Shown one piece after another: positions 1 to 64,000 of a stretch of 64,000 bases of DNA (position 1 is its first letter; each line of letters opens with the position of its first letter). The notes below the pieces were generated by a model, which was given only the letters and a program-made list of their open reading frames with translations, had not been told where the DNA came from and searched no databases. Position numbers and translations under genes: made by a program. This stretch comes from Halorubrum aethiopicum (GTDB lineage Archaea > Halobacteriota > Halobacteria > Halobacteriales > Haloferacaceae): NCBI RefSeq assembly GCF_001542905.1, contig NZ_LOAJ01000001.1, forward strand, positions 2,232,001-2,296,000. The letters are read 5' to 3'.

Positions 1-2726
1 CGAAGGCGATGGACTCGGTGATCGACGCCGACCCCGAGGCGGAGACCGCCCGCGTGGAGGCCGGCGCGTACGTCGGCGACCTCAACGCGGCCGTCGAGCC
101 GCACGGCCTGAAGTTCGCGCCCGACCCCGCCTGGCGCGACAAGTCCGCGGTCGGCGGCGCGATCGGGAACAACTCCACCGGCTCGCACTCGCTGAAGTAC
201 GGCAAGACCGACCACTACGTCGAGGAGCTCGAGGTCGTGCTCGCGGACGGGACCGTCGAGACCTTCGGCGCGGAGCGCGTCGACGACCTCCGGGAGTCCG
301 CCGACCCCGAGAGCGACGACCTCCTCCCCCGGATCCACGCGGAGATCGTCCGGATCATCGACGAGGAGGCCGACGCCGTCGACGAGCGGTTCCCGGAGAT
401 GAAACGCAACGTCTCCGGCTACAACCTCGACCGCCTGCTCGCGGAGCACCGCGGCGAGTACGGCGAGGAGGGCGTCGTCAACCTCGGCCGGCTCATGGCG
501 GGCAGCGAAGGGACGCTCGCGACGGTGACGGAGGCGACCGTCTCGCTCGTCGAGATCCCGGAGACGAAGGCGGTGGCGCTCCTCACCTACGGCGACCTGC
601 TGGACGCGATGGAGGACGTCGCGCCGATCCTCGAGCACGACCCCGCGGCCGTCGAGGTGATGGACGACGTGTTGCTCGAACTCGCGGCGGACACCCCGGA
701 GTTCGCGGAGGTCGTCGGCATGCTTCCCGAGGGAACCGACTCCGTCCTCCTCGTCGAGTTCTACGCCGAGGACGACGAGGCGGGCCGGCGGAAGGTCGCG
801 GATCTGGTCGCCGACCGCGTCGACGGCGCGGAGACCGTCGCCGAGCCGAGCCCCGGTGCCGCGGAGACGACCGCCCAGCCCCGCCGAGCGCTGGCGGCCA
901 TGGAGGCGCACGACGCCGACGAGCGTGCTCGCTTCTGGAAGATGCGCAAGTCGGGGCTTCCGATCCTGCTGTCGCGGACCTCCGACGCCAAACACATCTC
1001 CTTCATCGAGGACTGCGCGATCCCGCCGGAACACCTCCCCGAGTACACGCGGGAGTTCCAGGAGATCCTCGAGGACACGGGCACGTTCGCGACGTTCTAC
1101 GCGCACGCCGGCCCGGGCGTGCTCCACGTCCGGCCGCTGATCGACACGAAGCAGGTCGACGAGGTGGAGACGATGGTCGAGATCGCCGACCGCGTGACCG
1201 ACGCCGTCGTCCGGCTCGGCGGGTCCGTCTCCGGCGAACACGGCGACGGCCACGCGCGGACCCAGTGGAACCGGAAGCTGTACGGCGACGACCTCTGGGA
1301 GGCGTTCCGCGAGTTGAAGACCGCCTTCGACCCCGACTGGCTCCTCAACCCCGGGAACGTCTGCGGGGACTTCGACATGAGCGAGAACCTCCGGTTCGAC
1401 CCCGACTACGAGTTCGACGCCGGCTTCGACGCCGCGATGCAGTGGGACAACGAGAACGGGATGCAGGGGATGGTCGAGCTCTGTCACGGCTGCGGCGGCT
1501 GCCGGGGGCCACAGGAGACGACCGGCGGCGTGATGTGTCCGACCTTCCGGGCCGCCGAGGAGGAGATCCAGTCGACTCGGGGACGGGCGAACATGCTCCG
1601 CGGCGCGATGAACGGGGAGCTGCCCGACGACCCGACCGAGGACGAGTTCGTGACCGAGGTGATGGACCTCTGTGTGGGCTGTAAGGGCTGTAAGGTGGAC
1701 TGTCCGAGCGGCGTCGACATGGCGAAGCTGAAAGCCGAGGTCGAACACGCCCACCACGAGGAGCACGGGGCGAGCCTCAGAACCCGGCTGCTCGGGAAGT
1801 TCGAGGACCTCGCGCCGCTGGGCTCCCGGTTCGCCCCGCTCTCGAACCTCCCCGGAAAAGTCCCCGGCGCGGGGCTCGTCCTCGAGAAGACGCTCGGCAT
1901 CGCGAGCGAGCGCGACCTCCCGACGTTCCGCTCGGAGAGCCTGATCGACTGGTTCGAGGCCCGCGGCGGCGCGGGCGTTTCCCCCGAAGCGGCCGACCGC
2001 GAGGTGCTGTTGTTCCCCGACGTGTACACGGCCTACACGAGCCCGAGCGCGGGGAAGGCCGCGGTTCGCGTGCTCGAGGCCGCGAACTGCCACGTGGAGA
2101 TCCCGGACGTGAAGGGGAGCGGTCGGCCGCCCCACTCGAAGGGCCTGATAGCCGAGTCGCGCGCGACCGCCCGCGACACCGTCGAGACGCTCGCGCCCGA
2201 CGTCGAGGCGGGCCGGGACGTGGTCGTCGTCGAGCCCACCGACGCCGTCATGCTCCAGTCGGACTACGCCGACCTGCTCGGCGGCGACGCCAGCGACGTT
2301 CCCGACGAGGACGTCGCGGCGCTCTCGGAGGCCACCTTCGGCGTGATGGAGTACGTCGACGCCCTCCGGCTCGACGAGGGGCTCGACTTCGACGCGCCCG
2401 GCGAGCGGCTCGCCTACCACGGCCACTGCCACCAGAAGGCGACGAAGAAGGATCACCACGCCGTGGGCGTGCTCCGCCGGGCCGGCTACGGCGTCGAGCC
2501 GCTCGACACCACCTGCTGTGGAATGGCCGGCTCGTTCGGCTACGAGGCCGAGCACTACTCGATGAGCAAGGCGATCGGCGAGGACCTCTTCGCGCAGGTG
2601 GACGGGAGCGACGCGGACGAGGTGGTCGCGTCCGGCGCGTCCTGTAGCACGCAGCTGAAGGAGCGCGACGACGCGGCCCCGGAGCCGCCGCACCCGGTGG
2701 AGAAGCTGGCGGCGGCGCTGGCGTAG
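1..2726 (+). CDS. FAD-linked oxidase / Fe-S oxidoreductase fusion (D-lactate or glycolate dehydrogenase type), 5'-partial
   Basis: The reading frame is open from the first complete codon (base 3), so the gene begins upstream of the window; the first ATG (base 9) is internal. What is visible is about 905 residues. The N-terminal part is the second half of a PCMH-type FAD-binding domain (GGAIGNNSTGSHSLKYG near residue 48, MAGSEGTLATVTEA near 162), followed by an FAD-oxidase C-terminal domain with SVSGEHGDGHARTQW near 407. Next come two ferredoxin-like Cys clusters (CHGCGGC near 492, CVGCKGCKVDC near 555) and a C-terminal CCG domain (CHCHQ near 806, CCGMAGSFGYE near 836). Such fusions oxidise a 2-hydroxy acid through FAD and pass electrons to Fe-S centres and then quinone, as in GlpC/GlcDF-type enzymes. 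The substrate, D-lactate or glycolate, cannot be told from sequence. It is not in an operon with the following vapB, which has its own AT-rich promoter. Confidence 0.88.
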   Translation, partial: KAMDSVIDADPEAETARVEAGAYVGDLNAAVEPHGLKFAPDPAWRDKSAVGGAIGNNSTGSHSLKYGKTDHYVEELEVVLADGTVETFGAERVDDLRESADPESDDLLPRIHAEIVRIIDEEADAVDERFPEMKRNVSGYNLDRLLAEHRGEYGEEGVVNLGRLMAGSEGTLATVTEATVSLVEIPETKAVALLTYGDLLDAMEDVAPILEHDPAAVEVMDDVLLELAADTPEFAEVVGMLPEGTDSVLLVEFYAEDDEAGRRKVADLVADRVDGAETVAEPSPGAAETTAQPRRALAAMEAHDADERARFWKMRKSGLPILLSRTSDAKHISFIEDCAIPPEHLPEYTREFQEILEDTGTFATFYAHAGPGVLHVRPLIDTKQVDEVETMVEIADRVTDAVVRLGGSVSGEHGDGHARTQWNRKLYGDDLWEAFRELKTAFDPDWLLNPGNVCGDFDMSENLRFDPDYEFDAGFDAAMQWDNENGMQGMVELCHGCGGCRGPQETTGGVMCPTFRAAEEEIQSTRGRANMLRGAMNGELPDDPTEDEFVTEVMDLCVGCKGCKVDCPSGVDMAKLKAEVEHAHHEEHGASLRTRLLGKFEDLAPLGSRFAPLSNLPGKVPGAGLVLEKTLGIASERDLPTFRSESLIDWFEARGGAGVSPEAADREVLLFPDVYTAYTSPSAGKAAVRVLEAANCHVEIPDVKGSGRPPHSKGLIAESRATARDTVETLAPDVEAGRDVVVVEPTDAVMLQSDYADLLGGDASDVPDEDVAALSEATFGVMEYVDALRLDEGLDFDAPGERLAYHGHCHQKATKKDHHAVGVLRRAGYGVEPLDTTCCGMAGSFGYEAEHYSMSKAIGEDLFAQVDGSDADEVVASGASCSTQLKERDDAAPEPPHPVEKLAAALA

Positions 2727-2761
2727 GGGTCCACTCCCTCGGGTCCGGGACCACCGAAACA

Positions 2762-2791
2762 CCTACAAGAATAAATTCGGAATGAATTCAT
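2762..2791 (+). promoter_or_regulatory. AT-rich promoter with inverted repeat upstream of vapB
   Basis: This short AT-rich stretch lies in GC-rich surroundings just before the ATG at 2792. It holds the arms AATTC (2774-2778) and GAATT (2784-2788) separated by 5 bases. VapB-type antitoxins usually repress their own operon by binding an inverted repeat over the promoter, so this is a reasonable operator candidate. The assignment is by position and symmetry only. Confidence 0.4.
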
Positions 2792-2989
2792 ATGAGCCGG
2801 ACCTCCATCCCCGTCGACTCGTCCACGAAAGAGCGGTTGGATCGGTTGAAGCGTGACGACGAGACGTGGGACGAGTTCCTCGAACGGGTCACCACGCCCG
2901 AAGAAGGGATCCAAGCCGGTGCCTGGTCGGACGAGCGGGCGGATCGGGCCAAGGAGTCGATCCGGGAGTCACGAGAGAACTGGCGATGA
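2792..2989 (+). CDS. VapB-like antitoxin
   Basis: This is a 65-residue protein starting MSRTSIPVDSSTKERLDRLK. That is the pattern of a short beta strand plus helix of a ribbon-helix-helix-like DNA-binding end, as seen in haloarchaeal VapB-type antitoxins. The charged, probably flexible C-terminus (SDERADRAKESIRESRENW) would wrap the toxin. Its TGA overlaps the ATG of the PIN-domain toxin by 4 bases (ATGA), so the two are translationally coupled. Expected roles are to neutralise the toxin and repress the operon. The identification rests on size, fold pattern and partner rather than on a diagnostic motif. Confidence 0.75.
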   Translation: MSRTSIPVDSSTKERLDRLKRDDETWDEFLERVTTPEEGIQAGAWSDERADRAKESIRESRENWR

Positions 2990-3381
2990 CGTTTCTGGAC
3001 AGTTCGACCATCATCGAGTATCTCCGCGGGGATCCGGTCGTCATCGAGTACCTCGACGAACGGCGACCGTGGCGGACGTCGACGATCTGCGTCTTCGAGG
3101 TACTGAACGGTCCGGCCGGAGAACCGGGGTTCGATCCGGTCGAGGAACGTCGGCGGTTCGGCGGCGTCGAGGCGCTCGCGCTCAACGGCGATCTCGCGCT
3201 CGAGGCGTCACGGCTACAGCACGCGTCGGTTCGGGACGGAAGCGAACTCTCCCATCGGGACGCCATGATCGCCGCGACCGCGCGATCGACCGGGGACGAG
3301 TACGTCGTCGCGGACGCCGACTTCGAGACGGCACCCCTCGAGGACGTGATGACCGTCACGAACCTCCACGATCAAGGGTGA
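2986..3381 (+). CDS. VapC-like PIN-domain toxin (ribonuclease)
   Basis: The protein is 131 residues if it starts at the ATG overlapping the antitoxin stop; longer forms would read through the antitoxin gene. PIN-domain acidic residues are in place: D5 in FLDSSTIIEYL, E38 in TSTICVFEVLNG, D92 in HRDAMIAATA, and D110/D112 in VVADADF. VapC proteins are Mg2+-dependent endoribonucleases, often cutting tRNA anticodon loops, that arrest growth when released from VapB. All catalytic acids are present, so the toxin looks intact. The gene ends 69 bases before the 3' end of the convergent DUF5787 gene. Confidence 0.85.
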   Translation: MTFLDSSTIIEYLRGDPVVIEYLDERRPWRTSTICVFEVLNGPAGEPGFDPVEERRRFGGVEALALNGDLALEASRLQHASVRDGSELSHRDAMIAATARSTGDEYVVADADFETAPLEDVMTVTNLHDQG

Positions 3382-3450
3382 CACGTTCGGCGGGTCTCCC
3401 CCGCGTCGGTCGTGACGTGTCCAGGAAACGTGTCCGCGATCGGCCGCTCG

Positions 3451-4503
3451 TCAGTGCTCCGCGTCGCTTCCGGAGACGTCTCCCTCGTCGTTCGGACCGA
3501 TCCGGTCGCGGACGCGCTCGCGCCGCCGCGACAGGAGGCGCTGAACGCCCTTCCCCGGCCCGCCCTCGATCGGCCACCCCTTCGTTCGCCACGCGGGCGG
3601 CTCCGGCGAGAACTCCGGACACGAGCCCGAGCACTCCCGATCGGTGGGGCACCGACCCTTGGCCCCGCAGTGTGGAACGAGCGCCCGTCCGGCGCGTCGG
3701 AGCTCGAAGTGCCGGCAGTCGGGCCGCATCGTGTCGTGATAGGAGCGCCAGCCCTTCCCGTAGGCCCGTTCGGCTATCTCCAACCGACGGGTGACCGTCT
3801 CCGGGTCGCGGGCGTCCGGACCGCCCGGCGCGAGGTCGCTCGGGAGCCAGTCGACGGTCGCGGCGGCCGGATCGACGGCGGCCCCGCCGCTTGCGGGGTC
3901 GCCGTCCGCGAACCGCGTGGTCAAGATCCCCGCCTCCACGGGCATCTCGCGGAGGAGCGCGGGCTCGACGCGGTCGCCCGTCGCCTCCGTCGCGAGCCAG
4001 ACCTCGTCCGCGAGAGCGGTCTCGACGTCGTGAGCGAGCTGGTCGGCGAGCGCGTCCGCCGCCGACCGGTCGAGGTCGGGCTTGTTCTCGATCGCGACGA
4101 TCCGCTCGACCCAGTTCGGGTAGGGCCCCACGCGACGGATCTCGATCCGGTTTCCCTGCCGTCGCTTCTCGATCAGGTCCCGGCCCGCGGCGCGGTGGAC
4201 CGCCCGCCGGACGTACCGCCACGGGTAGCCCGGGTCGGGAAGCGCGTCGCGGTACCACGCCCAGTCGGCGGGGGCGTCCCGGACGACGTGGAGGAGGTCG
4301 GAGTCGAGGCTCCGGTCGCCGAGGGCTCGCCGCGCGGCGAACCCCTCCGGGTCGACCTCGATCACGACGGTGTCCCAGCGCCGCCGCTGCGTGCCGAGCT
4401 GTCTGGAGACGATCGCCGGACGCGGGTCGTCGCCGGGGTACCACGTCAGCTCGGCGTACCGGCAGACGAGCAGCTCGTAGCCGAACTCGGCGTCGGGGAT
4501 CAC
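3451..4503 (-). CDS. DUF5787 family protein (possible nuclease-like)
   Basis: This is a 350-residue haloarchaeal protein, probably of the DUF5787 family. The start EFGYELLVCRYAEL followed by SRQLG fits that family. The segment IVAIENKPDL (around residues 138-147) has the E-x-K spacing seen in PD-(D/E)XK nuclease folds; that reading is my inference. Near the C-terminus a cluster of Cys and His (DCRHFELRRAGRALVPHCGAKGRC split over residues about 265-290, then CSGSC) could bind zinc or an Fe-S cluster. The function is unknown. It runs in the same direction as the Nudix gene upstream, 66 bases away, and may share its transcript. Confidence 0.65.
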   Translation of the reverse strand: MIPDAEFGYELLVCRYAELTWYPGDDPRPAIVSRQLGTQRRRWDTVVIEVDPEGFAARRALGDRSLDSDLLHVVRDAPADWAWYRDALPDPGYPWRYVRRAVHRAAGRDLIEKRRQGNRIEIRRVGPYPNWVERIVAIENKPDLDRSAADALADQLAHDVETALADEVWLATEATGDRVEPALLREMPVEAGILTTRFADGDPASGGAAVDPAAATVDWLPSDLAPGGPDARDPETVTRRLEIAERAYGKGWRSYHDTMRPDCRHFELRRAGRALVPHCGAKGRCPTDRECSGSCPEFSPEPPAWRTKGWPIEGGPGKGVQRLLSRRRERVRDRIGPNDEGDVSGSDAEH

Positions 4504-4569
4504 GGGCGTCGGCGTCGCCGTCGACGACGCGTTCCTCCGGGGCGAGTCGGTGCCACCGTCACGGCCGCC

Positions 4570-5016
4570 TCAGACGTAGTCGCCGTCGGCCTCCTCCTGG
4601 AGCTCGTCGAGGTACTCGTGAGCCTCCTCGAGTATCTCCCGAGGGCCGTCCTGGGTGATCGTGTTTATCGCCTGGTCGTAATCGCGCCACTGGAGGTCGC
4701 GGTGCTCCTTGGAGAGCTCCGCGCTCGCCTCGAAGGAGCGCGCGATGAACAGGTGGACCGTCTTGTGGATCGTCTCACCGCCGGCCTCGAACACGTAGTC
4801 GTACTCCCGACGGAAGCCGTCGATGAGGCGGAAATCGTCGATCCCGGCCTCCTCGGACACCTCCCGTATCGCCGTCTGCTGGAGCTCCTCGTCGCCTTCG
4901 ATCCCGCCTTTGGGGAACTCCCAGTCCCCCGGTCGGCTCTTCAGGAGCAAGTACTCCCGTTCGCCGCGGGTATCGCGGAAGAGGATGGCTCCGGAACTGG
5001 TCGCTTCGACCGTCAT
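4570..5016 (-). CDS. Nudix hydrolase (Ap4A pyrophosphatase-like)
   Basis: The start is the ATG at 5014-5016, giving 148 residues; the frame stays open upstream but has no family resemblance there. The Nudix box G-x5-E-x7-REVSEEAG begins at G37 (GGIEGDEELQQTAIREV). The lead-in WEFPKGG is typical of bis(5'-nucleosyl)-tetraphosphatase-like Nudix proteins, which cleave dinucleoside polyphosphates or related X-linked nucleoside diphosphates. The length is normal and all catalytic Glu residues are present. Exact substrate is not predictable. The C-terminus is acidic and helical (EILEEAHEYLDELQEEAD). Confidence 0.85.
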   Translation of the reverse strand: MTVEATSSGAILFRDTRGEREYLLLKSRPGDWEFPKGGIEGDEELQQTAIREVSEEAGIDDFRLIDGFRREYDYVFEAGGETIHKTVHLFIARSFEASAELSKEHRDLQWRDYDQAINTITQDGPREILEEAHEYLDELQEEADGDYV

Positions 5017-5199
5017 TAGCCTCAGGTAAGCAACCGCCCGTAAAGAGGGTGTCGGAATTGCCGGTTCCGCGAGCCTTTCCACCGCTCTCGGTCGATCTGT
5101 GCGGTTCCGCGAGAGGCGGCCGCTCGGCGTCCCCCGGCCGTACCCGCCAGTAGATGTGTTTTTACGCCTCGGGGAACCATTCACCCACGACCCCCAGCC

Positions 5200-5532
5200 A
5201 TGACCTTCGTCACGAAACTCTCCTTCGCCTCCGGCGACCGCGACGTGCTCGCCGAGACCGTCCAGGAGCTGAAAGACACCCTCGAGCGGAAGGGCGCGGA
5301 GTGTAAGGGCCCGCACGCCTCCCCGCCCGAGACCGTCAGCGTCCCCCAGTACAAACGCCTCCGCGCCGGCGACGAGTTCTCGCCGTGGCGCTACGACGTG
5401 TACAAGCGGTCGATGGAGATCCACGGCGCGGACGACATCGCCCGCGACGTCGTCGCCCGCGACTTCCCGGACTCGATCCACGTCGAGGTCGAGGTCGATC
5501 GGAAGAAACCGCTTGGCCACCGGCGAGACTGA
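5200..5532 (+). CDS. uS10-like protein (uS10/mL48 family paralogue)
   Basis: This is a 110-residue protein with the layout of ribosomal protein S10: a first strand, a helix (DVLAETVQELKDTLERKG), then GPHASPPETVSVPQ in place of the S10 GP(I/V)PLPT loop, and a C-terminal strand VEVEVD. The main haloarchaeal S10 is encoded in the translation-factor cluster and is more acidic. This copy is a stand-alone paralogue with a basic C-terminus (KKPLGHRRD). Its role in ribosome assembly, an alternative ribosome or NusB-like antitermination is unknown. A TATA-like TTTTTACG lies about 40 bases upstream. Confidence 0.7.
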   Translation: MTFVTKLSFASGDRDVLAETVQELKDTLERKGAECKGPHASPPETVSVPQYKRLRAGDEFSPWRYDVYKRSMEIHGADDIARDVVARDFPDSIHVEVEVDRKKPLGHRRD

Positions 5533-5643
5533 GTCGCCGGTCGTCGCGGCCGGGAACCGAGTTCGACGGTCACTCGTTCCGCCGAAGGGGGCGACGCCGA
5601 CCGCCACTCGACCTTTTAAGCCATCCGGCGGCCATCGGAGCGT

Positions 5644-6924
5644 ATGAGCGTCCAAACCGACGACGAGTACAGCGAGTTCCGACGCGACCTCCACCGACAC
5701 CCCGAGCCCGCGTGGTGTGAGTTCTACACCACCGCCCGGATCGTCGAGGCGCTCCGCGAGCGCGACCTCGACACGCTCCACGTCGGCCCCGACGCGCTCG
5801 CCGAGGAGGCGCGACGGAACGTCCCCGACGACGAGGAGCTTGCGAAGTGGACCGACCGCGCCCGCGAGGCCGGTGCGGACCCCGAGATCCTCGACCGGCT
5901 CGAGGGCGGCTACACCGGCTGCGTCGCGGTGGTCGAGCGCGGCGAGGGGCCGGTCGTCGGTCTCCGCGTCGACATCGACGGGCTGCCGATCCTCGAGTCC
6001 GACGAGGGCGACCACGCGCCGGTCGCCGAGGGGTTCCGCTCGGAGAACGAGGGGTACATGCACGCCTGCGGCCACGACTCGCACGCGACCATCGGGCTCG
6101 GCGTGCTCGACGCGGTCCTCGAGTCCGACTTCGCCGGCACCCTCAAGGTGTTCTTCCAGCCCGGCGAGGAGAAGATCGTCGGCGGGAAGCCGATGGCCGA
6201 GTCCGGGCTCCTCGACGACGTCGACTACTTCTACGCGGTCCACATCGGGCTCGATCACCCCTCCGGCGAGATCGTGAGCGGCATCGACGGCTTCCTCGCG
6301 GTGAACCACTTCCTCGCGGAGTTCGAGGGCGAGCCCTCCCACGCCGGCGCGCGGCCCGAACAGGGGCGGAACACGGTCCAGGCGATGGCGGCGGCGATCC
6401 AGAACCTCTACGCGATCCCGCGACACGCCGACGGCGCGACCCGCGTGAACGCCGGGCTCGTCGGCGGCGGCACGGCGACGAACATCATCCCCGAGGAGTC
6501 CCACATCGAGGGCGAGGTCCGCGGCGAGAGCACCGAGCTCGCCGACTACATGTACGACCACGCGGAGCGGGTCCTCCACTCGGCGGCGGAGATGCACGAC
6601 TGCTCCGTCGACATCACCACGATGGGGGCCGCGCCGAGCGCGACGAGCGACGCCGCCCTCTCGGACGCGATCGGCGAGGTCGCCCGCGACGTCGAGGGCG
6701 TGACGAGCGTGGTCGAGAGCGCCGACCTCGGCGGCAGCGAGGACGCGACGTTCATGATGGAACGCGTCCAGGAGCGCGGCGGTCTCGCCTGCTACGTCGG
6801 CGTCGGCACCGACCACCCCGGCGGCCACCACACCTCGACGTTCGACGTCGTCGAGCGCGACATCGGCCTCGGGATCGACGTGCTCTCGCGGGCGATCCGG
6901 CACGTCGCCGAGACCCGTCCTTGA
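5644..6924 (+). CDS. M20-family amidohydrolase (AbgA/AbgB-like)
   Basis: This 426-residue metallo-aminohydrolase starts with the typical MSVQTDDEYSEFRRDLHRHPE. Metal-binding motifs are visible: VDIDGLPI (around 110), HACGHDSHATIG (around 140), FFQPGEE (around 176) and HIGLDHP. The dimerisation (lid) domain lies around residues 215-330, and a C-terminal His occurs in GGHHTS. These enzymes hydrolyse N-acyl or aminobenzoyl-glutamate-like amides in the cytoplasm. The 40-residue insert between the first helix and the first metal motif resembles AbgA/AbgB-type members. The substrate is not assignable. It appears to be a single-gene transcript. Confidence 0.83.
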   Translation: MSVQTDDEYSEFRRDLHRHPEPAWCEFYTTARIVEALRERDLDTLHVGPDALAEEARRNVPDDEELAKWTDRAREAGADPEILDRLEGGYTGCVAVVERGEGPVVGLRVDIDGLPILESDEGDHAPVAEGFRSENEGYMHACGHDSHATIGLGVLDAVLESDFAGTLKVFFQPGEEKIVGGKPMAESGLLDDVDYFYAVHIGLDHPSGEIVSGIDGFLAVNHFLAEFEGEPSHAGARPEQGRNTVQAMAAAIQNLYAIPRHADGATRVNAGLVGGGTATNIIPEESHIEGEVRGESTELADYMYDHAERVLHSAAEMHDCSVDITTMGAAPSATSDAALSDAIGEVARDVEGVTSVVESADLGGSEDATFMMERVQERGGLACYVGVGTDHPGGHHTSTFDVVERDIGLGIDVLSRAIRHVAETRP

Positions 6925-7005
6925 GACCGTCAAAAACTCCCGATCACGCCGGCAGGACCCTCGCCCGACGGTAGGTTTAGGCGGTCGCAGCCCGTAATAC
7001 GGGGC

Positions 7006-7284
7006 ATGGAGGCCGTCCTCTGGTACGTCCTCACCGGCACTCGAGGCGGCCCGAACCGAGTCCGGATCCTGCGGGCGATAGACGACCGTCCGCGAAACGC
7101 CAATCAGCTCGCCGAACGGCTCGATCTCGACTACACCACGGTCCGTCACCACCTCGACGTGTTGCGCGACCACGACGTGGTCGAGCGCACCGGCGACGGC
7201 TACGGCACGGTGTACTACCCGACCGAGGGGACCAGGAACCACTGGGAGGTCGTCGAGGAGATCGCGGACGCCTCGCCGGTGTGA
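7006..7284 (+). CDS. small winged-helix (ArsR-type) regulator
   Basis: This 92-residue protein is almost entirely one winged helix-turn-helix: GGPNRVRILRAIDDRPRNA, then NQLAERLDLDYTTVRHHLDVL as the recognition helix pair, and a wing ending DGYGTVYYPT. It has no ligand domain and no Cys metal site, so it is probably a simple DNA-binding protein or a local chromatin regulator. It ends 3 bases before the 3' end of the convergent lipid reductase gene. The targets are unknown. Confidence 0.8.
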   Translation: MEAVLWYVLTGTRGGPNRVRILRAIDDRPRNANQLAERLDLDYTTVRHHLDVLRDHDVVERTGDGYGTVYYPTEGTRNHWEVVEEIADASPV

Positions 7285-7287
7285 GAG

Positions 7288-8658
7288 TCAGTACTTCGCG
7301 TCCGCGCCCGTCGTCTCGTAGATGCGGTCCATGATCGCGTCGCGCTCGCGCGTCCAGTTGGCCATCGCGGCGGGGCTCGTCGGATACGACTCGTAGTGGG
7401 CGAGCAGCTCGTCCGCCAGCGACTTGGTCTGGTAGAAGTTCCGGATCGTCCCCCAGTAGCCGAAGCTCTTGACCGCGGCCTTCAGCTTCAGGCCGAACGA
7501 CATCGAGGTGGAGCCCTCGTACAGCGCCTCCGCGAGCTTCTCGCCCGGCAGCGACGCGAGCAGCCCCATCAGGTCGTCGACGTCGACGGCGGTCGAGAGG
7601 ACGTTGTACACGTCGAGGCCGGCGTACCGCCCGCCGAAGTGGTCCATCACGCGCGTGTTGTACCGCCAGAGGTTCTCCTCGCTCACGTCGCCGTCGGAGA
7701 CGGCCTTGACCGCCTGCTCTCCGGCGTACTTCCCGGCGTAGGCCGCGCCCGCGATCCCGCCGCCGGTCGTCGGATTCACGTGGCCGGCCGCGTCGCCGAC
7801 GGCCATGTAGCCGGGCGCGACCGCGGAGTCGTACGGCCGCCGCGTCGGCAGCGCCGCGCCGAGCTTGTCGCGCACCTCCGCGCCCTCGAACTCCGGGCGG
7901 TCCCGGAGGTCGCGTTTCAGCGCCTCGACGAGCTTCATCGGCTCCTCGTTCATCTGGAAGCCGAGCCCCGCGTTGATCTCCGTCGCCGTCCGCGGGAAGT
8001 ACCAGAGGTACCCCGCGGCGCGGTCGGTCGGCTTGAACACCAGGGCGTCGTCCCACTCGACGGGCTCCGGCACCTCGACTATCTCGCGGTAGGCCGAACA
8101 GAACTGCGAGTAGCGGACGTTCGTGTCGAAGGTCGTCCCCTCGAAGTCGGCCTTGTCCTGGAGCAGCGAGAGCGATCCCGCCCCGTCGATGACGAGGTCG
8201 GCCTCGTAGGTGGCGCGGTCCCCCCGGCGGGACGCCTCGAGCCCCGTGACGCGTCCCTCGTCGGTCTGTACCACGTCGTTGACGACGGTGTCGTAGTGGA
8301 AGTCGACGCCGGCGTCGGCGGCCGCCTCGATGATCCGCCGACCGTACTCCCAGCGGTCGATGACGGCGAGCTCGCCGGGGACGGGGATCTCGAGGACCGT
8401 GTCCTCCTTCGGGATCTCGAACCGCCCGTGGTCGACGCCGGTGTTCGTGAAGGCCGGCTCCAGTCGCTCCTTGGGGATCGCCTCCGGGAAGGCGTCCGCT
8501 CCCTTCAGGGCGTCGCCGCAGGCGATGTGGCCCGCCTCCTCCTCGTCCTTTCGCTCGAGGATGACGACGTCGAGCCCCTCGTTCGCGATCGTCGTGGCGG
8601 CGTAACAGCCGGCGGTGCCCGCGCCCGCCACGACGACGTCGTACTCGTCGATGCTCAT
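7288..8658 (-). CDS. geranylgeranyl reductase family protein (archaeal lipid saturation)
   Basis: I chose the ATG at 8656-8658 (456 residues) because the FAD-binding motif DVVVAGAGTAGCYAA follows directly, as in the family. Further features are an FAD-contact segment IDRWEYGRRI, and the second FAD motif YMAVGDAAGHVNPTTGGGI around residue 290. Members reduce the geranylgeranyl double bonds of archaeol lipids, or of isoprenoid quinone or chlorophyll side chains, using FAD. In haloarchaea the main product is saturated phytanyl archaeol. The IACGDALKG segment carries the conserved Cys of this family. There are several paralogues in haloarchaea, so lipid versus quinone as substrate is open. Confidence 0.85.
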   Translation of the reverse strand: MSIDEYDVVVAGAGTAGCYAATTIANEGLDVVILERKDEEEAGHIACGDALKGADAFPEAIPKERLEPAFTNTGVDHGRFEIPKEDTVLEIPVPGELAVIDRWEYGRRIIEAAADAGVDFHYDTVVNDVVQTDEGRVTGLEASRRGDRATYEADLVIDGAGSLSLLQDKADFEGTTFDTNVRYSQFCSAYREIVEVPEPVEWDDALVFKPTDRAAGYLWYFPRTATEINAGLGFQMNEEPMKLVEALKRDLRDRPEFEGAEVRDKLGAALPTRRPYDSAVAPGYMAVGDAAGHVNPTTGGGIAGAAYAGKYAGEQAVKAVSDGDVSEENLWRYNTRVMDHFGGRYAGLDVYNVLSTAVDVDDLMGLLASLPGEKLAEALYEGSTSMSFGLKLKAAVKSFGYWGTIRNFYQTKSLADELLAHYESYPTSPAAMANWTRERDAIMDRIYETTGADAKY

Positions 8659-8760
8659 TACCGGGTCGTCACCCGCCGCCGGCAAAACTCTTTGTTCCCG
8701 TTTCGGTCCCGAAGCCGACGACGGAATCGGCACGGAGCCGGCCGAACGGACTTAGACCGG

Positions 8761-9813
8761 CTACTCCTCGGTCTCGTAGTGGTCGCCCGCCGCCGCCGGG
8801 ATCCGGGTGCGCCCGACCAGCGCGAGCACGACGATCACGACGACGTACGGGATCGTCTGGACCAGCGTGTCCGGGATCGCGTACCCGAGCTGTTGGAGCC
8901 GGATCTGGGTCGCGTCGAGCCCCGCGAACAGCACGCCGGCCCCGAGCGTCCCGAGCGGGTTGTAGTTGCCGAACAGGTACGCCACGATGGCGATGAACCC
9001 CTTCCCCTGGACCATCGTCTCGCCCGAGCCGACGAACTGGCCGATCGAGAGCGCGAGCGCCGACCCGCCGACGCCGGAGAGGACGCCCGACAGCAACACC
9101 CCCGCGTACCGCACCCGCGAGACCGAGACGCCCACCGTGTCGAGCGCCTTCGGGTTTTCGCCGGAGGCCCGGAGGTGTTTGCCGAACGCGGTGCGGTTCA
9201 GCGTCCACCAGGAGGCGGCCGTCGCGACGACGACCATCGCCGCGGAGTAGCGCCACCCGACGCTCGCGCCGAGGTTCGGCGTGTTGACGCCGCCGAAGAA
9301 GACGGTCGACATGAACGGCGCGAGCCCCAAGGCGATCAGCCACACCGCCAGCCCGGCGATGATCTGGTCCGCCTTGAACTCGATACAGACCACGGCGAAG
9401 ACCCCGGCGAGCAGCGTCGAGGCGACGATCCCGGCGAGGAATCCGACCCAGATCGCGGGGACGCCGAGGAGCGCGTTCCCGGAGCCGATCACCGACGCGA
9501 TGTAGACCGAGGCGAACGCCGAGATGATCAACAGCCCCTCGAGGCCGATGTTGATGACCCCGCTCTTCTCGGCGAAGATGCCGCCGAGCCCGGCGAGGAC
9601 GATGGGTGCCGCGAGCCGCGCCGTCGACGCGGCGGTCCCCGTCGAGAAGACGATGCCCGCCAGGTCGCCGGCGATCGAGTCGGGGAACGCGACGCCGAGC
9701 AGGCCCAGCGCTCCCAGCGTTCCGACGACGCCCACGACGAGGGACCGCACGTAGTCGTCGTCGATCAGGGCGTCGAGTATCGGCACGGGGACGTCCGCGA
9801 GCGGGTTACGCAT
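8761..9813 (-). CDS. ABC transporter permease 2 (nucleoside / simple-sugar type)
   Basis: This is an integral membrane protein of about 350 residues. It has the signature KSGVINIGLEGLLIISA (around residue 83) of the BmpA-associated, RbsC-related permeases that import nucleosides or simple sugars (NupQ/YufQ type). I prefer the ATG at 9811-9813 to the GTG three codons upstream. Either way the start overlaps the end of permease 1 (8 or 17 bases), so the genes are translationally coupled. The C-terminus is short and acidic (HYETEE). The partner subunits are the ATPase and permease 1 upstream. Confidence 0.87.
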   Translation of the reverse strand: MRNPLADVPVPILDALIDDDYVRSLVVGVVGTLGALGLLGVAFPDSIAGDLAGIVFSTGTAASTARLAAPIVLAGLGGIFAEKSGVINIGLEGLLIISAFASVYIASVIGSGNALLGVPAIWVGFLAGIVASTLLAGVFAVVCIEFKADQIIAGLAVWLIALGLAPFMSTVFFGGVNTPNLGASVGWRYSAAMVVVATAASWWTLNRTAFGKHLRASGENPKALDTVGVSVSRVRYAGVLLSGVLSGVGGSALALSIGQFVGSGETMVQGKGFIAIVAYLFGNYNPLGTLGAGVLFAGLDATQIRLQQLGYAIPDTLVQTIPYVVVIVVLALVGRTRIPAAAGDHYETEE

Positions 9814-11152
9814 CCGCCTCACCTCCCTCGGTCGCCGCGACGGCTGCGCCGGTCGCCCCGTCGTCGCCCCCGTCGGCGTCGTCCGCGTTCGCCTCCGACC
9901 CGCCCGATCCTCCCGGTCCGCCCGAACGCAGCCCGGCGTATCGTCCGGCCATCCGGAAGAACTCCGGCATGGCCACGAAGAGGATGATGAGCCCGCGTAA
10001 CACCCCGACGAGCTCCGTCGGAACGTCGGTCCGGAACCCGATCTCGAGCGCCCCGCCCTTCAGGATGCCGAACAGGAACGCGGCGGGCAACACGCCGAGC
10101 GGGTTGTTCCCGGCCAGGATCGAGACGGTGATCCCGTCGAACCCGAGATCGGGGACGGACGCGATCCACCGTCCCTCCGACATCAGCACCCACACCGCGC
10201 CGCCGACGCCGCCCAGCGCGCCCGAGAGCGTCATCGCCCGCACGGTCGTCAGCTTCGCGTTCACGCCGCCGTACTCCGCGGCGGCCGCCTGGACCCCGCT
10301 CGTCCGCAGGTCGTAGCCGAACGACGTGTGTTCGACGAGGTAGTAGAGCGCGCCGATGAATCCGACCCCGACGGCCAGCGCGAGCAGGGCGAAGTCGCTG
10401 GACCCCGGGAACAGCCAGGACGAGAACTGCGCGTGCTCGGGGACGTACCGCGTCGCGACGACGGAGGAGCCCTCGGCGCGGAACACCTCCAACACCAGCA
10501 CGTACGCGACGTTCGCGGCGACGAAGTTGAGCATGATCGTCGTGATCACCTCGTTGGCGTCGGCGTACGCCTTCAACGCGCCGGGTATCGCGCCCCAGAG
10601 GCCGCCGCCGACCGCGCCCGCGAAGGTGCCGACGGCGACGAGGACGACCCCGGAGACCGGGCCGGCGGGGAGCAGCGGCGCGAGCGCGAGCACCGTCAGC
10701 GCGGTCGCGAGCGCGCCGACGACGAGCTGCCCCTGCGTCCCGATGTTGAACAGGCCCGCGCGGAACGCGACCGCGACCGAGAGCCCGGTGAATATCAAAA
10801 GCGTCGTCTCCGAGAGCGTGAGCCCGAACGAGAGGTTGAACGGGGTCCACCCCGGGTTGAAGACGCCCGGCTCGCCGATCGCGAGCGGGTAGCCGAGCGC
10901 CCCGTTGAACAGCACGGCGTACACCTGGAACGGGTCATAACAGAACCCGAGCCCGGTGACCGGCATCGTCCAGGCGGCGGCGCTACACTCCGCGATCCGT
11001 CCGGAGACGAGCACGATGACGAAGCCGACGGCGATCGACAACAGGATCGCCGCGAGGCTGATGAGGACCCGCTCGGCGACGGTGCGGTCGACGAAGGGCT
11101 CGAGCACGCGGCGGACGGGCCCCGGGAGCCGCCCGCCGTCGCGTCGGCTCAC
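9806..11152 (-). CDS. ABC transporter permease 1 (nucleoside / simple-sugar type)
   Basis: This 448-residue integral membrane protein carries the family signature FRAGLFNIGTQGQLVVGALA around residue 130, matching NupP/YufP-type permeases of BmpA-dependent importers. It starts with GTG, and that GTG overlaps the ATPase stop (GTGA), a classical coupled junction. The last 35 residues are Gly/Asp/Ala-rich (SGGPGGSGGSEANADD) and probably a disordered cytoplasmic tail, longer than in bacterial homologues. It should form the membrane channel with permease 2. Confidence 0.87.
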   Translation of the reverse strand: MSRRDGGRLPGPVRRVLEPFVDRTVAERVLISLAAILLSIAVGFVIVLVSGRIAECSAAAWTMPVTGLGFCYDPFQVYAVLFNGALGYPLAIGEPGVFNPGWTPFNLSFGLTLSETTLLIFTGLSVAVAFRAGLFNIGTQGQLVVGALATALTVLALAPLLPAGPVSGVVLVAVGTFAGAVGGGLWGAIPGALKAYADANEVITTIMLNFVAANVAYVLVLEVFRAEGSSVVATRYVPEHAQFSSWLFPGSSDFALLALAVGVGFIGALYYLVEHTSFGYDLRTSGVQAAAAEYGGVNAKLTTVRAMTLSGALGGVGGAVWVLMSEGRWIASVPDLGFDGITVSILAGNNPLGVLPAAFLFGILKGGALEIGFRTDVPTELVGVLRGLIILFVAMPEFFRMAGRYAGLRSGGPGGSGGSEANADDADGGDDGATGAAVAATEGGEADA

Positions 11153-12822
11153 GCGTCCACCCCCTCGTCCGCGGCGGGGTCACGGTCGAGAGCCCCGTCG
11201 TCGCCGTCTTCCCCGGATCCGTCGCCAGTCCCGCCGAGGTCGTCGCCGCTCCCGGCGAGCCCGTCGTCGACCGTGTCGTGGATCGCCGCGCCCGAGACGC
11301 TCCCGTCGTCGAGCGTCTCGCCGGCCATCAGCAGGCCGATCTCCTCTTCGGTCACCGTGGCGGGGTCGACGACGCCGGTGAACTCCCCCTCGTGGATCAC
11401 GGCGAGCCGGTCGGAGAGCCCCTGGACCTCGTCGAGCTTCGAGGAGACGAGCAGTATCGCCTTCCCCTCGGCGCGCAGCTCGAGCAGCCGGTCGTGGAGG
11501 AACTCCGTGGAGCCGATGTCGACGCCGCGGGTCGGGTGGGTCGCGACGACCAGGTCCGGGTCGCGCTCGAACTCCCGGCCGACGATGAACTTCTGTTGGT
11601 TCCCCCCCGAGAAGGACTCCGCGTCCGCGTCGGGATTCGGCGGCCGAACGTCGTACGCCTCGATCACCGACTCGGCGTGTTCGGCCGACGCCTCCCAGTC
11701 GATCCGCCCTCCCGACGCGAACGGCGGGTCGTGTTGGCTCCCCAGGATGCCGTTCTGTACGAGGTCGTAGGACATCACCAGCCCCCGCTCGTGGCGGTCC
11801 TCGGGGACGAACGCCATCCCGCGGTCGATGTGTTCCCGGCGGGTCGCGCCAGCCATCGACTCGCCGAGGTACTCGACGGAGCCCGAGGACGGCTCGCGCA
11901 TCCCGGTGATCGCCTCGACCAGCTGGAGCTGGCCGTTGCCGTCGACGCCCGCGATCCCGAGCACCTCGCCCTCGCGAAGCTCGAAGGAGATCCCCGAGAC
12001 GGCCTCGACCCCCCGGTCGTCCTCGACGTGGAGGTCCGTCACCTCGAGCACGCGGTCGCCGGGCTCCCGCGGCGTCGTCGCCGGCTCCATCAGCACCTCG
12101 CGGCCGACCATCATCTCCGCGAGCTCCTCGCGGGTCACGTCCCCGGCGGCGACGGTGCCGACGTTGACGCCGTCGCGGAGGACCGTGATCTCGTCGGCGG
12201 CCGACAGCGCCTCGCCGAGCTTGTGCGAGATGAAGATTATCGTCTTCCCCTGCTCCGTCAGCTCCTCGAAGACGTCGTACAGCTCCTCGACCTCCTGGGG
12301 AGTCAACACCGCGGTCGGCTCGTCCATGATCAGGACCTCCGCGCCGCGGTACAGCGCCTTCAGGATCTCGACGCGCTGTTGTACCCCGACCGACACGTCC
12401 TCGATCCGGGCGTCGGGGTCGACGTCGAAGCCGTAGCGCTCGCTCAGTTCGACCACCGCCTCGCGGGCCGCCGCCTCGTCGACGCGGAGCCCGCCCCACG
12501 TCCGCGGCTCGTTTCCTAAGACGACGTTCTCCCACACCGTCATCGGGTCGACGAGCATGAAGTGCTGGTGGATCATGCCGATCCCGGCGTCGATCGCGTC
12601 GCGCGGGGACGCGAACGAGCGGGGCTCGCCGTCGACGACGACCCGTCCCTCGGTCGGCCGGTAGAGCCCGTACAGCACGTTCATCAGCGTCGTCTTGCCG
12701 GCCCCGTTCTCGCCGAGGAGGGCGTGGACGCTGCCCCGCTCTATCGCGAGGTCCACGTCGTCGTTGGCGACGACCCCGGGGAACCGCTTCGTGATACCGT
12801 CAAGGTGGACCGCCGGGTTCAT
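11149..12822 (-). CDS. ABC transporter ATP-binding protein, tandem ATPase (nucleoside / simple-sugar type)
   Basis: The protein has 557 residues with two ABC domains. Domain 1 has Walker A LLGENGAGKTTLMN (around 35), a signature-like VSVGVQQRVEIL (around 144) and Walker B VLIMDEPTAVL. Domain 2 has a degenerate P-loop IAGVDGNGQLQL, which is normal for the RbsA/NupO class, the signature FSGGNQQKFIVGREF, and Walker B VVATHPTRGVDI. It powers import through the two downstream permeases. The acidic tail of about 40 residues (GSGDDLGGTGDGSGED) is a halophilic extension. The divergent MFS gene begins 152 bases away, so the promoters face away from each other. Confidence 0.9.
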   Translation of the reverse strand: MNPAVHLDGITKRFPGVVANDDVDLAIERGSVHALLGENGAGKTTLMNVLYGLYRPTEGRVVVDGEPRSFASPRDAIDAGIGMIHQHFMLVDPMTVWENVVLGNEPRTWGGLRVDEAAAREAVVELSERYGFDVDPDARIEDVSVGVQQRVEILKALYRGAEVLIMDEPTAVLTPQEVEELYDVFEELTEQGKTIIFISHKLGEALSAADEITVLRDGVNVGTVAAGDVTREELAEMMVGREVLMEPATTPREPGDRVLEVTDLHVEDDRGVEAVSGISFELREGEVLGIAGVDGNGQLQLVEAITGMREPSSGSVEYLGESMAGATRREHIDRGMAFVPEDRHERGLVMSYDLVQNGILGSQHDPPFASGGRIDWEASAEHAESVIEAYDVRPPNPDADAESFSGGNQQKFIVGREFERDPDLVVATHPTRGVDIGSTEFLHDRLLELRAEGKAILLVSSKLDEVQGLSDRLAVIHEGEFTGVVDPATVTEEEIGLLMAGETLDDGSVSGAAIHDTVDDGLAGSGDDLGGTGDGSGEDGDDGALDRDPAADEGVDA

Positions 12823-12973
12823 TCACCCGTAACTCCGTGTGCGAGGCAAAAAGACCGCGGGTTCGTCGTCGAAGCGGTCGCGCGTCGTTGACGCGTGCGG
12901 TCCGGTCGTCGATACGTACGATCCGGGTCGCCGCCAGGCGTACCGTTATCTCCCCGGCATCTCTGGTGACCGT

Positions 12974-14140
12974 ATGGTCTCACGGTTCTGGCGGATCGTG
13001 ACGGCCGTGACGGTCTGGCACGTCGCCGCCAGCGTCTGCTACTACGCGGTGTACGCCGGGACGCCGATCGCTCGGGACGCGTTCGACCTGACGGGCCTGG
13101 AGGTCGGCATCGTCATCGCCGCGCTCACGCTCGGCTACGCCGTCTCGCTTTTGCCGTTCGGGGTCGCGACCGACCGCTTCGGCGAGCGGCGCACGCTGAC
13201 CGTCGGGCTGGTCGGCCTCTCCGCCGGCGCGCTCGGCGTCGCGGTCGCGCCGACGTACCCACTCTTCCTCCTCGCCGCGTTCCTCCTCGGGTCGATGTAC
13301 GGGAGCGCGACGCCGGGGACGAACAAGGCGATCTTCGACCGGATCGAGCCGGGCAGCCAGCACCGCGCGATCGGGATCAAACAGGTCGGCCCGACCGTCG
13401 GGAGCGCGGTCGGCGCGCTCCTCGTGACCGGGACCGCCGGCCTCGTCTTCCCGCGGTTCGGCTTCCTGCTCGCCGCCGCGGTCGGGTTCGTCGTCGCCGG
13501 GGGCTTCTGGACGACGTACCGCCGTGCGAGTCCGAGCGAGGCCACGTCGCCCGACTTCCGCGCGCTGTCGTCGAACCCGGCGTACCTCGTCCTGCTGCTC
13601 TCGGGGGTGTGTCTGGGGTCCGCGTTCTACACGACGACCGGCTACGTCACCCTCTTCGTCGGCGAGTCCGTCGGCGCGTCGGTCGCGGTCGCCGGCGCGG
13701 TCCTCGCGTCCACGCAGGTCGCGAGCAGCGCCGGGAAGGTGGCGGTGGGGTCGCTCGCGGACGCCCTTCCCGGGCCGGCCCGGACGCGAACGGGCGGGAT
13801 CCTCGTCGTCCAGGCGGCCGGCGGCGGGGTCCTCTACTTCCTCCTCCCGGCGACGGGGTCCGTCCTCGCCGCCAGCGTCATCTTCGCCGGGATCGGGGCG
13901 CTCGTCATGGGTTCGACCGGCCTCTACTACTCGTGTCTCTCAACGCTCGTCGAGGAGGAGAAGCTGGGGGCCGCCTCGGCCGCCGGACAGCTCGCGGTCA
14001 CCGCCAGCGGGCTGTTCGCGCCGCCCGCCTTCGGCTACCTCGTCGACGTCAGCGGGTACGCGGCCGCGTGGTCCCTTCTGGGCGTCCTCTCGCTCGCGGG
14101 GGCCGGGCTCGCGTCACTCGTCGTCGCCGACGCCGTGTGA
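12974..14140 (+). CDS. MFS transporter
   Basis: I place the start at the ATG at 12974 (388 residues) because the first membrane helix (VTAVTVWHVAASVCYYAVYAG) follows within ten residues; the open frame upstream is not membrane-like. Twelve hydrophobic segments are visible. The MFS loop motif appears as GVATDRFGERRTLTVGL after helix 2, and GSLADALPGPARTR in the second half is the matching loop. The substrate is unknown. The gene sits on the opposite strand between the BmpA-type binding-protein gene and the ATPase gene of the ABC importer, which looks like an insertion into an older operon. Confidence 0.85.
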   Translation: MVSRFWRIVTAVTVWHVAASVCYYAVYAGTPIARDAFDLTGLEVGIVIAALTLGYAVSLLPFGVATDRFGERRTLTVGLVGLSAGALGVAVAPTYPLFLLAAFLLGSMYGSATPGTNKAIFDRIEPGSQHRAIGIKQVGPTVGSAVGALLVTGTAGLVFPRFGFLLAAAVGFVVAGGFWTTYRRASPSEATSPDFRALSSNPAYLVLLLSGVCLGSAFYTTTGYVTLFVGESVGASVAVAGAVLASTQVASSAGKVAVGSLADALPGPARTRTGGILVVQAAGGGVLYFLLPATGSVLAASVIFAGIGALVMGSTGLYYSCLSTLVEEEKLGAASAAGQLAVTASGLFAPPAFGYLVDVSGYAAAWSLLGVLSLAGAGLASLVVADAV

Positions 14141-14194
14141 GCGGTTCCGCCGCCGGGACGGGGTCGTCGCCGGGACGAAGTCGTCGCGGCCGGA

Positions 14195-15301
14195 TCAGGT
14201 GTCGCCGGTCTCCGTCGGTACGTCGATGTCGCCGGCGATGATCGCATCGCGGGCGTCGGAGACCGCGGTCACGATCTCGTCGGGAACCTGGCCGCCGATC
14301 TCGTCGCCGTAGACGCACTCGACGCCGTTGGATTCGAGCCCGAGTGCGATCGACTCGCCGCCTCGGTGCTCGCCGTCGATGACGTTCGAGACGGACTCGT
14401 AGACGGCGGTGTCGACGCGTTTCACCATCGACGCGACGATCACGTCGGAGAACTCCGGCTCGGTGATCGACTGGTCGAGGTCGACCCCGAAGGCGAACCG
14501 ACCCTCCTCCTGGGCCGCCTGGAACACCCCGACGCCGGTCGCGCCCGAGGCGTGGTAGACGATGTCCGCGCCGCTCTGGTACATCGAGAGCGCCGCCTCC
14601 TGGCCGCCCGAGGGGTCGGCGTAGCTGCCGACGTAGCTCGTGGTGACGTCGACGTCGTCGGCCGCGTAGTCGACGCCCGCCTCGAAGCCGGCCTGGAACC
14701 GGCGGATGACCGGGCTGTCGACCCCGCCGACGAAGCCGAGGTTCGTCGAGTCGGGGTCGGTCGAGCCGGCGCCGGCCGAGAAGTCGGTCTCGGTCAGGCG
14801 CGCGGCGAGCACGCCCATCAGGAACGAGCCCTCGTGCTCGCGGAAGACGTAGCTCGCGACGTTGTCCTCCTCGACCACGGAGTCGACGAGCATGAAGTCC
14901 TGGTCGGGGAACTCCGGCGCGTTCTCCGCGAGCGCGTCGGTCTGGTTGAAGCCGATACACGACACCAGGTCGTAGTCGGGGTCCGTCGAGCTGGCGTAGC
15001 GCTGCTGGAAGTCGCCGAACTCGCCGGTCCCCTCGGGCTGGGACTCGTCGTACGCGATGCCGAACTCCTCTTCGGCCTGGAGAAGCCCCTGCTGGGCCGC
15101 GTCGTTGAACGAGTTGTCTCCGAGCCCACCGTCGGAGTAGACGATGCCCACGGTCGCCGGGACGTCGTCGGAGCCGCCGTCACCGGAGCCGTCGCCTCCC
15201 GATCCGTCCCCGCCCGGTCCGCCGCTACAGCCCGCGAGGCCGACGAGGCCCGCCGCGCTCGCCGCTTTCAGGAACCGCCGCCGTTCGATGTCGGATGCCA
15301 T
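14195..15301 (-). CDS. BMP-family lipoprotein, substrate-binding protein of the ABC importer
   Basis: The start chosen is the ATG at 15299-15301 (368 residues), which leaves a Tat signal directly at the N-terminus: ERRRFLKAASAAGLVGLAGC, with the lipobox Cys at about residue 25. A Gly/Ser/Asp linker (GGPGGDGSGGDGSGDGG) tethers the mature domain to the membrane. The binding domain has BmpA features: VGIVYSDGGLGDNSFND, SCIGFNQTDAL, LGFVGGVDSPVIRRFQAGF and DIVYHASGATGVGVF. BmpA/Med proteins bind nucleosides or related ligands. It is the fourth component of the importer encoded at 8761-12822, although the MFS gene lies between them. Confidence 0.9.
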   Translation of the reverse strand: MASDIERRRFLKAASAAGLVGLAGCSGGPGGDGSGGDGSGDGGSDDVPATVGIVYSDGGLGDNSFNDAAQQGLLQAEEEFGIAYDESQPEGTGEFGDFQQRYASSTDPDYDLVSCIGFNQTDALAENAPEFPDQDFMLVDSVVEEDNVASYVFREHEGSFLMGVLAARLTETDFSAGAGSTDPDSTNLGFVGGVDSPVIRRFQAGFEAGVDYAADDVDVTTSYVGSYADPSGGQEAALSMYQSGADIVYHASGATGVGVFQAAQEEGRFAFGVDLDQSITEPEFSDVIVASMVKRVDTAVYESVSNVIDGEHRGGESIALGLESNGVECVYGDEIGGQVPDEIVTAVSDARDAIIAGDIDVPTETGDT

Positions 15302-15398
15302 ATCGTGTAGGAACCCGTGCGAACGCGGCATAAACGCGTCGCTCTCGGCGGCAGAGCCGACTCTCCGCGGGATCGAGGGCGCTCCGTCGCCGCGGTCC

Positions 15399-16907
15399 TC
15401 AGTTCTCGACGTCGGCGACGGCCGCCTCGACGACCTCCCGAACCGCCTCGACCAGGTCGTCGACGTCGTCGCTCTCGGCGTACACCCTGACGTACGGCTC
15501 GGTTCCGGAGGGACGGACGAGCGTCCACGACGCGTCGGGGAACTCCAGGCGGACCCCGTGGTCGGTGTCGACGGTCGCGTTCTCGAAGGCCGACGGGAGC
15601 CGCTCGGTCAGCCGCTCCATGGCCCGCTCCTTGCGCCCGTCCGGGCAGTCGACGCTGACCTTCCGGTACGGCCGCTCCGTGACCGGCTCGCGGAGCGACT
15701 CCAGCCCCTCGCTCGCGACGAGTTCGGCGATCACGGCCGCCGAGCAGACGCCGTCGATCCAGCCGCCGAAGGCCGTGTGGACGTGCTTCCACGGCTCCGC
15801 GGCGAAGACGACCTCGGCGTCGTCCCCCGTCTCCTCGTCGGCCGCCGAGGGCGCCTCCTCCCGTGCCGCCCGTCCCGCCTCCTCCCGCACCGCCGCGATC
15901 CCCTCGTGGAGCGCCCCGAGCCGGACGCGCTCGACGCGGCCGCCGGCCGCGCGGACGCGCTCGTCGATCCGGCCGGAGGCGTTCGGGGTCGTCACCACCA
16001 CCGGATCGGCGGCGTCGCTCGCCCGGACGTATCGCTCGGCGAGGATCGCCAGGACGGTGTCCTCGTGGACGACCTCTCCCTCGGCGTCGACGACGACGAT
16101 CCGGTCCGCGTCGCCGTCGTGGCCGATCCCGAAGGCGAACCCGTCGCCGTCGCGTCCCGGCTCGTCGACGCCTTCGTTCGCGTCGGCCACGAACGCCCGG
16201 AGGTCGCGAAGCGTCTCCGGCGTGGGCTTGCTCCCGCGGCCGGGGAAGTGGCCGTCGACGTTCCCGTTGAGCGTGACCGCCGTCGCGCCGAGCTCGCGGA
16301 GGACGGTCGGGGTCGCCGGGGCGGCCATCCCGTTGCCGCAGTCGACCGCGATCCGGAGACCCTCGAGAGGAGAGTCGGTCCCGTCGCCGGCGACCGCGAA
16401 CTCCGCCGCGTACTCGCCGACGTCGTCGAGGTAGTCGTGGAGGGTGTCGATCCGGTCGGGCTCCGTCCACGCGTCCCACGCCGCGGGCGGCTCCTCGGCC
16501 TCGACGCGCGCCTCGATCGCCCGCTCCAGGTCGCGGTCGAACTCGACGCCGTCGCGGAAGAGCTTGATCCCGTTGTCCGACGGGGGGTTGTGCGAGGCGG
16601 TGAGCATGACGCCGTAGCGCCCCCGCGAGGCGTGTGCCAACGCCGGCGTCGGGAGCCGCCCCGCCCGCGAGACCGTCGCGCCGCCGGAGGCGAGCCCGGC
16701 CTCCGCCGCGGCCGCGATCGCCGGTCCGCTCACCCGACCGTCGCGAGCGAGGACGACCTCCGGAGCCACCTCGTCGCCCGCGTCACCCGCGCCAGCCTCC
16801 AGTTCCCGCGCCTCCGCCGCCACCGCGCGACCGACCGCGAGCGCGAGCTCCGGCGTCACCCGCTCCTCGACGCGGCCGCGAACCCCCGCGGTTCCGAACA
16901 GTTCCAT
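15399..16907 (-). CDS. phosphohexomutase (phosphoglucosamine / phosphomannomutase type)
   Basis: This is a 502-residue alpha-D-phosphohexomutase. The phosphoserine loop TASHNPPS is at 103-110 with catalytic S105, the metal loop HDGDADR lies near residue 245, and the sugar-binding loop PSGTEPYVRVY is near the C-terminus. The N-terminus MELFGTAGVRG is the GlmM-like variant. The enzyme interconverts hexose 1- and 6-phosphates for glycosylation or amino-sugar synthesis; which sugar cannot be settled. It is about 45 residues longer than usual, mainly from two acidic inserts (around residues 40-48 and 305-325, AGRAAREEAPSAADEETGDD). Confidence 0.87.
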   Translation of the reverse strand: MELFGTAGVRGRVEERVTPELALAVGRAVAAEARELEAGAGDAGDEVAPEVVLARDGRVSGPAIAAAAEAGLASGGATVSRAGRLPTPALAHASRGRYGVMLTASHNPPSDNGIKLFRDGVEFDRDLERAIEARVEAEEPPAAWDAWTEPDRIDTLHDYLDDVGEYAAEFAVAGDGTDSPLEGLRIAVDCGNGMAAPATPTVLRELGATAVTLNGNVDGHFPGRGSKPTPETLRDLRAFVADANEGVDEPGRDGDGFAFGIGHDGDADRIVVVDAEGEVVHEDTVLAILAERYVRASDAADPVVVTTPNASGRIDERVRAAGGRVERVRLGALHEGIAAVREEAGRAAREEAPSAADEETGDDAEVVFAAEPWKHVHTAFGGWIDGVCSAAVIAELVASEGLESLREPVTERPYRKVSVDCPDGRKERAMERLTERLPSAFENATVDTDHGVRLEFPDASWTLVRPSGTEPYVRVYAESDDVDDLVEAVREVVEAAVADVEN

Positions 16908-17072
16908 GTCGACCCGATCGCCCGCCGGTCGTTAGTACCCGTCGGTCCGGGCGGCGGTCGTCGGGAACGACGGCGGGACTGACGCTCGAATCCCGCTCCA
17001 CGGGTCCGTCGTTCTCGAATCGCGGCGGCGAGCGGTGGCGTTCGTGACGGAGGAGTGAACGAGCGAGCGTCT

Positions 17073-17210
17073 GAGCGGTGGCGCGGCGGCGAGCGGTGGC
17101 GTCGCGGGCGGCGTTGCCGCCGGCTGTCCGAGGCTTCCAGAGACGCGCCGCGTCTCACGGCTGGGATCCCGGCGACGTTCTCCGTGACCGTGTTCACCGC
17201 GACGGAAACG
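17073..17210 (+). repeat. degenerate copy (D) of the dispersed structured repeat
   Basis: The gene-free interval 16908-17350 contains the repeat's opening block GAGCGGTGGCGCG at 17073-17085, echoed at 17089-17100. About 100 bases later comes the closing block GTGTTCACCGCG at 17190-17201, followed by GACGGAAACG. The central conserved blocks (GACTCAAAGGGGC and GGGGCTTTGG) are absent. I read this as an internally deleted copy. The rest of the interval shows only a T-rich promoter-like stretch (17306-17315) before the CPBP gene. Confidence 0.4.
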
Positions 17211-17350
17211 AGGCGTTCTCGAGGGCGGGGTCCGTACCGTCAGCACTCCGCGACGACCGGCCGTTTCAGCCCGTCTGAGGGGTAGGACCTCGGCCGAGTC
17301 GATCAGTTCTTTTTACCGTGAGACCGTGTCGTCCGGTACGGTGATCCCGA

Positions 17351-18208
17351 ATGGCAAGCCCTGACCGAACCCGTCTCACGCTGTTCGTCAGCGTTCTCGC
17401 CGTCTCCGCGGTCCTGCTGTACGCCGTCTCCGGAATCACCGCAGTCAGTCCGATCACGCTTGCGCCGGGATACATGTTCTCCCCGCTGATCGCAGGGCTC
17501 GTCGTCTGTTTCCGCCGGGACGTTCCGCTGTCGGCGGTCGGACTCCGGATCGGCCGGGGACGATGGCTCGCCGTGGCCGCCGTGGGTGCCCTGCCGCTCG
17601 TGACGTTGACGCTCCTCGTCGCGGTCGCCGTCCCCGGTGTCGGATTCGATCCGACGGTCGATCCGACGCCCGGGCTCGAGCTACCCTCGGGGGTTCTCGG
17701 CGTGATAGCGACGTTCGGACTCGTGCTCGGACTCGGAGCGACGGTGAACGCGGTGTTCGCCTTCGGCGAGGAGTTCGGCTGGCGAGGGTATCTGCTGTGG
17801 GAGTTGGCACCGTGGGGGTTCTGGAAGGCGTCGTTCGCTATCGGTGGCCTGTGGGGCGTCTGGCACGCGCCGGTCATCGTCGCCGGCTACAACTACCCCT
17901 CGTTCCCGGTGGTCGGAGTCGTCGCTATGACGGTCGCGTGTGTCTCCTTTTCACCGGTCTACACGTACCTCGTCATCCGATCGGAGTCCGTGCTTGCGGC
18001 GGCGTTACTCCACGGGGTCTTCAACGGGTCCGCCGGTCTCGTTACCGTCTATGCCGTCGCGGACGACGCCGTGCTCAATGAGTTGGTCGCCAGTCCGGTC
18101 GGAGCCGCCGGCGTTCTCGCGTTCGGGCTCGCCGCCGTCGGCATCGCGCTGTCCGGCACGCCGTCGTTGACGCGCGGATCCGCTCACGACGCGACCCCGT
18201 CCACGTAG
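17351..18208 (+). CDS. CPBP-family intramembrane protease
   Basis: This is a 285-residue multi-spanning membrane protein with all three CPBP (Abi/Rce1-like) motifs. They are EEFGWRGYL with E140, E141 and R145; WGVWHAP with its His around residue 176; and LLHGVFNGS with His and Asn around 222-226. Eukaryotic relatives process prenylated proteins; prokaryotic ones act in bacteriocin immunity or regulated proteolysis. The T-rich element CTTTTTACC about 38 bases before the ATG is the likely promoter. The neighbouring regulator gene (18290) starts 82 bases after it in the same direction. Confidence 0.85.
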   Translation: MASPDRTRLTLFVSVLAVSAVLLYAVSGITAVSPITLAPGYMFSPLIAGLVVCFRRDVPLSAVGLRIGRGRWLAVAAVGALPLVTLTLLVAVAVPGVGFDPTVDPTPGLELPSGVLGVIATFGLVLGLGATVNAVFAFGEEFGWRGYLLWELAPWGFWKASFAIGGLWGVWHAPVIVAGYNYPSFPVVGVVAMTVACVSFSPVYTYLVIRSESVLAAALLHGVFNGSAGLVTVYAVADDAVLNELVASPVGAAGVLAFGLAAVGIALSGTPSLTRGSAHDATPST

Positions 18209-18289
18209 GGTCGCGACGGCCGCGACGCGCTCGTGGACCGGTCTTCGGCGCAGACGCTATTGGGAGTGAGTGAGAACGAACGTCCGCGT

Positions 18290-19213
18290 ATGGCTTCCGA
18301 GCGAACGGCGGCCGACATGTTGGCGCTGCTTTCGGACGAGAGTCGGGTGGACATCCTTCGGGCCGTCGCCGTGGCGCAGTCCGAGCAGGCCCCGTCGAAC
18401 TCGGGCGTCGTGCCGTTGTCGTTTTCAGCCATCTACGAGCGCGTCGAGATCGAGAACACGTCGAAGCTCTCGTATCACCTCGGCGAACTCGCGGGGACGT
18501 ATCTTCGGAAGGTCGAGGACGGCTACGCGTTCACGCACGCTGGGGAGCAGATCGTTCGGTTCATCCTCGCGGAGAACTTCAGACGGCCGCCCGACATCGA
18601 CGGCATCGAGACGGAAGGGATGTGCCTGTTCTGCGGGGAGACGCAGCTCGAGGCGGGACTCGACGACCAGTACTTCGTGGTGCGGTGTCCGTCGTGTGAC
18701 CGGCCGGTGACCGGCTACGTCGTGACGCCGGCGCAGGCGCGTGCGCGGTCGGGACGGGCGTTACTGGAGTCGCTCAAGCGCAAGCAAGCGACGGAGTTCG
18801 GTCTCGTTCAGGAGGGGATCTGTCCCGAGTGTGCCGGGGAGATCCGGACCGAGGTTCTGGATGCGAACGAGCAGTCGCTGCCCGGCGACGTGCCCGTCTC
18901 GTACTTCACGATCGACGAGTGTGAGACGTGTCTACGCCGGTACAGCGGACCGCTGACGTACAGCGCGGCGTTTCGACCTCCATCGATCGCGTTCCACTGG
19001 GACCGCGGTGTCGACATTCTCGGGACCGGGTGGTGGGAGCTACACCGGTATCTCAGGGAGGGCCGTTGGAGCGCCGAACGGATCGCTACCGACCCGGTTG
19101 AGTACCGAGTCGAGTTGCGTCACGAGGACGCGATGCTTCGGGTGTTCCTCGACGCTGCTGCTCGGACGACGCGGACCGAGCGCGTGCGCGGTCGGGACCA
19201 CGAATCGAACTGA
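18290..19213 (+). CDS. winged-helix regulator with zinc-ribbon C-terminal region
   Basis: I use the ATG at 18290 (307 residues); the GTG 19 codons upstream adds nothing recognisable. Residues 1-95 form an ArsR-type winged helix (MLALLSDESRVDILRAVA, then NTSKLSYHLGELAG as recognition helix, wing VEDGYAFTHAG). The C-terminal half has two CxxC pairs in the first module (CLFCGE, CPSCDR) and two in a second (CPECAG, CETCLR), as expected for zinc ribbons. This layout is common among uncharacterised haloarchaeal regulators. What it regulates is unknown; the CPBP gene upstream is a candidate. Confidence 0.75.
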   Translation: MASERTAADMLALLSDESRVDILRAVAVAQSEQAPSNSGVVPLSFSAIYERVEIENTSKLSYHLGELAGTYLRKVEDGYAFTHAGEQIVRFILAENFRRPPDIDGIETEGMCLFCGETQLEAGLDDQYFVVRCPSCDRPVTGYVVTPAQARARSGRALLESLKRKQATEFGLVQEGICPECAGEIRTEVLDANEQSLPGDVPVSYFTIDECETCLRRYSGPLTYSAAFRPPSIAFHWDRGVDILGTGWWELHRYLREGRWSAERIATDPVEYRVELRHEDAMLRVFLDAAARTTRTERVRGRDHESN

Positions 19214-19415
19214 ACACGTCACTTAGATTTCAAAATATCGATTGACCGTTTCGGAGGTGTTCGTACTGCCGTGCTTCATATGTCGCGTTACGGCTCTCGA
19301 ATGCGCGCAGGCGCTCAATCGTGGTTTTGAAACCGACCTGAAAATATATCAATAGTTCGACAACACTTATCGGTCGCGTCTCCCTCCCTTCGAACGAAGA
19401 CCGAGGTGCTCACCG

Positions 19416-20126
19416 ATGGCCAACCACGACACGATCGAAACGTCGGACCCTCCCCGGCACTCGACAGATCACGGACCGAAGCCGTCGAACGACGGTCGGA
19501 TGACCGTCGAGGACATCCAGGACGCCTACGCACGCTACGCGAGGTGGATCGACCGGCTCGGCTGGGTGAATCGCCTGTTGACGGGACGATATCGCCGCCG
19601 CCAGTTCTCTCACGCCGAGGGACGCGTCCTCGACGTGGCGTGCGGAACGGGCGAGAACTTTCGGTACCTGCCGGAGTCGACCGAGATCGTCGGCGTCGAC
19701 ATCAGCGAACCGTTGCTGGAACGTGCCGGATCGGAACTCGAAACCCTCGAACGAGAGGGGACCGTCACGCGGATGGACGCACAGGATCTCGAATTCGAGG
19801 ACGACGGTTTCGATACGGTCATCTCCTCGTTCTCGACCTGTACGTTCCCCGACCCCGACGCGGCCCTTCGGGAGATGGCCCGCGTCTGTCGGCCCGACGG
19901 GCAGATCCTGTTGCTCGAACACGGTCGAAGCGACAACGGTCTCGTCGCACGGTACCAGGAGTGGCGCGCCGACGCCCACTACGAGACGTCCGGCTGCCGA
20001 GTGACCCAAGAGCCGCTCTCCGTGGTCCGTCGAGCCGGACTCTCCGTGGACGAAGCAGAAACCGCACAGCTCGGCCGGATCACCCGAATCGTGTGTGACC
20101 CGGTCCCGACCGAGGACGCCCGTTGA
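19416..20126 (+). CDS. class I SAM-dependent methyltransferase
   Basis: The protein has 236 residues. SAM motif I is RVLDVACGTGENF (around 69), the acidic ribose-binding end of strand 2 is IVGVDIS, and motif II-like DDGFDTVISSFSTCTF follows, with VCRPDGQILLLEHGRS after it. These are the features of UbiE/Coq5-like small-molecule methyltransferases. The 40-residue N-terminal extension is polar and probably disordered. The acceptor is unknown; a quinone or lipid is possible by family but not shown. The 200 bases upstream are AT-rich and hold several TATA-like stretches (AAAATATATCAA at about 19340) but no other ORF. Confidence 0.82.
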   Translation: MANHDTIETSDPPRHSTDHGPKPSNDGRMTVEDIQDAYARYARWIDRLGWVNRLLTGRYRRRQFSHAEGRVLDVACGTGENFRYLPESTEIVGVDISEPLLERAGSELETLEREGTVTRMDAQDLEFEDDGFDTVISSFSTCTFPDPDAALREMARVCRPDGQILLLEHGRSDNGLVARYQEWRADAHYETSGCRVTQEPLSVVRRAGLSVDEAETAQLGRITRIVCDPVPTEDAR

Positions 20127-20249
20127 GAGATCGGACGCCGAGTCGACGAACCAGCCGTCTCGGGTGTGTCTCTCGACGACGACGGTGCTCGGTGACGGCG
20201 AGTCCGCGTTCGCGAACCCTCCGACTCCCGTTCGATCCGGCGAGGGACG

Positions 20250-20987
20250 CTACGGGTCGAGCAGCTTCGATTCGGCCTTCCGGAGGTGTTCGAGCATCGT
20301 CGTCTTCGAGACCTCCAGGTCGTCGGCGAGCTCGCGCGTCGACGTCCCGCGGGGCCACTCGTAGTACCCCTGTTCGCGGGCGTGTTCGTACACCTCCCGC
20401 TGGGTCGTCGTGAGCGTGTCGAGGCGGTGTTCGCGGGCGGTCTTCTGGCCGGCTCCCGACGACGACATCGACTCGATGTTCACCTCGGCCCCGGTCGCCT
20501 CGCGGACCGCGTCGAGCGACTCCCGGATCCCGGAGTGCTCGCCGACGAAACACACCTGCCACTCCTCGCGTCCGTCCTCGATCCGGACCGGGGCGCTGTG
20601 GACGAACCCGTTCTCGAGCAGGGTCGGACACATCATGTCGGTCGGGTCGTACTCCAGGAAGAACTCGCGAACGACGTTTCCCGGGGCGTCCCGAGCGCGT
20701 CCGAACCGCTCCTGGAGTTCGTGGAGGTCCCCGGCGCGGTCGGAGGCGCGAACCGCGTCGAGCAGCGCCTCCACCTCCTCGTTGGTGTCCGCGAACGCGG
20801 TGAAGAGCCCCTTCACCGTGTTCGGCGTCTCGCCGTCCGCCTTCGGCGAGTTGTAGATGGCGTGGGCGAGGACGCCGCCGTCGGTCCGTCTCGTCGCCTC
20901 GATCGCCCAGCAGTTCGGGTGCCACAGGTCGAGGGTCAGCCGGGTGCCCGACCACCCGCCGGTCTCGTTCGCGTCGAGCGCAGACAT
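20250..20987 (-). CDS. bacterio-opsin-activator-type regulator (HTH-10)
   Basis: This is a 245-residue haloarchaeal regulator. The N-terminal 170 residues form a ligand or sensor domain typical of this class (LTLDLWHPNCWAIEATR at the start). The C-terminal HTH-10 domain reads LTTTQREVYEHAREQGYYEW, then TSTRELADDLEVSKTTMLEHLRKAE as the helix-turn-helix. Relatives include Bat, which controls bacteriorhodopsin genes, and DmsR. It is divergent from the aldehyde dehydrogenase gene (86 bases), a natural target. A 10-base palindrome at 20993-21002 lies directly next to its start codon. Confidence 0.85.
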   Translation of the reverse strand: MSALDANETGGWSGTRLTLDLWHPNCWAIEATRRTDGGVLAHAIYNSPKADGETPNTVKGLFTAFADTNEEVEALLDAVRASDRAGDLHELQERFGRARDAPGNVVREFFLEYDPTDMMCPTLLENGFVHSAPVRIEDGREEWQVCFVGEHSGIRESLDAVREATGAEVNIESMSSSGAGQKTAREHRLDTLTTTQREVYEHAREQGYYEWPRGTSTRELADDLEVSKTTMLEHLRKAESKLLDP

Positions 20988-20992
20988 GATCC

Positions 20993-21002
20993 GATCTAGA
21001 TC
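20993..21002. promoter_or_regulatory. palindrome between HTH-10 regulator and aldehyde dehydrogenase genes
   Basis: GATCTAGATC is a perfect 10-base palindrome starting 6 bases upstream of the regulator's ATG. It sits inside the short divergent intergenic region, where an autoregulator would bind. The assignment is positional only. Confidence 0.3.
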
Positions 21003-21073
21003 ACCGCGCGGTAAAGAATCTCCCGACCATGGTAGGGTGGGGAGTTTGGCGTCCGCGGAGAAAAGACGCGTCC

Positions 21074-22591
21074 ATGGCAGACGCCTACAACCACTACATC
21101 GACGGCGAGTGGGTCGACGGCGAGGGAACGGAGACGTTCGAGAGCGAGAACCCCGCGACCGGGGAGACGCTCGGCGAGTTCCGGAAGGGAACGCCGGCGG
21201 ACGTGGACCGCGCGGTCGCGGCCGCGGACGAGGCGTTCGAGGAGTGGCGCGAGCTCTCCCGGATCGACCGAGCGGAGTACCTCTGGGACGTGTACCACGA
21301 GCTCCGCGAGCGGACCGACGAGCTCGGCGAGATCGTCACCAAGGAGTGCGGCAAGGAGATAAGCGAGGGGAAGGCGGACGTGGTCGAGGCCGCCCACATG
21401 GTCGAGTGGGCCGCCGGCGACGCCCGTCACCCGAAAGGCGACATCGTCCCCTCGGAGATCCCCGCGAAGGACGCCTACATGCGCCGGAAGCCCCGCGGCG
21501 TCACCGGCTGTATCACACCGTGGAACTTCCCGGTCGCCATCCCGTACTGGCACATGGCCATCGCGCTGGTCGAGGGGAACACGGTCGTCTTCAAGCCCGC
21601 GGAGCAGACCCCGTGGTGCGCGCAGGTCATCGCGGAGATGTTCGAGGACGCGGGCATCCCCGACGGCGTCTTCAACATGGTCCAGGGGTACGGCGACGCC
21701 GGCAACGCGATCGTCGAGAACGACGACGTCGACACCGTGATCTTCACGGGCTCGGCCGAGGTCGGCCACCACATCCAGGACAAGCTCGGCGGCGTCGCCG
21801 GCAAGCGCGCGGCCTGCGAGATGGGCGGCAAGAACGCCATCGTGATCACGGAGGAGGCGGACCTCGACATCGCGGTCCACTCGGCGGTCATGTCCTCGTT
21901 TAAGACCACCGGCCAGCGCTGCGTCTCCTCCGAGCGCCTGATCGTCCACTCGGACGTGTACGACGAGTTCAAGGAGCGCTTCGTCGACATCGCGGAGAGC
22001 GTCTCCGTCGGCGACCCGCTCGACGAGAACACGTTCATGGGCCCGCTCATCGAGGAGGAACACCACGAGAAGGTCACTCGGAACAACGAGCAGGCCCGCG
22101 AGGAGGGCGTGAACGTGCTCGTCGACCGGACCGAACTCGACGACGAGGAGATCCCGGACGGCCACGAGGACGGCTACTGGGTCGGCCCGTTCGTCTACGA
22201 GGCGGACGCCCACGCCGACCTGACGTGTACCCACGAGGAGGTCTTCGGCCCCCACGTCGCGCTGATGGAGTACGACGGCGACATCGAGGAGGCCGTCGAG
22301 ATCCAGAACGACACCGACTACGGGCTCGCCGGCGCGATCATCTCCGAGGACTACCGCCAGATCAACTACTACCGCGACCGCGCCGAGATCGGCTTGGCGT
22401 ACGGGAACCTGCCGTGTATCGGCGCGGAGGTCCAGCTGCCCTTCGGCGGCGTGAAGAAGTCCGGCAACGGCTACCCCTCCGCCCGCGAGGCGATCGAGGC
22501 CGTCACCGACCGCACCGCCTGGACGCTGAACAACTCCAAGGAGATCGAGATGGCCCAGGGCCTCTCGGCGGACATCAAGACCGACGACTGA
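21074..22591 (+). CDS. aldehyde dehydrogenase (NAD(P)-dependent)
   Basis: The start chosen is the ATG at 21074 (505 residues), since MADAYNHYIDGEWVDGEG is the canonical ALDH beginning; a GTG 15 codons earlier is open but atypical. Catalytic features are the Rossmann segment TPWNFPVAIPYWH (around 155), FTGSAEVGHHI (around 231), the general-base Glu in CEMGGKNAIV (around 255) and the nucleophile Cys in TTGQRCVSSERL (around 289). It oxidises an aldehyde to the carboxylate. Members of this subfamily include semialdehyde and ketoglutarate-semialdehyde dehydrogenases; the substrate is open. The divergent HTH-10 regulator may control it. Confidence 0.9.
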   Translation: MADAYNHYIDGEWVDGEGTETFESENPATGETLGEFRKGTPADVDRAVAAADEAFEEWRELSRIDRAEYLWDVYHELRERTDELGEIVTKECGKEISEGKADVVEAAHMVEWAAGDARHPKGDIVPSEIPAKDAYMRRKPRGVTGCITPWNFPVAIPYWHMAIALVEGNTVVFKPAEQTPWCAQVIAEMFEDAGIPDGVFNMVQGYGDAGNAIVENDDVDTVIFTGSAEVGHHIQDKLGGVAGKRAACEMGGKNAIVITEEADLDIAVHSAVMSSFKTTGQRCVSSERLIVHSDVYDEFKERFVDIAESVSVGDPLDENTFMGPLIEEEHHEKVTRNNEQAREEGVNVLVDRTELDDEEIPDGHEDGYWVGPFVYEADAHADLTCTHEEVFGPHVALMEYDGDIEEAVEIQNDTDYGLAGAIISEDYRQINYYRDRAEIGLAYGNLPCIGAEVQLPFGGVKKSGNGYPSAREAIEAVTDRTAWTLNNSKEIEMAQGLSADIKTDD

Positions 22592-22659
22592 GCGGGAAAC
22601 GCGGAGTCAGCCGGAGATCGTGAACGGCGTCGGAACCCCCGGAAACCGGCTCCGTTCAA

Positions 22660-22682
22660 CCGTCGTTAAACGGATGTTTTTT
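22660..22682 (+). terminator. hairpin plus T-run terminator after aldehyde dehydrogenase
   Basis: CCGT (22660-22663) can pair with ACGG (22670-22673), followed three bases later by TTTTTT (22677-22682). T-runs are the main termination signal of archaeal RNA polymerase, so this is a plausible terminator about 85 bases after the stop codon and just before repeat copy A. Confidence 0.5.
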
Positions 22683-22712
22683 GTCCCGATTTCGGTCGAT
22701 ACAGGTGAAGCA

Positions 22713-23057
22713 CTGAGCGATCGCCGGAGCGGTGGCGCGCCCGGGAGCGGGCCGGAGGCTCGCGACCGGCCCGCGAGGGACGCGGCGAGTGTGACGAGGT
22801 ACGAACGAAGTGAGTACCTCGATAAGCGAGCGGCGAAGCCGCGAGCAGGGAGCCGCGAGGCTGGGGAGGCGTGAGGTGCGGTTGCGGAGCGGTTGGTTGG
22901 GACTCAAAGGGGCAGTCGCGAGGGCGAAGGCGGCCGACGTAAGCACCACAGGGAGGGAGTGAAACGAGCGACTGAGGAGCGCAACGAGGCCCCCGAGTCC
23001 TCGCGACTGGGGCTTTGGCGGCGTCCGCCGTGGTCGTGTTCTCCGCGCCAGTAACGG
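22713..23057 (+). repeat. dispersed structured repeat, copy A
   Basis: The copy has six blocks in order. (1) GAGCGGTGGCGCGC at 22727. (2) CCCGCGAGGGACGCGGCGAG. (3) A variable hairpin, CGAGGTAC (22795-22802) pairing with GTACCTCG (22814-22821). (4) The fixed hairpin GCGGC-GAA-GCCGC, then CTGGGGAGGCGTGAGG. (5) GGGACTCAAAGGGGC, where CAAAG (22905-22909) plus AGTCGCGAG pairs with CTCGCGACT plus CTTTG (23013-23017). (6) Closing GTGTTCTCCGCGCCAG. Between the arms of block 5 is an apical region of about 80 bases. The copy lies in sense orientation downstream of the aldehyde dehydrogenase gene, inside the gene-free interval 22592-23261. The rest of that interval (23058-23261) shows no gene. ORFs on its minus strand are artefacts of the repeat. 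Confidence 0.8.
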
Positions 23058-23261
23058 TCGATTTTAATTCACCTCGATCACTCACGAAACAGCCCTACCA
23101 CTAGCACTCTTCAGCGACCATCTGTCTCGGACGAGAGTAGATCCGAAAAAGATCTCAATGGAACCTCGAGACTCGTTTTCGATTCTCGTTCGCCCGAAGC
23201 TCGCCGCGGACTCGTCACGACGATTCCGTGCGATGATCCTCGGCAACTCCCTGCCGCGATC

Positions 23262-23612
23262 CTAGACGATGCTCGGCGTGTACGGGTACTCGTACACCTC
23301 GCCGTTGTTGGCTTTCACCGTCGCGATGAGCACCAACACCAGATCGATGATCGCGAATATCGGGATCAACAGGAGGCCGATGAGCACGACCGTCAGGATC
23401 CCCGAGATCACGAACGCGACGAACATCACGATCTGGAAGTTCAGCGAGTTCTTCGCGTTCTCTTTCACCAACTCGTCGTCGTCGTCCGCGAGCACCAAGA
23501 ACAGGATCGGTCTGAGGACCGAGGCCACGAGCGCCGACGCGTGCGCAAGCGCCGCCAGCGTCGTGTCGCCCTCGGCCGTCTCCGGCTCGCCGTCGTCGGT
23601 CTCCACTGACAT
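23262..23612 (-). CDS. DUF4870-type small membrane protein
   Basis: This 116-residue protein has an acidic N-terminus (VETDDGEPETAEGD) and three hydrophobic segments: around 22-44 (LAALAHASALVASVLRPILF), 60-85 and 86-105. The loop DDELVKENAKNSLNFQ matches the conserved VRxHAxxALNFQ of DUF4870/Tic20-like proteins, and the end EVYEYPYTPSIV matches the usual G..YRYPxxIxxI tail. The function of the family is unknown. The promoter is shared divergently with acyP; a CTTAAG box lies about 26 bases upstream of the start. Confidence 0.8.
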   Translation of the reverse strand: MSVETDDGEPETAEGDTTLAALAHASALVASVLRPILFLVLADDDDELVKENAKNSLNFQIVMFVAFVISGILTVVLIGLLLIPIFAIIDLVLVLIATVKANNGEVYEYPYTPSIV

Positions 23613-23696
23613 ATGTCGCCGATCATATAGGAGCTTCTTAAGTATTGTGTCGGTACCGCCGTTTTTACTGACCGCAGAGCCGAAGGCGGTTCCGAG

Positions 23697-23975
23697 ATGT
23701 CCTCACGAACGCGAGCACACGTGTACGTCACCGGGAACGTCCAGGGCGTCTTCTACCGCGCGACGACGCGGGACGCCGCCCGCGAGCGCGGCGTCGACGG
23801 CTGGGTGCGGAACCTCGACGACGGCCGCGTCGAGGCCGTCTTCGAGGGACCCGAGTCCGCCGTCGAGGAACTGGTCGAGTGGTGTCACACGGGAAGCCCG
23901 GCCGCCGACGTCGACGACGTCGACGCGACCTACGGGGAGCCGGAGGGGCTCGACGGGTTCGAGATCCGACGGTGA
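23697..23975 (+). CDS. acyP: acylphosphatase
   Basis: This is a 92-residue protein of normal acylphosphatase length. The phosphate-binding loop VTGNVQGVFYRATTRDAA carries catalytic R21, and GWVRNLDDGRVEA carries catalytic N39. It hydrolyses carboxyl-phosphate bonds such as acetyl phosphate, carbamoyl phosphate and 1,3-bisphosphoglycerate in the cytoplasm. It is followed closely by the convergent VOC gene (22 bases), so it is probably a single-gene transcript. The family match is strong over the whole length. Confidence 0.93.
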   Translation: MSSRTRAHVYVTGNVQGVFYRATTRDAARERGVDGWVRNLDDGRVEAVFEGPESAVEELVEWCHTGSPAADVDDVDATYGEPEGLDGFEIRR

Positions 23976-23997
23976 CCGATCGCGCCGGCGAACGCCC

Positions 23998-24390
23998 TCA
24001 GACGCGCGCTTTGATCTCGATCCGGTAGCCGAACGGGTCGCGGACGTAGGCGGCCGCGGCCTCCCCGGTCGCGCCGAGCGGCGACTCCAGCGTCCGCTCG
24101 AGGTCGATCCCCGCCTCCGCGAGTTCGGCCTCGATCGCCTCGAGCGACTCCTCGACGACGACGCAGACGTGGTCGTAGTTCGTCGCCGTCGGCGGCTCGA
24201 ACTCCGCGGTCGGCCAGAGGTGTATCACGCCGGTCGCCGAGAGCCGCACGTCGAGGAAGGGCTTCTCGCCGGCCTCGAAGAGCGCGTCCTCGATGCCGAA
24301 GCCGAGCCCGTCGCCGTAGAACTCCCGGGTGTCGGCGACGCCGTCTTCAGGAATCCGGAGGTTCACGTGGTCGATGTGACGTGCTTTCAT
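23998..24390 (-). CDS. VOC-family (glyoxalase/dioxygenase fold) protein
   Basis: The start is the ATG at 24388-24390 (130 residues), giving the family opening MKARHIDHVNLRIPE with its first metal-ligand His. Two beta-alpha-beta-beta-beta modules follow: YGDGLGFGIEDAL, then YDHVCVVVEESLEAIEAELAEAG, ending AAAYVRDPFGYRIEIKARV, where the last Glu is a typical metal ligand. The second His (DHVCVV) is present. Members include glyoxalase I, fosfomycin-resistance enzymes and extradiol dioxygenases; the substrate is not predictable. It is divergent to the Met-rich membrane protein gene. Confidence 0.8.
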   Translation of the reverse strand: MKARHIDHVNLRIPEDGVADTREFYGDGLGFGIEDALFEAGEKPFLDVRLSATGVIHLWPTAEFEPPTATNYDHVCVVVEESLEAIEAELAEAGIDLERTLESPLGATGEAAAAYVRDPFGYRIEIKARV

Positions 24391-24487
24391 GGGGTTCGGT
24401 TCGGACCCGGGGCGCAAAAACCGACGGGAATCTACGGACGTGAGACCGGTCGTGTGGCATATATGCGTAGAAATGTATGTATCACAC

Positions 24488-24973
24488 ATGACTCGTCTCG
24501 ATCGATCCTCTCTCGTCGCAGCCGGTATCGGCCTCGTCGCGCTCGTGGGCATCGGGCTCCTCGCGCTCGTGGTCGGGTTTCCGACCGCGAGCACGACCGG
24601 TCCCGGCGGGATGATGGGCGGCGGGATGATGGGCAGCGGAATGATGGGCGGCGGAATGATGGGCGGATCGGGGTTCTTCCTCTTCCCGCTCACGCTCTTC
24701 GCGTTCGCGGCCCTCCTCGCGTTCGGCTACGTCGGGGTCCGCGCGGTCGCGAGCGGGGGCGAGGAGGACCAAGTAGACGACGGGGTCGACGGCGAAGCGG
24801 AACTCGACCCGATCACCCGACTTCAGCGGCGCTACACCGAGGGAGAACTCACCGAGGCCGAGTTCGAGCGGGCGCTGGAGCGCGAACTCGAGGGCAAGGA
24901 GGGCGACGGGGACGGTGAATTCGACGACGAGTTCGGGGACGCAGAACGCTCGGCCTCGCTGCGCCAACGGTAG
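24488..24973 (+). CDS. membrane protein with Met-rich repeat and SHOCT domain
   Basis: The ATG at 24488 gives 161 residues. The layout is TM helix 1 (around 9-30), then an extracytoplasmic segment with a four-fold GGMM-type repeat (GPGGMMGGGMMGSGMMGG, around residues 37-55), TM helix 2 (around 58-82), an acidic linker, and a C-terminal SHOCT motif (DPITRLQRRYTEGELTEAEF). SHOCT domains are short oligomerisation or anchoring helices of unknown role. A Met-rich outward loop could bind Cu(I) or Ag(I), or be a flexible spacer; that is inference. The upstream region has a TATA-like CATATATG about 30 bases from the ATG. Confidence 0.75.
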   Translation: MTRLDRSSLVAAGIGLVALVGIGLLALVVGFPTASTTGPGGMMGGGMMGSGMMGGGMMGGSGFFLFPLTLFAFAALLAFGYVGVRAVASGGEEDQVDDGVDGEAELDPITRLQRRYTEGELTEAEFERALERELEGKEGDGDGEFDDEFGDAERSASLRQR

Positions 24974-24998
24974 CGACGACCGATCGGCGCGAAGCCGG

Positions 24999-25676
24999 TC
25001 AAGCGAACGCCTGTAGGATCCCCGTGCCGTCCGTGCTCCGGCCGAGATCCGGGAGCGTCGCGCGCTCGGGGTGAGGCATCAACACCGCGACCGTCTCGCG
25101 CTCGCCGAGGACGCCGGCGACGTTGTCGGTCGAGCCGTTCGGGTTCGCCGCGTCGGTGACGTTCCCGTCGGCGTCGCAGTAGCGGAAGAGGACGCGGTCG
25201 TCGTCGACGAGCTCCTCGTGGGCGTCGGCCTCGATCTCGAAGCGTCCCTCGCCGTGGGCGATGGGGACCTCGATGGTGTCGCCCTCGTCGTAGGCGGCAG
25301 TCCAGGGGGTGTCCGCGCGCTCGACCCGGAGGTGGACGGGCTCACACTGGAAGCGCGCGGAGGCGTTGGTCGTGAACGCGCCGGGGGTGAGCCCGGATTC
25401 CGAGCCGATCTGCGCGCCGTTACAGACGCCGAGGACGGGGACGCCGGCCTCGGCCGCCTCGCGGACCTCGGCCATGATCGGGGCGCGTGCGGCCATCGCG
25501 CCCGCCCGGAGGTAGTCGCCGTAGGAGAAGCCGCCGGGGAGGACGATCCCGTCGGGGTCGGCGGGGAGGCCGTCCTCGTGCCAGCGGCGTTCGGCGTCGA
25601 TCCCGAGGTGCCGGAGCGCGCGGACCGCGTCGCGGTCGCAGTTGGACCCGCCGAACTGGACGACGGAGACGGTCAT
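24999..25676 (-). CDS. purQ: phosphoribosylformylglycinamidine synthase subunit PurQ
   Basis: This 225-residue class I glutamine amidotransferase has the nucleophile Cys85 in VLGVCNGAQIGSE and the His-Glu pair in LMPHPERATLPDLG near the C-terminus. PurQ supplies ammonia from glutamine to PurL for conversion of FGAR to FGAM in purine synthesis, with PurS as the bridging subunit. Its ATG overlaps the purS stop by 4 bases, so the two are made in a coupled way. The length is that of the small archaeal/Gram-positive type. PurL is not in the window. Confidence 0.95.
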   Translation of the reverse strand: MTVSVVQFGGSNCDRDAVRALRHLGIDAERRWHEDGLPADPDGIVLPGGFSYGDYLRAGAMAARAPIMAEVREAAEAGVPVLGVCNGAQIGSESGLTPGAFTTNASARFQCEPVHLRVERADTPWTAAYDEGDTIEVPIAHGEGRFEIEADAHEELVDDDRVLFRYCDADGNVTDAANPNGSTDNVAGVLGERETVAVLMPHPERATLPDLGRSTDGTGILQAFA

Positions 25677-25924
25677 CGCTCCGCGACCGCGACGTCGTAG
25701 TCGTGGATCGTGGGGTTCGCGAGCAGCCGCTCGGCCATCTCGTCGGCGCGCGCCTCCGCCGACGCGGCGTCCTCGGCCTCGAGGTCGAGCTCGAACCGGT
25801 CGGCCGAGCGGAGCGCGGAGAGCTCGAACCCGAGCCGCTCGAGCGCCCGCTTCGTCGTCTCGGCCTCGGGATCGAGCACCCCCCGCTTCAGCCGGACCGT
25901 CACGGTCGCGGTGAATTCGGTCAT
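25673..25924 (-). CDS. purS: phosphoribosylformylglycinamidine synthase subunit PurS
   Basis: This 83-residue protein starts at the ATG at 25922-25924. It shows the PurS pattern: a first strand TATVTVRLKRGVLDPEAET, then a helix TKRALERLGF, and a C-terminal helix ending ADEMAERLLANPTIHDYDV. PurS dimerises and bridges PurQ and PurL. The stop overlaps the purQ start (ATGA). Divergent from purU with about 180 bases between them, so the two folate/purine genes may share control. Confidence 0.92.
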   Translation of the reverse strand: MTEFTATVTVRLKRGVLDPEAETTKRALERLGFELSALRSADRFELDLEAEDAASAEARADEMAERLLANPTIHDYDVAVAER

Positions 25925-26069
25925 CGTCCGATGGTGCGGGGTCGTGTGTAAAAACCGTTTTGGAACGCCGCGTCTATACACGAGCGTGGATCTATTTCGG
26001 TCGATCGTCGGAGACGACGGTCGGAACGGAACGAAAGGGGCAAACCCCTCCGGGGTCTGGTGTGGGTGT

Positions 26070-26108
26070 ATGCCACCGTTCGAACCGGCGGAGGTGATCG
26101 GCGCATGA
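26070..26108 (+). other. 12-codon mini-ORF ending over the purU start, with a perfect Shine-Dalgarno
   Basis: An ATG at 26070 opens a 12-codon frame (MPPFEPAEVIGA) whose TGA overlaps the purU ATG at 26105 (ATGA). Within it, GGAGGTGATC at 26090-26099 is a perfect 10-base complement of the 16S anti-Shine-Dalgarno, 5 bases before the purU ATG. That supports the purU start. The mini-ORF may be chance or a coupling cistron. Confidence 0.4.
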
Positions 26109-27085
26109 CCCGCGAACTGACCGAGATCACGGTCGTCGGAGGAGACGAGACGGGACTCATCGCTCGCGTCACCTCCCTGCTGTTCGAGCGGGGAATCAAC
26201 ATCGAGGGGCTCGACCAGGCGGTCCGCGACGGCGTCTTCCGGATGACGACGCGGGTCGACACCGCGGAGATGACGACCTCCCGCGGCGAACTTCGGCGGG
26301 CGCTCGCCGAGCTCGGCCGCGACCTCGACGTCGACATCCAGGTGCGGTTCCCCAGCGACCGGGACGCCCGCCGGGTCGCGCTGCTCGTCACGAAGGAGAC
26401 GCACGTCCCCGAGGCGATGTTGGAGGCGGAGGCGAACGGCGAGCTCGCCGACGACGGCGAGGCCGAGATCCCGGTCGTGATCGGCAACCGCGGCGACCTC
26501 CGGTCGCTCGCCGAGCGCTACGACAAGCCCTTCTACGACGTCGGCGACGGGAGCGGCAACACCGACGAGGGGCGGCTGCTCGACCTGTTGGCCGAGTACG
26601 ACGTGGACCTGATCGCGTTGGCGCGCTACATGCGCATCCTCTCGCCGGAGGTCGTCTTCCGCTACGAGGGGCGGATCGTCAACGTCCATCCCTCGCTTCT
26701 GCCCGCCTTCCCCGGCGCGGAGGCGTACCGGCAGGCGAAGGACGCCGGCGTCCGGATCGCGGGCGTCACCGCCCACTACGTGACGACGGACCTCGATCAG
26801 GGGCCGATCATCGCCCAGCGCGCCTTCGACGTGCCCGACGGCGCGACCGTCGAGGAGATCAAACGCCGCGGGCAGCCCCTCGAGGCCGAGGCGTTGCTGG
26901 AGGCGGTTCGGCTCCACCTGGCGGACGCGATCGCGGTCCACCGCGGCACCGTCCACGTACGCGAGGAGTCGGACGCGGATCCCGACCTGGGGCTCCCCGC
27001 GGCAGCGAGCGAGGCGAACCCCGAGGAGCCGGTCGACGGCGAGCCGCTGACGCGGCCCGACCCGCCGACGCCCGGATCTGACTGA
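26105..27085 (+). CDS. purU: formyltetrahydrofolate deformylase
   Basis: The start is the ATG at 26105 (326 residues), directly after a perfect Shine-Dalgarno. Residues 1-85 form an ACT domain (TEITVVGGDETGLIARVTSLLFERGINIEGL). Residues 110-290 form a formyltransferase fold with the catalytic triad visible: Asn and His in IVNVHPSLLPAF, and Asp in TTDLDQGPIIAQ. PurU hydrolyses 10-formyl-THF to formate and THF, feeding formate-dependent PurT or balancing one-carbon pools. The C-terminal 40 residues are acidic and Pro-rich (EPVDGEPLTRPDPPTPGSD), a halophile extension. The internal stretch VVIGNRGDL replaces the usual viSNH. Confidence 0.92.
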   Translation: MTRELTEITVVGGDETGLIARVTSLLFERGINIEGLDQAVRDGVFRMTTRVDTAEMTTSRGELRRALAELGRDLDVDIQVRFPSDRDARRVALLVTKETHVPEAMLEAEANGELADDGEAEIPVVIGNRGDLRSLAERYDKPFYDVGDGSGNTDEGRLLDLLAEYDVDLIALARYMRILSPEVVFRYEGRIVNVHPSLLPAFPGAEAYRQAKDAGVRIAGVTAHYVTTDLDQGPIIAQRAFDVPDGATVEEIKRRGQPLEAEALLEAVRLHLADAIAVHRGTVHVREESDADPDLGLPAAASEANPEEPVDGEPLTRPDPPTPGSD

Positions 27086-27156
27086 GCGACGTCCGCGGAC
27101 GGCGCTTCCCGAACCGATCGCGACGTTTTTATCCGCGTTGTCGCCTATCTCCGACG

Positions 27157-27345
27157 ATGCGCGGACGTGACCGCGGGCGGCAGATCGGAGCGGACTCCCG
27201 GGCGACCGTCCGGACCGACGACCGGGTGGTCTCCGTCCTTCTCGCCCTGCTGTCGATCGTGGTCCTCGTCGTGCTGCTCCATTACACCGTCTCCCTCCTC
27301 GAGACCCTGCCGGAGGTTCCGCCGAGCGTCGTCGGGCTCGGGTGA
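27157..27345 (+). CDS. small single-span membrane protein, unknown function
   Basis: This 62-residue protein has a basic, polar N-terminus (MRGRDRGRQIGADSRATVR) and a single hydrophobic helix at about residues 25-50 (VVSVLLALLSIVVLVVLLHY). The short outward tail is Pro-rich. A TTTTTATCC box centred about 29 bases upstream of the ATG indicates a leaderless transcript, which supports it being real. I recognise no family. Confidence 0.6.
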   Translation: MRGRDRGRQIGADSRATVRTDDRVVSVLLALLSIVVLVVLLHYTVSLLETLPEVPPSVVGLG

Positions 27346-27365
27346 CGGGTCAGAGTCTCCGTCCC

Positions 27366-30155
27366 TCACTCCTCCCCGATCGCCGCCATCACGCTGGCGT
27401 GGTACTCCCGGAGCGCGCTCGCCTCGTCGTCCGCGATGACCGCGTCGGAGTCGACGAGCGTCGCGAGGCCGAACGACAGCGGTGACGGCGACTCCGTCGC
27501 GTGGTGGACGACCCGGATCCTCCCACGCTCGATCCCCTCGAGGACGTCGCGGATCCCCGCCGCGTCGAGGTCGTCCTCCACGAGCTCGCGGTAGGTCTCC
27601 TCGGTCACGACGAACCCCTCGAGGTCCGTCACGAAGGGAAGCAGCATCTCCGCGGACATCTGCTGTTGGGCGGCCGTCTTCTCGCGGCCCTTGTAGCGTT
27701 TCAACACCATGAGCGCCCGGCCGGCGACGATCCGGAAGGTCCGTTTCAACGCGTCGGTGCCCTCGAGCGCGTCCCGAAGGTCCTCGCGGACGGAGTCGGG
27801 GTCCAACCCGCGGAGGACGCCCGCGACGTCGATCTTGCGGTTCAGCGGGACCGCGAGGCTGAAGCCGTCGTCCGCGACCGCGCGAGCGACCTCGGCGTCG
27901 ATCCGTCGCGAGCACTCGGCGGCGACCAGCCGCGAGAGGCCGCCGTTGAACCGCCGGCCGTAGGGCGTGTGGACGTAGAATCGACGCTTGTACGCCTCCC
28001 TGTCGAGCTCCTCCTCGACGACGATCCGCGAGGGCGTCGGAACGCTCTCGACGCCGGCGTACCGCACCTGTTCGTCGTACATACGGGCGATCGCGCGGAC
28101 CGCGTTGCCGTCGAGCGGGAACTCGCGGAGCCACGCGCGGACCGCCGGCGGGCCGCCCGCCTCCAAGCGCTCGAGAAGCTCCCCTCGGAACGCGAGCGCC
28201 TCGCGGGCGAGGTCGGCCGACAGCGGGAGGCGCTCGGCGTACCAGGTCGGGACCGTCGCCCGCTCCTCCGTCCGGTCGACGTACACCTTCGAGCCGCGGC
28301 GGTAGCGGAACGCGAACCGCTCGCCGCCGAGCGCGAACACGTCGCCGGGATCGACGGTGTCGAGGTACGCCTCGTCGAGGGTCCCGACCCGCTCGTCCTC
28401 GCGGGTGTACACGGCACAGCTGAACGAGTCGGGGATGGTCCCGACGTTGGTCATGTAGATGACCCGGGCGAGCCGCCCCCGCTTGCCGACGAGCGTCTCG
28501 CCGACCGGAAGACCCTCGTGATGGTGGTCGCCGCCGGGCGGGTCGTTCGCGTCCCGCCACACCTTCGGGTAGACGTTTCGGTCGGCCAGCCCCTCGTAGT
28601 CCGCGGTGAGGTACCGCATCAACGACTCGTAGCGCTCCTCCCCGAAGTCCCGATAGGGCCACGCCCGTCGGAGCGTCTCGCGGATCTCGCGGTCGGGACG
28701 GACCCGGTTGATCGCCATCCCGTACACGTGTTGGGCGGCGACGTCCGCGGCGTTCTCGGGGACGACCACTCGGTCGACGAAGCCGGCCTCCGCGCGGGCG
28801 ACCGTGGCCGCACACTCCACCAGCTCGTCGCGGTCGAGCGCGAACAACCGCCCCTCGACGGTCTCGCCGGGGCTGTGGCCAGCCCGGCCGACCCGCTGGA
28901 GGAGGGAGGCGACCGACTTCGGCGAGCCGACCTGGACGACCAGATCGAGGTGGGGCATGTCGATGCCGAGCTCGAGGCTCGTCGAGGTCGTGACCACGTC
29001 GAGGTCGCCGGACTTCAGCCCCTCCTCGACCCGGACCCGCGTCGCCTCCCCGAGGCTTCCGTGATGACAGCCGGAGTCGGACTCGTCGTAGTCGAACCGG
29101 TCTCGGAGCTCCTTGAGGACGCGCTCGGCCCCCGAGCGGGAGTTCGTGAACACGAGAGTGTTCTCGTGGCCCTCGATCAGTTCGTGGAGGGCCGCGTAGA
29201 ACCGGTCGGTGACGACGGACCGCGGCGTGTGGACGAGGTCGGCGGCGGGCGTCCGGAGCGCGAGGTCGAACTCCCGGCCGAACCGCGCGTCGACGACCTC
29301 GTACTCGCGGGGCGTCAGTCCGTCCGGGTCGCCGACCTCGCCCGCGACGCGCTCGCGACCGACGAGGAACTCCGCGATCCCCTCTAGCGGGTCCACCGTC
29401 GCCGAACAGCCGATCCGGGTGGGAGAGCCGTCGGCCAGCGCCTCCAGGCGTTCGAGCGAGACCGAGAGGTGCGTGCCCCGTTTGTTCGCCGCCAGCGAGT
29501 GGATCTCGTCGACGATCACGTACTCGACGGTCCGCAGTTTCTCCCTGAACCGCGGCGCGTTGAGCAGGATCGCGAGCGTCTCGGGCGTCGTGTTGAGGAC
29601 GTGCGGCGTCTCTCCGAGCATCGCCCGCCGGTCCGCCTCGTCGGTGTCGCCGTGACGGATCGACTGGCGCACGTCCGGCTCGTTGTCCGTTCGCCCCGCG
29701 ATCCGCTCGGAAAGCTTCGAGAGGGGCGTCTCGAGGTTGCGCTCGACGTCGTTCGCGAGCGACTTGAGCGGCGAGACGTACAGACAGTACACCGAGTTCC
29801 CCAGGTCGCCGGCGCGGTCGCGCGCGAAGAGGTCGTCGAGGACGGCGGTGAACGCCGCCAGCGTCTTCCCGCTGCCCGTCGGCGCGGCCACGAGACAGCT
29901 CCGGTCGGCGGCGACGTGCGGGATCGCGCCGCGCTGTGGCGGCGTGAAGAGGCCGCCGTTCTCCGCGACGTGCGCGCCGAACCGCTCGACCCACCACCGA
30001 CGGACGACCGGCGAGAGGTGTTCGAGGACGCCCGCGTCGTCGATAGGGACCGTCTCGGGGTCGAACGGCCAGTCGCGGTCGCCCCCGGCCTCCCGGAGGA
30101 GCCGCCTCGCCCGCGCCTCGGCGGCTCCGGTCGTCCCGTCCGCTCCGTCGGTCAC
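27366..30155 (-). CDS. lhr: Lhr-type large DEAD/DEAH helicase
   Basis: The protein has 929 residues and starts with GTG. Superfamily 2 motifs are Walker A LVAAPTGSGKTLAAF (91-98), motif II VIVDEIHSLAANKRGTHL (around 216), motif III-like RIGCSATV, motif IV LVFTNSRSGAERV, and motif VI LLQRVGRAGHSPGE. The C-terminal half is the Lhr-specific winged-helix/DUF4145-like region with GSPKSVASL and YNTNVGTIPD-like MTNVGTIPDSF. Lhr proteins are 3'-5' DNA/RNA-DNA helicases linked to replication-coupled repair. The length is at the upper end of the archaeal Lhr core. It converges with the small membrane protein gene, 20 bases away. Confidence 0.9.
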   Translation of the reverse strand: MTDGADGTTGAAEARARRLLREAGGDRDWPFDPETVPIDDAGVLEHLSPVVRRWWVERFGAHVAENGGLFTPPQRGAIPHVAADRSCLVAAPTGSGKTLAAFTAVLDDLFARDRAGDLGNSVYCLYVSPLKSLANDVERNLETPLSKLSERIAGRTDNEPDVRQSIRHGDTDEADRRAMLGETPHVLNTTPETLAILLNAPRFREKLRTVEYVIVDEIHSLAANKRGTHLSVSLERLEALADGSPTRIGCSATVDPLEGIAEFLVGRERVAGEVGDPDGLTPREYEVVDARFGREFDLALRTPAADLVHTPRSVVTDRFYAALHELIEGHENTLVFTNSRSGAERVLKELRDRFDYDESDSGCHHGSLGEATRVRVEEGLKSGDLDVVTTSTSLELGIDMPHLDLVVQVGSPKSVASLLQRVGRAGHSPGETVEGRLFALDRDELVECAATVARAEAGFVDRVVVPENAADVAAQHVYGMAINRVRPDREIRETLRRAWPYRDFGEERYESLMRYLTADYEGLADRNVYPKVWRDANDPPGGDHHHEGLPVGETLVGKRGRLARVIYMTNVGTIPDSFSCAVYTREDERVGTLDEAYLDTVDPGDVFALGGERFAFRYRRGSKVYVDRTEERATVPTWYAERLPLSADLAREALAFRGELLERLEAGGPPAVRAWLREFPLDGNAVRAIARMYDEQVRYAGVESVPTPSRIVVEEELDREAYKRRFYVHTPYGRRFNGGLSRLVAAECSRRIDAEVARAVADDGFSLAVPLNRKIDVAGVLRGLDPDSVREDLRDALEGTDALKRTFRIVAGRALMVLKRYKGREKTAAQQQMSAEMLLPFVTDLEGFVVTEETYRELVEDDLDAAGIRDVLEGIERGRIRVVHHATESPSPLSFGLATLVDSDAVIADDEASALREYHASVMAAIGEE

Positions 30156-30218
30156 GGTCCGATCCGTGGGGCCGCCGCGTCAAAGCGGTTGTGTCGACCC
30201 TCGGACGAACCGCCCACC

Positions 30219-31094
30219 CTACCCCGAGAAGTCGGTCAGCGACCCGTCCGGGTTCGCGTCGTCGGCGACCGACTCGTCGGTGATCGATTCGTCGTCATCG
30301 TCGTCGGTCTCGTCGCCGCCGATCTCCGCCGGCTCCGTCCACGGGTCGTCGGGGTCCACCGGCGCGACGGCGTGCTCCAGTTCGGCCGCCGAGTAGTCGA
30401 CATCGTCGTCGAGTGACATCGCGAGTCGCTGCCAACGGGCGCTCGTCTCGTCTTCGCCCTCCGGGCCGACGCGCGCGCCGCGGGTCTTGAAAAAGCGCGT
30501 CCCGCGGTCGCGTTTGGCCCCCTCGCCGGTGTGGCCGTCGAGGGCGACGTCGAACCGTCCGCCCGCCTCGAGGTCGCCGGCGGGGAAGTCGCGGTCGGGC
30601 TCCTCGCCGCGTTCGCGGGCCGCGGCCCGCTCCTCGGCGACCGCCGAGAAATAGGCGTCGGCGTTGGCCGCCTCGCGGGTCGAGCGGGCGCGGGCGGCCG
30701 CGAGCGCGGCGTGGACCGCACACAGCCGGCCGCGCCAGCCGTCGGGCTCCCAGCGGTCGGTCGCGAGCTCCTCGTAGCGCTCGACGGTCAGGGCGATCTC
30801 GTCTCCCGCGCGGAGGTCCTCGACGACGTAGAGGTTCAGGCGGTCCCAGAGGTTCCAGGCGTAGCCCGAGCGGGCGAGCTCCCAGGCGGCCCACGCCGCG
30901 ACCTCCTCGTCGGAGCGGCGGACCGCCTTCTGGAGCAGGCTGGAGACGGCGTAGCGGCTGTAGCCGCCGTCGGTCTCGTTTTCGGCCTTCCGCTCGCCGA
31001 AGTCGTTCTCGCCGGTCGCCTCCGGCGTGGTGTCGGTCTCGAGGCTGCCGTCGGTCCCGAACGTGGCCTGTCGCTCCGGTCCGTCGTCGCTCAT
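30219..31094 (-). CDS. haloarchaeal conserved protein, unknown function
   Basis: The start is the ATG at 31092-31094 (291 residues); another ATG two codons upstream is possible. The best ordered region is residues 40-150 (SRYAVSSLLQKAVRRSDEEV, WELARSGYAWNLWDRLNLYV, VEDLRAGDEIALTVERYEEL). Its helical spacing reminds me of the C-terminal cluster domain of RarA/MgsA-type AAA proteins, without any ATPase domain. That resemblance is from memory and weak. Both ends are strongly acidic and probably disordered. It lies between tRNA-Tyr (divergent) and the Lhr helicase (same strand, 63 bases), so a link to replication or repair is conceivable. Confidence 0.55.
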   Translation of the reverse strand: MSDDGPERQATFGTDGSLETDTTPEATGENDFGERKAENETDGGYSRYAVSSLLQKAVRRSDEEVAAWAAWELARSGYAWNLWDRLNLYVVEDLRAGDEIALTVERYEELATDRWEPDGWRGRLCAVHAALAAARARSTREAANADAYFSAVAEERAAARERGEEPDRDFPAGDLEAGGRFDVALDGHTGEGAKRDRGTRFFKTRGARVGPEGEDETSARWQRLAMSLDDDVDYSAAELEHAVAPVDPDDPWTEPAEIGGDETDDDDDESITDESVADDANPDGSLTDFSG

Positions 31095-31229
31095 ACACAC
31101 CGCTCCCGCCCCGACCGACTTAACGACGGCGCGCCGCGTCGACCGGCCGGTGTGGCGTCGCCGACGCGCGGCCCCGGCGTGACGGCTCCGGCGTGCGATA
31201 CCGGGACGAACCGCCCCCGAAAGGGAACC

Positions 31230-31235
31230 CTTAAG
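31230..31235 (+). promoter_or_regulatory. TATA box for tRNA-Tyr
   Basis: CTTAAG, embedded in ACCCTTAAGTCGG, lies about 30 bases before the first base of the tRNA, the normal haloarchaeal promoter spacing. Confidence 0.55.
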
Positions 31236-31262
31236 TCGGATCCAGCGGGTAGAATTCAGTGA

Positions 31263-31336
31263 CCGCCCTTAGCTCAGCCTGGTAGAGCAGCCGACTGTAG
31301 ATCGGCTTGTCCCCCGTTCAATTCGGGGAGGGCGGA
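31263..31336 (+). tRNA. tRNA-Tyr (anticodon GTA)
   Basis: A complete 74-base cloverleaf is present. The acceptor stem CCGCCCT pairs with AGGGCGG, with discriminator A. The D arm is GCTC/GAGC. The anticodon stem is GCCGA/TCGGC with loop CTGTAGA, so the anticodon is GTA. The T arm is CCCCG-TTCAATT-CGGGG. All stems pair without mismatch and there is no intron. CCA is not encoded, as usual in haloarchaea. It is followed immediately by a degenerate duplicate of its own anticodon-variable region and then by an AT-rich island. Confidence 0.95.
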
Positions 31337-31360
31337 CTTCCTCTCAAACCAATTCGGAGT

Positions 31361-31386
31361 CGACCGTAGGTCGGTTTGTCCTCCGT
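31361..31386 (+). pseudogene. degenerate tRNA-Tyr fragment
   Basis: This 26-base stretch matches the tRNA-Tyr bases 31292-31317 (second half of the anticodon arm to the T arm) at 22 of 26 positions, and all four differences are transitions. Before it, CAATTCGG also recurs from the tRNA 3' part. Integrated elements in haloarchaea often leave such partial tRNA duplicates as attachment-site scars, and here an AT-rich island follows directly. The rest of the gene-free stretch 31337-31687 is AT-rich without a convincing ORF. Confidence 0.55.
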
Positions 31387-31687
31387 CTTCGTTCGCGAGA
31401 ACAGCGAGGCGACCGCAGGATGTCTCACGTATTTGAATTCAGGGACATCGGAGACGAGTTTCGCCGCAAAACCACTTATACTCCGGTTTTAGCTGATTCT
31501 ACTCAGGGAAGACATGAATCGGTAGACTCAATTTTCAGAGGACGGTTAAAAAATCCAAGGTCAACGCGATCTAACGGTCCACCTCGGTGCTCTCGATTTC
31601 TCAATACTTGCGCATTCCACGTCCGGGGATATAGTTAAAGTCCACTGTTTCTAGCCCTCTTGATTTGCCAGTACGATAGACCAATAT

Positions 31688-32002
31688 TTAGGGATCAATT
31701 TCAGACACGACCCATTCCTCAATTGCCTTCTCTTTCATCTCTTCCCAGTCATCAAAGACAGTCTTTTTTGAGACAAATCTGTCAAAATCCCGAGTTTGCG
31801 GTGAAGGTGGGTGATCTAACTGCGTGGGACTCTCGTACATGAATTCTCTGAAAGAAGTGAATCTGGTGTACTTACTCATAAATCGGTCTGTAAAGATATC
31901 ATAATATAACTCAGAGGGATCATCACTAAGCTTTTCCGTATCTGCTTTAGAGATCTTGAATCCTGCCTGCTTGTCTTCGACATCCCTTTTGTACAGGGGC
32001 AT
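31688..32002 (-). CDS. small soluble protein of the AT-rich island, unknown function
   Basis: The ATG at 32000-32002 gives 104 residues; a TTG start 14 codons upstream is less likely. The protein is charged and probably helical, with MPLYKRDVEDKQAGF at the start and a DDWEEMKEKAIEEWV helix near the end. I recognise no domain. It lies 49 bases downstream of the membrane-protein gene in the same direction and shares its AT-rich composition, so the two probably arrived and act together. Confidence 0.5.
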   Translation of the reverse strand: MPLYKRDVEDKQAGFKISKADTEKLSDDPSELYYDIFTDRFMSKYTRFTSFREFMYESPTQLDHPPSPQTRDFDRFVSKKTVFDDWEEMKEKAIEEWVVSEIDP

Positions 32003-32051
32003 GGGTTGGAATACTGACGGTATTAACTTAAGGATTTGTATCAATTTTATA

Positions 32052-33011
32052 TTATTTATCGTTGAGATTTACGTCTAGTTTTTCAACATCCAGTTTTATA
32101 TCCTTTGACTCTGAATTATTCTCTACAGCATTATAAAAATCAACTACAATATATTCTGTAAAGTGTTTTTTGTACTGCCCAGCAGAGTACATGAACAGAA
32201 GTGTGCCAGTAAATAGACCAACTGGTATACTATAGCCGTATTCAACTAATACAGGCTCAATAACTGGCGAGTAACCAATTATAGGCTCCACATTACCCAA
32301 GATGATAATTACATAGACTATAGCGAATGTCAGTAATGTGAGCCATGTACTTCTACAGAATGACGATGTAGCTTGGAATTTTCTGGCTCTTCCACTATTG
32401 ACAAACCTAAGGTAACTCATGACGAACCGATAGATCTTCTCATGCTCTTCAACCAGGTCCATGTCCATCGATTTTAATTGATTTCTAGACTGTAATTTGA
32501 ACCAGTCATACAATCCGTCTGCTTCATTTCCTTCACCAAATTCGTCTCTAAGCCGCTTTTTGAACCACACTCGGTGGGGAAGAACGACTTCATTAACACG
32601 ATTGACAATCCAACAATATATTTGACCAAACAAACGGCGTAAAACAAGCTCTGTTTCAATAAAAGGCCATTCCTTAGACAGAGTGTTTTCTGGAGATCTT
32701 GGATCCATTTTCTGATAATTTTTCCAGTAACTAGTTCTTGCTCTCGTGGAACTATCGTGGATAATCCGGGTGAGTTTGTACCCAGCAGTTTCGCCCGCTA
32801 CAGCAACTGAATGTAGTGCTTGACCAATAATAAGTCCAGATACTGCAGTAACTATAAAAAGAATTGAAATAACGCCTAGACTTGCTCCATCGAGGGACAC
32901 ATCCGGAATAGATGGGCTGAGGGATACCAGAGCAATGAAAAATAATGTTCCAGGTATCGTTTTTGCAAATAAATCATATGATCCTAGTACGGAGGCAACT
33001 CTGGTCGGCAT
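32052..33011 (-). CDS. four-helix membrane protein of the AT-rich island, unknown function
   Basis: This is a 319-residue protein. The N-terminus contains YDLFAKTIPGTLFFIAL, a 'YD...PG' membrane start. Hydrophobic helices lie around residues 14-33, 43-72, 222-245 and 257-280. Between helices 2 and 3 is a 150-residue charged, helical cytoplasmic region (EWPFIETELVLRRLFGQIY, RLRDEFGEGNEADGLYDWF). Two-plus-two-helix proteins with a large central soluble part and such a start are frequent among uncharacterised proteins of defence and mobile islands, from memory. Codon use is AT-rich and clearly foreign to the chromosome. No enzymatic motif is visible. Confidence 0.65.
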   Translation of the reverse strand: MPTRVASVLGSYDLFAKTIPGTLFFIALVSLSPSIPDVSLDGASLGVISILFIVTAVSGLIIGQALHSVAVAGETAGYKLTRIIHDSSTRARTSYWKNYQKMDPRSPENTLSKEWPFIETELVLRRLFGQIYCWIVNRVNEVVLPHRVWFKKRLRDEFGEGNEADGLYDWFKLQSRNQLKSMDMDLVEEHEKIYRFVMSYLRFVNSGRARKFQATSSFCRSTWLTLLTFAIVYVIIILGNVEPIIGYSPVIEPVLVEYGYSIPVGLFTGTLLFMYSAGQYKKHFTEYIVVDFYNAVENNSESKDIKLDVEKLDVNLNDK

Positions 33012-33242
33012 ATGTTATAATTCATGTTGATAGGGCACCATATTAATGTGTCGAGAATTCTTGAATGTAGTAGAAATATTGCTGTATTGTGTCGGATTTC
33101 AAAACATTATATTAATCCAAATTATATGATCCCATGCAAAGTGAAATATTATCAACATCTGGCTCATAAATTGGCGTATGGCTTCCGTCTGTGTCATATC
33201 TATCGATATTTCTCCTTCGATTAATGTGACTGTCGACACCCG

Positions 33243-33404
33243 ATGGAGGTAATCAACGACGTGACCTAACAGGCCGACGAACACGAAAGGGGTCGTGCTG
33301 ACTACATCCACTTCCTGATTCATCAGACTGACGACTCTCTGTTCGCGGTTTTGGATGAATTGTCCACCACGGCGAACCGCGAATCGAAGAGAGATCCGGC
33401 GTGA
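33243..33404 (+). pseudogene. broken ORF at the right edge of the island
   Basis: An ATG at 33243 opens MEVINDVT, interrupted by a TAA at 33267-33269. The same frame then stays open for 44 more codons (QADEHERGRADYIHFLIHQT, DDSLFAVLDELSTTANRESK) to a TGA at 33402. The downstream part looks protein-like and is back to normal GC content. It is probably the remnant of a chromosomal gene disrupted when the island arrived. The wider gap 33012-33606 holds no other gene. Confidence 0.4.
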
Positions 33405-33606
33405 TTATCCGGACCAATGAAACACCCTCGGAGCCCTCCGGAGGAGACGTGAGCATCGATAAAAGGGACCGGGCCGAGTCGCCACATTCGGTGTCCTCAG
33501 TGTGCGCAGACGGGGGAGACGCGGTCTTCCGTATCCCCTCCGTGAACGACGAGATTTTAGCGATCTACACCGCAGTACATAAGCGCCCACCGGCTCGACG
33601 AGCGGT

Positions 33607-34074
33607 ATGCTCGACCCCGGCACGGAAGCTCCGACGTTCACGCTCGAGAACCAGCACGGCGAGTCCGTCTCGCTCGGCGACGGCGACGCCGCCTACACGG
33701 TCGTCTACTTCTACCCGCGGGCGGACACGCCCGGCTGTACGACGGAGGCGTGCGGCTTCCGCGACGAGTGGGACGCCTTCGAGGCGGCCGACGTCGCCGT
33801 CCTCGGGATCAGCGACGACCCCGTCGAGGACCTCGCGGACTTCGCGGCGAAACACGACCTCCCATTCCACCTCCTCTCGGACCCCGACGGCGAGGTCGCG
33901 AGCGCGTACGACTCCTACGGTGAAAAGGAGATGTTCGGGGACGTCTTCGACGGCGTCTTCCGGAACACGTACGTCGTCGACGCCGAGGGAACGATCGTGC
34001 TCGCGTACGAGGGCGTCTCCCCGGAGGAGCACGCCGCGCGGATCCTCGAGGACGTCGCGGCGATCGAGGACTGA
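33607..34074 (+). CDS. peroxiredoxin (BCP/PrxQ type)
   Basis: This 155-residue thioredoxin-fold protein has the peroxidatic Cys44 in PRADTPGCTTEACGFRD and the resolving Cys49 five residues later, the BCP/PrxQ arrangement. The second half carries FHLLSDPDGEVASAYDSYGEK and RNTYVVDAEGTIV, also typical. It reduces hydroperoxides in the cytoplasm with thioredoxin-like donors. The length is standard. It is probably transcribed alone; the convergent EamA gene ends 49 bases downstream. Confidence 0.92.
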   Translation: MLDPGTEAPTFTLENQHGESVSLGDGDAAYTVVYFYPRADTPGCTTEACGFRDEWDAFEAADVAVLGISDDPVEDLADFAAKHDLPFHLLSDPDGEVASAYDSYGEKEMFGDVFDGVFRNTYVVDAEGTIVLAYEGVSPEEHAARILEDVAAIED

Positions 34075-34123
34075 GAGACTGAACGGCGCGAGGAGACCGA
34101 GGCCGCGTCCCTCGCGGCCCCCC

Positions 34124-35050
34124 TCAGAAGAACCCGCCGACCCGCGAGACGAGCTTCGGCACCTCCTCCGCGATCGCGTGCCGTTTGACCAGCCCGAAGC
34201 CGCCGAGGATGGTGACGAACCCGGCGACGGTCGTCGCCGTCACCGGCTCCGCGAGGAGGACCGCGCCGGCGACCGTCGCGACCACCGGGACGACGTAGGA
34301 GACGAGGTTGATCTCGAACGCGCCGAGCCGGTCGAGGAGCGTGAAATAGATCGTGTACGCCACCGCCGAGGACAGCACGCCGAGGAATCCCAGCGCGACG
34401 AGCGCCGGGAGTTCGGTCGCGGGGAGCCGCTGTCCCTCGCCGAGCCCGAGGCTGAACCCGTGCATCGCGAGCCCGCCGAACAGCATCGCCCACCCGGTGA
34501 GCGCGACGCTCGAGAACGTCGTCTCCACGACGCGGAGCCCGACGCTGCTGAAGGAGACGGAGACCACGCCGACGAAGATCAGCGCGACCCCGATCGTCAC
34601 CCCGCCGGCCAGGTTCGCGGGGTCGGGCTGGGCGACGAGCCCCACGCCGAGGAACGCGAGGACGACGCCGAGGCTCCCTCGGAGGTCGAGGCTCGACTCG
34701 CCGATCCACAGCGCCGCGACGGCCGCGGTGACGATGGGGACGAGGCTGTAGGTGATCGAGGCGATCCCGCTCGTCGTGTACTGCTGGCCGGTGAACAGAA
34801 GCGAGTTGTTGACGGCCACGTTGAACCCGCCGCTGAGCCCGATCGCGGCGAGGTCGCCGCGGGTCCGCGGGAACGGGCTCGACTCGGTGAGCAGGACGTA
34901 GGTGACGAGGACCAACGCGGCGATGTCGAACCGGTAGGCCGCGTACAACACGGGCGGATAGTACTCGAGTCCGACCTCGATGGCGACGAACGAGCCGCCC
35001 CAGAGGGTTGCGAGGAGGAAGAACAGGAGGACGTCGCGATACCTGGACAC
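34124..35050 (-). CDS. EamA/DMT-family transporter
   Basis: This 308-residue protein starts with GTG and has ten hydrophobic helices arranged as two five-helix EamA repeats. The first repeat opens VLLFFLLATLWGGSFVAIEVGLEY, the second LIFVGVVSVSFSSVGLRV. Family-typical segments are YTTSGIASITYSLVPIV and EPVTATTVAGFVTILGGFGLVKR. DMT-family members export metabolites such as amino acids; the substrate is unknown. The short C-terminal tail (HAIAEEVPKLVSRVGGFF) is amphipathic. Confidence 0.85.
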   Translation of the reverse strand: MSRYRDVLLFFLLATLWGGSFVAIEVGLEYYPPVLYAAYRFDIAALVLVTYVLLTESSPFPRTRGDLAAIGLSGGFNVAVNNSLLFTGQQYTTSGIASITYSLVPIVTAAVAALWIGESSLDLRGSLGVVLAFLGVGLVAQPDPANLAGGVTIGVALIFVGVVSVSFSSVGLRVVETTFSSVALTGWAMLFGGLAMHGFSLGLGEGQRLPATELPALVALGFLGVLSSAVAYTIYFTLLDRLGAFEINLVSYVVPVVATVAGAVLLAEPVTATTVAGFVTILGGFGLVKRHAIAEEVPKLVSRVGGFF

Positions 35051-35188
35051 GCCGATGGGGAGGGCGGCCTCCCGTATATCGGTGTCCGTTCCGGTCAGCC
35101 AACGGGGTTATCGGCCTCGGTGGCGCGGAGAGACGGCACGCCTCGGAGGGCGCGAACGAACCGGCTCGCCGTGAACGGAACGGGAGAG

Positions 35189-35233
35189 GTGACGGCGAAT
35201 CGCGGAAGAAACGGCGTGACGGCGAATCGCGGA
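35189..35233 (+). repeat. two-copy direct repeat, 27-base period
   Basis: GTGACGGCGAATCGCGGA occurs at 35189-35206 and again at 35216-35233. The intergenic stretch 35051-35285 between the EamA and Hsp20 genes otherwise shows no gene. Confidence 0.6.
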
Positions 35234-35285
35234 TTGCTCGTCCTCGACGACGCTTCCGCGTCGTCGACCGATCCCGACGAACCCG

Positions 35286-35654
35286 TCAGCTCTCGATCTC
35301 GATCTCGGTGCCGCTCGTCGCGGCCTCGAAGGCGATCGGGAGCCGGACGGTGAGGACGCCGTTCTCGTACTCGGCCTCGATCTCCTCCTTCTCGATCGTC
35401 TTCGGGAACCGGAACCGGCGGTGGTACGTCCGGCGGGTCCCGCGGAACTCGTCCTCGTGCTCGCCGGCGACGTTCAGCGTGCCGTCGTCCCACGAGACGG
35501 TGAGCTCCGCCGGATCGAAGCCGGGAAGCTCCACCGCGAGGACGAACTCGTCGTCCTGTTCGTACAGTTGGTAATCGTCGCTGCCGCGCTCGAACAGTCT
35601 GCTCGGCATGTCCATGCCTCCGGTCCACGTGCTTGCTGGTCGTGGAAGAGCCAT
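35286..35654 (-). CDS. Hsp20 / alpha-crystallin small heat-shock protein
   Basis: The ATG at 35652-35654 (122 residues) is preceded by GAGGTGG at normal Shine-Dalgarno distance, which decides the start. The alpha-crystallin domain spans about residues 30-118: DEFVLAVELPGF, WDDGTLNVAGEHED, RRTYHRRFRFPKTIEKEEIE and YENGVLTVRLPI. The conserved A-x-x-x-x-GVL is present as AEYENGVLTV. The N-terminal arm is short, and the C-terminal IxI anchor appears as IEIES. It is an ATP-independent holdase chaperone. The upstream TATA-like TTTATTAC (about 35697-35704) overlaps an inverted repeat that may be a heat-shock operator. Confidence 0.88.
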   Translation of the reverse strand: MALPRPASTWTGGMDMPSRLFERGSDDYQLYEQDDEFVLAVELPGFDPAELTVSWDDGTLNVAGEHEDEFRGTRRTYHRRFRFPKTIEKEEIEAEYENGVLTVRLPIAFEAATSGTEIEIES

Positions 35655-35696
35655 GTGTACCACCTCGAATCCACTCGGTAGTATGGTTGCGGTTCG

Positions 35697-35720
35697 TAAT
35701 AAATCACACGTTTCGTGAGT
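35697..35720 (-). promoter_or_regulatory. Hsp20 promoter with imperfect inverted repeat
   Basis: Read on the minus strand, TCACG, AAA and CGTGTGA form an imperfect inverted repeat directly upstream of the TATA-like TTTATTAC. Haloarchaeal heat-shock genes commonly carry regulatory sequence at this place. The assignment is by position and symmetry. Confidence 0.35.
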
Positions 35721-35879
35721 GTAAATAACACACATACTACACACCACGTACGGACCCGTCGACGGGCCGTCTCGGCCTTCCAGGCGGATCCCGGCGGCGG
35801 CGCTCCGGACGAACCGAAAAGGCGCACCATCGATCCGGTATATGGGGTTATTTACGGCGTTCGACCGTGGGCGAGTGAT

Positions 35880-37541
35880 ATGGAACCAGACCTCGACCGA
35901 TTCACGTCCCGACGATCGACCGTCTACGGCCAGCGCGGCGTGGTCGCCACGAGCCAGCCGCTCGCGAGCGAGGCGGGCGTCGGCGTCCTGCGCGAGGGCG
36001 GCAACGCCTTCGACGCCGCGGTGGCGACGGCGGCCGCGCTCAACGTGGTGGAGCCGACCTCGACCGGGCTCGGCGGCGACGTGTTCGCGCTGTACCGGAC
36101 CGCCGACGGCGACGTGGGCGCGATGCGCGCCTGCGGCGGCGCGCCCGCGGACGCGACGATCGAGAACGTCCGGTCGGCCCTCCGGGACGCCGACGACCCC
36201 TCCGCCTACTACCCCGACGACGGCGGGTACGCGGTCGACGACACGGACGAGGCCGGCATGCCCTTCTACGGGCCGCACGCGGTCACCGTTCCCGGCACCG
36301 CGCGGGGATGGGAGGCGACGATCGAGCGGTTCGGTCGGCTCACCCTCGCCGACGCGCTCGCCCCGGCGATCCGGTACGCGACCGAGGGGTATCCCGTCTC
36401 GGAGGTCATCTCCTCCTACTGGGAGAGCGCCGAGGAGCTGTTCTCCGACCCCCACGCCCGCGACGCCTTCCTCTTCGACGGGGAGTCGCCGTCGGTCGGT
36501 CAGCGGGTGACGCTCCCGAAACTCGGCCGGTCCATGGAGCGGATCGCGGAGGAGGGCGCGGACGTGGTCTACGAGGGGGAGATCGCGGAGGCGATAGCGG
36601 CGGAGGTCCAGTCGCACGGCGGGTTCATGACCGTCGACGACCTCGCGGACTTCGAGGTCGAGTGGCCCGAGCCGGTCTCGACGACGTACAACGGCGCGGA
36701 GGTGTACGAGCTGCCGCCGAACAACCAGGGGCTCATCGCGCTGGAGGCGCTCAACGTCGCCGAGGAGCTGGGCGCGGGCGAACATCCCCACGACTCCGCC
36801 GAACACGTCCACTACCTCTCCGAGGCGCTGAAGGTCGCCTTCCACGACGGCCACCGCTACATCACCGATCCCGACTACGAGGACCACCCGCCGCTGGGGT
36901 CGAAGGCGTGGGCGAGGAAACGCGCCGCCGAGGTCGGCGAGACGGCGAACCACGACGTGACCTTCGGCGTGCCGAACGCCGGCGAGGCCGAGGACGCCGA
37001 CACCGTCCTCCTCACCGTCGCCGACGACGAGGGGAACGTGGTCTCGTACATCAACTCGCGGTTCGCCGGGTTCGGCTCCGGGCTCGTCGCCGGCGACACC
37101 GGGATCGCCCTCCAGAATCGCGGGTCGTCGTTCTCGCTCGACCCCGAGCACCCGAACAGCCTCGAGCCCGGCAAGCGGCCGTTCCACACGCTCATTCCGG
37201 GCGTCGTTCGGTTCGACGAGAACGACTGGGCCGCCTTCGGCGTGATGGGCGGGTACATGCAGCCGCAGGGGCACGTCCAGGTGATCTCGAACCTCGTCGA
37301 TCACGGGATGCCGCTCCAGCGCGCGCTCGACGAGCCGCGGTGGCGGTACCGCGAGGACGGGACGCTCGCGCTGGAGCCGCACTTCGACGACGACGTGGCG
37401 GCGAAGCTCGTCCGGAGGGACCACGACGTCCGGACGCTCTCCCCGGTCATGTTCGGCGGCGCACAGATCGCGCGGAACGAGGACGGCGTCCTCTCGGCGG
37501 CGACGGAGCCGCGAAAGGACGGGAACGCGCAGGGGTACTAA
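35880..37541 (+). CDS. gamma-glutamyltransferase family protein
   Basis: The ATG at 35880 gives 553 residues; GGTTATTTACGG about 30 bases upstream suggests a leaderless start. N-terminal features GVVATSQPLASEAGVGVLREGGNAFDAAVA and NVVEPTSTGLGGDVFALYR are typical of GGT. The autocatalytic Thr is in EDADTVLLTVADDEGN (around residue 374), followed by SYINSRFAGFGSG. GGTs cleave and transfer gamma-glutamyl groups (e.g. from gamma-glutamylcysteine, the haloarchaeal thiol) or act as cephalosporin-acylase-like hydrolases. No signal peptide is visible, so a cytoplasmic location is likely. It is divergent from Hsp20. Confidence 0.9.
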   Translation: MEPDLDRFTSRRSTVYGQRGVVATSQPLASEAGVGVLREGGNAFDAAVATAAALNVVEPTSTGLGGDVFALYRTADGDVGAMRACGGAPADATIENVRSALRDADDPSAYYPDDGGYAVDDTDEAGMPFYGPHAVTVPGTARGWEATIERFGRLTLADALAPAIRYATEGYPVSEVISSYWESAEELFSDPHARDAFLFDGESPSVGQRVTLPKLGRSMERIAEEGADVVYEGEIAEAIAAEVQSHGGFMTVDDLADFEVEWPEPVSTTYNGAEVYELPPNNQGLIALEALNVAEELGAGEHPHDSAEHVHYLSEALKVAFHDGHRYITDPDYEDHPPLGSKAWARKRAAEVGETANHDVTFGVPNAGEAEDADTVLLTVADDEGNVVSYINSRFAGFGSGLVAGDTGIALQNRGSSFSLDPEHPNSLEPGKRPFHTLIPGVVRFDENDWAAFGVMGGYMQPQGHVQVISNLVDHGMPLQRALDEPRWRYREDGTLALEPHFDDDVAAKLVRRDHDVRTLSPVMFGGAQIARNEDGVLSAATEPRKDGNAQGY

Positions 37542-37542
37542 C

Positions 37543-38531
37543 TCAGTCCCCGCCGGCCGCCCGCGCCCGCCGTCTCGCGTCCTCGGGCGAGCGCCCCTCC
37601 CGGAGGAGCGCGTCGACGAACAGCTCGCCGGCCTTGTACGACGAACGGACCATCGGTCCGGACGCACAGTAGAGGAAGTCGAACTCCGTCTCGGCCACCT
37701 CGCGCCACGTCTCGAAGACGTCCGGGTGGACGTACTCGAAGACGTCGAGGTGCGAGCGCGACGGCTGGAGGTACTGGCCGAAGGTGACGACGTCGACGCC
37801 GACCTCCCGGAGGTCGCCGAGCGTCCGGTACACCTCGTGGTCGTACTCGCCGACGCCGAGCATGAGGCTGGTCTTGGTGTGGATGTCGGACTCGCGGTCG
37901 ACCCGGTCGAGCACCGAGAGCGACTGCTCGTAGTCCGCGCGACGGTCGCGCACGGGCCACTGGAGCCGCTCGACCGTCTCCACGTTGTGGGCGATCACGT
38001 CGGGGCCGGCGTCGATTATCCGGTCGACCGCCTCCGGGTCGCCGCCGAAGTCGGGGATCAGCGTCTCGACGAGGATCCCGGGGTCGCGCCGCTTGATCGC
38101 GCGGATCGTCTCGGCGAAGTGCTCGGAGCCGCCGTCCGCGAGGTCGTCGCGGTCGACGGACGTGAGGACGACGTACTCCAGACCGATCTCCGCGACCGCG
38201 TCCGCGACGTTCTCCGGCTCGTCGGGGTCGAGCGGCTCCATCCCGCCGGTCTCGACGTCACAGAAGTTACACCCGCGCGAGCAGCGGTCGCCCATGAGCA
38301 TGAACGTCGCCGTGCCCGGCCCGCCGCGGCCGCCCTCGGCGGCGTCCGCCGCCTCGTCGTTCGGGGGCGCGTTCGCGCCCCCCGACCAGCACTCGCCCAT
38401 GTTCGGGCAGTTCGCCTCCTCACAGACGGTGTGGAGGTCGCGGTCGCGGAGGATCGCCTTGATCTCCGTGAACCGGCTCCCCGAGGGGGACGCGACTTCA
38501 GCCAGTCCGGTTTCCGCCGGCCGCGTTGCAT
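37543..38531 (-). CDS. lipA: lipoyl synthase, apparently frameshifted near the N-terminus
   Basis: LipA inserts two sulfurs into octanoyl chains on lipoyl domains by radical-SAM chemistry. The main frame gives TEIKAILRDRDLHTVCEEAN, the auxiliary-cluster motif C-x4-C-x5-C ending GECW, and the radical SAM motif DRCSRGCNFCDV, then GVDVVTFGQYLQPS and the C-terminal YKAG. The conserved start RRKPDWLKSRPP lies in a different frame (ATG at 38529-38531). The frames join at a run of five G (38485-38489); one more G would restore a continuous LipA. The main frame has no start before MGECW (38400), and starting there would lose two of the three auxiliary Cys. Either a real mutation or a homopolymer sequencing error. 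Confidence 0.85.
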
Positions 38532-38601
38532 GCTCGATCCCTCGGGGGGCGGGAGGAAAAGCGTGCGGGTCGATCCGGGTTCGAGTCCGGGTCCGTCGGA
38601 C

Positions 38602-39177
38602 TCAACCCAGGTCGGCGGCGTCGATCACCGTCGCGAACTCCCCGGAGAGGTGCGCGAGCGCGACCCGGTGGGAGGTCTCCGGATCGATCCGCTCCCCGTC
38701 GGGGGCCTCGCGCTCGTGGGTCGCGGTCGCGTCGGCGACGAGGTACACGTCGTAGCCGCGGTTCTCCGCCATCCGGACGGTCGTCGAGACGCAGTGATCG
38801 GTGGTGAGCCCGCAAACGACGAGGGTCCCGTATCTGTGGTCCGTCAGCCACTCGTCGAGGTCGGTCCCGAGGAACGCGCCGTTGACCGACTTCACGAAGG
38901 TCGCCTCGCCGGCGGCCGGGGCCGTCTCGGCCTTCCAGGCGAACCCCGGCGCGTCCCCGCGGAGCGGGGACTCCGGCTCGGTCGAGTCGTGTCGCACGTG
39001 CGCGATCGGGTCGTCGGCTGCGCGCCAGCGCGCGAGGAGGTCGGCGGCGACCGCCTCCGCGTCCGGGTTGTTGCGCTCGCCCCACCCCGGCTCGTCGAAG
39101 CCGGTCTGGAAGTCGACGAGGAGCAGGACCGCGTCGTCCGGGAGCGATGAGTCGTCGGAGGGGCCGGGATCAGTCAT
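38602..39177 (-). CDS. isochorismatase-like cysteine hydrolase
   Basis: The ATG at 39175-39177 gives 191 residues. The catalytic triad of the cysteine hydrolase superfamily is complete: D22 in [13 protein letters not shown]96 in [10 protein letters not shown], and C129 in [17 protein letters not shown], with the cis-peptide before it. Relatives include nicotinamidase, isochorismatase and carbamoylases; no substrate-specific residues are evident. The start overlaps the end of the YqcI/YcgG gene by 8 bases, so the two are in one operon and probably function together. Confidence 0.85.
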
Positions 39178-40048
39178 CGCCGACCCCCAGGACGGTCGGC
39201 GTCGATCCGCCCGGGCCGCCGCCGTCGTCGGCGTCCGCGAAGCGTCGCCACGCGCCGCGCTCGAGCAGCGCGTCGGGTGCCTTCGGGTGTTCGCGGGTCG
39301 GCTCCAGCGGGCACTCGTCGGGGCTCTCCGCGTCGTCCTCGCGGAACAGGTACTGTCTCCACTCGCGGTCGCCCTCCGCGCCCCAGTCGCCGAGGTCGGC
39401 GTGCGGGCAGACGCCGTCGTACGCCTCCATCCGGGAGCGGATCGTCTCGCGGGCGCGCTCGCCGGCCTCGGTGTCCGCCGTGATCCCCTCGAACACCGCC
39501 CGCGGCTGGAAGGTGATCTCCAGGCCGACCGGCGAGTAGCGGCTCTTGCGGTCGTCGTAGAAGGGGGCCCGCGAGGTGGGGAACAGCGGCTCGCCGCCGA
39601 AACAGAACTCCCAGTAGGGGTCGTCGGGGTCGGTCGGGATCTCCTCGGGCCACGGCTCCGGGTCGTGGACGTGGAGGAACTCGAGGACGTGCCAGAGCGC
39701 CTCGTGGTAGTCGGCCTCGGTCGCGTCCTCGCCGAAGGGGGCGAAGAAGACCGCGAGCGGCGCGCGCTCGGCGTGGTCGGGGTACGTCTCGAGGTACTCC
39801 AACAGGAGGTCGCGGAGCCGGAGGAGCGCGGCGGGGTCGCTCGTGGATCCACACGCCCCGTACAGCAGATCGCCCTCACGTTCGACCTCGATCCCGAAGT
39901 AACACGGGAACGGCGACCCGTCGCGCTCGCCGAGCATCGACTCGCGGAACGTGCGGTAGTGGTCCGCGAGCCAGCCGGGCGCGTCCTCGAGCCGACCGTG
40001 GAGCGTCTCCTGGTCCAACAGCACGCCCTCGGTTCCGGGCTCGTTCAT
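39170..40048 (-). CDS. YqcI/YcgG family protein
   Basis: The ATG at 40046-40048 gives 292 residues. Family features are [20 protein letters not shown] (around 48), [20 protein letters not shown] (around 155), [19 protein letters not shown], and near the end the signature [20 protein letters not shown]. Members of this superfamily include heme-dependent oxygenases acting on amino acids or indoles; the function of this one is not established. It is the first gene of a two-gene operon with an isochorismatase-like hydrolase, suggesting small-molecule breakdown or synthesis. Confidence 0.82.
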
Positions 40049-40213
40049 GGGTTCGCTCCGTGGGCCACCGGCTTTTGACTTTCGGCGAGATCCGCGCCGT
40101 GAGAGCGTCGCTACGGCGACGACCGATTCGAGCCGCGCGGCGACCGGAGCCTCGACGCGTCGGCACGCACGGCCCGCCGGGGCGTTTATCCCGTCGGCCG
40201 CGAGTGACGACGT

Positions 40214-41284
40214 ATGCTCATGACGCCGGGACCGACCGCGGTCCCAGAGCCCGTCCGCGAGTCGATGAGCCGCGAGCTGATCAACCCCGACGTCGACCCC
40301 GCGTTCCGGGACGTCTACGCCGACCTCGTCGACCGGTTGGAGACGGTGTACGGGGTCGGGGACGTCGACTCGCACGACGTCGTCGTCCCCGGCGGCGAGG
40401 GGATCCTCGGGCTGGAGGCCGCGATCGCCTCGCTCGTCGAGCCCGGCACCGAGGTCCTCTGTCTCTCTAACGGGCTCTACGGCGACGGCTTCGCCGACTT
40501 CGTCGAGTCGTACGGCGGCGAGGCGACCCCCGTCGACGCTCCCTACGACGAGCCGCTCCCGCTCGACGCCCTCGAGGCCGCGCTCGCCGAGAGTGACGCC
40601 GACTTCGACGTGGCGACGATGGTCCACTGCGAGACGCCCACCGGAACCCTCAACGACCTCGATCCCGCGATCGATCTGCTGGAATCGACGGACGGGGAGA
40701 CGCTCACCGTCGTCGACGCCGTCTCCTCGCTCGGCGGGACGCCGGTGCCGACCGAGCGGATCGACGTCTGTCTGGGGGCCTCCCAGAAGTGTTTCAGCGC
40801 GCCGCCGGGGCTCACCACCGCCGCGATCAGCGACCGCGCGTGGGCGGCGATGGAGGAACGCGGTCCCCACTCGCTGTACACGAACTTCCTCCCGTGGCGC
40901 GACACGGACGAGGGGTTCCCGTACACCCACCTCACGACGAACGTCGTGGCGCTCGAGGAGGCGCTCGCGCTCCTGCTTGAGGAGGGCCTCGACGACGCCT
41001 ACGCCCGCCACGAGGCGGCCGCGGCGCGGTGTCGCGAGCGCGGCGCGGCGCTCGGCCTGGAACCGTTCGGCGACCCCGAGCGCGCGTCGCCGACCGTGAC
41101 GGCGTTCAAGGTCCCCGGTCGGGCCGAGGCGCTCCAGAACCGGCTCCACGAGGAACACGACGTGCTCGTCGCGACCGGCCTCGGCGACCTCGCCGACGAC
41201 GTGGTACGCGTCGGCCACATGGGCCACGCCGCGCGCGTCGAGCGCGTCGACGAGACGATGGACGCGCTCGAGGCGGTGTTGTGA
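40214..41284 (+). CDS. class V aminotransferase (alanine/serine-glyoxylate type)
   Basis: The protein has 356 residues and begins MLMTPGPTAVPEPVRESMSR, the standard opening of this class. Other features are the PLP phosphate loop VPGGEGILGLEAAI, the Asp under the pyridine ring in TVVDAVSSLGGTP, and the Schiff-base Lys in LGASQKCFSAPPGL (around residue 190). It transaminates alanine or serine with glyoxylate, or a related phosphonate or lactaldehyde substrate. No special active-site features distinguish these. It appears to be a single-gene transcript. Confidence 0.88.
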   Translation: MLMTPGPTAVPEPVRESMSRELINPDVDPAFRDVYADLVDRLETVYGVGDVDSHDVVVPGGEGILGLEAAIASLVEPGTEVLCLSNGLYGDGFADFVESYGGEATPVDAPYDEPLPLDALEAALAESDADFDVATMVHCETPTGTLNDLDPAIDLLESTDGETLTVVDAVSSLGGTPVPTERIDVCLGASQKCFSAPPGLTTAAISDRAWAAMEERGPHSLYTNFLPWRDTDEGFPYTHLTTNVVALEEALALLLEEGLDDAYARHEAAAARCRERGAALGLEPFGDPERASPTVTAFKVPGRAEALQNRLHEEHDVLVATGLGDLADDVVRVGHMGHAARVERVDETMDALEAVL

Positions 41285-41339
41285 CGGGAGAGGTGGGCGC
41301 GATCGTCGCGATCGTCGCGTTCGCCGGCGCGACCGACCG

Positions 41340-44039
41340 CTACCGCCGCGCCCACTCCAGCATCCGGCCGTAGAAGGGGTCGGAGCCGAGCGCCGTCGCG
41401 TCGCCGACGAGCGTCAACTGCTTCTTCGCGCGGGTGAGCGCGACGTTCACCCGGCGGTGGTCCTCGAAGATCGGCCCGTCGAGGTCGCCGGTCGCGACGA
41501 ACGAGACCACGACCACCTCCTTCGAGGAGCCCTGGAACCGGTCGACGGTGTCGACGGTCACGTCGGTCCGGCGGCCGATCTCCGCGACCTGCGCGCGGAA
41601 CGGCGCGATGACGCCGACGTCGTCGGGGTCGACGCCGGCCGCGAGGTAGGCGTCGACGATCCCCGCGACCCGCTCGGCCTCCCGGACGTTGCGGTTGCCG
41701 TCGCGCTCGCCGTCGGGGTCGACGAAGCCGACGCCGCCGGTCAACTCGGGCGCGAGCGCGGCGGGGTCGACACCCAAGTCCGCCAGCCGCTGGCCGGCCA
41801 CCTCGGGCGTGGCGGGCCGGAGCGCGCCGTCGTAGAACTCGGCGGAGGCGAACGCCTGGATCCGCTGGCTCATCCGGTACTGGCGGTCGAGCATCACGCT
41901 CGCGTCGGGGTACGTCTCGATGAGCCGCTGGAACAGCGAGGTCTTCAGGTCGTTCTCCGCCCGGACCACGGGGGGAAGCTGTTCGTGGTCGCCGACGAGC
42001 ACGAACCGGTCCGCGAGCGTGATCGCGGCGTGAGTGCTCGGCTCCGTGAGCTGGGAGGCCTCGTCGACGAGCGCCACGTCGAACTCGCACTCGCGCATGA
42101 CGCGGGAGCCGCAGGCGGCGGTCGTGGCCGCGACGACCGGCGCGTCCCGCAGCTCCGCGGCCTTCTCGTTCGGGTCGCCGCGCTCGACCAGCCGCACGTC
42201 CCGCATGTCGGCGCGGACGCCGGTCTCGGTGCCGACCCGCAGGACGTCGTCGAACCCCTGCTCGCGCAGCGCCTCCAGGGCGTTGTCGACGGCGCGGTTC
42301 GTGAACGCCGCGAGCAGCACGCGGTTCCCCTCCGCGACGAGCGCCCGGATCGTCCGCGCGATGGTGTACGTCTTCCCGGTCCCCGGCGGGCCGTGGATCA
42401 GCGCGCAGTCCTCGGCGTCGACGGCGAGCGAGACGGCCTCGTTCTGGGCCGCGTTGTTGTCGATGTACGTCGGGGGATCGGCGGCGGCGGCGGACCCCCT
42501 CGAGAACGCCGGCTCCCGTCGACCGAAGATCACGTCCTTCCGTCGCTCGCTGCCCTTCAACACGGCGTCGTGGAGGGCGGTGAGCATCCGGTCGACGGAG
42601 ATCTCCGAGGGATAGACGTCGAGCCGCCGGAGGTCGACCGGCTCGTCCGTCTCGACGACGACCTCCTCGCCCAGCGCCCGGATCCGACCGAGCTCGGCGT
42701 GGCCGGTCACGGGGTCGCCGTCGCTCGCGAGCGCCACGTCGCCCTCGCGGAGCTTCGAGACCGCGTCGTCCGGCTTGCGGGCGCGGAGCTCCCAGCGGTT
42801 GTCGTCGATCTCGGTCCGCGAGACGGGGTCGAGGTCGATCAGCGCCCGGTCGTCGGCCGCGCGTTCCTCCGGGGTCTGCTCCCAGAGCTTCCGGTACTCG
42901 GCGTGGGTCTCGCGGCGCTCCTCCTCGATCGCGGTGTAGAAGCGGTCGAAGTAGTCGCGCTCCTCCTCGGGGACGGCCGTGCCGATCTGCCCGGCCTTCG
43001 ACTCCTGGTCGAGGCGGCCGGAGACGACCATGCAGGCGTCCCGTTCGAAACAGTAGCTACAGGTCGCGTCCGCCTCGTATCCCGTGGGGACGGTCGGGCG
43101 CTCGCCGGGGTCGTTCAGCGCGCGCCACTCCATCGCCGCGAGCGCGTTGCGCTCGCGCACGACGAACTTCAACAGGCCGTCGCCGACGGTGAACTCCTTG
43201 GCGGGCGCGAGGTCGCCCGACTCCTCGTTCCGCTCGAGCGCGGTGTTCTTGGTGTACAGCAGCGTCCCGATGTCCGGGTCGACGCCGCGCTCCTCGAGCA
43301 TGAGCGCGTAGCAGGCCGCCTGGATCTTGTCCTGAAAGCGCGGCTCGCGGTTCGTGTTCTTGCCCGTTTTGAGCTCCACGGGGGTCCCGCGCCGCAGCGC
43401 GTCGGCGCGCCCCTTCAGCCCGAACGTCGGCGAGAGGAGCGTGAACTCCGAGCGCCAGGTGTCCTCGTCGGTGAGGGTGCCCTGCGCGAGCCACCCCTCG
43501 ATCGCGGCCGCGTTTCGCCGCACCTCGTCCTCCACCTCGGCCGTCTCGTACCCGAGCAAACCGAGTTCGAGGCCCGCCTCCGCGACGCGCTCCTCGACCG
43601 ACTCCCCGAGGTCCATCCCCCGGAGCAGGTCGCCGAACACCTCGTGGACGATGGTCCCCTTGACGACCGGGTAGTTGAGCGGGATCCCGGAGAGCTTGTT
43701 GAGGTAGTACATCCGCGGGCACTGGACCCACGACCGGATCCCGGTCACGTCCACGAGGAAATCCGGTTCGAGCACGACCCACGAGTCGCCGGTCGTCGCG
43801 TAGCCCGACTCCCCGCCGTACTCGTCCGCCTCCGCGTCGGTGACGAGCAGTTCCATGCCGGGCTCCGCGTGCTCGCCGGTCTCGGCCCAGTCGCCCCACA
43901 GCGTCACGTCGACCGGCTCGGCCGCGCCGCGCTCCGGGCGGACCCGTAGCTCGCGGAGGTCGCGCTCGCCGTACGACGTCGACACCGTTCGCGTCTCCCC
44001 GACGGAGACGATCGGCCCCCGAACGTTCACGCCTCCCAT
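41340..44039 (-). CDS. Dna2-like nuclease-helicase (SF1B)
   Basis: This is an 899-residue protein. An N-terminal OB-like region (residues 1-90) is followed by a PD-(D/E)XK Cas4/Dna2-type nuclease domain: SWVQCPRMYYLNKLSG (first Fe-S Cys, around 108), KGTIVHEVFGDLL with its His, GLKGRADAL, PVELKTGKN, and the remaining Cys in CSYCFERDAC (around 330). The helicase has Walker A HGPPGTGKTYTIART (around 550), VALVDEASQLTEP, VLVGDHEQLPPV, RMSQRI and VALTRAKKQLTLVGD, the Upf1-like set. Dna2 enzymes trim 5' flaps and resect DNA ends. All four cluster Cys and catalytic residues appear intact. Confidence 0.88.
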   Translation of the reverse strand: MGGVNVRGPIVSVGETRTVSTSYGERDLRELRVRPERGAAEPVDVTLWGDWAETGEHAEPGMELLVTDAEADEYGGESGYATTGDSWVVLEPDFLVDVTGIRSWVQCPRMYYLNKLSGIPLNYPVVKGTIVHEVFGDLLRGMDLGESVEERVAEAGLELGLLGYETAEVEDEVRRNAAAIEGWLAQGTLTDEDTWRSEFTLLSPTFGLKGRADALRRGTPVELKTGKNTNREPRFQDKIQAACYALMLEERGVDPDIGTLLYTKNTALERNEESGDLAPAKEFTVGDGLLKFVVRERNALAAMEWRALNDPGERPTVPTGYEADATCSYCFERDACMVVSGRLDQESKAGQIGTAVPEEERDYFDRFYTAIEEERRETHAEYRKLWEQTPEERAADDRALIDLDPVSRTEIDDNRWELRARKPDDAVSKLREGDVALASDGDPVTGHAELGRIRALGEEVVVETDEPVDLRRLDVYPSEISVDRMLTALHDAVLKGSERRKDVIFGRREPAFSRGSAAAADPPTYIDNNAAQNEAVSLAVDAEDCALIHGPPGTGKTYTIARTIRALVAEGNRVLLAAFTNRAVDNALEALREQGFDDVLRVGTETGVRADMRDVRLVERGDPNEKAAELRDAPVVAATTAACGSRVMRECEFDVALVDEASQLTEPSTHAAITLADRFVLVGDHEQLPPVVRAENDLKTSLFQRLIETYPDASVMLDRQYRMSQRIQAFASAEFYDGALRPATPEVAGQRLADLGVDPAALAPELTGGVGFVDPDGERDGNRNVREAERVAGIVDAYLAAGVDPDDVGVIAPFRAQVAEIGRRTDVTVDTVDRFQGSSKEVVVVSFVATGDLDGPIFEDHRRVNVALTRAKKQLTLVGDATALGSDPFYGRMLEWARR

Positions 44040-44140
44040 CCTCGGCGGCGGCGAAAAACGCTGTCGGTGCGGGGGGCGGTTTCGAGGCCCGCCGCGGCGC
44101 GACCGGTGGGTTCCTTACCCTTCGACGCGTGGGGGCGGGC

Positions 44141-44509
44141 ATGAGCGACTCGCTGTACGACCGGTACGGGCGGCCGGCGGTCGTCGGGTTCGTCCTCGTG
44201 CTGGCCGGGCTCTCCGTCGCGAGCGCGTATCTCCGCGTCTCGAGCGCCGGGCTCGCGGCCGCCGGCGACGCGGTCGTCAGCCTCTACATCGCGGCGGTCG
44301 TCGTCTGGGGGACGTTCCGCGAGGGATACGACACCGCCCGCTTCCGGATCGCGCTGTACGGCGTGCTCGTGCTGTGGGGTTCCGCAGACCTGATCGCCGG
44401 GGCGGAGGCGCCGCTCGCCTACCTCTTTCTCGTCGGCGGCTCGCTGTTGATCGCGTGGGAGTCGTACTCCTCCCCGCGAGACGGGCGGAAGCCGGCGTCC
44501 GAGCGGTGA
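44141..44509 (+). CDS. four-helix membrane protein, unknown function
   Basis: The ATG at 44141 gives 122 residues; a GTG four codons earlier is possible. There are four hydrophobic helices (VVGFVLVLAGLSVASAYL, AVVSLYIAAVVVWGTF, IALYGVLVLWGSADLI, LAYLFLVGGSLLIAW), and a basic C-terminus. I recognise no family. It is divergent from the Dna2-like gene. Confidence 0.6.
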   Translation: MSDSLYDRYGRPAVVGFVLVLAGLSVASAYLRVSSAGLAAAGDAVVSLYIAAVVVWGTFREGYDTARFRIALYGVLVLWGSADLIAGAEAPLAYLFLVGGSLLIAWESYSSPRDGRKPASER

Positions 44510-44601
44510 GACCGTGACGACGGCGTCCGGCGCGGGGGTTCTCCCGGCCGGTCACCGCGACCGATACGCTCATGCGGGTCCCGCGGTAACGTGACGCCGA
44601 C

Positions 44602-45153
44602 ATGCGCGTACGCGACTGGCAGGAGATCCTCGCGGACGTCGCGAGCGACTCGACCGACCCGGACGGCTGGCGCGCCGTCGCCGGCTCCCGACGCGAGGGA
44701 CTCGGCGAGGACCTCTACTTCGGGCACCCGAGCGTCGGCGTCTACCACCTGAAGACGTACGCGAAGAACCCGCGGGACCTCCGCGGGGTCGGGACCCGCG
44801 TGGCCCGGAAGGTCGACGACGACCTCGACCCGCTGCTCCCCGACGAGGGGTCGCCGGGGCGGTTCGCGGTGCGGACGCCCCCCGAGAGCGAGGACGAGGC
44901 GAAGAGCATGGCGACCCGACTGGAGGAGACGCTGAAGGTCCACGCGGAGGCCCCCACGGAGCCCGACCACCTCTTCGAGGACGTGATGGAGGCGATCGAC
45001 TCGCCCGCGTTCGGCCCCATGGCCTACGAGTTCGACGGCCGTCCGGACGAGCTCGACGAGCTGGGCGACACCTTCGAGGAGGCCGAGGAGCTGCTCTCGG
45101 CGGAGCTCGACGACCTGATCGACGCCGACGACGTCGACCGCGGCTTCCACTGA
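44602..45153 (+). CDS. haloarchaeal conserved protein, unknown function
   Basis: This 183-residue, strongly acidic soluble protein has an N-terminal half with MRVRDWQEILADV and GLGEDLYFGHPSVGVYHLKTYAKNP, which look like an ordered alpha/beta domain. The C-terminal half is helical and Glu/Asp-rich (DELGDTFEEAEELLSAELDD). There are no Cys, His clusters or nucleotide motifs. I do not recognise a family. It converges with menC. Confidence 0.6.
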   Translation: MRVRDWQEILADVASDSTDPDGWRAVAGSRREGLGEDLYFGHPSVGVYHLKTYAKNPRDLRGVGTRVARKVDDDLDPLLPDEGSPGRFAVRTPPESEDEAKSMATRLEETLKVHAEAPTEPDHLFEDVMEAIDSPAFGPMAYEFDGRPDELDELGDTFEEAEELLSAELDDLIDADDVDRGFH

Positions 45154-45199
45154 GGCCCCGATATCGGTCCCTCCCGATCGCCGTTCTCACGCGAGTTTT

Positions 45200-46333
45200 T
45201 CACACCAGCCCGTCGAACGCGCCGCCCGCGATCCCCGGCCCGTCGGGCACCTCCACCCGTCCGTCGTCGACCGGGCAGGGGTCCGGCGCGAGGTCCTCGG
45301 CGAGCAGCCCGCCGGTCGCGAGCCCGCAGGCGGCGACGTCGGGGATCGCGGCGGCGACGTGGACGGCCGCGGTCCGCGCGACGACGGCGTCGATCGTCGT
45401 CGTGACCACCGGCTCGACGCCCGCCTCTCGGGCCCGCAGCGCCGCCTCGAGCGCGCGGTCCGGGCCGCCGAGCGCCATCGGCTTGATCACGACCGCGTCG
45501 GCCGCGTCGGCCGCCAACACGTCCGCGACCGAGTGTTCGGCGAGCGACTCGTCGAGCGCGATCGGCACCGCGGCCTCCACGCGCAGCCGGGCGGTCGCGT
45601 CGAGGGCCGCCGCCGGCAGCGGCTGCTCGACGTACGCGAGATCGAGGGACTCCAGCCGGTCGAGCGCCCGTCGCGCCGTCGACCGGTCCCACGCCCCGTT
45701 GGCGTCCGCGCGGAGGTCGACCGCGGGCCCCACGGCCTCCCTGACCGCCCGGAGCCGGTCGAGGTCGGTCTCCAGCGGGCGCGCGCCGACCTTCACCTTC
45801 AGACAGCGGTAGCCGTCCGCGGCCGCGCGCTCCGCGTCCGCCGCGGTCGCCTCCGGCGTGCCGTCCCCGATCGTGGCGTTGACCGGGACGGAGGCGGCGG
45901 GTTCCGGGAGTCCGGTCCGGTCGCCGGACCGGGCGATCCGGTCGGCGAGGTGCGCGGAAAGCGATCGGTCCGCCTCGCGGGCGGCCGCGTCGGCGAGCGC
46001 GAGCGCGAGCCCGTGGCGGGCGGCGGGCGTGTCGCCGGCGTCGAGGTCGGCGAGCGCGGCAGCCGGCCCTCCCGAGTTCGCGCTCGCGACGGCCGACTCG
46101 CGGAGCGCGGCCGCACACGCCGACCGCGACTCGGTCCAGCCGGGCAGCGGCGTCGACTCGCCGATCCCGGTCGCGGGTGCGTCTACGTCGCCGGTGTCCC
46201 CGTCGCCGCCGTCCCGGTCGACCTCACCGTCGGAGCCGCCGACGCCGACGAGGAACCCCGCCCGTTCGGTCAGCTCCTCGCGGGCGGTTCGAAGGGGACT
46301 CGCGAGCGCGACGGAGAACGGACGAACTCTCAT
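45200..46333 (-). CDS. menC: o-succinylbenzoate synthase
   Basis: The ATG at 46331-46333 (377 residues) overlaps the menA stop by one base. It is an enolase-superfamily enzyme: catalytic KxK in CLKVKVGA (around 195), metal ligands in DLRADANGAWD, YVEQPL and IALDES, and the second catalytic Lys in VIKPMALGG. MenC dehydrates SHCHC to o-succinylbenzoate in menaquinone synthesis, and the adjoining menA supports this over other superfamily activities. An acidic Gly/Asp insert lies around residues 33-60 (GSDGEVDRDGGDGDTGDVDA). Other men genes are not in the window. Confidence 0.9.
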   Translation of the reverse strand: MRVRPFSVALASPLRTAREELTERAGFLVGVGGSDGEVDRDGGDGDTGDVDAPATGIGESTPLPGWTESRSACAAALRESAVASANSGGPAAALADLDAGDTPAARHGLALALADAAAREADRSLSAHLADRIARSGDRTGLPEPAASVPVNATIGDGTPEATAADAERAAADGYRCLKVKVGARPLETDLDRLRAVREAVGPAVDLRADANGAWDRSTARRALDRLESLDLAYVEQPLPAAALDATARLRVEAAVPIALDESLAEHSVADVLAADAADAVVIKPMALGGPDRALEAALRAREAGVEPVVTTTIDAVVARTAAVHVAAAIPDVAACGLATGGLLAEDLAPDPCPVDDGRVEVPDGPGIAGGAFDGLV

Positions 46334-47262
46334 CAGAGCGCGAGGCCGACGGCGAACGCGACCGCGTACGCCGCGAGCAGCTTGCCGGTCGACTCGAGCG
46401 CGGGGTTGAGCGCGTCGCCGCTCGTCTCGGTCAGGACGGTCCGAGCGACGCTCGCCGCGAGCGGCAGCGTGAGGAGCGGGAGGAGGACTGTGAGCCCGTC
46501 CCCGGTCGCGACGAACCAGAAGGGGGTGACGTACGCGAGCGCGAGGAGGCCGACGTACTGGACCCGCGAGAACCGGTAGCCGAACCGGACCGCGAGGGTT
46601 CGCTTGCCCGTCGCCGCGTCCTCCTCGCGGTCGCGGACGTTGTTGACGACGAGGATGTTCGTCGAGAGCGCGGCCACCGGCAGGCTGGCGACGGCGGCCG
46701 AGAGCGTGACGGTCCCCTCGGGGATCCACAGCGGGAACGCCCCGGCGAGGAGCGCCGCGGCCTGGACGTAGTAGGTTCCGGTGACCGCGATCAGCCCGAA
46801 GAAGACGAAGACGAACACGTCGCCGAGCCCGTGGTAGCCGAGCGGGTACGGGCCGCCGGTGTAGGCGATCCCGGCCGCGACGCTCGCCAGCCCGACGACG
46901 AGTATCGGGACGCCGCCGACGTAGACGAGGTACGTGCCGACGCCGATCGCGGCCGCGAACGTCAGCCACATCGCGCGTTTGACCTCCGCCGGCTCGATGA
47001 GGCCGCTGGCGACGACGCGGGTGAACCCCTCGCGGTCGTCGGTGTCCGCGCCCTGGATCGCGTCGTAGTAGTCGTTCGCGAAGTTGGTCCCGATCTGGAT
47101 CAGCGCCGCGCCGACCAGCGCCGCGAGCGCCGGGAGCGGGGCGAACGTTCCGGCTCCGACCGCGAGCCCGACGCCGACGATCACGGGCGCGGCCGCCGCG
47201 GGGAGCGTCTGCGGTCGCGCGGCGAGCACCCACGCCCGCCGACGCGACACCTCGATAGCCAT
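46333..47262 (-). CDS. menA: 1,4-dihydroxy-2-naphthoate polyprenyltransferase
   Basis: I start at the ATG at 47260-47262 (309 residues; [20 protein letters not shown] is the usual MenA opening). The protein has about nine membrane helices. The prenyl-diphosphate binding motifs are [17 protein letters not shown] (around 65) and [16 protein letters not shown] (around 178). MenA attaches the polyprenyl chain to DHNA to give demethylmenaquinone, the main respiratory quinone precursor of haloarchaea. Its stop overlaps the menC start by one base (TGATG), a coupled operon. Confidence 0.92.
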
Positions 47263-47413
47263 TACCGTCGCTTGGGGAGTCCCGCCCCTTAACCTTCCCA
47301 TCGACGGCGGGGTCGCCGGCGTCGCCGAGCCCGTCCGAGTCCCGTCGGCGTCGACTCGCGGAGAACGCTACCGACTCGCGTACACCTAACCCCCGTGCGA
47401 CCGCGTCGGGCGT

Positions 47414-47956
47414 ATGGCACGCGTCCCATACGTCGAGGCGGCGGACGTCCCGGACGAACACGAGGCGTTGCTGGAGTCGGCGCTCCAGGGGAAGCCGCTC
47501 AACGTCTACCGCTCGATCGGCAACAACCCGGCGGTGCTCGCGGGGATGCGGTCGTTCCTGCGCTCGCTGTGGAACGACAGCGGGCTCACGGATAGAGAAC
47601 GGGAGCTCGTCATCCTCGCGACGGCGGCGACGATCGACAGCCGCTACGAGTGGCACCAGCACGTCAACATCGCGCGCGACGTCGGCATCGACGACGCGGT
47701 CATCGCCGGGATCGGAACCGGCGACCCGACCGCGCTCGACCGCGACGAGCGGACCCTCGTGGCGTACGTCCGGGCCGTCGTCGAGGAGTCCGTCGACGCG
47801 GTCACCCACGAGTCGATCGCGGCGCTGTACGACGACGACGAGATCGTCGGGATCGCCGCAACCGCAGGAGGGTACGCCGCGCTCGGGGCGCTCATCCGCG
47901 CGTTCGACCTCGAGTTGGAGTCGGGGACGACGTTCCACGGCTGGGACCCGCGGTGA
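47414..47956 (+). CDS. carboxymuconolactone decarboxylase / AhpD-like protein
   Basis: The protein is 180 residues. The core RERELVILATAATIDSRYEWHQHVNIARDVG matches the CMD/AhpD helical fold, with the His pair but without the CxxC of the peroxidase AhpD. A decarboxylase-like or unknown role is therefore more likely than peroxide reduction. The stop codon lies in the first bases of repeat copy B, so the mRNA 3' end would carry the whole repeat. Confidence 0.75.
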   Translation: MARVPYVEAADVPDEHEALLESALQGKPLNVYRSIGNNPAVLAGMRSFLRSLWNDSGLTDRERELVILATAATIDSRYEWHQHVNIARDVGIDDAVIAGIGTGDPTALDRDERTLVAYVRAVVEESVDAVTHESIAALYDDDEIVGIAATAGGYAALGALIRAFDLELESGTTFHGWDPR

Positions 47957-48194
47957 GCGATGGCGGTGGCGCGCCGGTGAGCGCCCGGAGGGCGCGAACC
48001 GCCCGCGAGGGACGCGGCGAGCGAGGTGCGAGTGAAACGAGCACCTCGGTGGCGAGCGGCGAAGCCGCGAGCCGTGAGCCGCGAGGCTGGGGAGGCGTGA
48101 GGTGTGGGGCTGTGCGGGGCGGGCGGGACTCAAAGGGGCGGCCGCGAGTCCTCGCGGCTGGGGCTTTGGCGGTGTTCACCGCGCCAGCAACGAC
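47955..48194 (+). repeat. dispersed structured repeat, copy B (compact form)
   Basis: Same block order as copy A. Opening GGTGGCGCGC (about 47965), then CGCGAGGGACGCGGCGAG. The variable hairpin is CGAGGTGC (48022-48029) with GCACCTCG (48041-48048) and an 11-base loop. The fixed hairpin GCGGC-GAA-GCCGC follows, then CTGGGGAGGCGTGAGG and GGGACTCAAAGGGGC. The last hairpin is closed at once: CAAAG...GCCGCGAG-TC-CTCGCGGC...CTTTG (48131-48168), with no apical region. The end is GTGTTCACCGCGCCAG. It lies directly downstream of the CMD gene in sense orientation and fills most of the gene-free interval 47957-48349. The rest contains only a TATA-like AAATATAG about 100 bases before the next gene. Confidence 0.82.
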
Positions 48195-48349
48195 ACTGTT
48201 CTCATCAACTCGCTCTCCATCGAAGTATCCGTACCATTAGCACACGAAATATAGCGGCCGATTCGGAGGGAGACCGGTCTAAAAAGCGAACCCGCGAAGG
48301 AGACGATCCGGACCGACAGATACGACAGGGTTCGGAGCCAACGTCGGGT

Positions 48350-48661
48350 ATGACGGACACGACGGAGTCGGAGCACGCCGAACCGGGCGAGACGGCGACC
48401 GCCGAAGCCGAGGGCGTCACGGGCCGCTACGAGGAGACGGACGCCGAGCGCCTGCTCACGTTCTCGGCGGACGGGCGGGAGGCGACGGTCGCACAGAACC
48501 GCGAGGGGTACGCCATGCTCAAGGTTCGAACCGGCCCGGACGGCGACGAACTGGAGCGGTACTACGGGTTCGACATGGCGCTCGACCACGCCGCCGAACT
48601 GGTCGGCGTCGCGGCTCGCGACCTCCCCGTTCCGGAGGCCGCGGCCGACATGGGGATGTGA
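48350..48661 (+). CDS. small conserved haloarchaeal protein (probably DUF7111)
   Basis: The ATG at 48350 gives 103 residues. After an acidic N-terminus comes a compact conserved region: REATVAQNREGYAMLKVRTG, ELERYYGFDMALDHAAELVG and DLPVPEAAADMGM at the end. I believe this is the family called DUF7111. No motif suggests an activity. The frame is also open upstream, but the family starts here. Confidence 0.65.
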   Translation: MTDTTESEHAEPGETATAEAEGVTGRYEETDAERLLTFSADGREATVAQNREGYAMLKVRTGPDGDELERYYGFDMALDHAAELVGVAARDLPVPEAAADMGM

Positions 48662-48756
48662 CCCTCGGAGCGGACCGCGGTGTGCCGTGGAGGACGCGTC
48701 TCTGACCCGCCCTCGCTTCCGGAGAACATATACCGTTCGGTCCGGTCGGTGGTCGC

Positions 48757-49215
48757 ATGTCCCCGACTCGCCGGCAGTTCCTCCTCGCGAGTACAGGCGG
48801 TGTCACCCTGCTTTCCGGGTGTTCGGCGCTCTCCGATCCGCGACGGTCCCTTCTGGTCGCGGTCAACAACTACACCCCCTCTCGTCGGGACGGCCGGATC
48901 CTCATCGAGAAGGGGGACACGGAGTTGGTCCGCCAGTACGTGGAGGTCGCCGCCGCCACGCCGGATACGTGGGGGACGGTGGAGACCGAGATCGCGCTCG
49001 GCGAGGTGTCGGACGGGACCCGTCTCGACGTGACCGCCTCCTTCGGCGACGGCTTGAGCGCAAGCGGCTCGGTCACGATTGATTGCTCCGACGACTCCGC
49101 CGGTGACGCCGTCTACGTCCAGATCGAACGGGAGCGGAACGTGCGATTGAACGAGCTGTGCTACGACGGGTTCCCGTCGGCGGAAGCGGCGGAGGGCGGA
49201 CTCGATCGATCGTAG
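48757..49215 (+). CDS. Tat-exported lipoprotein, unknown function
   Basis: This 152-residue protein has a Tat lipoprotein signal: PTRRQFLLASTGGVTLLSGC, with the lipobox Cys at residue 22. The mature part is a small beta-rich domain (LLVAVNNYTPSRRDGRILIE, GTVETEIALGEVSDGTRLDV) ending with two Cys (IDCSDDS, NELCYDG). It is anchored outside the membrane. The function is unknown. The leuA promoter lies about 140 bases downstream. Confidence 0.7.
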   Translation: MSPTRRQFLLASTGGVTLLSGCSALSDPRRSLLVAVNNYTPSRRDGRILIEKGDTELVRQYVEVAAATPDTWGTVETEIALGEVSDGTRLDVTASFGDGLSASGSVTIDCSDDSAGDAVYVQIERERNVRLNELCYDGFPSAEAAEGGLDRS

Positions 49216-49357
49216 CCGGGCGCTCGACGCGCGCCGCATCTCCCGCGGAGTCGTCGAATCGACACCATACGCCGGTCGAGTTCCCCACGGATCTCCTGCT
49301 ACTCGCTCCGTGTGGGAGGATCGCTGATCGAACGATCGGATCCCTCTCGGGACGTAA

Positions 49358-49365
49358 TACTTAAG
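49358..49365 (+). promoter_or_regulatory. TATA box of leuA
   Basis: TACTTAAG lies about 30 bases before the ATG at 49391, the spacing of a leaderless haloarchaeal promoter. It supports that ATG as the true leuA start despite the frame break that follows. Confidence 0.55.
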
Positions 49366-49390
49366 TAGACAAACGTCCTGCTGTCAGTCG

Positions 49391-50612
49391 ATGACAGACA
49401 TCACGGAGGCTTCGTCGGACACCCCGGCGGATCGAGTTCTTCCAGGGCACGATAGCTTCTAACATCGAAATCGGTCCTGTACGGATCTTCGACACGACGT
49501 TACGAGACGGAGAACAGTCACCACGTACTTCGTTCAGCTACGACGAGAAACGCGAGATAGCGGCGACGCTGGACGACATGGGGACCCACGTCATCGAGGC
49601 CGGGTTCCCGGTGAACTCCGACGCGGAGTTCGAGGCCGTGAGCGATATCGCAGCCGCGACGGACACGACCGTCTGTGGGCTCGCCCGCGTCGTCGAGGGC
49701 GACATCGACGCCGCCATCGACTCGGGCGTGGAGATGGTCCACGTGTTCGTCTCGACGAGCGACGTCCAGCTCGAGGACTCCATGCACGCCACGCGCCGCG
49801 AGGCCAAGGAGCGTGCCGTCGACGCCGTCGAGCAGGTGAAAGACGCCGGCGTCGAGTGTATGTTCTCGCCGATGGACGCCACGCGGACCGACCCCGACTA
49901 CCTGACGGAGATAGTCGAGGCGGTAAGCGAGGCCGGCACCGACTGGATCAACATCCCGGACACCTGCGGGGTCGCGATGCCGACGAGCTTCGGCAAGACG
50001 GTGAAGGCGGTCGTCGAGGCGACGGACGCCCGCGTCGACGTCCACACCCACGACGACTTCGGGATGGCCGCGGCCAACGCGGTCATGGGCTTCGAGAACG
50101 GCGCGGAGCAGGCGCAGGTGTCGGTCAACGGGATCGGCGAGCGCGCCGGCAACGCGGCCTACGAGGAGGTCGTGATGGCGGTCGAGTCGGTGTACGGCGT
50201 CGACACCGGCATCGACACGACCCAGATCACCAAGCTGGCCCGGATCGTCGAGGACGCCTCGGACATCCCGGTGCCGGCGAACAAGCCCGTCACCGGGCGG
50301 AACGCGTTCGCCCACGAGTCGGGCATCCACGCCGCGGGCGTGATCGAGAACGCGGACACCTTCGAGACGGGCGTGATGACGCCCGAGATGGTCGGCGCGG
50401 AACGCGAGTTCGTGCTCGGCAAGCACACGGGCACCCACAGCGTGCGCAAGCACCTGGTCGAGGCCGGCTTCGACCCCACCGACGGGGAAGTCCGCGAGAT
50501 CACGAAGCGGGTCAAGGAGTACGGCGCCGGCAAGCGGCAGGTGACCGCCGGCGACGTCGAGCGGTTCGCCCGCGAGGCCGGCGTCGAGCGCGAGGAGGAG
50601 GTCCGGATCTGA
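49391..50612 (+). CDS. leuA: 2-isopropylmalate synthase (LeuA family), apparent N-terminal frame break
   Basis: LeuA condenses 2-ketoisovalerate with acetyl-CoA. The long frame holds VRIFDTTLRDGEQSPRTSFS, VIEAGFPVNS, the metal motif VHTHDDFGMAAANA, NGIGERAGNAAYEEV and GIHAAGV. It extends upstream to about 49431 (RIEFFQGTIAS), as in haloarchaeal LeuA, but has no ATG/GTG/TTG before a TGA at 49392-49394. The ATG at 49391, 30 bases after a TATA box, reads MTDITEASSDTPADRV in another frame and stops at 49460-49462. A net loss of 2 bases (mod 3) near 49431-49440 would explain this. One copy of a CGAGT tandem repeat may be missing. The protein ends at about 400 residues, without the LeuA allosteric domain; CimA-like use is possible. 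Confidence 0.82.
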
Positions 50613-50758
50613 TGGCCTCCTCCGCGGTCGTAGCGACCCGCCAGCGACTGCCGAACGCTCCGCGTCGGTCCGGCGACGGGGCTGCGTCTGACGGATCGCC
50701 GGCGGACATCGGGTGCGCGCCGAGGAGTCTCCGGGTCGATCGCTCGCGCCGACAGGAA

Positions 50759-50764
50759 TTTATA
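50759..50764 (+). promoter_or_regulatory. TATA box of the ilv leader transcript
   Basis: TTTATA is centred about 28 bases before the ATG at 50790 and about 255 bases before ilvB. Transcription should therefore start at or just before that ATG, giving a leaderless mRNA whose first ORF is the 24-codon leader. Confidence 0.6.
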
Positions 50765-50789
50765 GGCGGCCCGCGTGGGTTTGGATCGA

Positions 50790-50864
50790 ATGCGACGGTT
50801 ACGGCACGCCCGCAGGGACGCCACCCGGTCCGGAGCCGTCGCTGTAGCCATCGTAGGGGTCTGA
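50790..50864 (+). CDS. putative ilv leader peptide, 24 codons, Val/Ile-rich end
   Basis: The short ORF reads MRRLRHARRDATRSGAVAVA followed by IVGV and TGA. Its last nine residues hold four Val and one Ile (codons GTC, GTA, ATC, GTA, GTC). It is the first ORF after the promoter TATA box at leaderless distance. GTAGGGG (50853-50859) and CCCCTAC (50866-50872) form a perfect 7-bp hairpin whose 6-base loop contains the stop codon. ilvB starts about 150 bases further down. This is the arrangement expected of a leader peptide sensing charged tRNA-Val/Ile. Known ilv leaders are bacterial, and no function is shown here. Confidence 0.5.
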   Translation: MRRLRHARRDATRSGAVAVAIVGV

Positions 50865-50957
50865 TCCCCTACACCACCACTTCCTCACCGACCCGACGTA
50901 TCGACGGACGCGCCCGTGCCGGCGACTCGTCGCCAACCGGCGACGGCCCGTCGTCGC
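50853..50957 (+). promoter_or_regulatory. candidate attenuator region before ilvB
   Basis: After the stop-codon hairpin (50853-50872) lie four short segments that can pair in alternative ways. Segment 1 is GGCGAC (50921-50926), segment 2 CGTCGCC (50928-50934), segment 3 GGCGACG (50939-50945) and segment 4 CGTCGTCGC (50949-50957). Segments 1:2, 2:3 (7 bp with an AACC loop) and 3:4 are mutually exclusive. No T-run follows. GC-rich DNA gives such pairings often, so support is weak without comparison. The rest of the gene-free interval 50613-51015 contains no other ORF with support. Confidence 0.35.
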
Positions 50958-51015
50958 GGCCCGCGTCCGGACCGATCGACGCCCGCATCCGAGAGAGACC
51001 CACACACCACACACG

Positions 51016-52848
51016 ATGAGCGATTCAGCAACACACCCACGAGAGGACGACCCCGACGCCGAGCAGGCGTCCGATCCGGCCGACGCGGACGGCCCGGACG
51101 CGGCGGAGCCGGCCGGCGAGGAGAACCGACCAGACGGCGAGACGAGACAGGTGTCGACCGGCGCGGAGTCGGTCGTCGCCGCCCTCGAGGCCGCGGGCGC
51201 GGAGACCGCCTTCGGCGTCCAGGGCGGGGCGATCATGCCGGTGTACGACGCCCTGTACAGCTCCTCGATCCGTCACCTGACGATGGCCCACGAGCAGGGT
51301 GCGGCGCACGCCGCAGACGCCTACGGCGTCGTCGCCGGCGAGCCCGGGCTCTGTCTGGCCACGTCCGGCCCCGGCGCGACGAACCTCGTCACCGGCATCG
51401 CCGACGCCGACATGGACAGCGACGCGATGTTGGCGCTGACCGGGCAGGTCCCGACGGAGTTCGTCGGCAACGACGCGTTCCAGGAGACCGACACGGTCGG
51501 CGTCACCCGCCCGATCACGAAACACAACTACTTCGCCGACGACGCGGACGCCATCGGCGACGTGGTCGGCGAGGCCTTCGAGCTCTCGCGGGTCGGCCGC
51601 CCCGGTCCGACGCTCGTCGACCTCCCGAAGAACGTCACCCTCGACGACACCGAGAAGACGCCCGGCCCGGCGGAGGCCCCCGCGGGCACCGATCCGGACC
51701 CGCGGGCTCGCGAGGACGCGGTCGAGGCCGCCGCCCGCGCCATCGAGGACGCCGACCGGCCGCTGTGTCTGTTCGGCGGCGGCGTGATCAAGGCGGAGGC
51801 GAGCGAGGTCGCGCGGGAGTTCGCGCGCACCCACGAGATCCCCGTGACGACGACGATGCCGGGGATCGGGTCGTTCCCCGAAGACGACGAGCTGTCGCTG
51901 TCGTGGGCGGGGATGCACGGGACCGGCTACGCCAACATGGCGATCACCCACACCGACTGCCTGATCGCGGTCGGCACCCGGTTCGACGACCGGCTGACGG
52001 GCGGGATCGACACCTTCGCGCCGGAGGCCGAGGTCGTCCACGTCGACATCGACCCGGCGGAGATCTCGAAGAACGTGTACGCCGACTACCCGCTGATCGG
52101 CGACGCCGGGACCGTCCTCGAACAGCTGCTCGAGGCGGTTCGCGACGCGCCCGACGCTGACGAGTGGCGCGAGCAGTGTCAGGAGTGGAAGGAGACGTAC
52201 CCGATGACGTACGCGACGCCCGACGACGAACCTCTGAAGCCGCAGTTCGTCGTCGAGGCGTTCGACGAGGCGACCGACGACGACACCATCGTGACGACCG
52301 GCGTCGGCCAACACCAGATGTGGGCCTCCCAGTTCTGGACGTACACGGAGCCCCGAACGTGGGTCTCCTCGCACGGGCTGGGGACGATGGGATACGGCGT
52401 CCCGGCCGCGATCGGCGCGCGCGTCGCCGCCGACGCGATGGGCGAGCCCGACCGCGACGTGGTCTGTTTCGACGGCGACGGCTCCTTCCTGATGACGATG
52501 CAGGAGCTCTCCGTGGCCGTCCGCGAGGACCTCAACGTCACGTTCGCGGTGCTCAACAACGAGTACATCGGGATGGTGCGCCAGTGGCAGGACGCCTTCT
52601 TCGAGGGTCGACACATGGCGTCCGACTACAACTGGATGCCGGAGTTCGACAAGCTCGCCGAGGCGTTCGGCGCGCTCGGGATCCGCGTCGACGGCTACGA
52701 CGAGGTCGCCCCGGCGGTCGAGGAGGCGCTCGCGTACGACGGCCCCGCGGTGATCGACTTCCACGTCGACCCCGAGGAGAACGTGCTTCCGATGGTCCCG
52801 AGCGGCGGAGCGAACGGGCGGTTCGCGCTCACGGAGGACCAGCTATGA
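51016..52848 (+). CDS. ilvB: acetolactate synthase large subunit
   Basis: The protein is 610 residues, with an acidic N-terminal extension of about 42 residues before the TPP-enzyme core. The core shows AAGAETAFGVQGGAIMPVYDA, HEQGAAHAADAYG with the catalytic Glu, SGPGATNLVTG, and the TPP/Mg site GDGSFLMTMQELSVAVRE ending NNEYIGMVRQWQ. IlvB with IlvN makes acetolactate or acetohydroxybutyrate, the first common step to Val, Leu and Ile. Its stop overlaps the ilvN start (ATGA). There is no Shine-Dalgarno before the ATG. Confidence 0.95.
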   Translation: MSDSATHPREDDPDAEQASDPADADGPDAAEPAGEENRPDGETRQVSTGAESVVAALEAAGAETAFGVQGGAIMPVYDALYSSSIRHLTMAHEQGAAHAADAYGVVAGEPGLCLATSGPGATNLVTGIADADMDSDAMLALTGQVPTEFVGNDAFQETDTVGVTRPITKHNYFADDADAIGDVVGEAFELSRVGRPGPTLVDLPKNVTLDDTEKTPGPAEAPAGTDPDPRAREDAVEAAARAIEDADRPLCLFGGGVIKAEASEVAREFARTHEIPVTTTMPGIGSFPEDDELSLSWAGMHGTGYANMAITHTDCLIAVGTRFDDRLTGGIDTFAPEAEVVHVDIDPAEISKNVYADYPLIGDAGTVLEQLLEAVRDAPDADEWREQCQEWKETYPMTYATPDDEPLKPQFVVEAFDEATDDDTIVTTGVGQHQMWASQFWTYTEPRTWVSSHGLGTMGYGVPAAIGARVAADAMGEPDRDVVCFDGDGSFLMTMQELSVAVREDLNVTFAVLNNEYIGMVRQWQDAFFEGRHMASDYNWMPEFDKLAEAFGALGIRVDGYDEVAPAVEEALAYDGPAVIDFHVDPEENVLPMVPSGGANGRFALTEDQL

Positions 52849-53498
52849 GCGGGGAGGACGCGGCCGGCATGCCCGGTCCGGCACCGGACGAGCGCCCCCA
52901 GCCGGAGGGACGGCGGAACCTGGAGGGTCACCGGATCGACCCCGTCGTGGAGGCGGAACACGACTCGCGGCGCGCGGTCATCTCCGCGCTGGTCGAGGAC
53001 GAGCCCGGCGTGCTCGCGCGCGTCTCGGGGCTCGTCTCCCGGCGGCAGTTCAACATCGAGAGCCTGACCGTCGGACCGACGACGGTCGAGGGCCACTCCC
53101 GTATCACCATGGTCGTCGAGGAGACGGACCCGGGGATCGACCAGATCGAAAAACAGATGGCGAAGCTGAAGCCCGTTATCTCCGTGGGCGAAGTCTCCGG
53201 AAGCGCCGTCACGTCCGAACTCGTCCTGTTGAAGGTCCACGGCGAGGAGCCGGACAAGGTCCACGCCGTCGCGGAGATGTACGACGGCCGGACGCTCGAC
53301 GCCGGGCCGAAGACGATCACCGTCCAGCTCACCGGCGACGAGTCGAAGATCGACGACGCGATCGACGCGTTCGATCAGTTCGGGATCATCGAGATCGCCC
53401 GAACCGGTCAGACCGCGCTCGCGCGGGGGAACATCCCCACCGCGCCAGGAGAGAAACCCGGAACGGCCGGCGAACCGACGACGCCGAACACCCAGTAA
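52845..53498 (+). CDS. ilvN: acetolactate synthase small (regulatory) subunit
   Basis: The ATG at 52845 overlaps the ilvB stop; 217 residues. After an acidic N-terminal stretch of about 45 residues comes the ACT domain (SALVEDEPGVLARVSGLVSR, RQFNIESLTVGPTTVEGHSR), then the IlvN C-terminal domain (ELVLLKVHGEEPDKVHAVAE, FDQFGIIEIARTGQTALARG). It activates IlvB and binds valine for feedback inhibition. The length exceeds bacterial IlvN by about 50 residues, all in acidic tails. Confidence 0.93.
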   Translation: MSGEDAAGMPGPAPDERPQPEGRRNLEGHRIDPVVEAEHDSRRAVISALVEDEPGVLARVSGLVSRRQFNIESLTVGPTTVEGHSRITMVVEETDPGIDQIEKQMAKLKPVISVGEVSGSAVTSELVLLKVHGEEPDKVHAVAEMYDGRTLDAGPKTITVQLTGDESKIDDAIDAFDQFGIIEIARTGQTALARGNIPTAPGEKPGTAGEPTTPNTQ

Positions 53499-53504
53499 CC
53501 GACA

Positions 53505-54557
53505 ATGACAGAAGACGACACCCAGACGTTCGATTCGACAGTATACTACGACGACGACGCCGACAGCGAGGCGATCGTCCAGAAGACCGTCGCCGTACTC
53601 GGCTACGGCTCGCAGGGACACGCGCACGCACAGAACCTCTCCGACAGCGGGGTCGACGTGGTCGTCGGCCTCCGCGAGGAGAGCTCCTCGCGGGAGGCCG
53701 CCGAGGGCGACGGGCTCCGCGTCGCGACCCCCGCCGAGGCCGCCGCGGAGGCGGACGTCGTGAGCGTGCTCGTTCCCGACACCGTCCAGCCGGACGTCTA
53801 CGAGAACGCCATCGAGCCGAACCTGGAGGCCGGCGACACGCTCCAGTTCGCACACGGGTTCAACATCCACTACAACCAGATCCAGCCGCCCGAGGACGTC
53901 GACGTGACGATGGTCGCACCGAAGTCGCCGGGCCACCTCGTGCGCCGGAACTACGAGAACGACCAGGGGACGCCCGGCCTGCTCGCGGTGTACCAGGACG
54001 CCACCGGCGAGGCCCACGACGAGGGGCTCGCGTACGCGGCCGCGATCGGCTGTACCCGCGCCGGCGTCGTGGAGACGACGTTCCGCGAGGAGACGGAGAC
54101 GGACCTGTTCGGCGAGCAGGCGGTGCTCTGTGGCGGCGTCACCTCGCTCGTGAAACAGGGGTACGAGACGCTCGTCGACGCCGGCTACTCCCCCGAGATG
54201 GCGTACTTCGAGTGCCTCAACGAGCTGAAACTCATCGTCGACCTGATGTACGAGGGCGGCCTCGGCGACATGTGGGACTCGGTCTCGGACACGGCCGAGT
54301 ACGGCGGGCTCACCAAAGGCGACGTCGTCGTCGACGAACACGCCCGCGAGAACATGGAGGACATCCTCGAGAAGGTCCAGAACGGCCAGTTCGCCCGCGA
54401 GTGGATCGCGGAGAACCAGGCCGGTCGACCCTCCTACACCCAGCTCCGTCACGCCGAGAAGAACCACGAGATCGAGGCGGTCGGCGAGGAGCTCCGCGGG
54501 CTGTTCGCCTGGCAGGAGACCGAAGAGGAGGAGGAGACGAGCGAGGTGAAGGCCTGA
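53505..54557 (+). CDS. ilvC: ketol-acid reductoisomerase
   Basis: The protein is 350 residues, class I (short form), starting 6 bases after the ilvN stop. The NADPH-binding motif is [18 protein letters not shown] (around 33), and [10 protein letters not shown] follows. The knotted C-terminal domain has metal ligands in [13 protein letters not shown] and [20 protein letters not shown]. It carries out the alkyl shift and reduction of acetolactate. The C-terminus is a Glu-rich tail ([13 protein letters not shown]). The sequence leads directly into a 21-codon ORF and leuC. Confidence 0.95.
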
Positions 54558-54622
54558 TGGGCGGACGCGGCGACGCGAACCGTTCGGCCGAGCCCGCGGG
54601 GTCGTCGGGTGATCTCCGATGA
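54557..54622 (+). CDS. 21-codon ORF bridging ilvC and leuC
   Basis: The ATG overlaps the ilvC stop (TGATG at 54555-54559) and the TGA overlaps the leuC ATG (ATGA at 54619-54622). The peptide [20 protein letters not shown] plus R is polar and low-complexity. It may be a microprotein, or just a device for carrying terminating ribosomes on to leuC. Both overlaps fitting exactly is suggestive but could be chance. Confidence 0.35.
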
Positions 54623-56040
54623 GCGAGGGGACGCTGTACGACAAGGTGTGGGACCGTCACAAGGTGACGGCGCTGCCGACCGGACAGGACCAGCTGTTCG
54701 TCGGGCTCCACCTCGTCCACGAGGTCACCAGCCCGCAGGCGTTCGGCATGCTGAAGGAGCGTGACCAGGAGGTCGCGTTCCCCGAGCGAACGCACGCGAC
54801 GGTCGATCACATCGTGCCGACAGGAAACCGCGACCGGCCGTACCGGGACGAGGCCGCGGAGGAGATGATGGCCGAACTCGAGGAGAACGTCCGCGGTTCG
54901 GGCATCGACTTCTCCGATCCCGACTCCGGCGACCAGGGGATCGTTCACGTCATCGGACCGGAGCAGGGGCTCACCCAGCCCGGAATGACCATCGTCTGTG
55001 GCGACTCGCACACGTCGACACACGGCGCGTTCGGCGCGCTGGCGTTCGGCATCGGGACCTCACAGATCCGCGACGTGCTGGCGACCGGCTGTGTCGCCAT
55101 GGAGAAACAGAAGGTCCGGAAGATCGAGGTCACGGGCGAGCTCGGCGAGGGCGTCACCGCCAAGGACGTCATCCTGACGATCATCGGGAAGCTCGGGACC
55201 GACGGCGGCGTCGGATACGTGTACGAGTACGCCGGCGAGGCCATCGAGGACCTGGGGATGGAGGGACGGATGTCCATCTGTAACATGTCCATCGAGGGCG
55301 GCGCCCGCGCGGGCTACGTCAACCCCGACGAGACCACCTACGAGTGGCTGGAAGGGACCGACGCCTTCGCGGACGACCCGGAGGAGTTCGAGCGGCTGAA
55401 ACCGTACTGGGAGTCGATCCGGACGGACGACGACGCCGAGTACGACGACGTGGTCACCATCGACGGGTCGGCCATCGAGCCGACCGTGACGTGGGGGACC
55501 ACGCCCGGACAGACCGCGGGGATCACCGAGCCGATCCCGGATCCCGAGGACCTGCCGGAGGAGGACCGCGACACCGCCCGTCGCGCACAGAAACACATGC
55601 GCGTCGAGCCGGGCGACACGATGGAGGGCTACGAGATCGACGTGGCGTTCCTCGGGTCGTGTACCAACGCGCGTCTGAAGGACCTCCGCGAGGCCGCGGC
55701 GTTCATCAAGGGCCGCGAGGTCGACGACGACGTGCGCGCGATGGTCGTCCCCGGCAGCCAGCGCGTCCGCGACGCCGCCGAGGCCGAGGGGCTCGACGAG
55801 ATCTTCAAAGACGCCGGCTTCGACTGGCGCGAGCCCGGCTGTTCGATGTGTCTCGGGATGAACGACGACCAGCTGGTGGGCGACGAGGCGAGCGCGTCCT
55901 CCTCGAACCGGAACTTCGTCGGTCGACAGGGCTCGAAGGACGGCCGGACCGTCCTGATGAGTCCGATCATGGTCGCGGCCGCGGCGGTGACCGGGGAGGT
56001 CACCGACGTGCGCGAGATGGAGGAGGTGGCGACCGTATGA
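54619..56040 (+). CDS. leuC: 3-isopropylmalate dehydratase large subunit
   Basis: The protein is 473 residues of the aconitase superfamily. The start [20 protein letters not shown] and [13 protein letters not shown] are typical of bacterial-type LeuC. The [4Fe-4S] cluster ligands are in [12 protein letters not shown] (around 343) and [14 protein letters not shown] (around 408). [20 protein letters not shown] is also conserved. With LeuD it isomerises 2- to 3-isopropylmalate. The stop overlaps leuD (ATGA). Confidence 0.95.
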
Positions 56041-56693
56041 GCTCTCCCGAGTTCAGCGCCGGCGAGGCACCGGCGGAGAAGGTGACCGAGGTCACCGGGA
56101 CCGGGATACCGGTCCGCGGAAACGACATCGACACCGACCAGATCATCCCCGCCCGCTTCATGAAGGTCGTCACCTTCGACGGGCTGGGACAGTTCGCGTT
56201 CTTCGACCAGCGCTTCGACGACGAGGACAACGAGAAGGACCACCCGTTCAACGAGGAGAAGTATCGGGGGGCGAACGTGCTCGTCGTCAACGCGAACTTC
56301 GGCTGTGGCTCCTCCCGCGAACACGCCCCGCAGGCGTTGATGCGCTGGGGGATCGACGCCGTCGTCGGCGAGTCGTTCGCGGAGATCTTCGCGGGCAACT
56401 GTCTCGCACTCGGTATTCCGACGGTCACCGCCGACCAGGAATCCATCGAGGCGCTACAGGACTACGTCGAGGCGAACCCCGACGCCGAGGTCGACATCGA
56501 CGTGGCCGCGGAGACGATCACCTACGGCGACACGACGATCGAGGCGACGGTTCACGACGCCCAGCGAAAGGCGCTCGTCGAGGGCGTCTGGGACACCACG
56601 GCGCTGATGGGCGCGAACGCGGGGGCGGTCCGCGAGACCGCCCGGTCGCTGCCGTACGTTCCGCCGGAGCACGTTCCGGAGGAGGACGCGTGA
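56037..56693 (+). CDS. leuD: 3-isopropylmalate dehydratase small subunit
   Basis: The ATG at 56037 overlaps the leuC stop; 218 residues. The swivel-domain motif [16 protein letters not shown] opens the domain, and [20 protein letters not shown] carries the substrate-binding loop. An acidic 20-residue N-terminal extension precedes it. The stop overlaps the GTG start of leuB. Confidence 0.94.
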
Positions 56694-57688
56694 GCCACGA
56701 GATCGCCGTCATCGAGGGTGACGGGATCGGAACGGAGGTCGTGCCGGCGGCGATCGAGGTGCTCGAGGCGCTCGAGATCGGCTTCGAGTTCGTCTCCGGC
56801 GAGGCCGGCGACGCGGTGAAGGAGTCGACCGGCGAGGCGCTCCCCGCGGAGACGTACGACCTGGTCGCCGACGCGGACGCGACGCTGTTCGGCGCGGCCG
56901 GCGAGACCGCCGCCGACGTCATCCTCCCGCTGCGCGAGGCGGTGGACTCGTTCGTGAACGTCCGACCCGCGAAGGCGTACCCCGGCGTCGACGCGCTCCG
57001 CCCGGAGACGGACGTGGTCTTCCTGCGCGAGAACACCGAGGGCGTCTACGCCGGCCACGAGGACCGGCTCAGCGACGACCTCTCGACGCTGACTCGCGTG
57101 GTCACGACCTCGGCCTCCCGCGAGCTCGCCGAGTACGCCTGCGAGTTCGTCGAGGACGGCCGCGGGCCCGCGGGCGACCCCGAGGAGGGGTTCACGGTCG
57201 CACACAAGTCGAACGTGATGCGCGAGACCGACGGCCGCTTCCGGGAGGCGGTGCTCGAGGTCGCCGCGGAGCGCGGCGTCGACGCCGACGAGGAGCTGAT
57301 GGACGCGTTCGCGACGAAGCTCCCGCTGGATCCGAGCCAGTACGGCGTGGTCGTCTGTCCGAACCTCGCGGGCGACGTGCTCTCGGACCTGGCCGCGGGG
57401 CTCGTCGGCGGGCTCGGCCTGCTCCCCTCGGCGAACGTCGGCCACGACAACGCGCTCTTCGAGCCGGTCCACGGCACCGCGCCAGACATCGCCGGCGAGG
57501 GGGTCGCGAACCCGACGGCGGCGGTCCTCTCCGCGGCCATGCTTCTCGAGTACCTCGGGTACCTGGAGGAGGCCGAGCGGGTCCGGACCGCGGTCGAGTC
57601 TGTCCTCTCGGAGGGGCCTCGAACGGGCGATCTCGGCGGCGACGCGACGACCGACGAGGTCACCGCGGCGATCGTCGGCCGACTGTAG
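56690..57688 (+). CDS. leuB: 3-isopropylmalate dehydrogenase
   Basis: The GTG at 56690 overlaps the leuD stop (GTGA); 332 residues. Family features are [20 protein letters not shown] at the start, [14 protein letters not shown] (around 106), [10 protein letters not shown] (around 172), then the Mg2+ site and NAD loop region ([31 protein letters not shown]). It oxidatively decarboxylates 3-isopropylmalate to ketoisocaproate, completing the leucine branch. It is the last gene of the locus; the next gene has its own region 126 bases later. Confidence 0.94.
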
Positions 57689-57814
57689 GTCGTCGGCCGG
57701 TTGTGGGACCGTCGACCGACTGTAGGCTGGTCCGGCCGCGCGGCCCCCGTCACCCGTCGGGGACGCCGCCGCCGAACCACAAGAGACGAAACCCTGCGGC
57801 ACCTCGGAAGGCGT

Positions 57815-58195
57815 ATGAGCAACTACGCGGTCGCGATGGAAGCAGCCTGGTTGGTCCGTGACGTCGAGGAGACCGACGACGCCATCGGCGTCGCGGTCAG
57901 CGAGGCCGGAAAGCGACTCAACGAGACGGACAAGCAGTACGTCGAGGTCGAACCCGGCGTCACCGGCTGTCCCGCCTGCGGCGAGCCGTTCGACGCCGCC
58001 TTCCTCGCGGCGAACACGGCGCTCGTCGGGCTCCTTTTGGAGATCGACGTGTTCAACGCCGACAGCGAGGAGCACGCGGAGCGGATCGCGAAAAGCGAGG
58101 TCGGCGGCGCGCTCCGGGACGTCCCGCTCGAGGTCATCGACGTGATGGAGACCGAGGCCGACGACGACGAGGAGTCGGACGGGGGCGCTCGCTGA
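57815..58195 (+). CDS. DUF555 (UPF0212) family protein
   Basis: The ATG at 57815 gives 126 residues. MSNYAVAMEAAWLVRDVEET and GVAVSEAGKRLN match the archaeal DUF555 family, and CPACGEPFDAAFLAANTALV holds its single CxxC. An acidic helical C-terminus follows. The family is widespread in euryarchaea but has no known function; a zinc or Fe-S role needs more Cys than one pair, so it may dimerise. It lies between leuB and an XRE-CBS regulator. Confidence 0.8.
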   Translation: MSNYAVAMEAAWLVRDVEETDDAIGVAVSEAGKRLNETDKQYVEVEPGVTGCPACGEPFDAAFLAANTALVGLLLEIDVFNADSEEHAERIAKSEVGGALRDVPLEVIDVMETEADDDEESDGGAR

Positions 58196-58218
58196 GCGAG
58201 TGACCGGCGAAACCTTTT

Positions 58219-58239
58219 CTAATAACCAGAGGTTATTAG
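58219..58239. promoter_or_regulatory. perfect inverted repeat at the promoter of the XRE-CBS gene
   Basis: CTAATAACC (58219-58227) and GGTTATTAG (58231-58239) are perfect 9-base arms around AGA, ending 5 bases before the ATG at 58244. The site would overlap the transcription start or TATA region. A repressor bound here would block the gene, so autoregulation by its own XRE domain is the simple reading. Confidence 0.55.
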
Positions 58240-58243
58240 GCGT

Positions 58244-58783
58244 ATGGAGCTCCCGACGCCACAGGACCTGCGCGAACGACGGACGTCGCTCGAACTGACC
58301 CAGAGCGCGCTCGCGGACGCCGCGGGCGTCTCACAGCCGCTCATCGCCCGGATCGAGGGTGGCGACGTCGATCCGCGGCTCTCGACGCTGCGGCGGATCG
58401 TGAACGCCCTCCAGGAGGCCGAAGGCGAGGTCGTGCGCGCGACGGACCTGATGAACGAGACCGTGATCAGCGTCGCCCCCGACGACGCCGTGAGCGACGC
58501 GGTCGACCTGATGGAGCGGGAGGCGTACTCCCAGCTCCCCGTCCTCCAGAACGGCGTGCCCGTCGGCTCGATCAGCCAGGGGGACGTGGTTCACGCGGGC
58601 GAGAACGTCGGAGACCACCCGGTCAGCGAGGTGATGAGCGAGTCGTTCCCCACCGTCGCGCCGGGCGCGACCGTCGACGAGGTGCGGAACCTGTTGGACC
58701 ACTACAAGGCCGTGATGGTGACCGACGGCGGCGAGACGGTCGGGATCATCACCGAGGCCGACATCGCCGCGCACCTGTCGTAG
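58244..58783 (+). CDS. XRE-type HTH regulator with two CBS domains
   Basis: The protein is 179 residues. Residues 1-65 are an XRE helix-turn-helix (LRERRTSLELTQSALADAAG, VSQPLIARIEGGDVDPRLST). Two CBS domains follow: ATDLMNETVISVAPDDAVSD with SQLPVLQNGVPVGSISQGDV, and VSEVMSESFPTVAPGATVDE with KAVMVTDGGETVGIITEADI. CBS pairs usually bind adenine nucleotides (ATP, AMP, SAM), so this is probably a regulator tuned to energy or methyl-donor state. A perfect inverted repeat just before its ATG is a likely self-operator. Confidence 0.87.
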   Translation: MELPTPQDLRERRTSLELTQSALADAAGVSQPLIARIEGGDVDPRLSTLRRIVNALQEAEGEVVRATDLMNETVISVAPDDAVSDAVDLMEREAYSQLPVLQNGVPVGSISQGDVVHAGENVGDHPVSEVMSESFPTVAPGATVDEVRNLLDHYKAVMVTDGGETVGIITEADIAAHLS

Positions 58784-58821
58784 ACCGAGTCGGGACCGGC
58801 GGCGTTCCGAGTCGTAGCCGA

Positions 58822-59043
58822 TCAGCCGTCGCGGTTCTCCGAGAGGTGCTCCCAGATCTCCGTACAGCCCGCGCCGTCCTTCAGATCCTCGAGATGGTCG
58901 CCCTCGTCGTCCGTTTCTTCGGGCGTCGCTCCCGTTTCCGTGTCCGTATCGTCGGGTTCGACCTCCGTCGCCGGGTCGTCCGTCTCCTCCTCATCGACCC
59001 CGCCGTCGGTAGATCGCGGTCGAGACCGCTGTCTCCCGGTCAT
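58822..59043 (-). CDS. small acidic haloarchaeal protein
   Basis: The ATG at 59041-59043 gives 73 residues. The N-terminal 50 residues are Asp/Glu/Thr-rich and disordered (DDPATEVEPDDTDTETG). The C-terminus DGAGCTEIWEHLSENRDG is a distinct conserved-looking end with one Cys that I have seen in small haloarchaeal proteins. Its start overlaps the stop of a 42-codon ORF upstream (ATGA). The function is unknown. Confidence 0.5.
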   Translation of the reverse strand: MTGRQRSRPRSTDGGVDEEETDDPATEVEPDDTDTETGATPEETDDEGDHLEDLKDGAGCTEIWEHLSENRDG

Positions 59044-59168
59044 CGTCGGCCGGAGAGCTCGTCGAACAGTTCGGGCGCGACATCGGCGGACGCGTGCTGG
59101 CGGTGGTCGTGGCCGCCGTCGGAGTCGCTCGGCCGGTCGACGGCGGTTCGGGGGGTCGGATCGGTCAT
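59040..59168 (-). CDS. 42-residue small ORF coupled to the acidic protein gene
   Basis: The ATG at 59166-59168 opens MTDPTPRTAVDRPSDSDGGH and continues to APELFDELSGRR. Its TGA overlaps the next gene's ATG by the common ATGA junction. His and Asp are frequent (GGHDHRQH). The exact coupling and the lack of a better start for the next gene are the only support. No family is recognised. Confidence 0.4.
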   Translation of the reverse strand: MTDPTPRTAVDRPSDSDGGHDHRQHASADVAPELFDELSGRR

Positions 59169-59384
59169 CGATCCACGCTACGGCCTCTCTGATCATAAGG
59201 GAAGCCCCACGAGTAAATCGGACCACTACTCCCCGGTACCGGAACCCATGTCCGGTACTCGTGACGCGGGTATGGGTCCCGATCGACTCGCCGTCGGTCG
59301 ATCTCTCCGATCCGCTTCGTCCCCAACGCCGTCCCCGCTTGCGAGCACCGCTACCCATTGGGTCCTCGCGTCCGAACCGGGGGT

Positions 59385-59693
59385 ATGACCACTCGCCTGC
59401 GCGTGCTCGACGACGGGGCATGGATTTCGGTCGACGACCACCGGGAGATCCGCGTGAGCGAGCTCTGGCGGCTCGACGCGCCCGGTTTCTGCGGCTGCGA
59501 CCTGGCCGACCTCGTCGTCGAGAACTTCCAGGAGGTCGGCGTCGACGGCTCGCGCGTGGAGACGCGCGTCTACGGACAGTGTATCGAGTGCGGCGAGACC
59601 GGCGTCACCGACTGGCTCCCGGTCGGCCGGGTTCGGGGCGGCGAGTTCGTCGAATTCGACCGTTCCTGCGTCCGCCGGACCCGCCGGGAGTAA
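59385..59693 (+). CDS. small zinc-ribbon-like protein before the nitrite/sulfite reductase
   Basis: The ATG at 59385 gives 102 residues. It begins MTTRLRVLDDGAWISVDDHR and has two Cys pairs, FCGCDLADL (around 35) and CIECGETGVTDWLPVG (around 67), likely one zinc ribbon. The C-terminus is basic (CVRRTRRE). No family name is certain. It reads into the reductase gene 112 bases downstream in the same direction, so a linked role is possible. A TATA-like TTTTATCC before the reductase indicates that gene has its own promoter. Confidence 0.6.
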   Translation: MTTRLRVLDDGAWISVDDHREIRVSELWRLDAPGFCGCDLADLVVENFQEVGVDGSRVETRVYGQCIECGETGVTDWLPVGRVRGGEFVEFDRSCVRRTRRE

Positions 59694-59804
59694 CGGGACG
59701 ATCGGAGCGTTTTATCCGGCAGTTGTTGCCCCTTCGAGGGGGCACCGGGCAACGTTGACTCCACGGGTCGCCCTATGTGACCGGGGATCCTGTGTCGGGA
59801 CACG

Positions 59805-61589
59805 ATGCCTACGGACGTAGAGAACTGGAAGTCGGAGGTGTACGGGAACGAGATCCGCGAGCACCTGTTCGAGTTCGCCGAGCGGGGGTTCGACTCGATC
59901 CCCGACGACGAGCGGGACGCCTGGTTCGAGCGGTTCAAGTGGTGGGGACTGTACCACCAGCGGAACGGTCAGGAGGGCTACTTCATGATGCGGATCGGGA
60001 CGCCGAACGGCGTGTTGGAGCCCGGACAGCTCCGCGTCGTCGGCGAGATCGCCGACGAGTACGCGCGCGGACCGGGAACGAACCCGATCTTCGGCGACGC
60101 CTACGCCGACTTCACGACTCGCCAGTCGATCCAGCTCCACTGGATCGAGCTGTCGGACGTGCCCGCGATCTTCGAAAAGCTGGAGGAGAACGGCCTCTCC
60201 ACCCAGCAGGCCTGCGGCGACTCCTGGCGGAACATCGTCGGAAACCCCGTGGCCGGCAAGGACGGCCAGGAGGTGATCGACGCCTGGCCCGTCATCCGCG
60301 ACCTCAACGAGACGTTCAAAGGGAACGACGACCACGCGAACCTCCCGCGGAAGTGGAAGGTGTCCGTGACCGGCTCCGCGGACGGCTCCGGGCAGGGCGA
60401 CATCAACGACCTCGCGTTCGAGCCGGCGTACAAGGCGGTTGACGGGAACGGCAGCGGGAGCGACGGGAGCGGCGACGGCGGCGAGGACGCCGTCGGTTTC
60501 AACGTCCGCGTCGGCGGCGGGCTCGCGCGCAACGAGCCCCGGTTCGCCCGCGACATCGACGTCTGGGTGCCCCCCGAGCGGGTGTCCGACGTGGCCGGCG
60601 GGCTCTCCGCGCTGTTCCGCGACCACGGCGACCGCGAGGACCGCTACAACGCGCGGATCAAGTTCCTCGTCGACGAGTGGGGTCCGGAGCGGGTCCGCGA
60701 GACGCTCCAGGCCGACTACGTCGACTTCGAGCTCGAGACCGCCGGTCGCGACGTCCGCGAGGAGTACACCTACAACGCGGGCGAGGGCGAGCGCAACGAC
60801 CTGGTCGGCGTCCACGACCAGAAGGACGGCCGGAACTTCGTCGGCCTGAACGTCCTCGTCGGGCGGATGGGCGCGGCCGACGTGCTCGAACTCGCCGACC
60901 TGGCCGCGGAGTACGGCTCCGGCGAGGTGCGGCTCTCCCAGCGGCAGAACGTGGTCGTGACCGATGTACCCGACGAGGAGTTGGACGACTTCCTCGCCGA
61001 GGACCTGCTCGAACACTACTCGCCGTCCCCCTCACCGTTCATGCGCGGCTCGGTCGCGTGTACCGGCACCGAGTTCTGCTCGCTCTCCATCGTCGAGACG
61101 AAGAACCGGCAGGTCCGGTTCGCCCGGTGGCTGAAGGAGAACGCCGAGCTTCCCGACGAGGTCGAGGAGTTCCACGTCCACCTCTCCGGCTGTACCGCCT
61201 CGTGCGCGCAGCCGCAGATCGCGGACGTGAGCCTCCGCGGGATGAAGACCCGGAAGGACGGCGAGCCGGTGGAGGCGCTCGACGTGGGGCTCGGCGGCGG
61301 GCTCGGCGAGGAACCGGGGTTCGCCCGCTGGGTCACCCAGCGCGTGCCCGCCGACGAGGTCCCCGGCGCGATCGCCAACCTGCTCGAGGGCTTCGCCGAC
61401 GAGCGCGAGGCGGGCGAGTCGTTCCGGGCGTTCGTCGCCCGCCACGACGACGAGGAGCTCGACGCGCTCGTCGATCCCGAGGAGACGGACTACGAGGACC
61501 CGATGATGCACAACACGAAGCGCACCTGGTACCCGTACGCCGAGGACGACGCGCTCGACGACGCCCCGCCGGTGCCGGCGGACGACTGA
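59805..61589 (+). CDS. ferredoxin-type nitrite/sulfite reductase
   Basis: The protein is 594 residues with the two-fold siroheme reductase architecture. First-half signatures are YFMMRIGTPNGVLEPGQLRV and FTTRQSIQLHWIEL. The cluster/siroheme ligands are ACTGTEFCSLSIVETKNR (C418 and C424) and LSGCTASCAQPQ (around 462). These enzymes reduce nitrite or sulfite by six electrons to ammonia or sulfide, with ferredoxin as donor. Sequence alone does not separate the two; no nitrate reductase or transporter gene is in the window. A Gly/Ser/Asp insert (DGNGSGSDGSGDGGED, around 209) sits between the domains. Confidence 0.87.
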   Translation: MPTDVENWKSEVYGNEIREHLFEFAERGFDSIPDDERDAWFERFKWWGLYHQRNGQEGYFMMRIGTPNGVLEPGQLRVVGEIADEYARGPGTNPIFGDAYADFTTRQSIQLHWIELSDVPAIFEKLEENGLSTQQACGDSWRNIVGNPVAGKDGQEVIDAWPVIRDLNETFKGNDDHANLPRKWKVSVTGSADGSGQGDINDLAFEPAYKAVDGNGSGSDGSGDGGEDAVGFNVRVGGGLARNEPRFARDIDVWVPPERVSDVAGGLSALFRDHGDREDRYNARIKFLVDEWGPERVRETLQADYVDFELETAGRDVREEYTYNAGEGERNDLVGVHDQKDGRNFVGLNVLVGRMGAADVLELADLAAEYGSGEVRLSQRQNVVVTDVPDEELDDFLAEDLLEHYSPSPSPFMRGSVACTGTEFCSLSIVETKNRQVRFARWLKENAELPDEVEEFHVHLSGCTASCAQPQIADVSLRGMKTRKDGEPVEALDVGLGGGLGEEPGFARWVTQRVPADEVPGAIANLLEGFADEREAGESFRAFVARHDDEELDALVDPEETDYEDPMMHNTKRTWYPYAEDDALDDAPPVPADD

Positions 61590-61607
61590 GATGACGGGTG
61601 GAGAGCG

Positions 61608-61904
61608 ATGAGCGACCGCCTGCTCCGCGTGAACGCGTACACGACGCTCGACTTCGTGGACGCGAGGGCGCGAGGCCACGACTTCGAGGCGGACGCGCCC
61701 GGCGTCGTGAACGTCACCGCGCCGCGGGAGGACCCGGACCACGTCGACCTCCAGATCGAACTCGACGACACGGGGATCGACGACCTCCCCGCCCACGCCG
61801 ACGAGGTCACGCTCTCGCCGGCGCAGGCGCGAACCCTCGCCGAGGCGCTGGAGTCGGCGGCGGCCCGCGTCGAGGCCGCGAAGGGCGACGCCGACGGCGA
61901 GTGA
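61608..61904 (+). CDS. DUF6360-like small protein
   Basis: This 98-residue acidic protein has MSDRLLRVNAYTTLDFVDAR at the start, VVNVTAPREDPDHVDLQIEL in the middle, and a C-terminal helix LSPAQARTLAEALESAAARV. I believe this is DUF6360, with moderate confidence. It starts 18 bases after the reductase stop, so it is probably the last gene of that transcript. Repeat copy C follows 33 bases later. Confidence 0.65.
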   Translation: MSDRLLRVNAYTTLDFVDARARGHDFEADAPGVVNVTAPREDPDHVDLQIELDDTGIDDLPAHADEVTLSPAQARTLAEALESAAARVEAAKGDADGE

Positions 61905-61937
61905 GTCGCGGCGGCGAGAATCACTCACCGATGGCTT

Positions 61938-62276
61938 GAGCGGTGGCGCGCCTCCGAGCGCCCGAGAGGGCGCGAGGAGCCCGCGAGGGAGTCGACCGTC
62001 CGGAGCGAAGCGGAGGACGGTCGGCGAGGTTGGGGAGGCGTGAGGTGCGGTCGCAGTGCTGTGGGGGGACTCAAAGGGGCAGTCGTGAGGACGACGCCCG
62101 GTGAAGCAAGCACCGCAACGAAGGAGCGATAGCGACTGAGTGAGGAGCACAGCGAACCGCGCGAGTCGGGCGAGGGCGACCGCAGGGAGCCCTCGGGTGG
62201 CGAACGGCGAAGCCGTGAGCCCTCGCGACTGGGGCTTTGATCGTGTGCGCTGCGGTCGTGTTCACTGCGTCGATGA
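61938..62276 (+). repeat. dispersed structured repeat, copy C (rearranged form)
   Basis: It opens with GAGCGGTGGCGCG (61938). The variable hairpin has a different stem, CGACCGTCC (61993-62001) with GGACGGTCG (62015-62023). Then come TTGGGGAGGCGTGAGG and GGACTCAAAGGGGC. The last stem is CAAAG plus AGTCGTGAG (from 62072) with CTCGCGACT plus CTTTG (to 62239). The apical region resembles that of copy A. It also holds a second variable hairpin, CGAGGGC (62171-62177) with GCCCTCG (62189-62195), followed by the fixed hairpin in changed form, ACGGC-GAA-GCCGT. It ends near GTGTTCACTGCG. It lies in sense orientation after the DUF6360-like gene; the interval 61905-62349 holds nothing else. Confidence 0.8.
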
Positions 62277-62349
62277 CGTACTACCGAACGACTGGAGCTT
62301 CCGGCGTCGATCAGTCGACAACGGCGTGGATCCGAACGACGACCGCTCC

Positions 62350-63369
62350 TTATAGCTCCAGTCCGCGGATCGCGACGCTCCCCTCCTCGCCGTCACCCTC
62401 GTCGTCCTCCTCCACCCGTCCGATCACGCGCCCGTCCGTCTCCGCCGCCAGCGACTCGGCGGCCCCGGGATCCAGCGCCGCGACGAACCCGGTCCCCATG
62501 TTGAACGTTCGATGCATCTCCTCGTCGGAGACGTTCCCCTCAGACTGGACGAACCCGAAGACGGGCTGGGCGTCGAAGGGGTCGTCCACGACGTAGCGGT
62601 GCGCGCCCAGTCGTGTCAGGTTCGTCCACCCGCCGCCGGTGACGTGGGCCGCGGCCCGGACGCCGCGTTCGCGCATGGGGTCAAGCAGGTCGGTGTAGAT
62701 CCGGGTGGGTTCCAAGAGCGCCTCGCCGAGGGTGTCGTACCCGGCGAACGGGCACGGGTCCGTGTACTCGTGTTCGCGCGTGACGGCCTCGCGCGCGAGC
62801 GTCAGCCCGTTGGAGTGGATCCCCGACGACCTCCAGCCGACGAGCGCGTCGCCCGGCTCCGCGTGCCCGTCGAAGACGCCGTCCTTCGCGGCGAGTCCGG
62901 CACAGGTCCCCGCGAGGTCGAGCCCGCGGACGACCTCCGGCATCACCGCCGTCTCGCCGCCGACCAGTTCGATGTCGGCCCGCTCCGCGCCCGCGGCGAG
63001 GCCCTCGCCGACCTGCTCTGCGAACCCCTCGTCCGGCTCGTCGACCGCGAGGTAGTCGACGAACGCCACCGAGCGGACGCCGGCAGCGACGAGGTCGTTG
63101 ACGTTCATCGCGATACAGTCGATTCCGACCGTCGAGTAGTCGGCGAGCGCCTCCGCGACGAGCAGCTTCGTCCCGACGCCGTCGGTCGCCAGCGCGAGGT
63201 AGCGGTCGCCGATGTCGAGCAGGCCGGCGTAGTCGCCCTCGCCCTCGCCGACCATCCCGACCAGCGCGGCGGTCGCGGCCTCGCTCGCGTCGATGTCGAC
63301 GCCCGCGTCGGCGTACGTGAGCTCCTCGTCGTCGCCGTCGCCACCAGCGTCGCCGTCCCTTTCGGCCAT
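62350..63369 (-). CDS. purM: phosphoribosylformylglycinamidine cyclo-ligase
   Basis: This 339-residue PurM/AIR synthetase shows LTYADAGVDIDASEAATAAL at the start, LALATDGVGTKLLVAEAL (around 66), CIAMNVNDLVAAGV (around 90), VGGETAVMPEV (around 140), GWRSSGIHSNGLTLAR (around 184) and HVTGGGWTNLTRLG (around 250). It closes the imidazole ring of FGAM using ATP, the step after PurLQS. An acidic Gly-rich N-terminal segment of 18 residues precedes the domain. It is separated by 36 kb from purQS. Confidence 0.94.
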   Translation of the reverse strand: MAERDGDAGGDGDDEELTYADAGVDIDASEAATAALVGMVGEGEGDYAGLLDIGDRYLALATDGVGTKLLVAEALADYSTVGIDCIAMNVNDLVAAGVRSVAFVDYLAVDEPDEGFAEQVGEGLAAGAERADIELVGGETAVMPEVVRGLDLAGTCAGLAAKDGVFDGHAEPGDALVGWRSSGIHSNGLTLAREAVTREHEYTDPCPFAGYDTLGEALLEPTRIYTDLLDPMRERGVRAAAHVTGGGWTNLTRLGAHRYVVDDPFDAQPVFGFVQSEGNVSDEEMHRTFNMGTGFVAALDPGAAESLAAETDGRVIGRVEEDDEGDGEEGSVAIRGLEL

Positions 63370-63456
63370 ACGCGTGTCGTGGCGCGCCGGAGCAAAAGGA
63401 CACCGCTTGTCCGCGAACGCCGGGATCCGCCGGGAACGACGGACGTCGCGGCCGAC

Positions 63457-64000
63457 TCAGAACGGCCCGCCGAAGCCGAGGCCGAGCACGAACACCAGAA
63501 GGACCGCGAGGAGCGCCGACGGGACGAACGCGACCGCCCAGACGACGCGGCTCCAGTCCAGCACCGTCCTCCCGTCGAGCGGGCCGTACGGGACGAGGTT
63601 GAACGCGGCGAGGAAGACGTTGATCGCGATCCCGCGCTCGCCGACCAGCGCCAGGACCTCACTCCCCAGCAGCGTTCCCGCGTAGAACACGGGCACGAAG
63701 AGGACCATGAGAAGCAGGTTGACGACGGGGCCGGCGAGCGCGATCCGCCCGTGTTCGCCCGCGGTGAGCCGCCCGCGGTGGTGGACCGCGCCGGGCGCGG
63801 CGAAGATGAACCCGAGCAGGGCGCTCGCCACGGCCAGAAACAGCATGCCGTTGTCCGCGCGGAACTCCGCCACCTGGTCGTAGCGGACGGCGACGACCTT
63901 GTGCGCGATCTCGTGGAGGAGGAAGCCGACGCCCGCGGTCGAGAGTCCGACGAGGAGCGGGAGCACCACGCCGGCCGCGACGATCCGGGAGACGCCGGCG
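63457..64000 (-). CDS. M50-type membrane metalloprotease (site-2 protease-like), 5'-partial
   Basis: The frame is open to the window end, so the start lies beyond base 64000; about 180 residues are visible. The active-site helix has HEIAHKV (HExxH), and a later segment NLVPYGPLDGRTVLDW provides the third metal ligand Asp in the N-x2-P-x3-LDG motif. Several hydrophobic helices flank these. Site-2-type proteases cut regulatory proteins inside the membrane. This is a short form with no PDZ or CBS domain in the visible part. Confidence 0.85.
   Translation of the reverse strand, partial: AGVSRIVAAGVVLPLLVGLSTAGVGFLLHEIAHKVVAVRYDQVAEFRADNGMLFLAVASALLGFIFAAPGAVHHRGRLTAGEHGRIALAGPVVNLLLMVLFVPVFYAGTLLGSEVLALVGERGIAINVFLAAFNLVPYGPLDGRTVLDWSRVVWAVAFVPSALLAVLLVFVLGLGFGGPF

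Follow-up and report, generated by a model that had tools for sequence, protein, structure and literature searches.

The question raised by this locus is what kind of element is represented by three intergenic copies of a repeat, here called A, B, and C, that lie within a 64,000-nucleotide stretch of the Halorubrum aethiopicum genome (the window). A sequence-only reading had described them as a structured, dispersed repeat for which no named element was known and had listed as candidates a 3′-UTR or noncoding RNA element, a processing or termination signal, and a non-autonomous mobile element. Having examined the whole family with a covariance model (R1), we see about an even chance that it is an old non-autonomous family resembling palindrome-associated transposable elements (PATEs) that is now maintained by gene conversion.

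Size and distribution of the repeat family

The R1 model comprises 133 positions and was built from 24 copies. Its matches, together with inspection of the sequence, confirmed the three copies in the window, their common ordered blocks, and the stems that had been quoted for them (Table 1). The family proved to be far larger than the three copies reported, as R1 found 130 matches at E ≤ 1e-3 in the H. aethiopicum genome, all on the main chromosome (contig C1, 3.05 Mb). The other two contigs (280 kb) contain none, for which the probability by chance is about 1e-5. BLASTN of copy B against the same genome returned 92 pieces. Moreover, of the 97 occurrences of the GACTCAAAGGGG block on the fetched chromosome, with at most one mismatch allowed, 93 are within 700 bp of a family copy.

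Matches to R1 were present in all 52 Halorubrum genomes searched, in 86 of 170 genomes of the taxonomic family of the host, and, class-wide, in 143 of 391 genomes and 40 of 86 haloarchaeal genera, with weaker scores beyond the genus. Named relatives with copies are almost all Halorubrum, in addition to Halobellus captivus and a few haloarchaeal MAGs. This covariance search, which the sequence-only reading had proposed, yielded hundreds of intergenic matches with very strong covariation. On plasmids, matches were detected at five places on four large haloarchaeal plasmids (Halobaculum, Halorussus, and Halorubrum), and the end modules of sister-species copies had no plasmid match. The repeat was found neither in the phages searched nor, by exact pattern search, in IMG/VR viral contigs. 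On secondary replicons of Halobaculum (L324, 1250–1740) and Halorussus (L326, 1440–1830), two copies are arranged inverted and back to back, and the Halorussus pair flanks a short stretch bounded by TATGATTGGTTCAAG / CTTGAGCCAATCATA.

At the gathering score, Rfam 15 recognized only a tRNA in the window, and a typical copy gave no Rfam match at E ≤ 1. As the searched open-access literature likewise provided no match, the description of an unnamed structured repeat was borne out, and the family appears to be undescribed in both sources.

Anatomy of the element and its folded strand

The element is about 300–450 bp in length and protein-free, with a core of 200–450 bp. From the 5′ end, it consists of GCGGTGGCGCGCC, hairpin H1, CGCGAGGGAC, hairpin H2, GAGGCTGGGGAGGCGTGAGGTGCGG..., GGGACTCAAAG, GGG, CAGTCGCGAGG, the apex of hairpin H3, CCTCGCGACTG, GGG, CTTTGG, and the small hairpin GGTGTTCACC at the 3′ end. 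We found an additional long stem, absent from the sequence-only reading, in which CAAAG pairs with CTTTG across an invariant GGG/GGG loop. The copies with this stem were collected by loose CAAAG + CTTTG matching with the sides matched independently, so that the counts are biased to those letters: CAAAG/CTTTG (142), CGAAG/CTTCG (19), GAAAG/CTTTC (2, both in Halobaculum), and GGAAG/CTTCC (1). The loop itself is GGG/GGG in 164 of 184 copies. GA/GA internal loops are present in 98 (H1) and 82 (H2) of the 103 distinct sequences of the H. aethiopicum genome, and the end loops of H1 and H2 are mostly GNA. H3 folds into short helices between purine loops, with 31 consensus pairs, 22 of which show double changes. 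The conserved blocks are also present in Halobaculum and, in part, in Halorussus. In L152 and L099, the apex of H3 reads as the reverse complement of the family sequence, as though it had turned over between its own arms.

On the reported strand, G-U pairs outnumber A-C pairs by 69 to 27, counted over related sequences and not as independent events. This asymmetry, together with the tandem G.A loops and the GNA end loops, indicates that it is the reported strand that folds. Such loops are stable in RNA and single-stranded DNA alike, and the strand asymmetries do not tell these two apart. Folding energy looked promising as a strand discriminator in one copy but gave no separation over 40 copies (z −3.0 versus −2.8). 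The G-U pairs in the final stem, which had been taken to point to RNA, are real in copy C. Neither the motifs nor the folding energy separates RNA from single-stranded DNA.

Although copy B had been proposed to define the core, its H3 is a deletion derivative. The end-stem GGCCGCGAG/CTCGCGGC is what would remain if the usual hairpin insert, with a median length of 78 nt between the 8-nt arms in the H. aethiopicum genome, were deleted between two of its CGCGAG repeats. A similar deletion, again through CGCGAG repeats, has removed the middle of a remnant at C1:778219. The variable stems quoted for the three copies all exist but are not strictly homologous, as the stem in copy C is the closing stem of H2, whereas those in copies A and B form an extra hairpin within H2, whose closing stem there is GCGGC/GCCGC.

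Table 1 Positions in the window of copies A, B, and C and their parts
Copy	Feature	Positions	Strand	E value
A	R1 match	22729–22914		7e-22
A	Core, GCGGTGGCGCG to GGGGCTTTG; H1, long H2 with extra inner hairpins, full-length H3	22729–23017	+	
A	GGTGGCGCG block, H1, CGCGAGGGA block, H2	22731–22856	+	
A	Conserved G-rich block GAGGCTGGGGAGGCGTGAGGTGCGG...	22857–22899	+	
A	GGACTCAAAGGGG ... TGGGGCTTTG, stem H3, GGG/GGG internal loop	22900–23017	+	
B	R1 match	47963–48140		4e-22
B	Core; H3 shortened by internal deletion	47963–48168	+	
B	GGTGGCGCG block, H1, CGCGAGGGA block, H2 with inner CGAGGTGC/GCACCTCG hairpin	47965–48082	+	
B	Conserved G-rich block	48083–48125	+	
B	GGACTCAAAGGGGCGGCCGCGAG-TCCTCGCGGCTGGGGCTTTG, shortened H3	48126–48168	+	
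B	Right-hand extension of own clade; small hairpin GGTGTTCACC, then ...TATCCGTACCATTAGCAC...	48169–48304	+	
C	R1 match	61940–62081		8e-17
C	Core; H2 closing stem GTCGACCGTCC/GGACGGTCGGC, H3 with extra inserted segment	61940–62239	+	
C	GGACTCAAAGGGG ... TGGGGCTTTG, stem H3	62067–62239	+	

The small hairpins GAACGAAGTGAGC (26), GAGTGAAACGAGC (16), and AGCCGGCGGCGRAGCCGCCGGC (13) are confined to family elements on the fetched chromosome. Mini-hairpin modules, including GAACGAAGTGAGC, GAGTGAAACGAGC, AGCCGGCGGCG..., GTCGCAGCCCGCGCAGCG, and GAGGCGC..GCGCCTC, are inserted at hairpin loops and are almost exclusive to the family; examples are the H. aethiopicum C1 copies L035, L022, and L013 and positions 22795–22830 of window copy A.

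Covariation and concerted evolution

Among the 103 distinct H. aethiopicum sequences, 98.4% of cells are paired, compared with 73.1% after shuffling, and 16 of the 17 modelled pairs change on both sides. Pairing collapses to 29–47% in slid controls. Similarly, 97.1% of cells are paired in 113 relatives, and all 17 pairs have changes on both sides. When the same site was compared between species, 87 pair cells differed on both sides with pairing kept, 11 differed on one side, and 13 were broken. Whole stems are swapped at an unchanged insertion point, as in the alignment of the H. aethiopicum copy at C1:167923 with L063 of Hrr. rubrum. A positional ortholog is no closer than a typical paralog from the same genome (median rank 55 of 105). 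In addition, dispersed H. aethiopicum copies have exact internal tracts of 238, 165, and 163 bp in common, and the outer parts have diverged in both of the tract-sharing pairs that were aligned (172553/2384444 and 1012454/561494).

Judged by these comparisons, the copies evolve in concert, and ectopic gene conversion would most simply explain it. With concerted evolution, double changes are not countable as independent compensatory mutations. Because orthologs are no more alike than random paralogs and whole hairpins are swapped, the covariation is largely block exchange. Measured over 218 aligned copies, the covariation noted from the first three is real, but its main source is block replacement.

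Genomic placement

The context statistics cover 115 evaluable copies, leaving out the 15 in chromosome positions 2,456,001–2,856,000, and the genes were called with a simple codon-usage caller, not taken from curated annotation. None of the 115 copies is overlapped by a called gene, and all are intergenic. They are distributed over convergent (47), tandem (51), and divergent (17) gene pairs, with 96, 230, and 167 intergenic regions of at least 200 bp, respectively, serving for comparison. Counted per region, whatever the region length, convergent placement is enriched (odds ratio 4.6, p = 7e-10) and divergent placement is depleted (odds ratio 0.26, p = 3e-7). Between tandem genes, 20 copies are oriented with the genes and 31 against them (p = 0.16), and this unbiased orientation implies that the element does not act as a 3′ signal tied to one strand. 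A position in sense directly 3′ of a gene is thus true of the three window copies but not of the family.

Relative to random placement in matched intergenic regions, neither regular spacing along the chromosome (dispersion p = 0.30, gap variation p = 0.45) nor strand polarity (67 strand runs, 65.6 expected) was found. The stretch of C1 from 1.7 to 2.2 Mb is depleted in copies (8 of 251 intergenic regions versus 105 of 1261), and its first part is low in G+C and contains TnpB genes. Positions 1.70–1.80 Mb, with a G+C content of 0.57, two TnpB genes, and no element copy, are probably a genomic island. At C1 864336–864551, two partial matches lie on one strand with about 120 bp between them; they are probably what is left of a split or tandemly duplicated copy.

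Gain, loss, and ends of the element

The flanks of 43 copies in relatives could be mapped, and the H. aethiopicum genome is occupied at 27 of these sites and unoccupied at 16. Two comparisons, both at one H. aethiopicum site, revealed opposite orientations at an occupied site. The site of copy B is empty in genomes G108 and G115, where about 300 bp are missing between the flanking genes. Insertion without target duplication is a property of PATEs; at the empty sites found here, the flanks have diverged too far for the junctions to be placed to the base.

Among 107 sister-species copies, 47 (44%) have a TTATAAA-like box at most 28 nt from the 5′ end, and 46 of 90 (51%) have one 25–75 nt past GGGGCTTTG, with a background of 0.8% per 28 nt. 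The boxes at both ends have the same orientation. About 25 nt separate the 5′ TTATAA box from H1, and about 35 nt separate the 3′ box from a GGTGTTC-CC hairpin. In 32 of these 90 copies, the 3′ module recurs downstream. At L065, the module GACTGGGGCTTTGGAGGAGTTTACCG... forms at least four tandem repeats 3′ of the element. TTATAA boxes are few in the H. aethiopicum genome and are missing from most copies of its clade, and no promoter-like box was found upstream of the H. aethiopicum copies. This clade has other extensions instead, and 37 copies have both left and right ends. Terminal inverted repeats that were apparent by eye failed a shuffle test on these 37 copies, as the end complementarity was 14.3 versus 12.3 ± 2.3 for shuffled ends, with 16% of the copies above the 95% line.

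Transposases and known elements

No Y1 transposase was found in the H. aethiopicum genome or in ten other Halorubrum genomes with copies, amounting to 11 of the 52 genomes of the genus. Over all contigs, the H. aethiopicum genome carries four TnpB genes without Y1, which are orphan TnpB genes. No copy is adjoined by TnpB, and the element has no convincing similarity to the flanks of the TnpB genes on C1 and C2. An IS605/REP origin found no support, as the Y1 and TnpB searches revealed no resident mobiliser and no similar ends.

PATEs are transposase-free elements of a few hundred base pairs with near-terminal palindromes, known from Haloquadratum walsbyi (PMC3119063) and Halorubrum virus HRTV-DL1 (PMC10544981). 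They number about 180–190 copies per Haloquadratum genome, extend beyond the palindromes by a heterogeneous 20–50 bp ending in a conserved terminal oligonucleotide, and have no inverted terminal repeats (PMC3119063). In Haloquadratum, SMR-A repeats target PATEs, and "SwitchRepeats" occupy one site in opposite orientations (PMC3119063). Likewise, the present family is protein-free and too short for a transposase (no gene called in 115 copies), has palindromes near both ends in sister species, lacks inverted terminal repeats in the shuffle test of 37 copies, and occurs in opposite orientations at one site. The small repeats inserted into its palindromes, that is, the nested hairpin modules inside the elements, resemble SMR-A in PATEs. 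However, whereas the end palindromes of PATEs are similar to those of IS605-type transposons, the present ends do not convincingly resemble the sequences beside the TnpB genes of C1 and C2; the family has one large covarying internal structure conserved across taxonomic families, it is almost absent from plasmids and phages, and gene conversion appears to maintain it in a genome that has no Y1 transposase.

Other systems share fewer of these properties. The REP/BIME and REPIN elements of bacteria (RAYT Y1 transposase) are also numerous intergenic hairpin repeats, mainly chromosomal and enriched away from promoters, but the family is far longer and more complex, with no resident Y1 in the H. 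aethiopicum genome or the ten others of the genus. Haloarchaeal MITEs and SMRs are short noncoding mobile repeats as well, whereas the family is without clear terminal inverted repeats. The omega RNAs of IS200/IS605 elements (sense overlapping RNAs of IS1341-type genes) are structured haloarchaeal RNAs 3′ of a transposon, but the family copies have neither a neighboring TnpB gene nor convincing similarity to TnpB flanks. Hairpins with GA/GA loops were seen by eye 3′ of a TnpB gene in the H. aethiopicum genome. In alignment, the family behaves like the covarying structured RNAs of Rfam, although it matches none of them.

Alternative explanations

The convergent enrichment and the sense position of copies A, B, and C after genes would suit a 3′-UTR, RNA-processing, or transcription-termination element of the preceding gene. 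However, promoter avoidance gives convergent enrichment too, 17 copies lie between divergent genes, and the orientation in tandem pairs largely refutes such a signal, which we regard as very unlikely. The restriction to the main chromosome is consistent with chromosome-organising sites that would signal spacing or polarity during replication, segregation, or condensation, but spacing and strand order do not differ from random placement, and this explanation is hardly credible. A MITE of an ordinary inverted-repeat insertion sequence agrees with the size of the element, its presence or absence between species, and the clade-specific extended form with both ends, while the ends are barely more complementary than shuffled ones and the sister-species boxes are direct, not inverted; we consider this origin improbable.

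The strongest competing explanation is a family of trans-acting RNAs, given that the blocks are retained across taxonomic families. The copies of such a multicopy structured noncoding RNA would be small transcription units with the TTATAA box as promoter in sister species and a start predicted near H1, the unpaired blocks would bind a common trans partner, and gene conversion would act as in rRNA genes. The strong strand-specific structure, with its G-U excess and its GA/GA and GNA loops, the double-changed pairs of the H3 fold, the blocks conserved as far as Halobaculum and partly Halorussus, and the TATA-like box at a fixed distance in sister-species copies argue for this explanation. On the other hand, the H. 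aethiopicum copies have no promoter-like box, the box is also present at the 3′ end and is thus more plausible as an end marker than as a promoter, the H3 apex is inverted in two relatives, and large inserts and deletions are tolerated, which leaves the explanation possible but doubtful. A rather tentative prediction is a new and very abundant class of haloarchaeal structured RNA, with some 100 or more interchangeable chromosomal copies kept in concert by gene conversion and a common trans partner. The parts of this putative class would be short helices, tandem G.A loops, GNA end loops, and the invariant GGG/GGG internal loop.

A proposed PATE-like mode of life

Among the candidates of the sequence-only reading, the non-autonomous mobile element is the best supported, and the anatomy and dynamics of the family fit PATE-like elements best. 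The restriction of all 130 copies to the main chromosome, the lack of gene overlap, the presence or absence between species, the opposite orientations, and the deletion remnant argue for a PATE-like element, as do the TTATAAA-like boxes at both ends in sister species, the lack of terminal inverted repeats, the nested modules, and the concerted evolution. Against it stand the lack of Y1 and of TnpB-flank similarity, the boxes missing from most copies of the H. aethiopicum clade, and a conservation of blocks across taxonomic families that exceeds the needs of a dead repeat. Because convincing TnpB-flank similarity and Y1 are both lacking, the latter in the H. aethiopicum genome and ten others of the genus, we describe the family as working in the manner of a PATE and do not class it as one.

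A PATE-like family would have dispersed by transposing as single-stranded DNA, with its transposase provided in trans, and its insertions would be tolerated only between genes, best far from promoters. In the H. aethiopicum genome, which has no Y1, copies would be mainly inherited in place, and some would be lost or shortened via deletion between short direct repeats. Ectopic gene conversion would continually homogenise the copies, swapping whole hairpins, while selection or copying may keep the folding of one strand intact, as either single-stranded DNA or RNA.

With about 130 copies on one chromosome, the family is found throughout the much-studied genus Halorubrum and in 40 of 86 haloarchaeal genera, yet it is apparently undescribed. 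It provides a clean natural example of textbook covariation made largely by whole-hairpin exchange among paralogs and calls for caution wherever RNA discovery in repeats is based on covariation. If transcribed, it would be among the most abundant structured RNA families of archaea; if not, it would extend PATE-like elements to a chromosome-restricted form kept by gene conversion.
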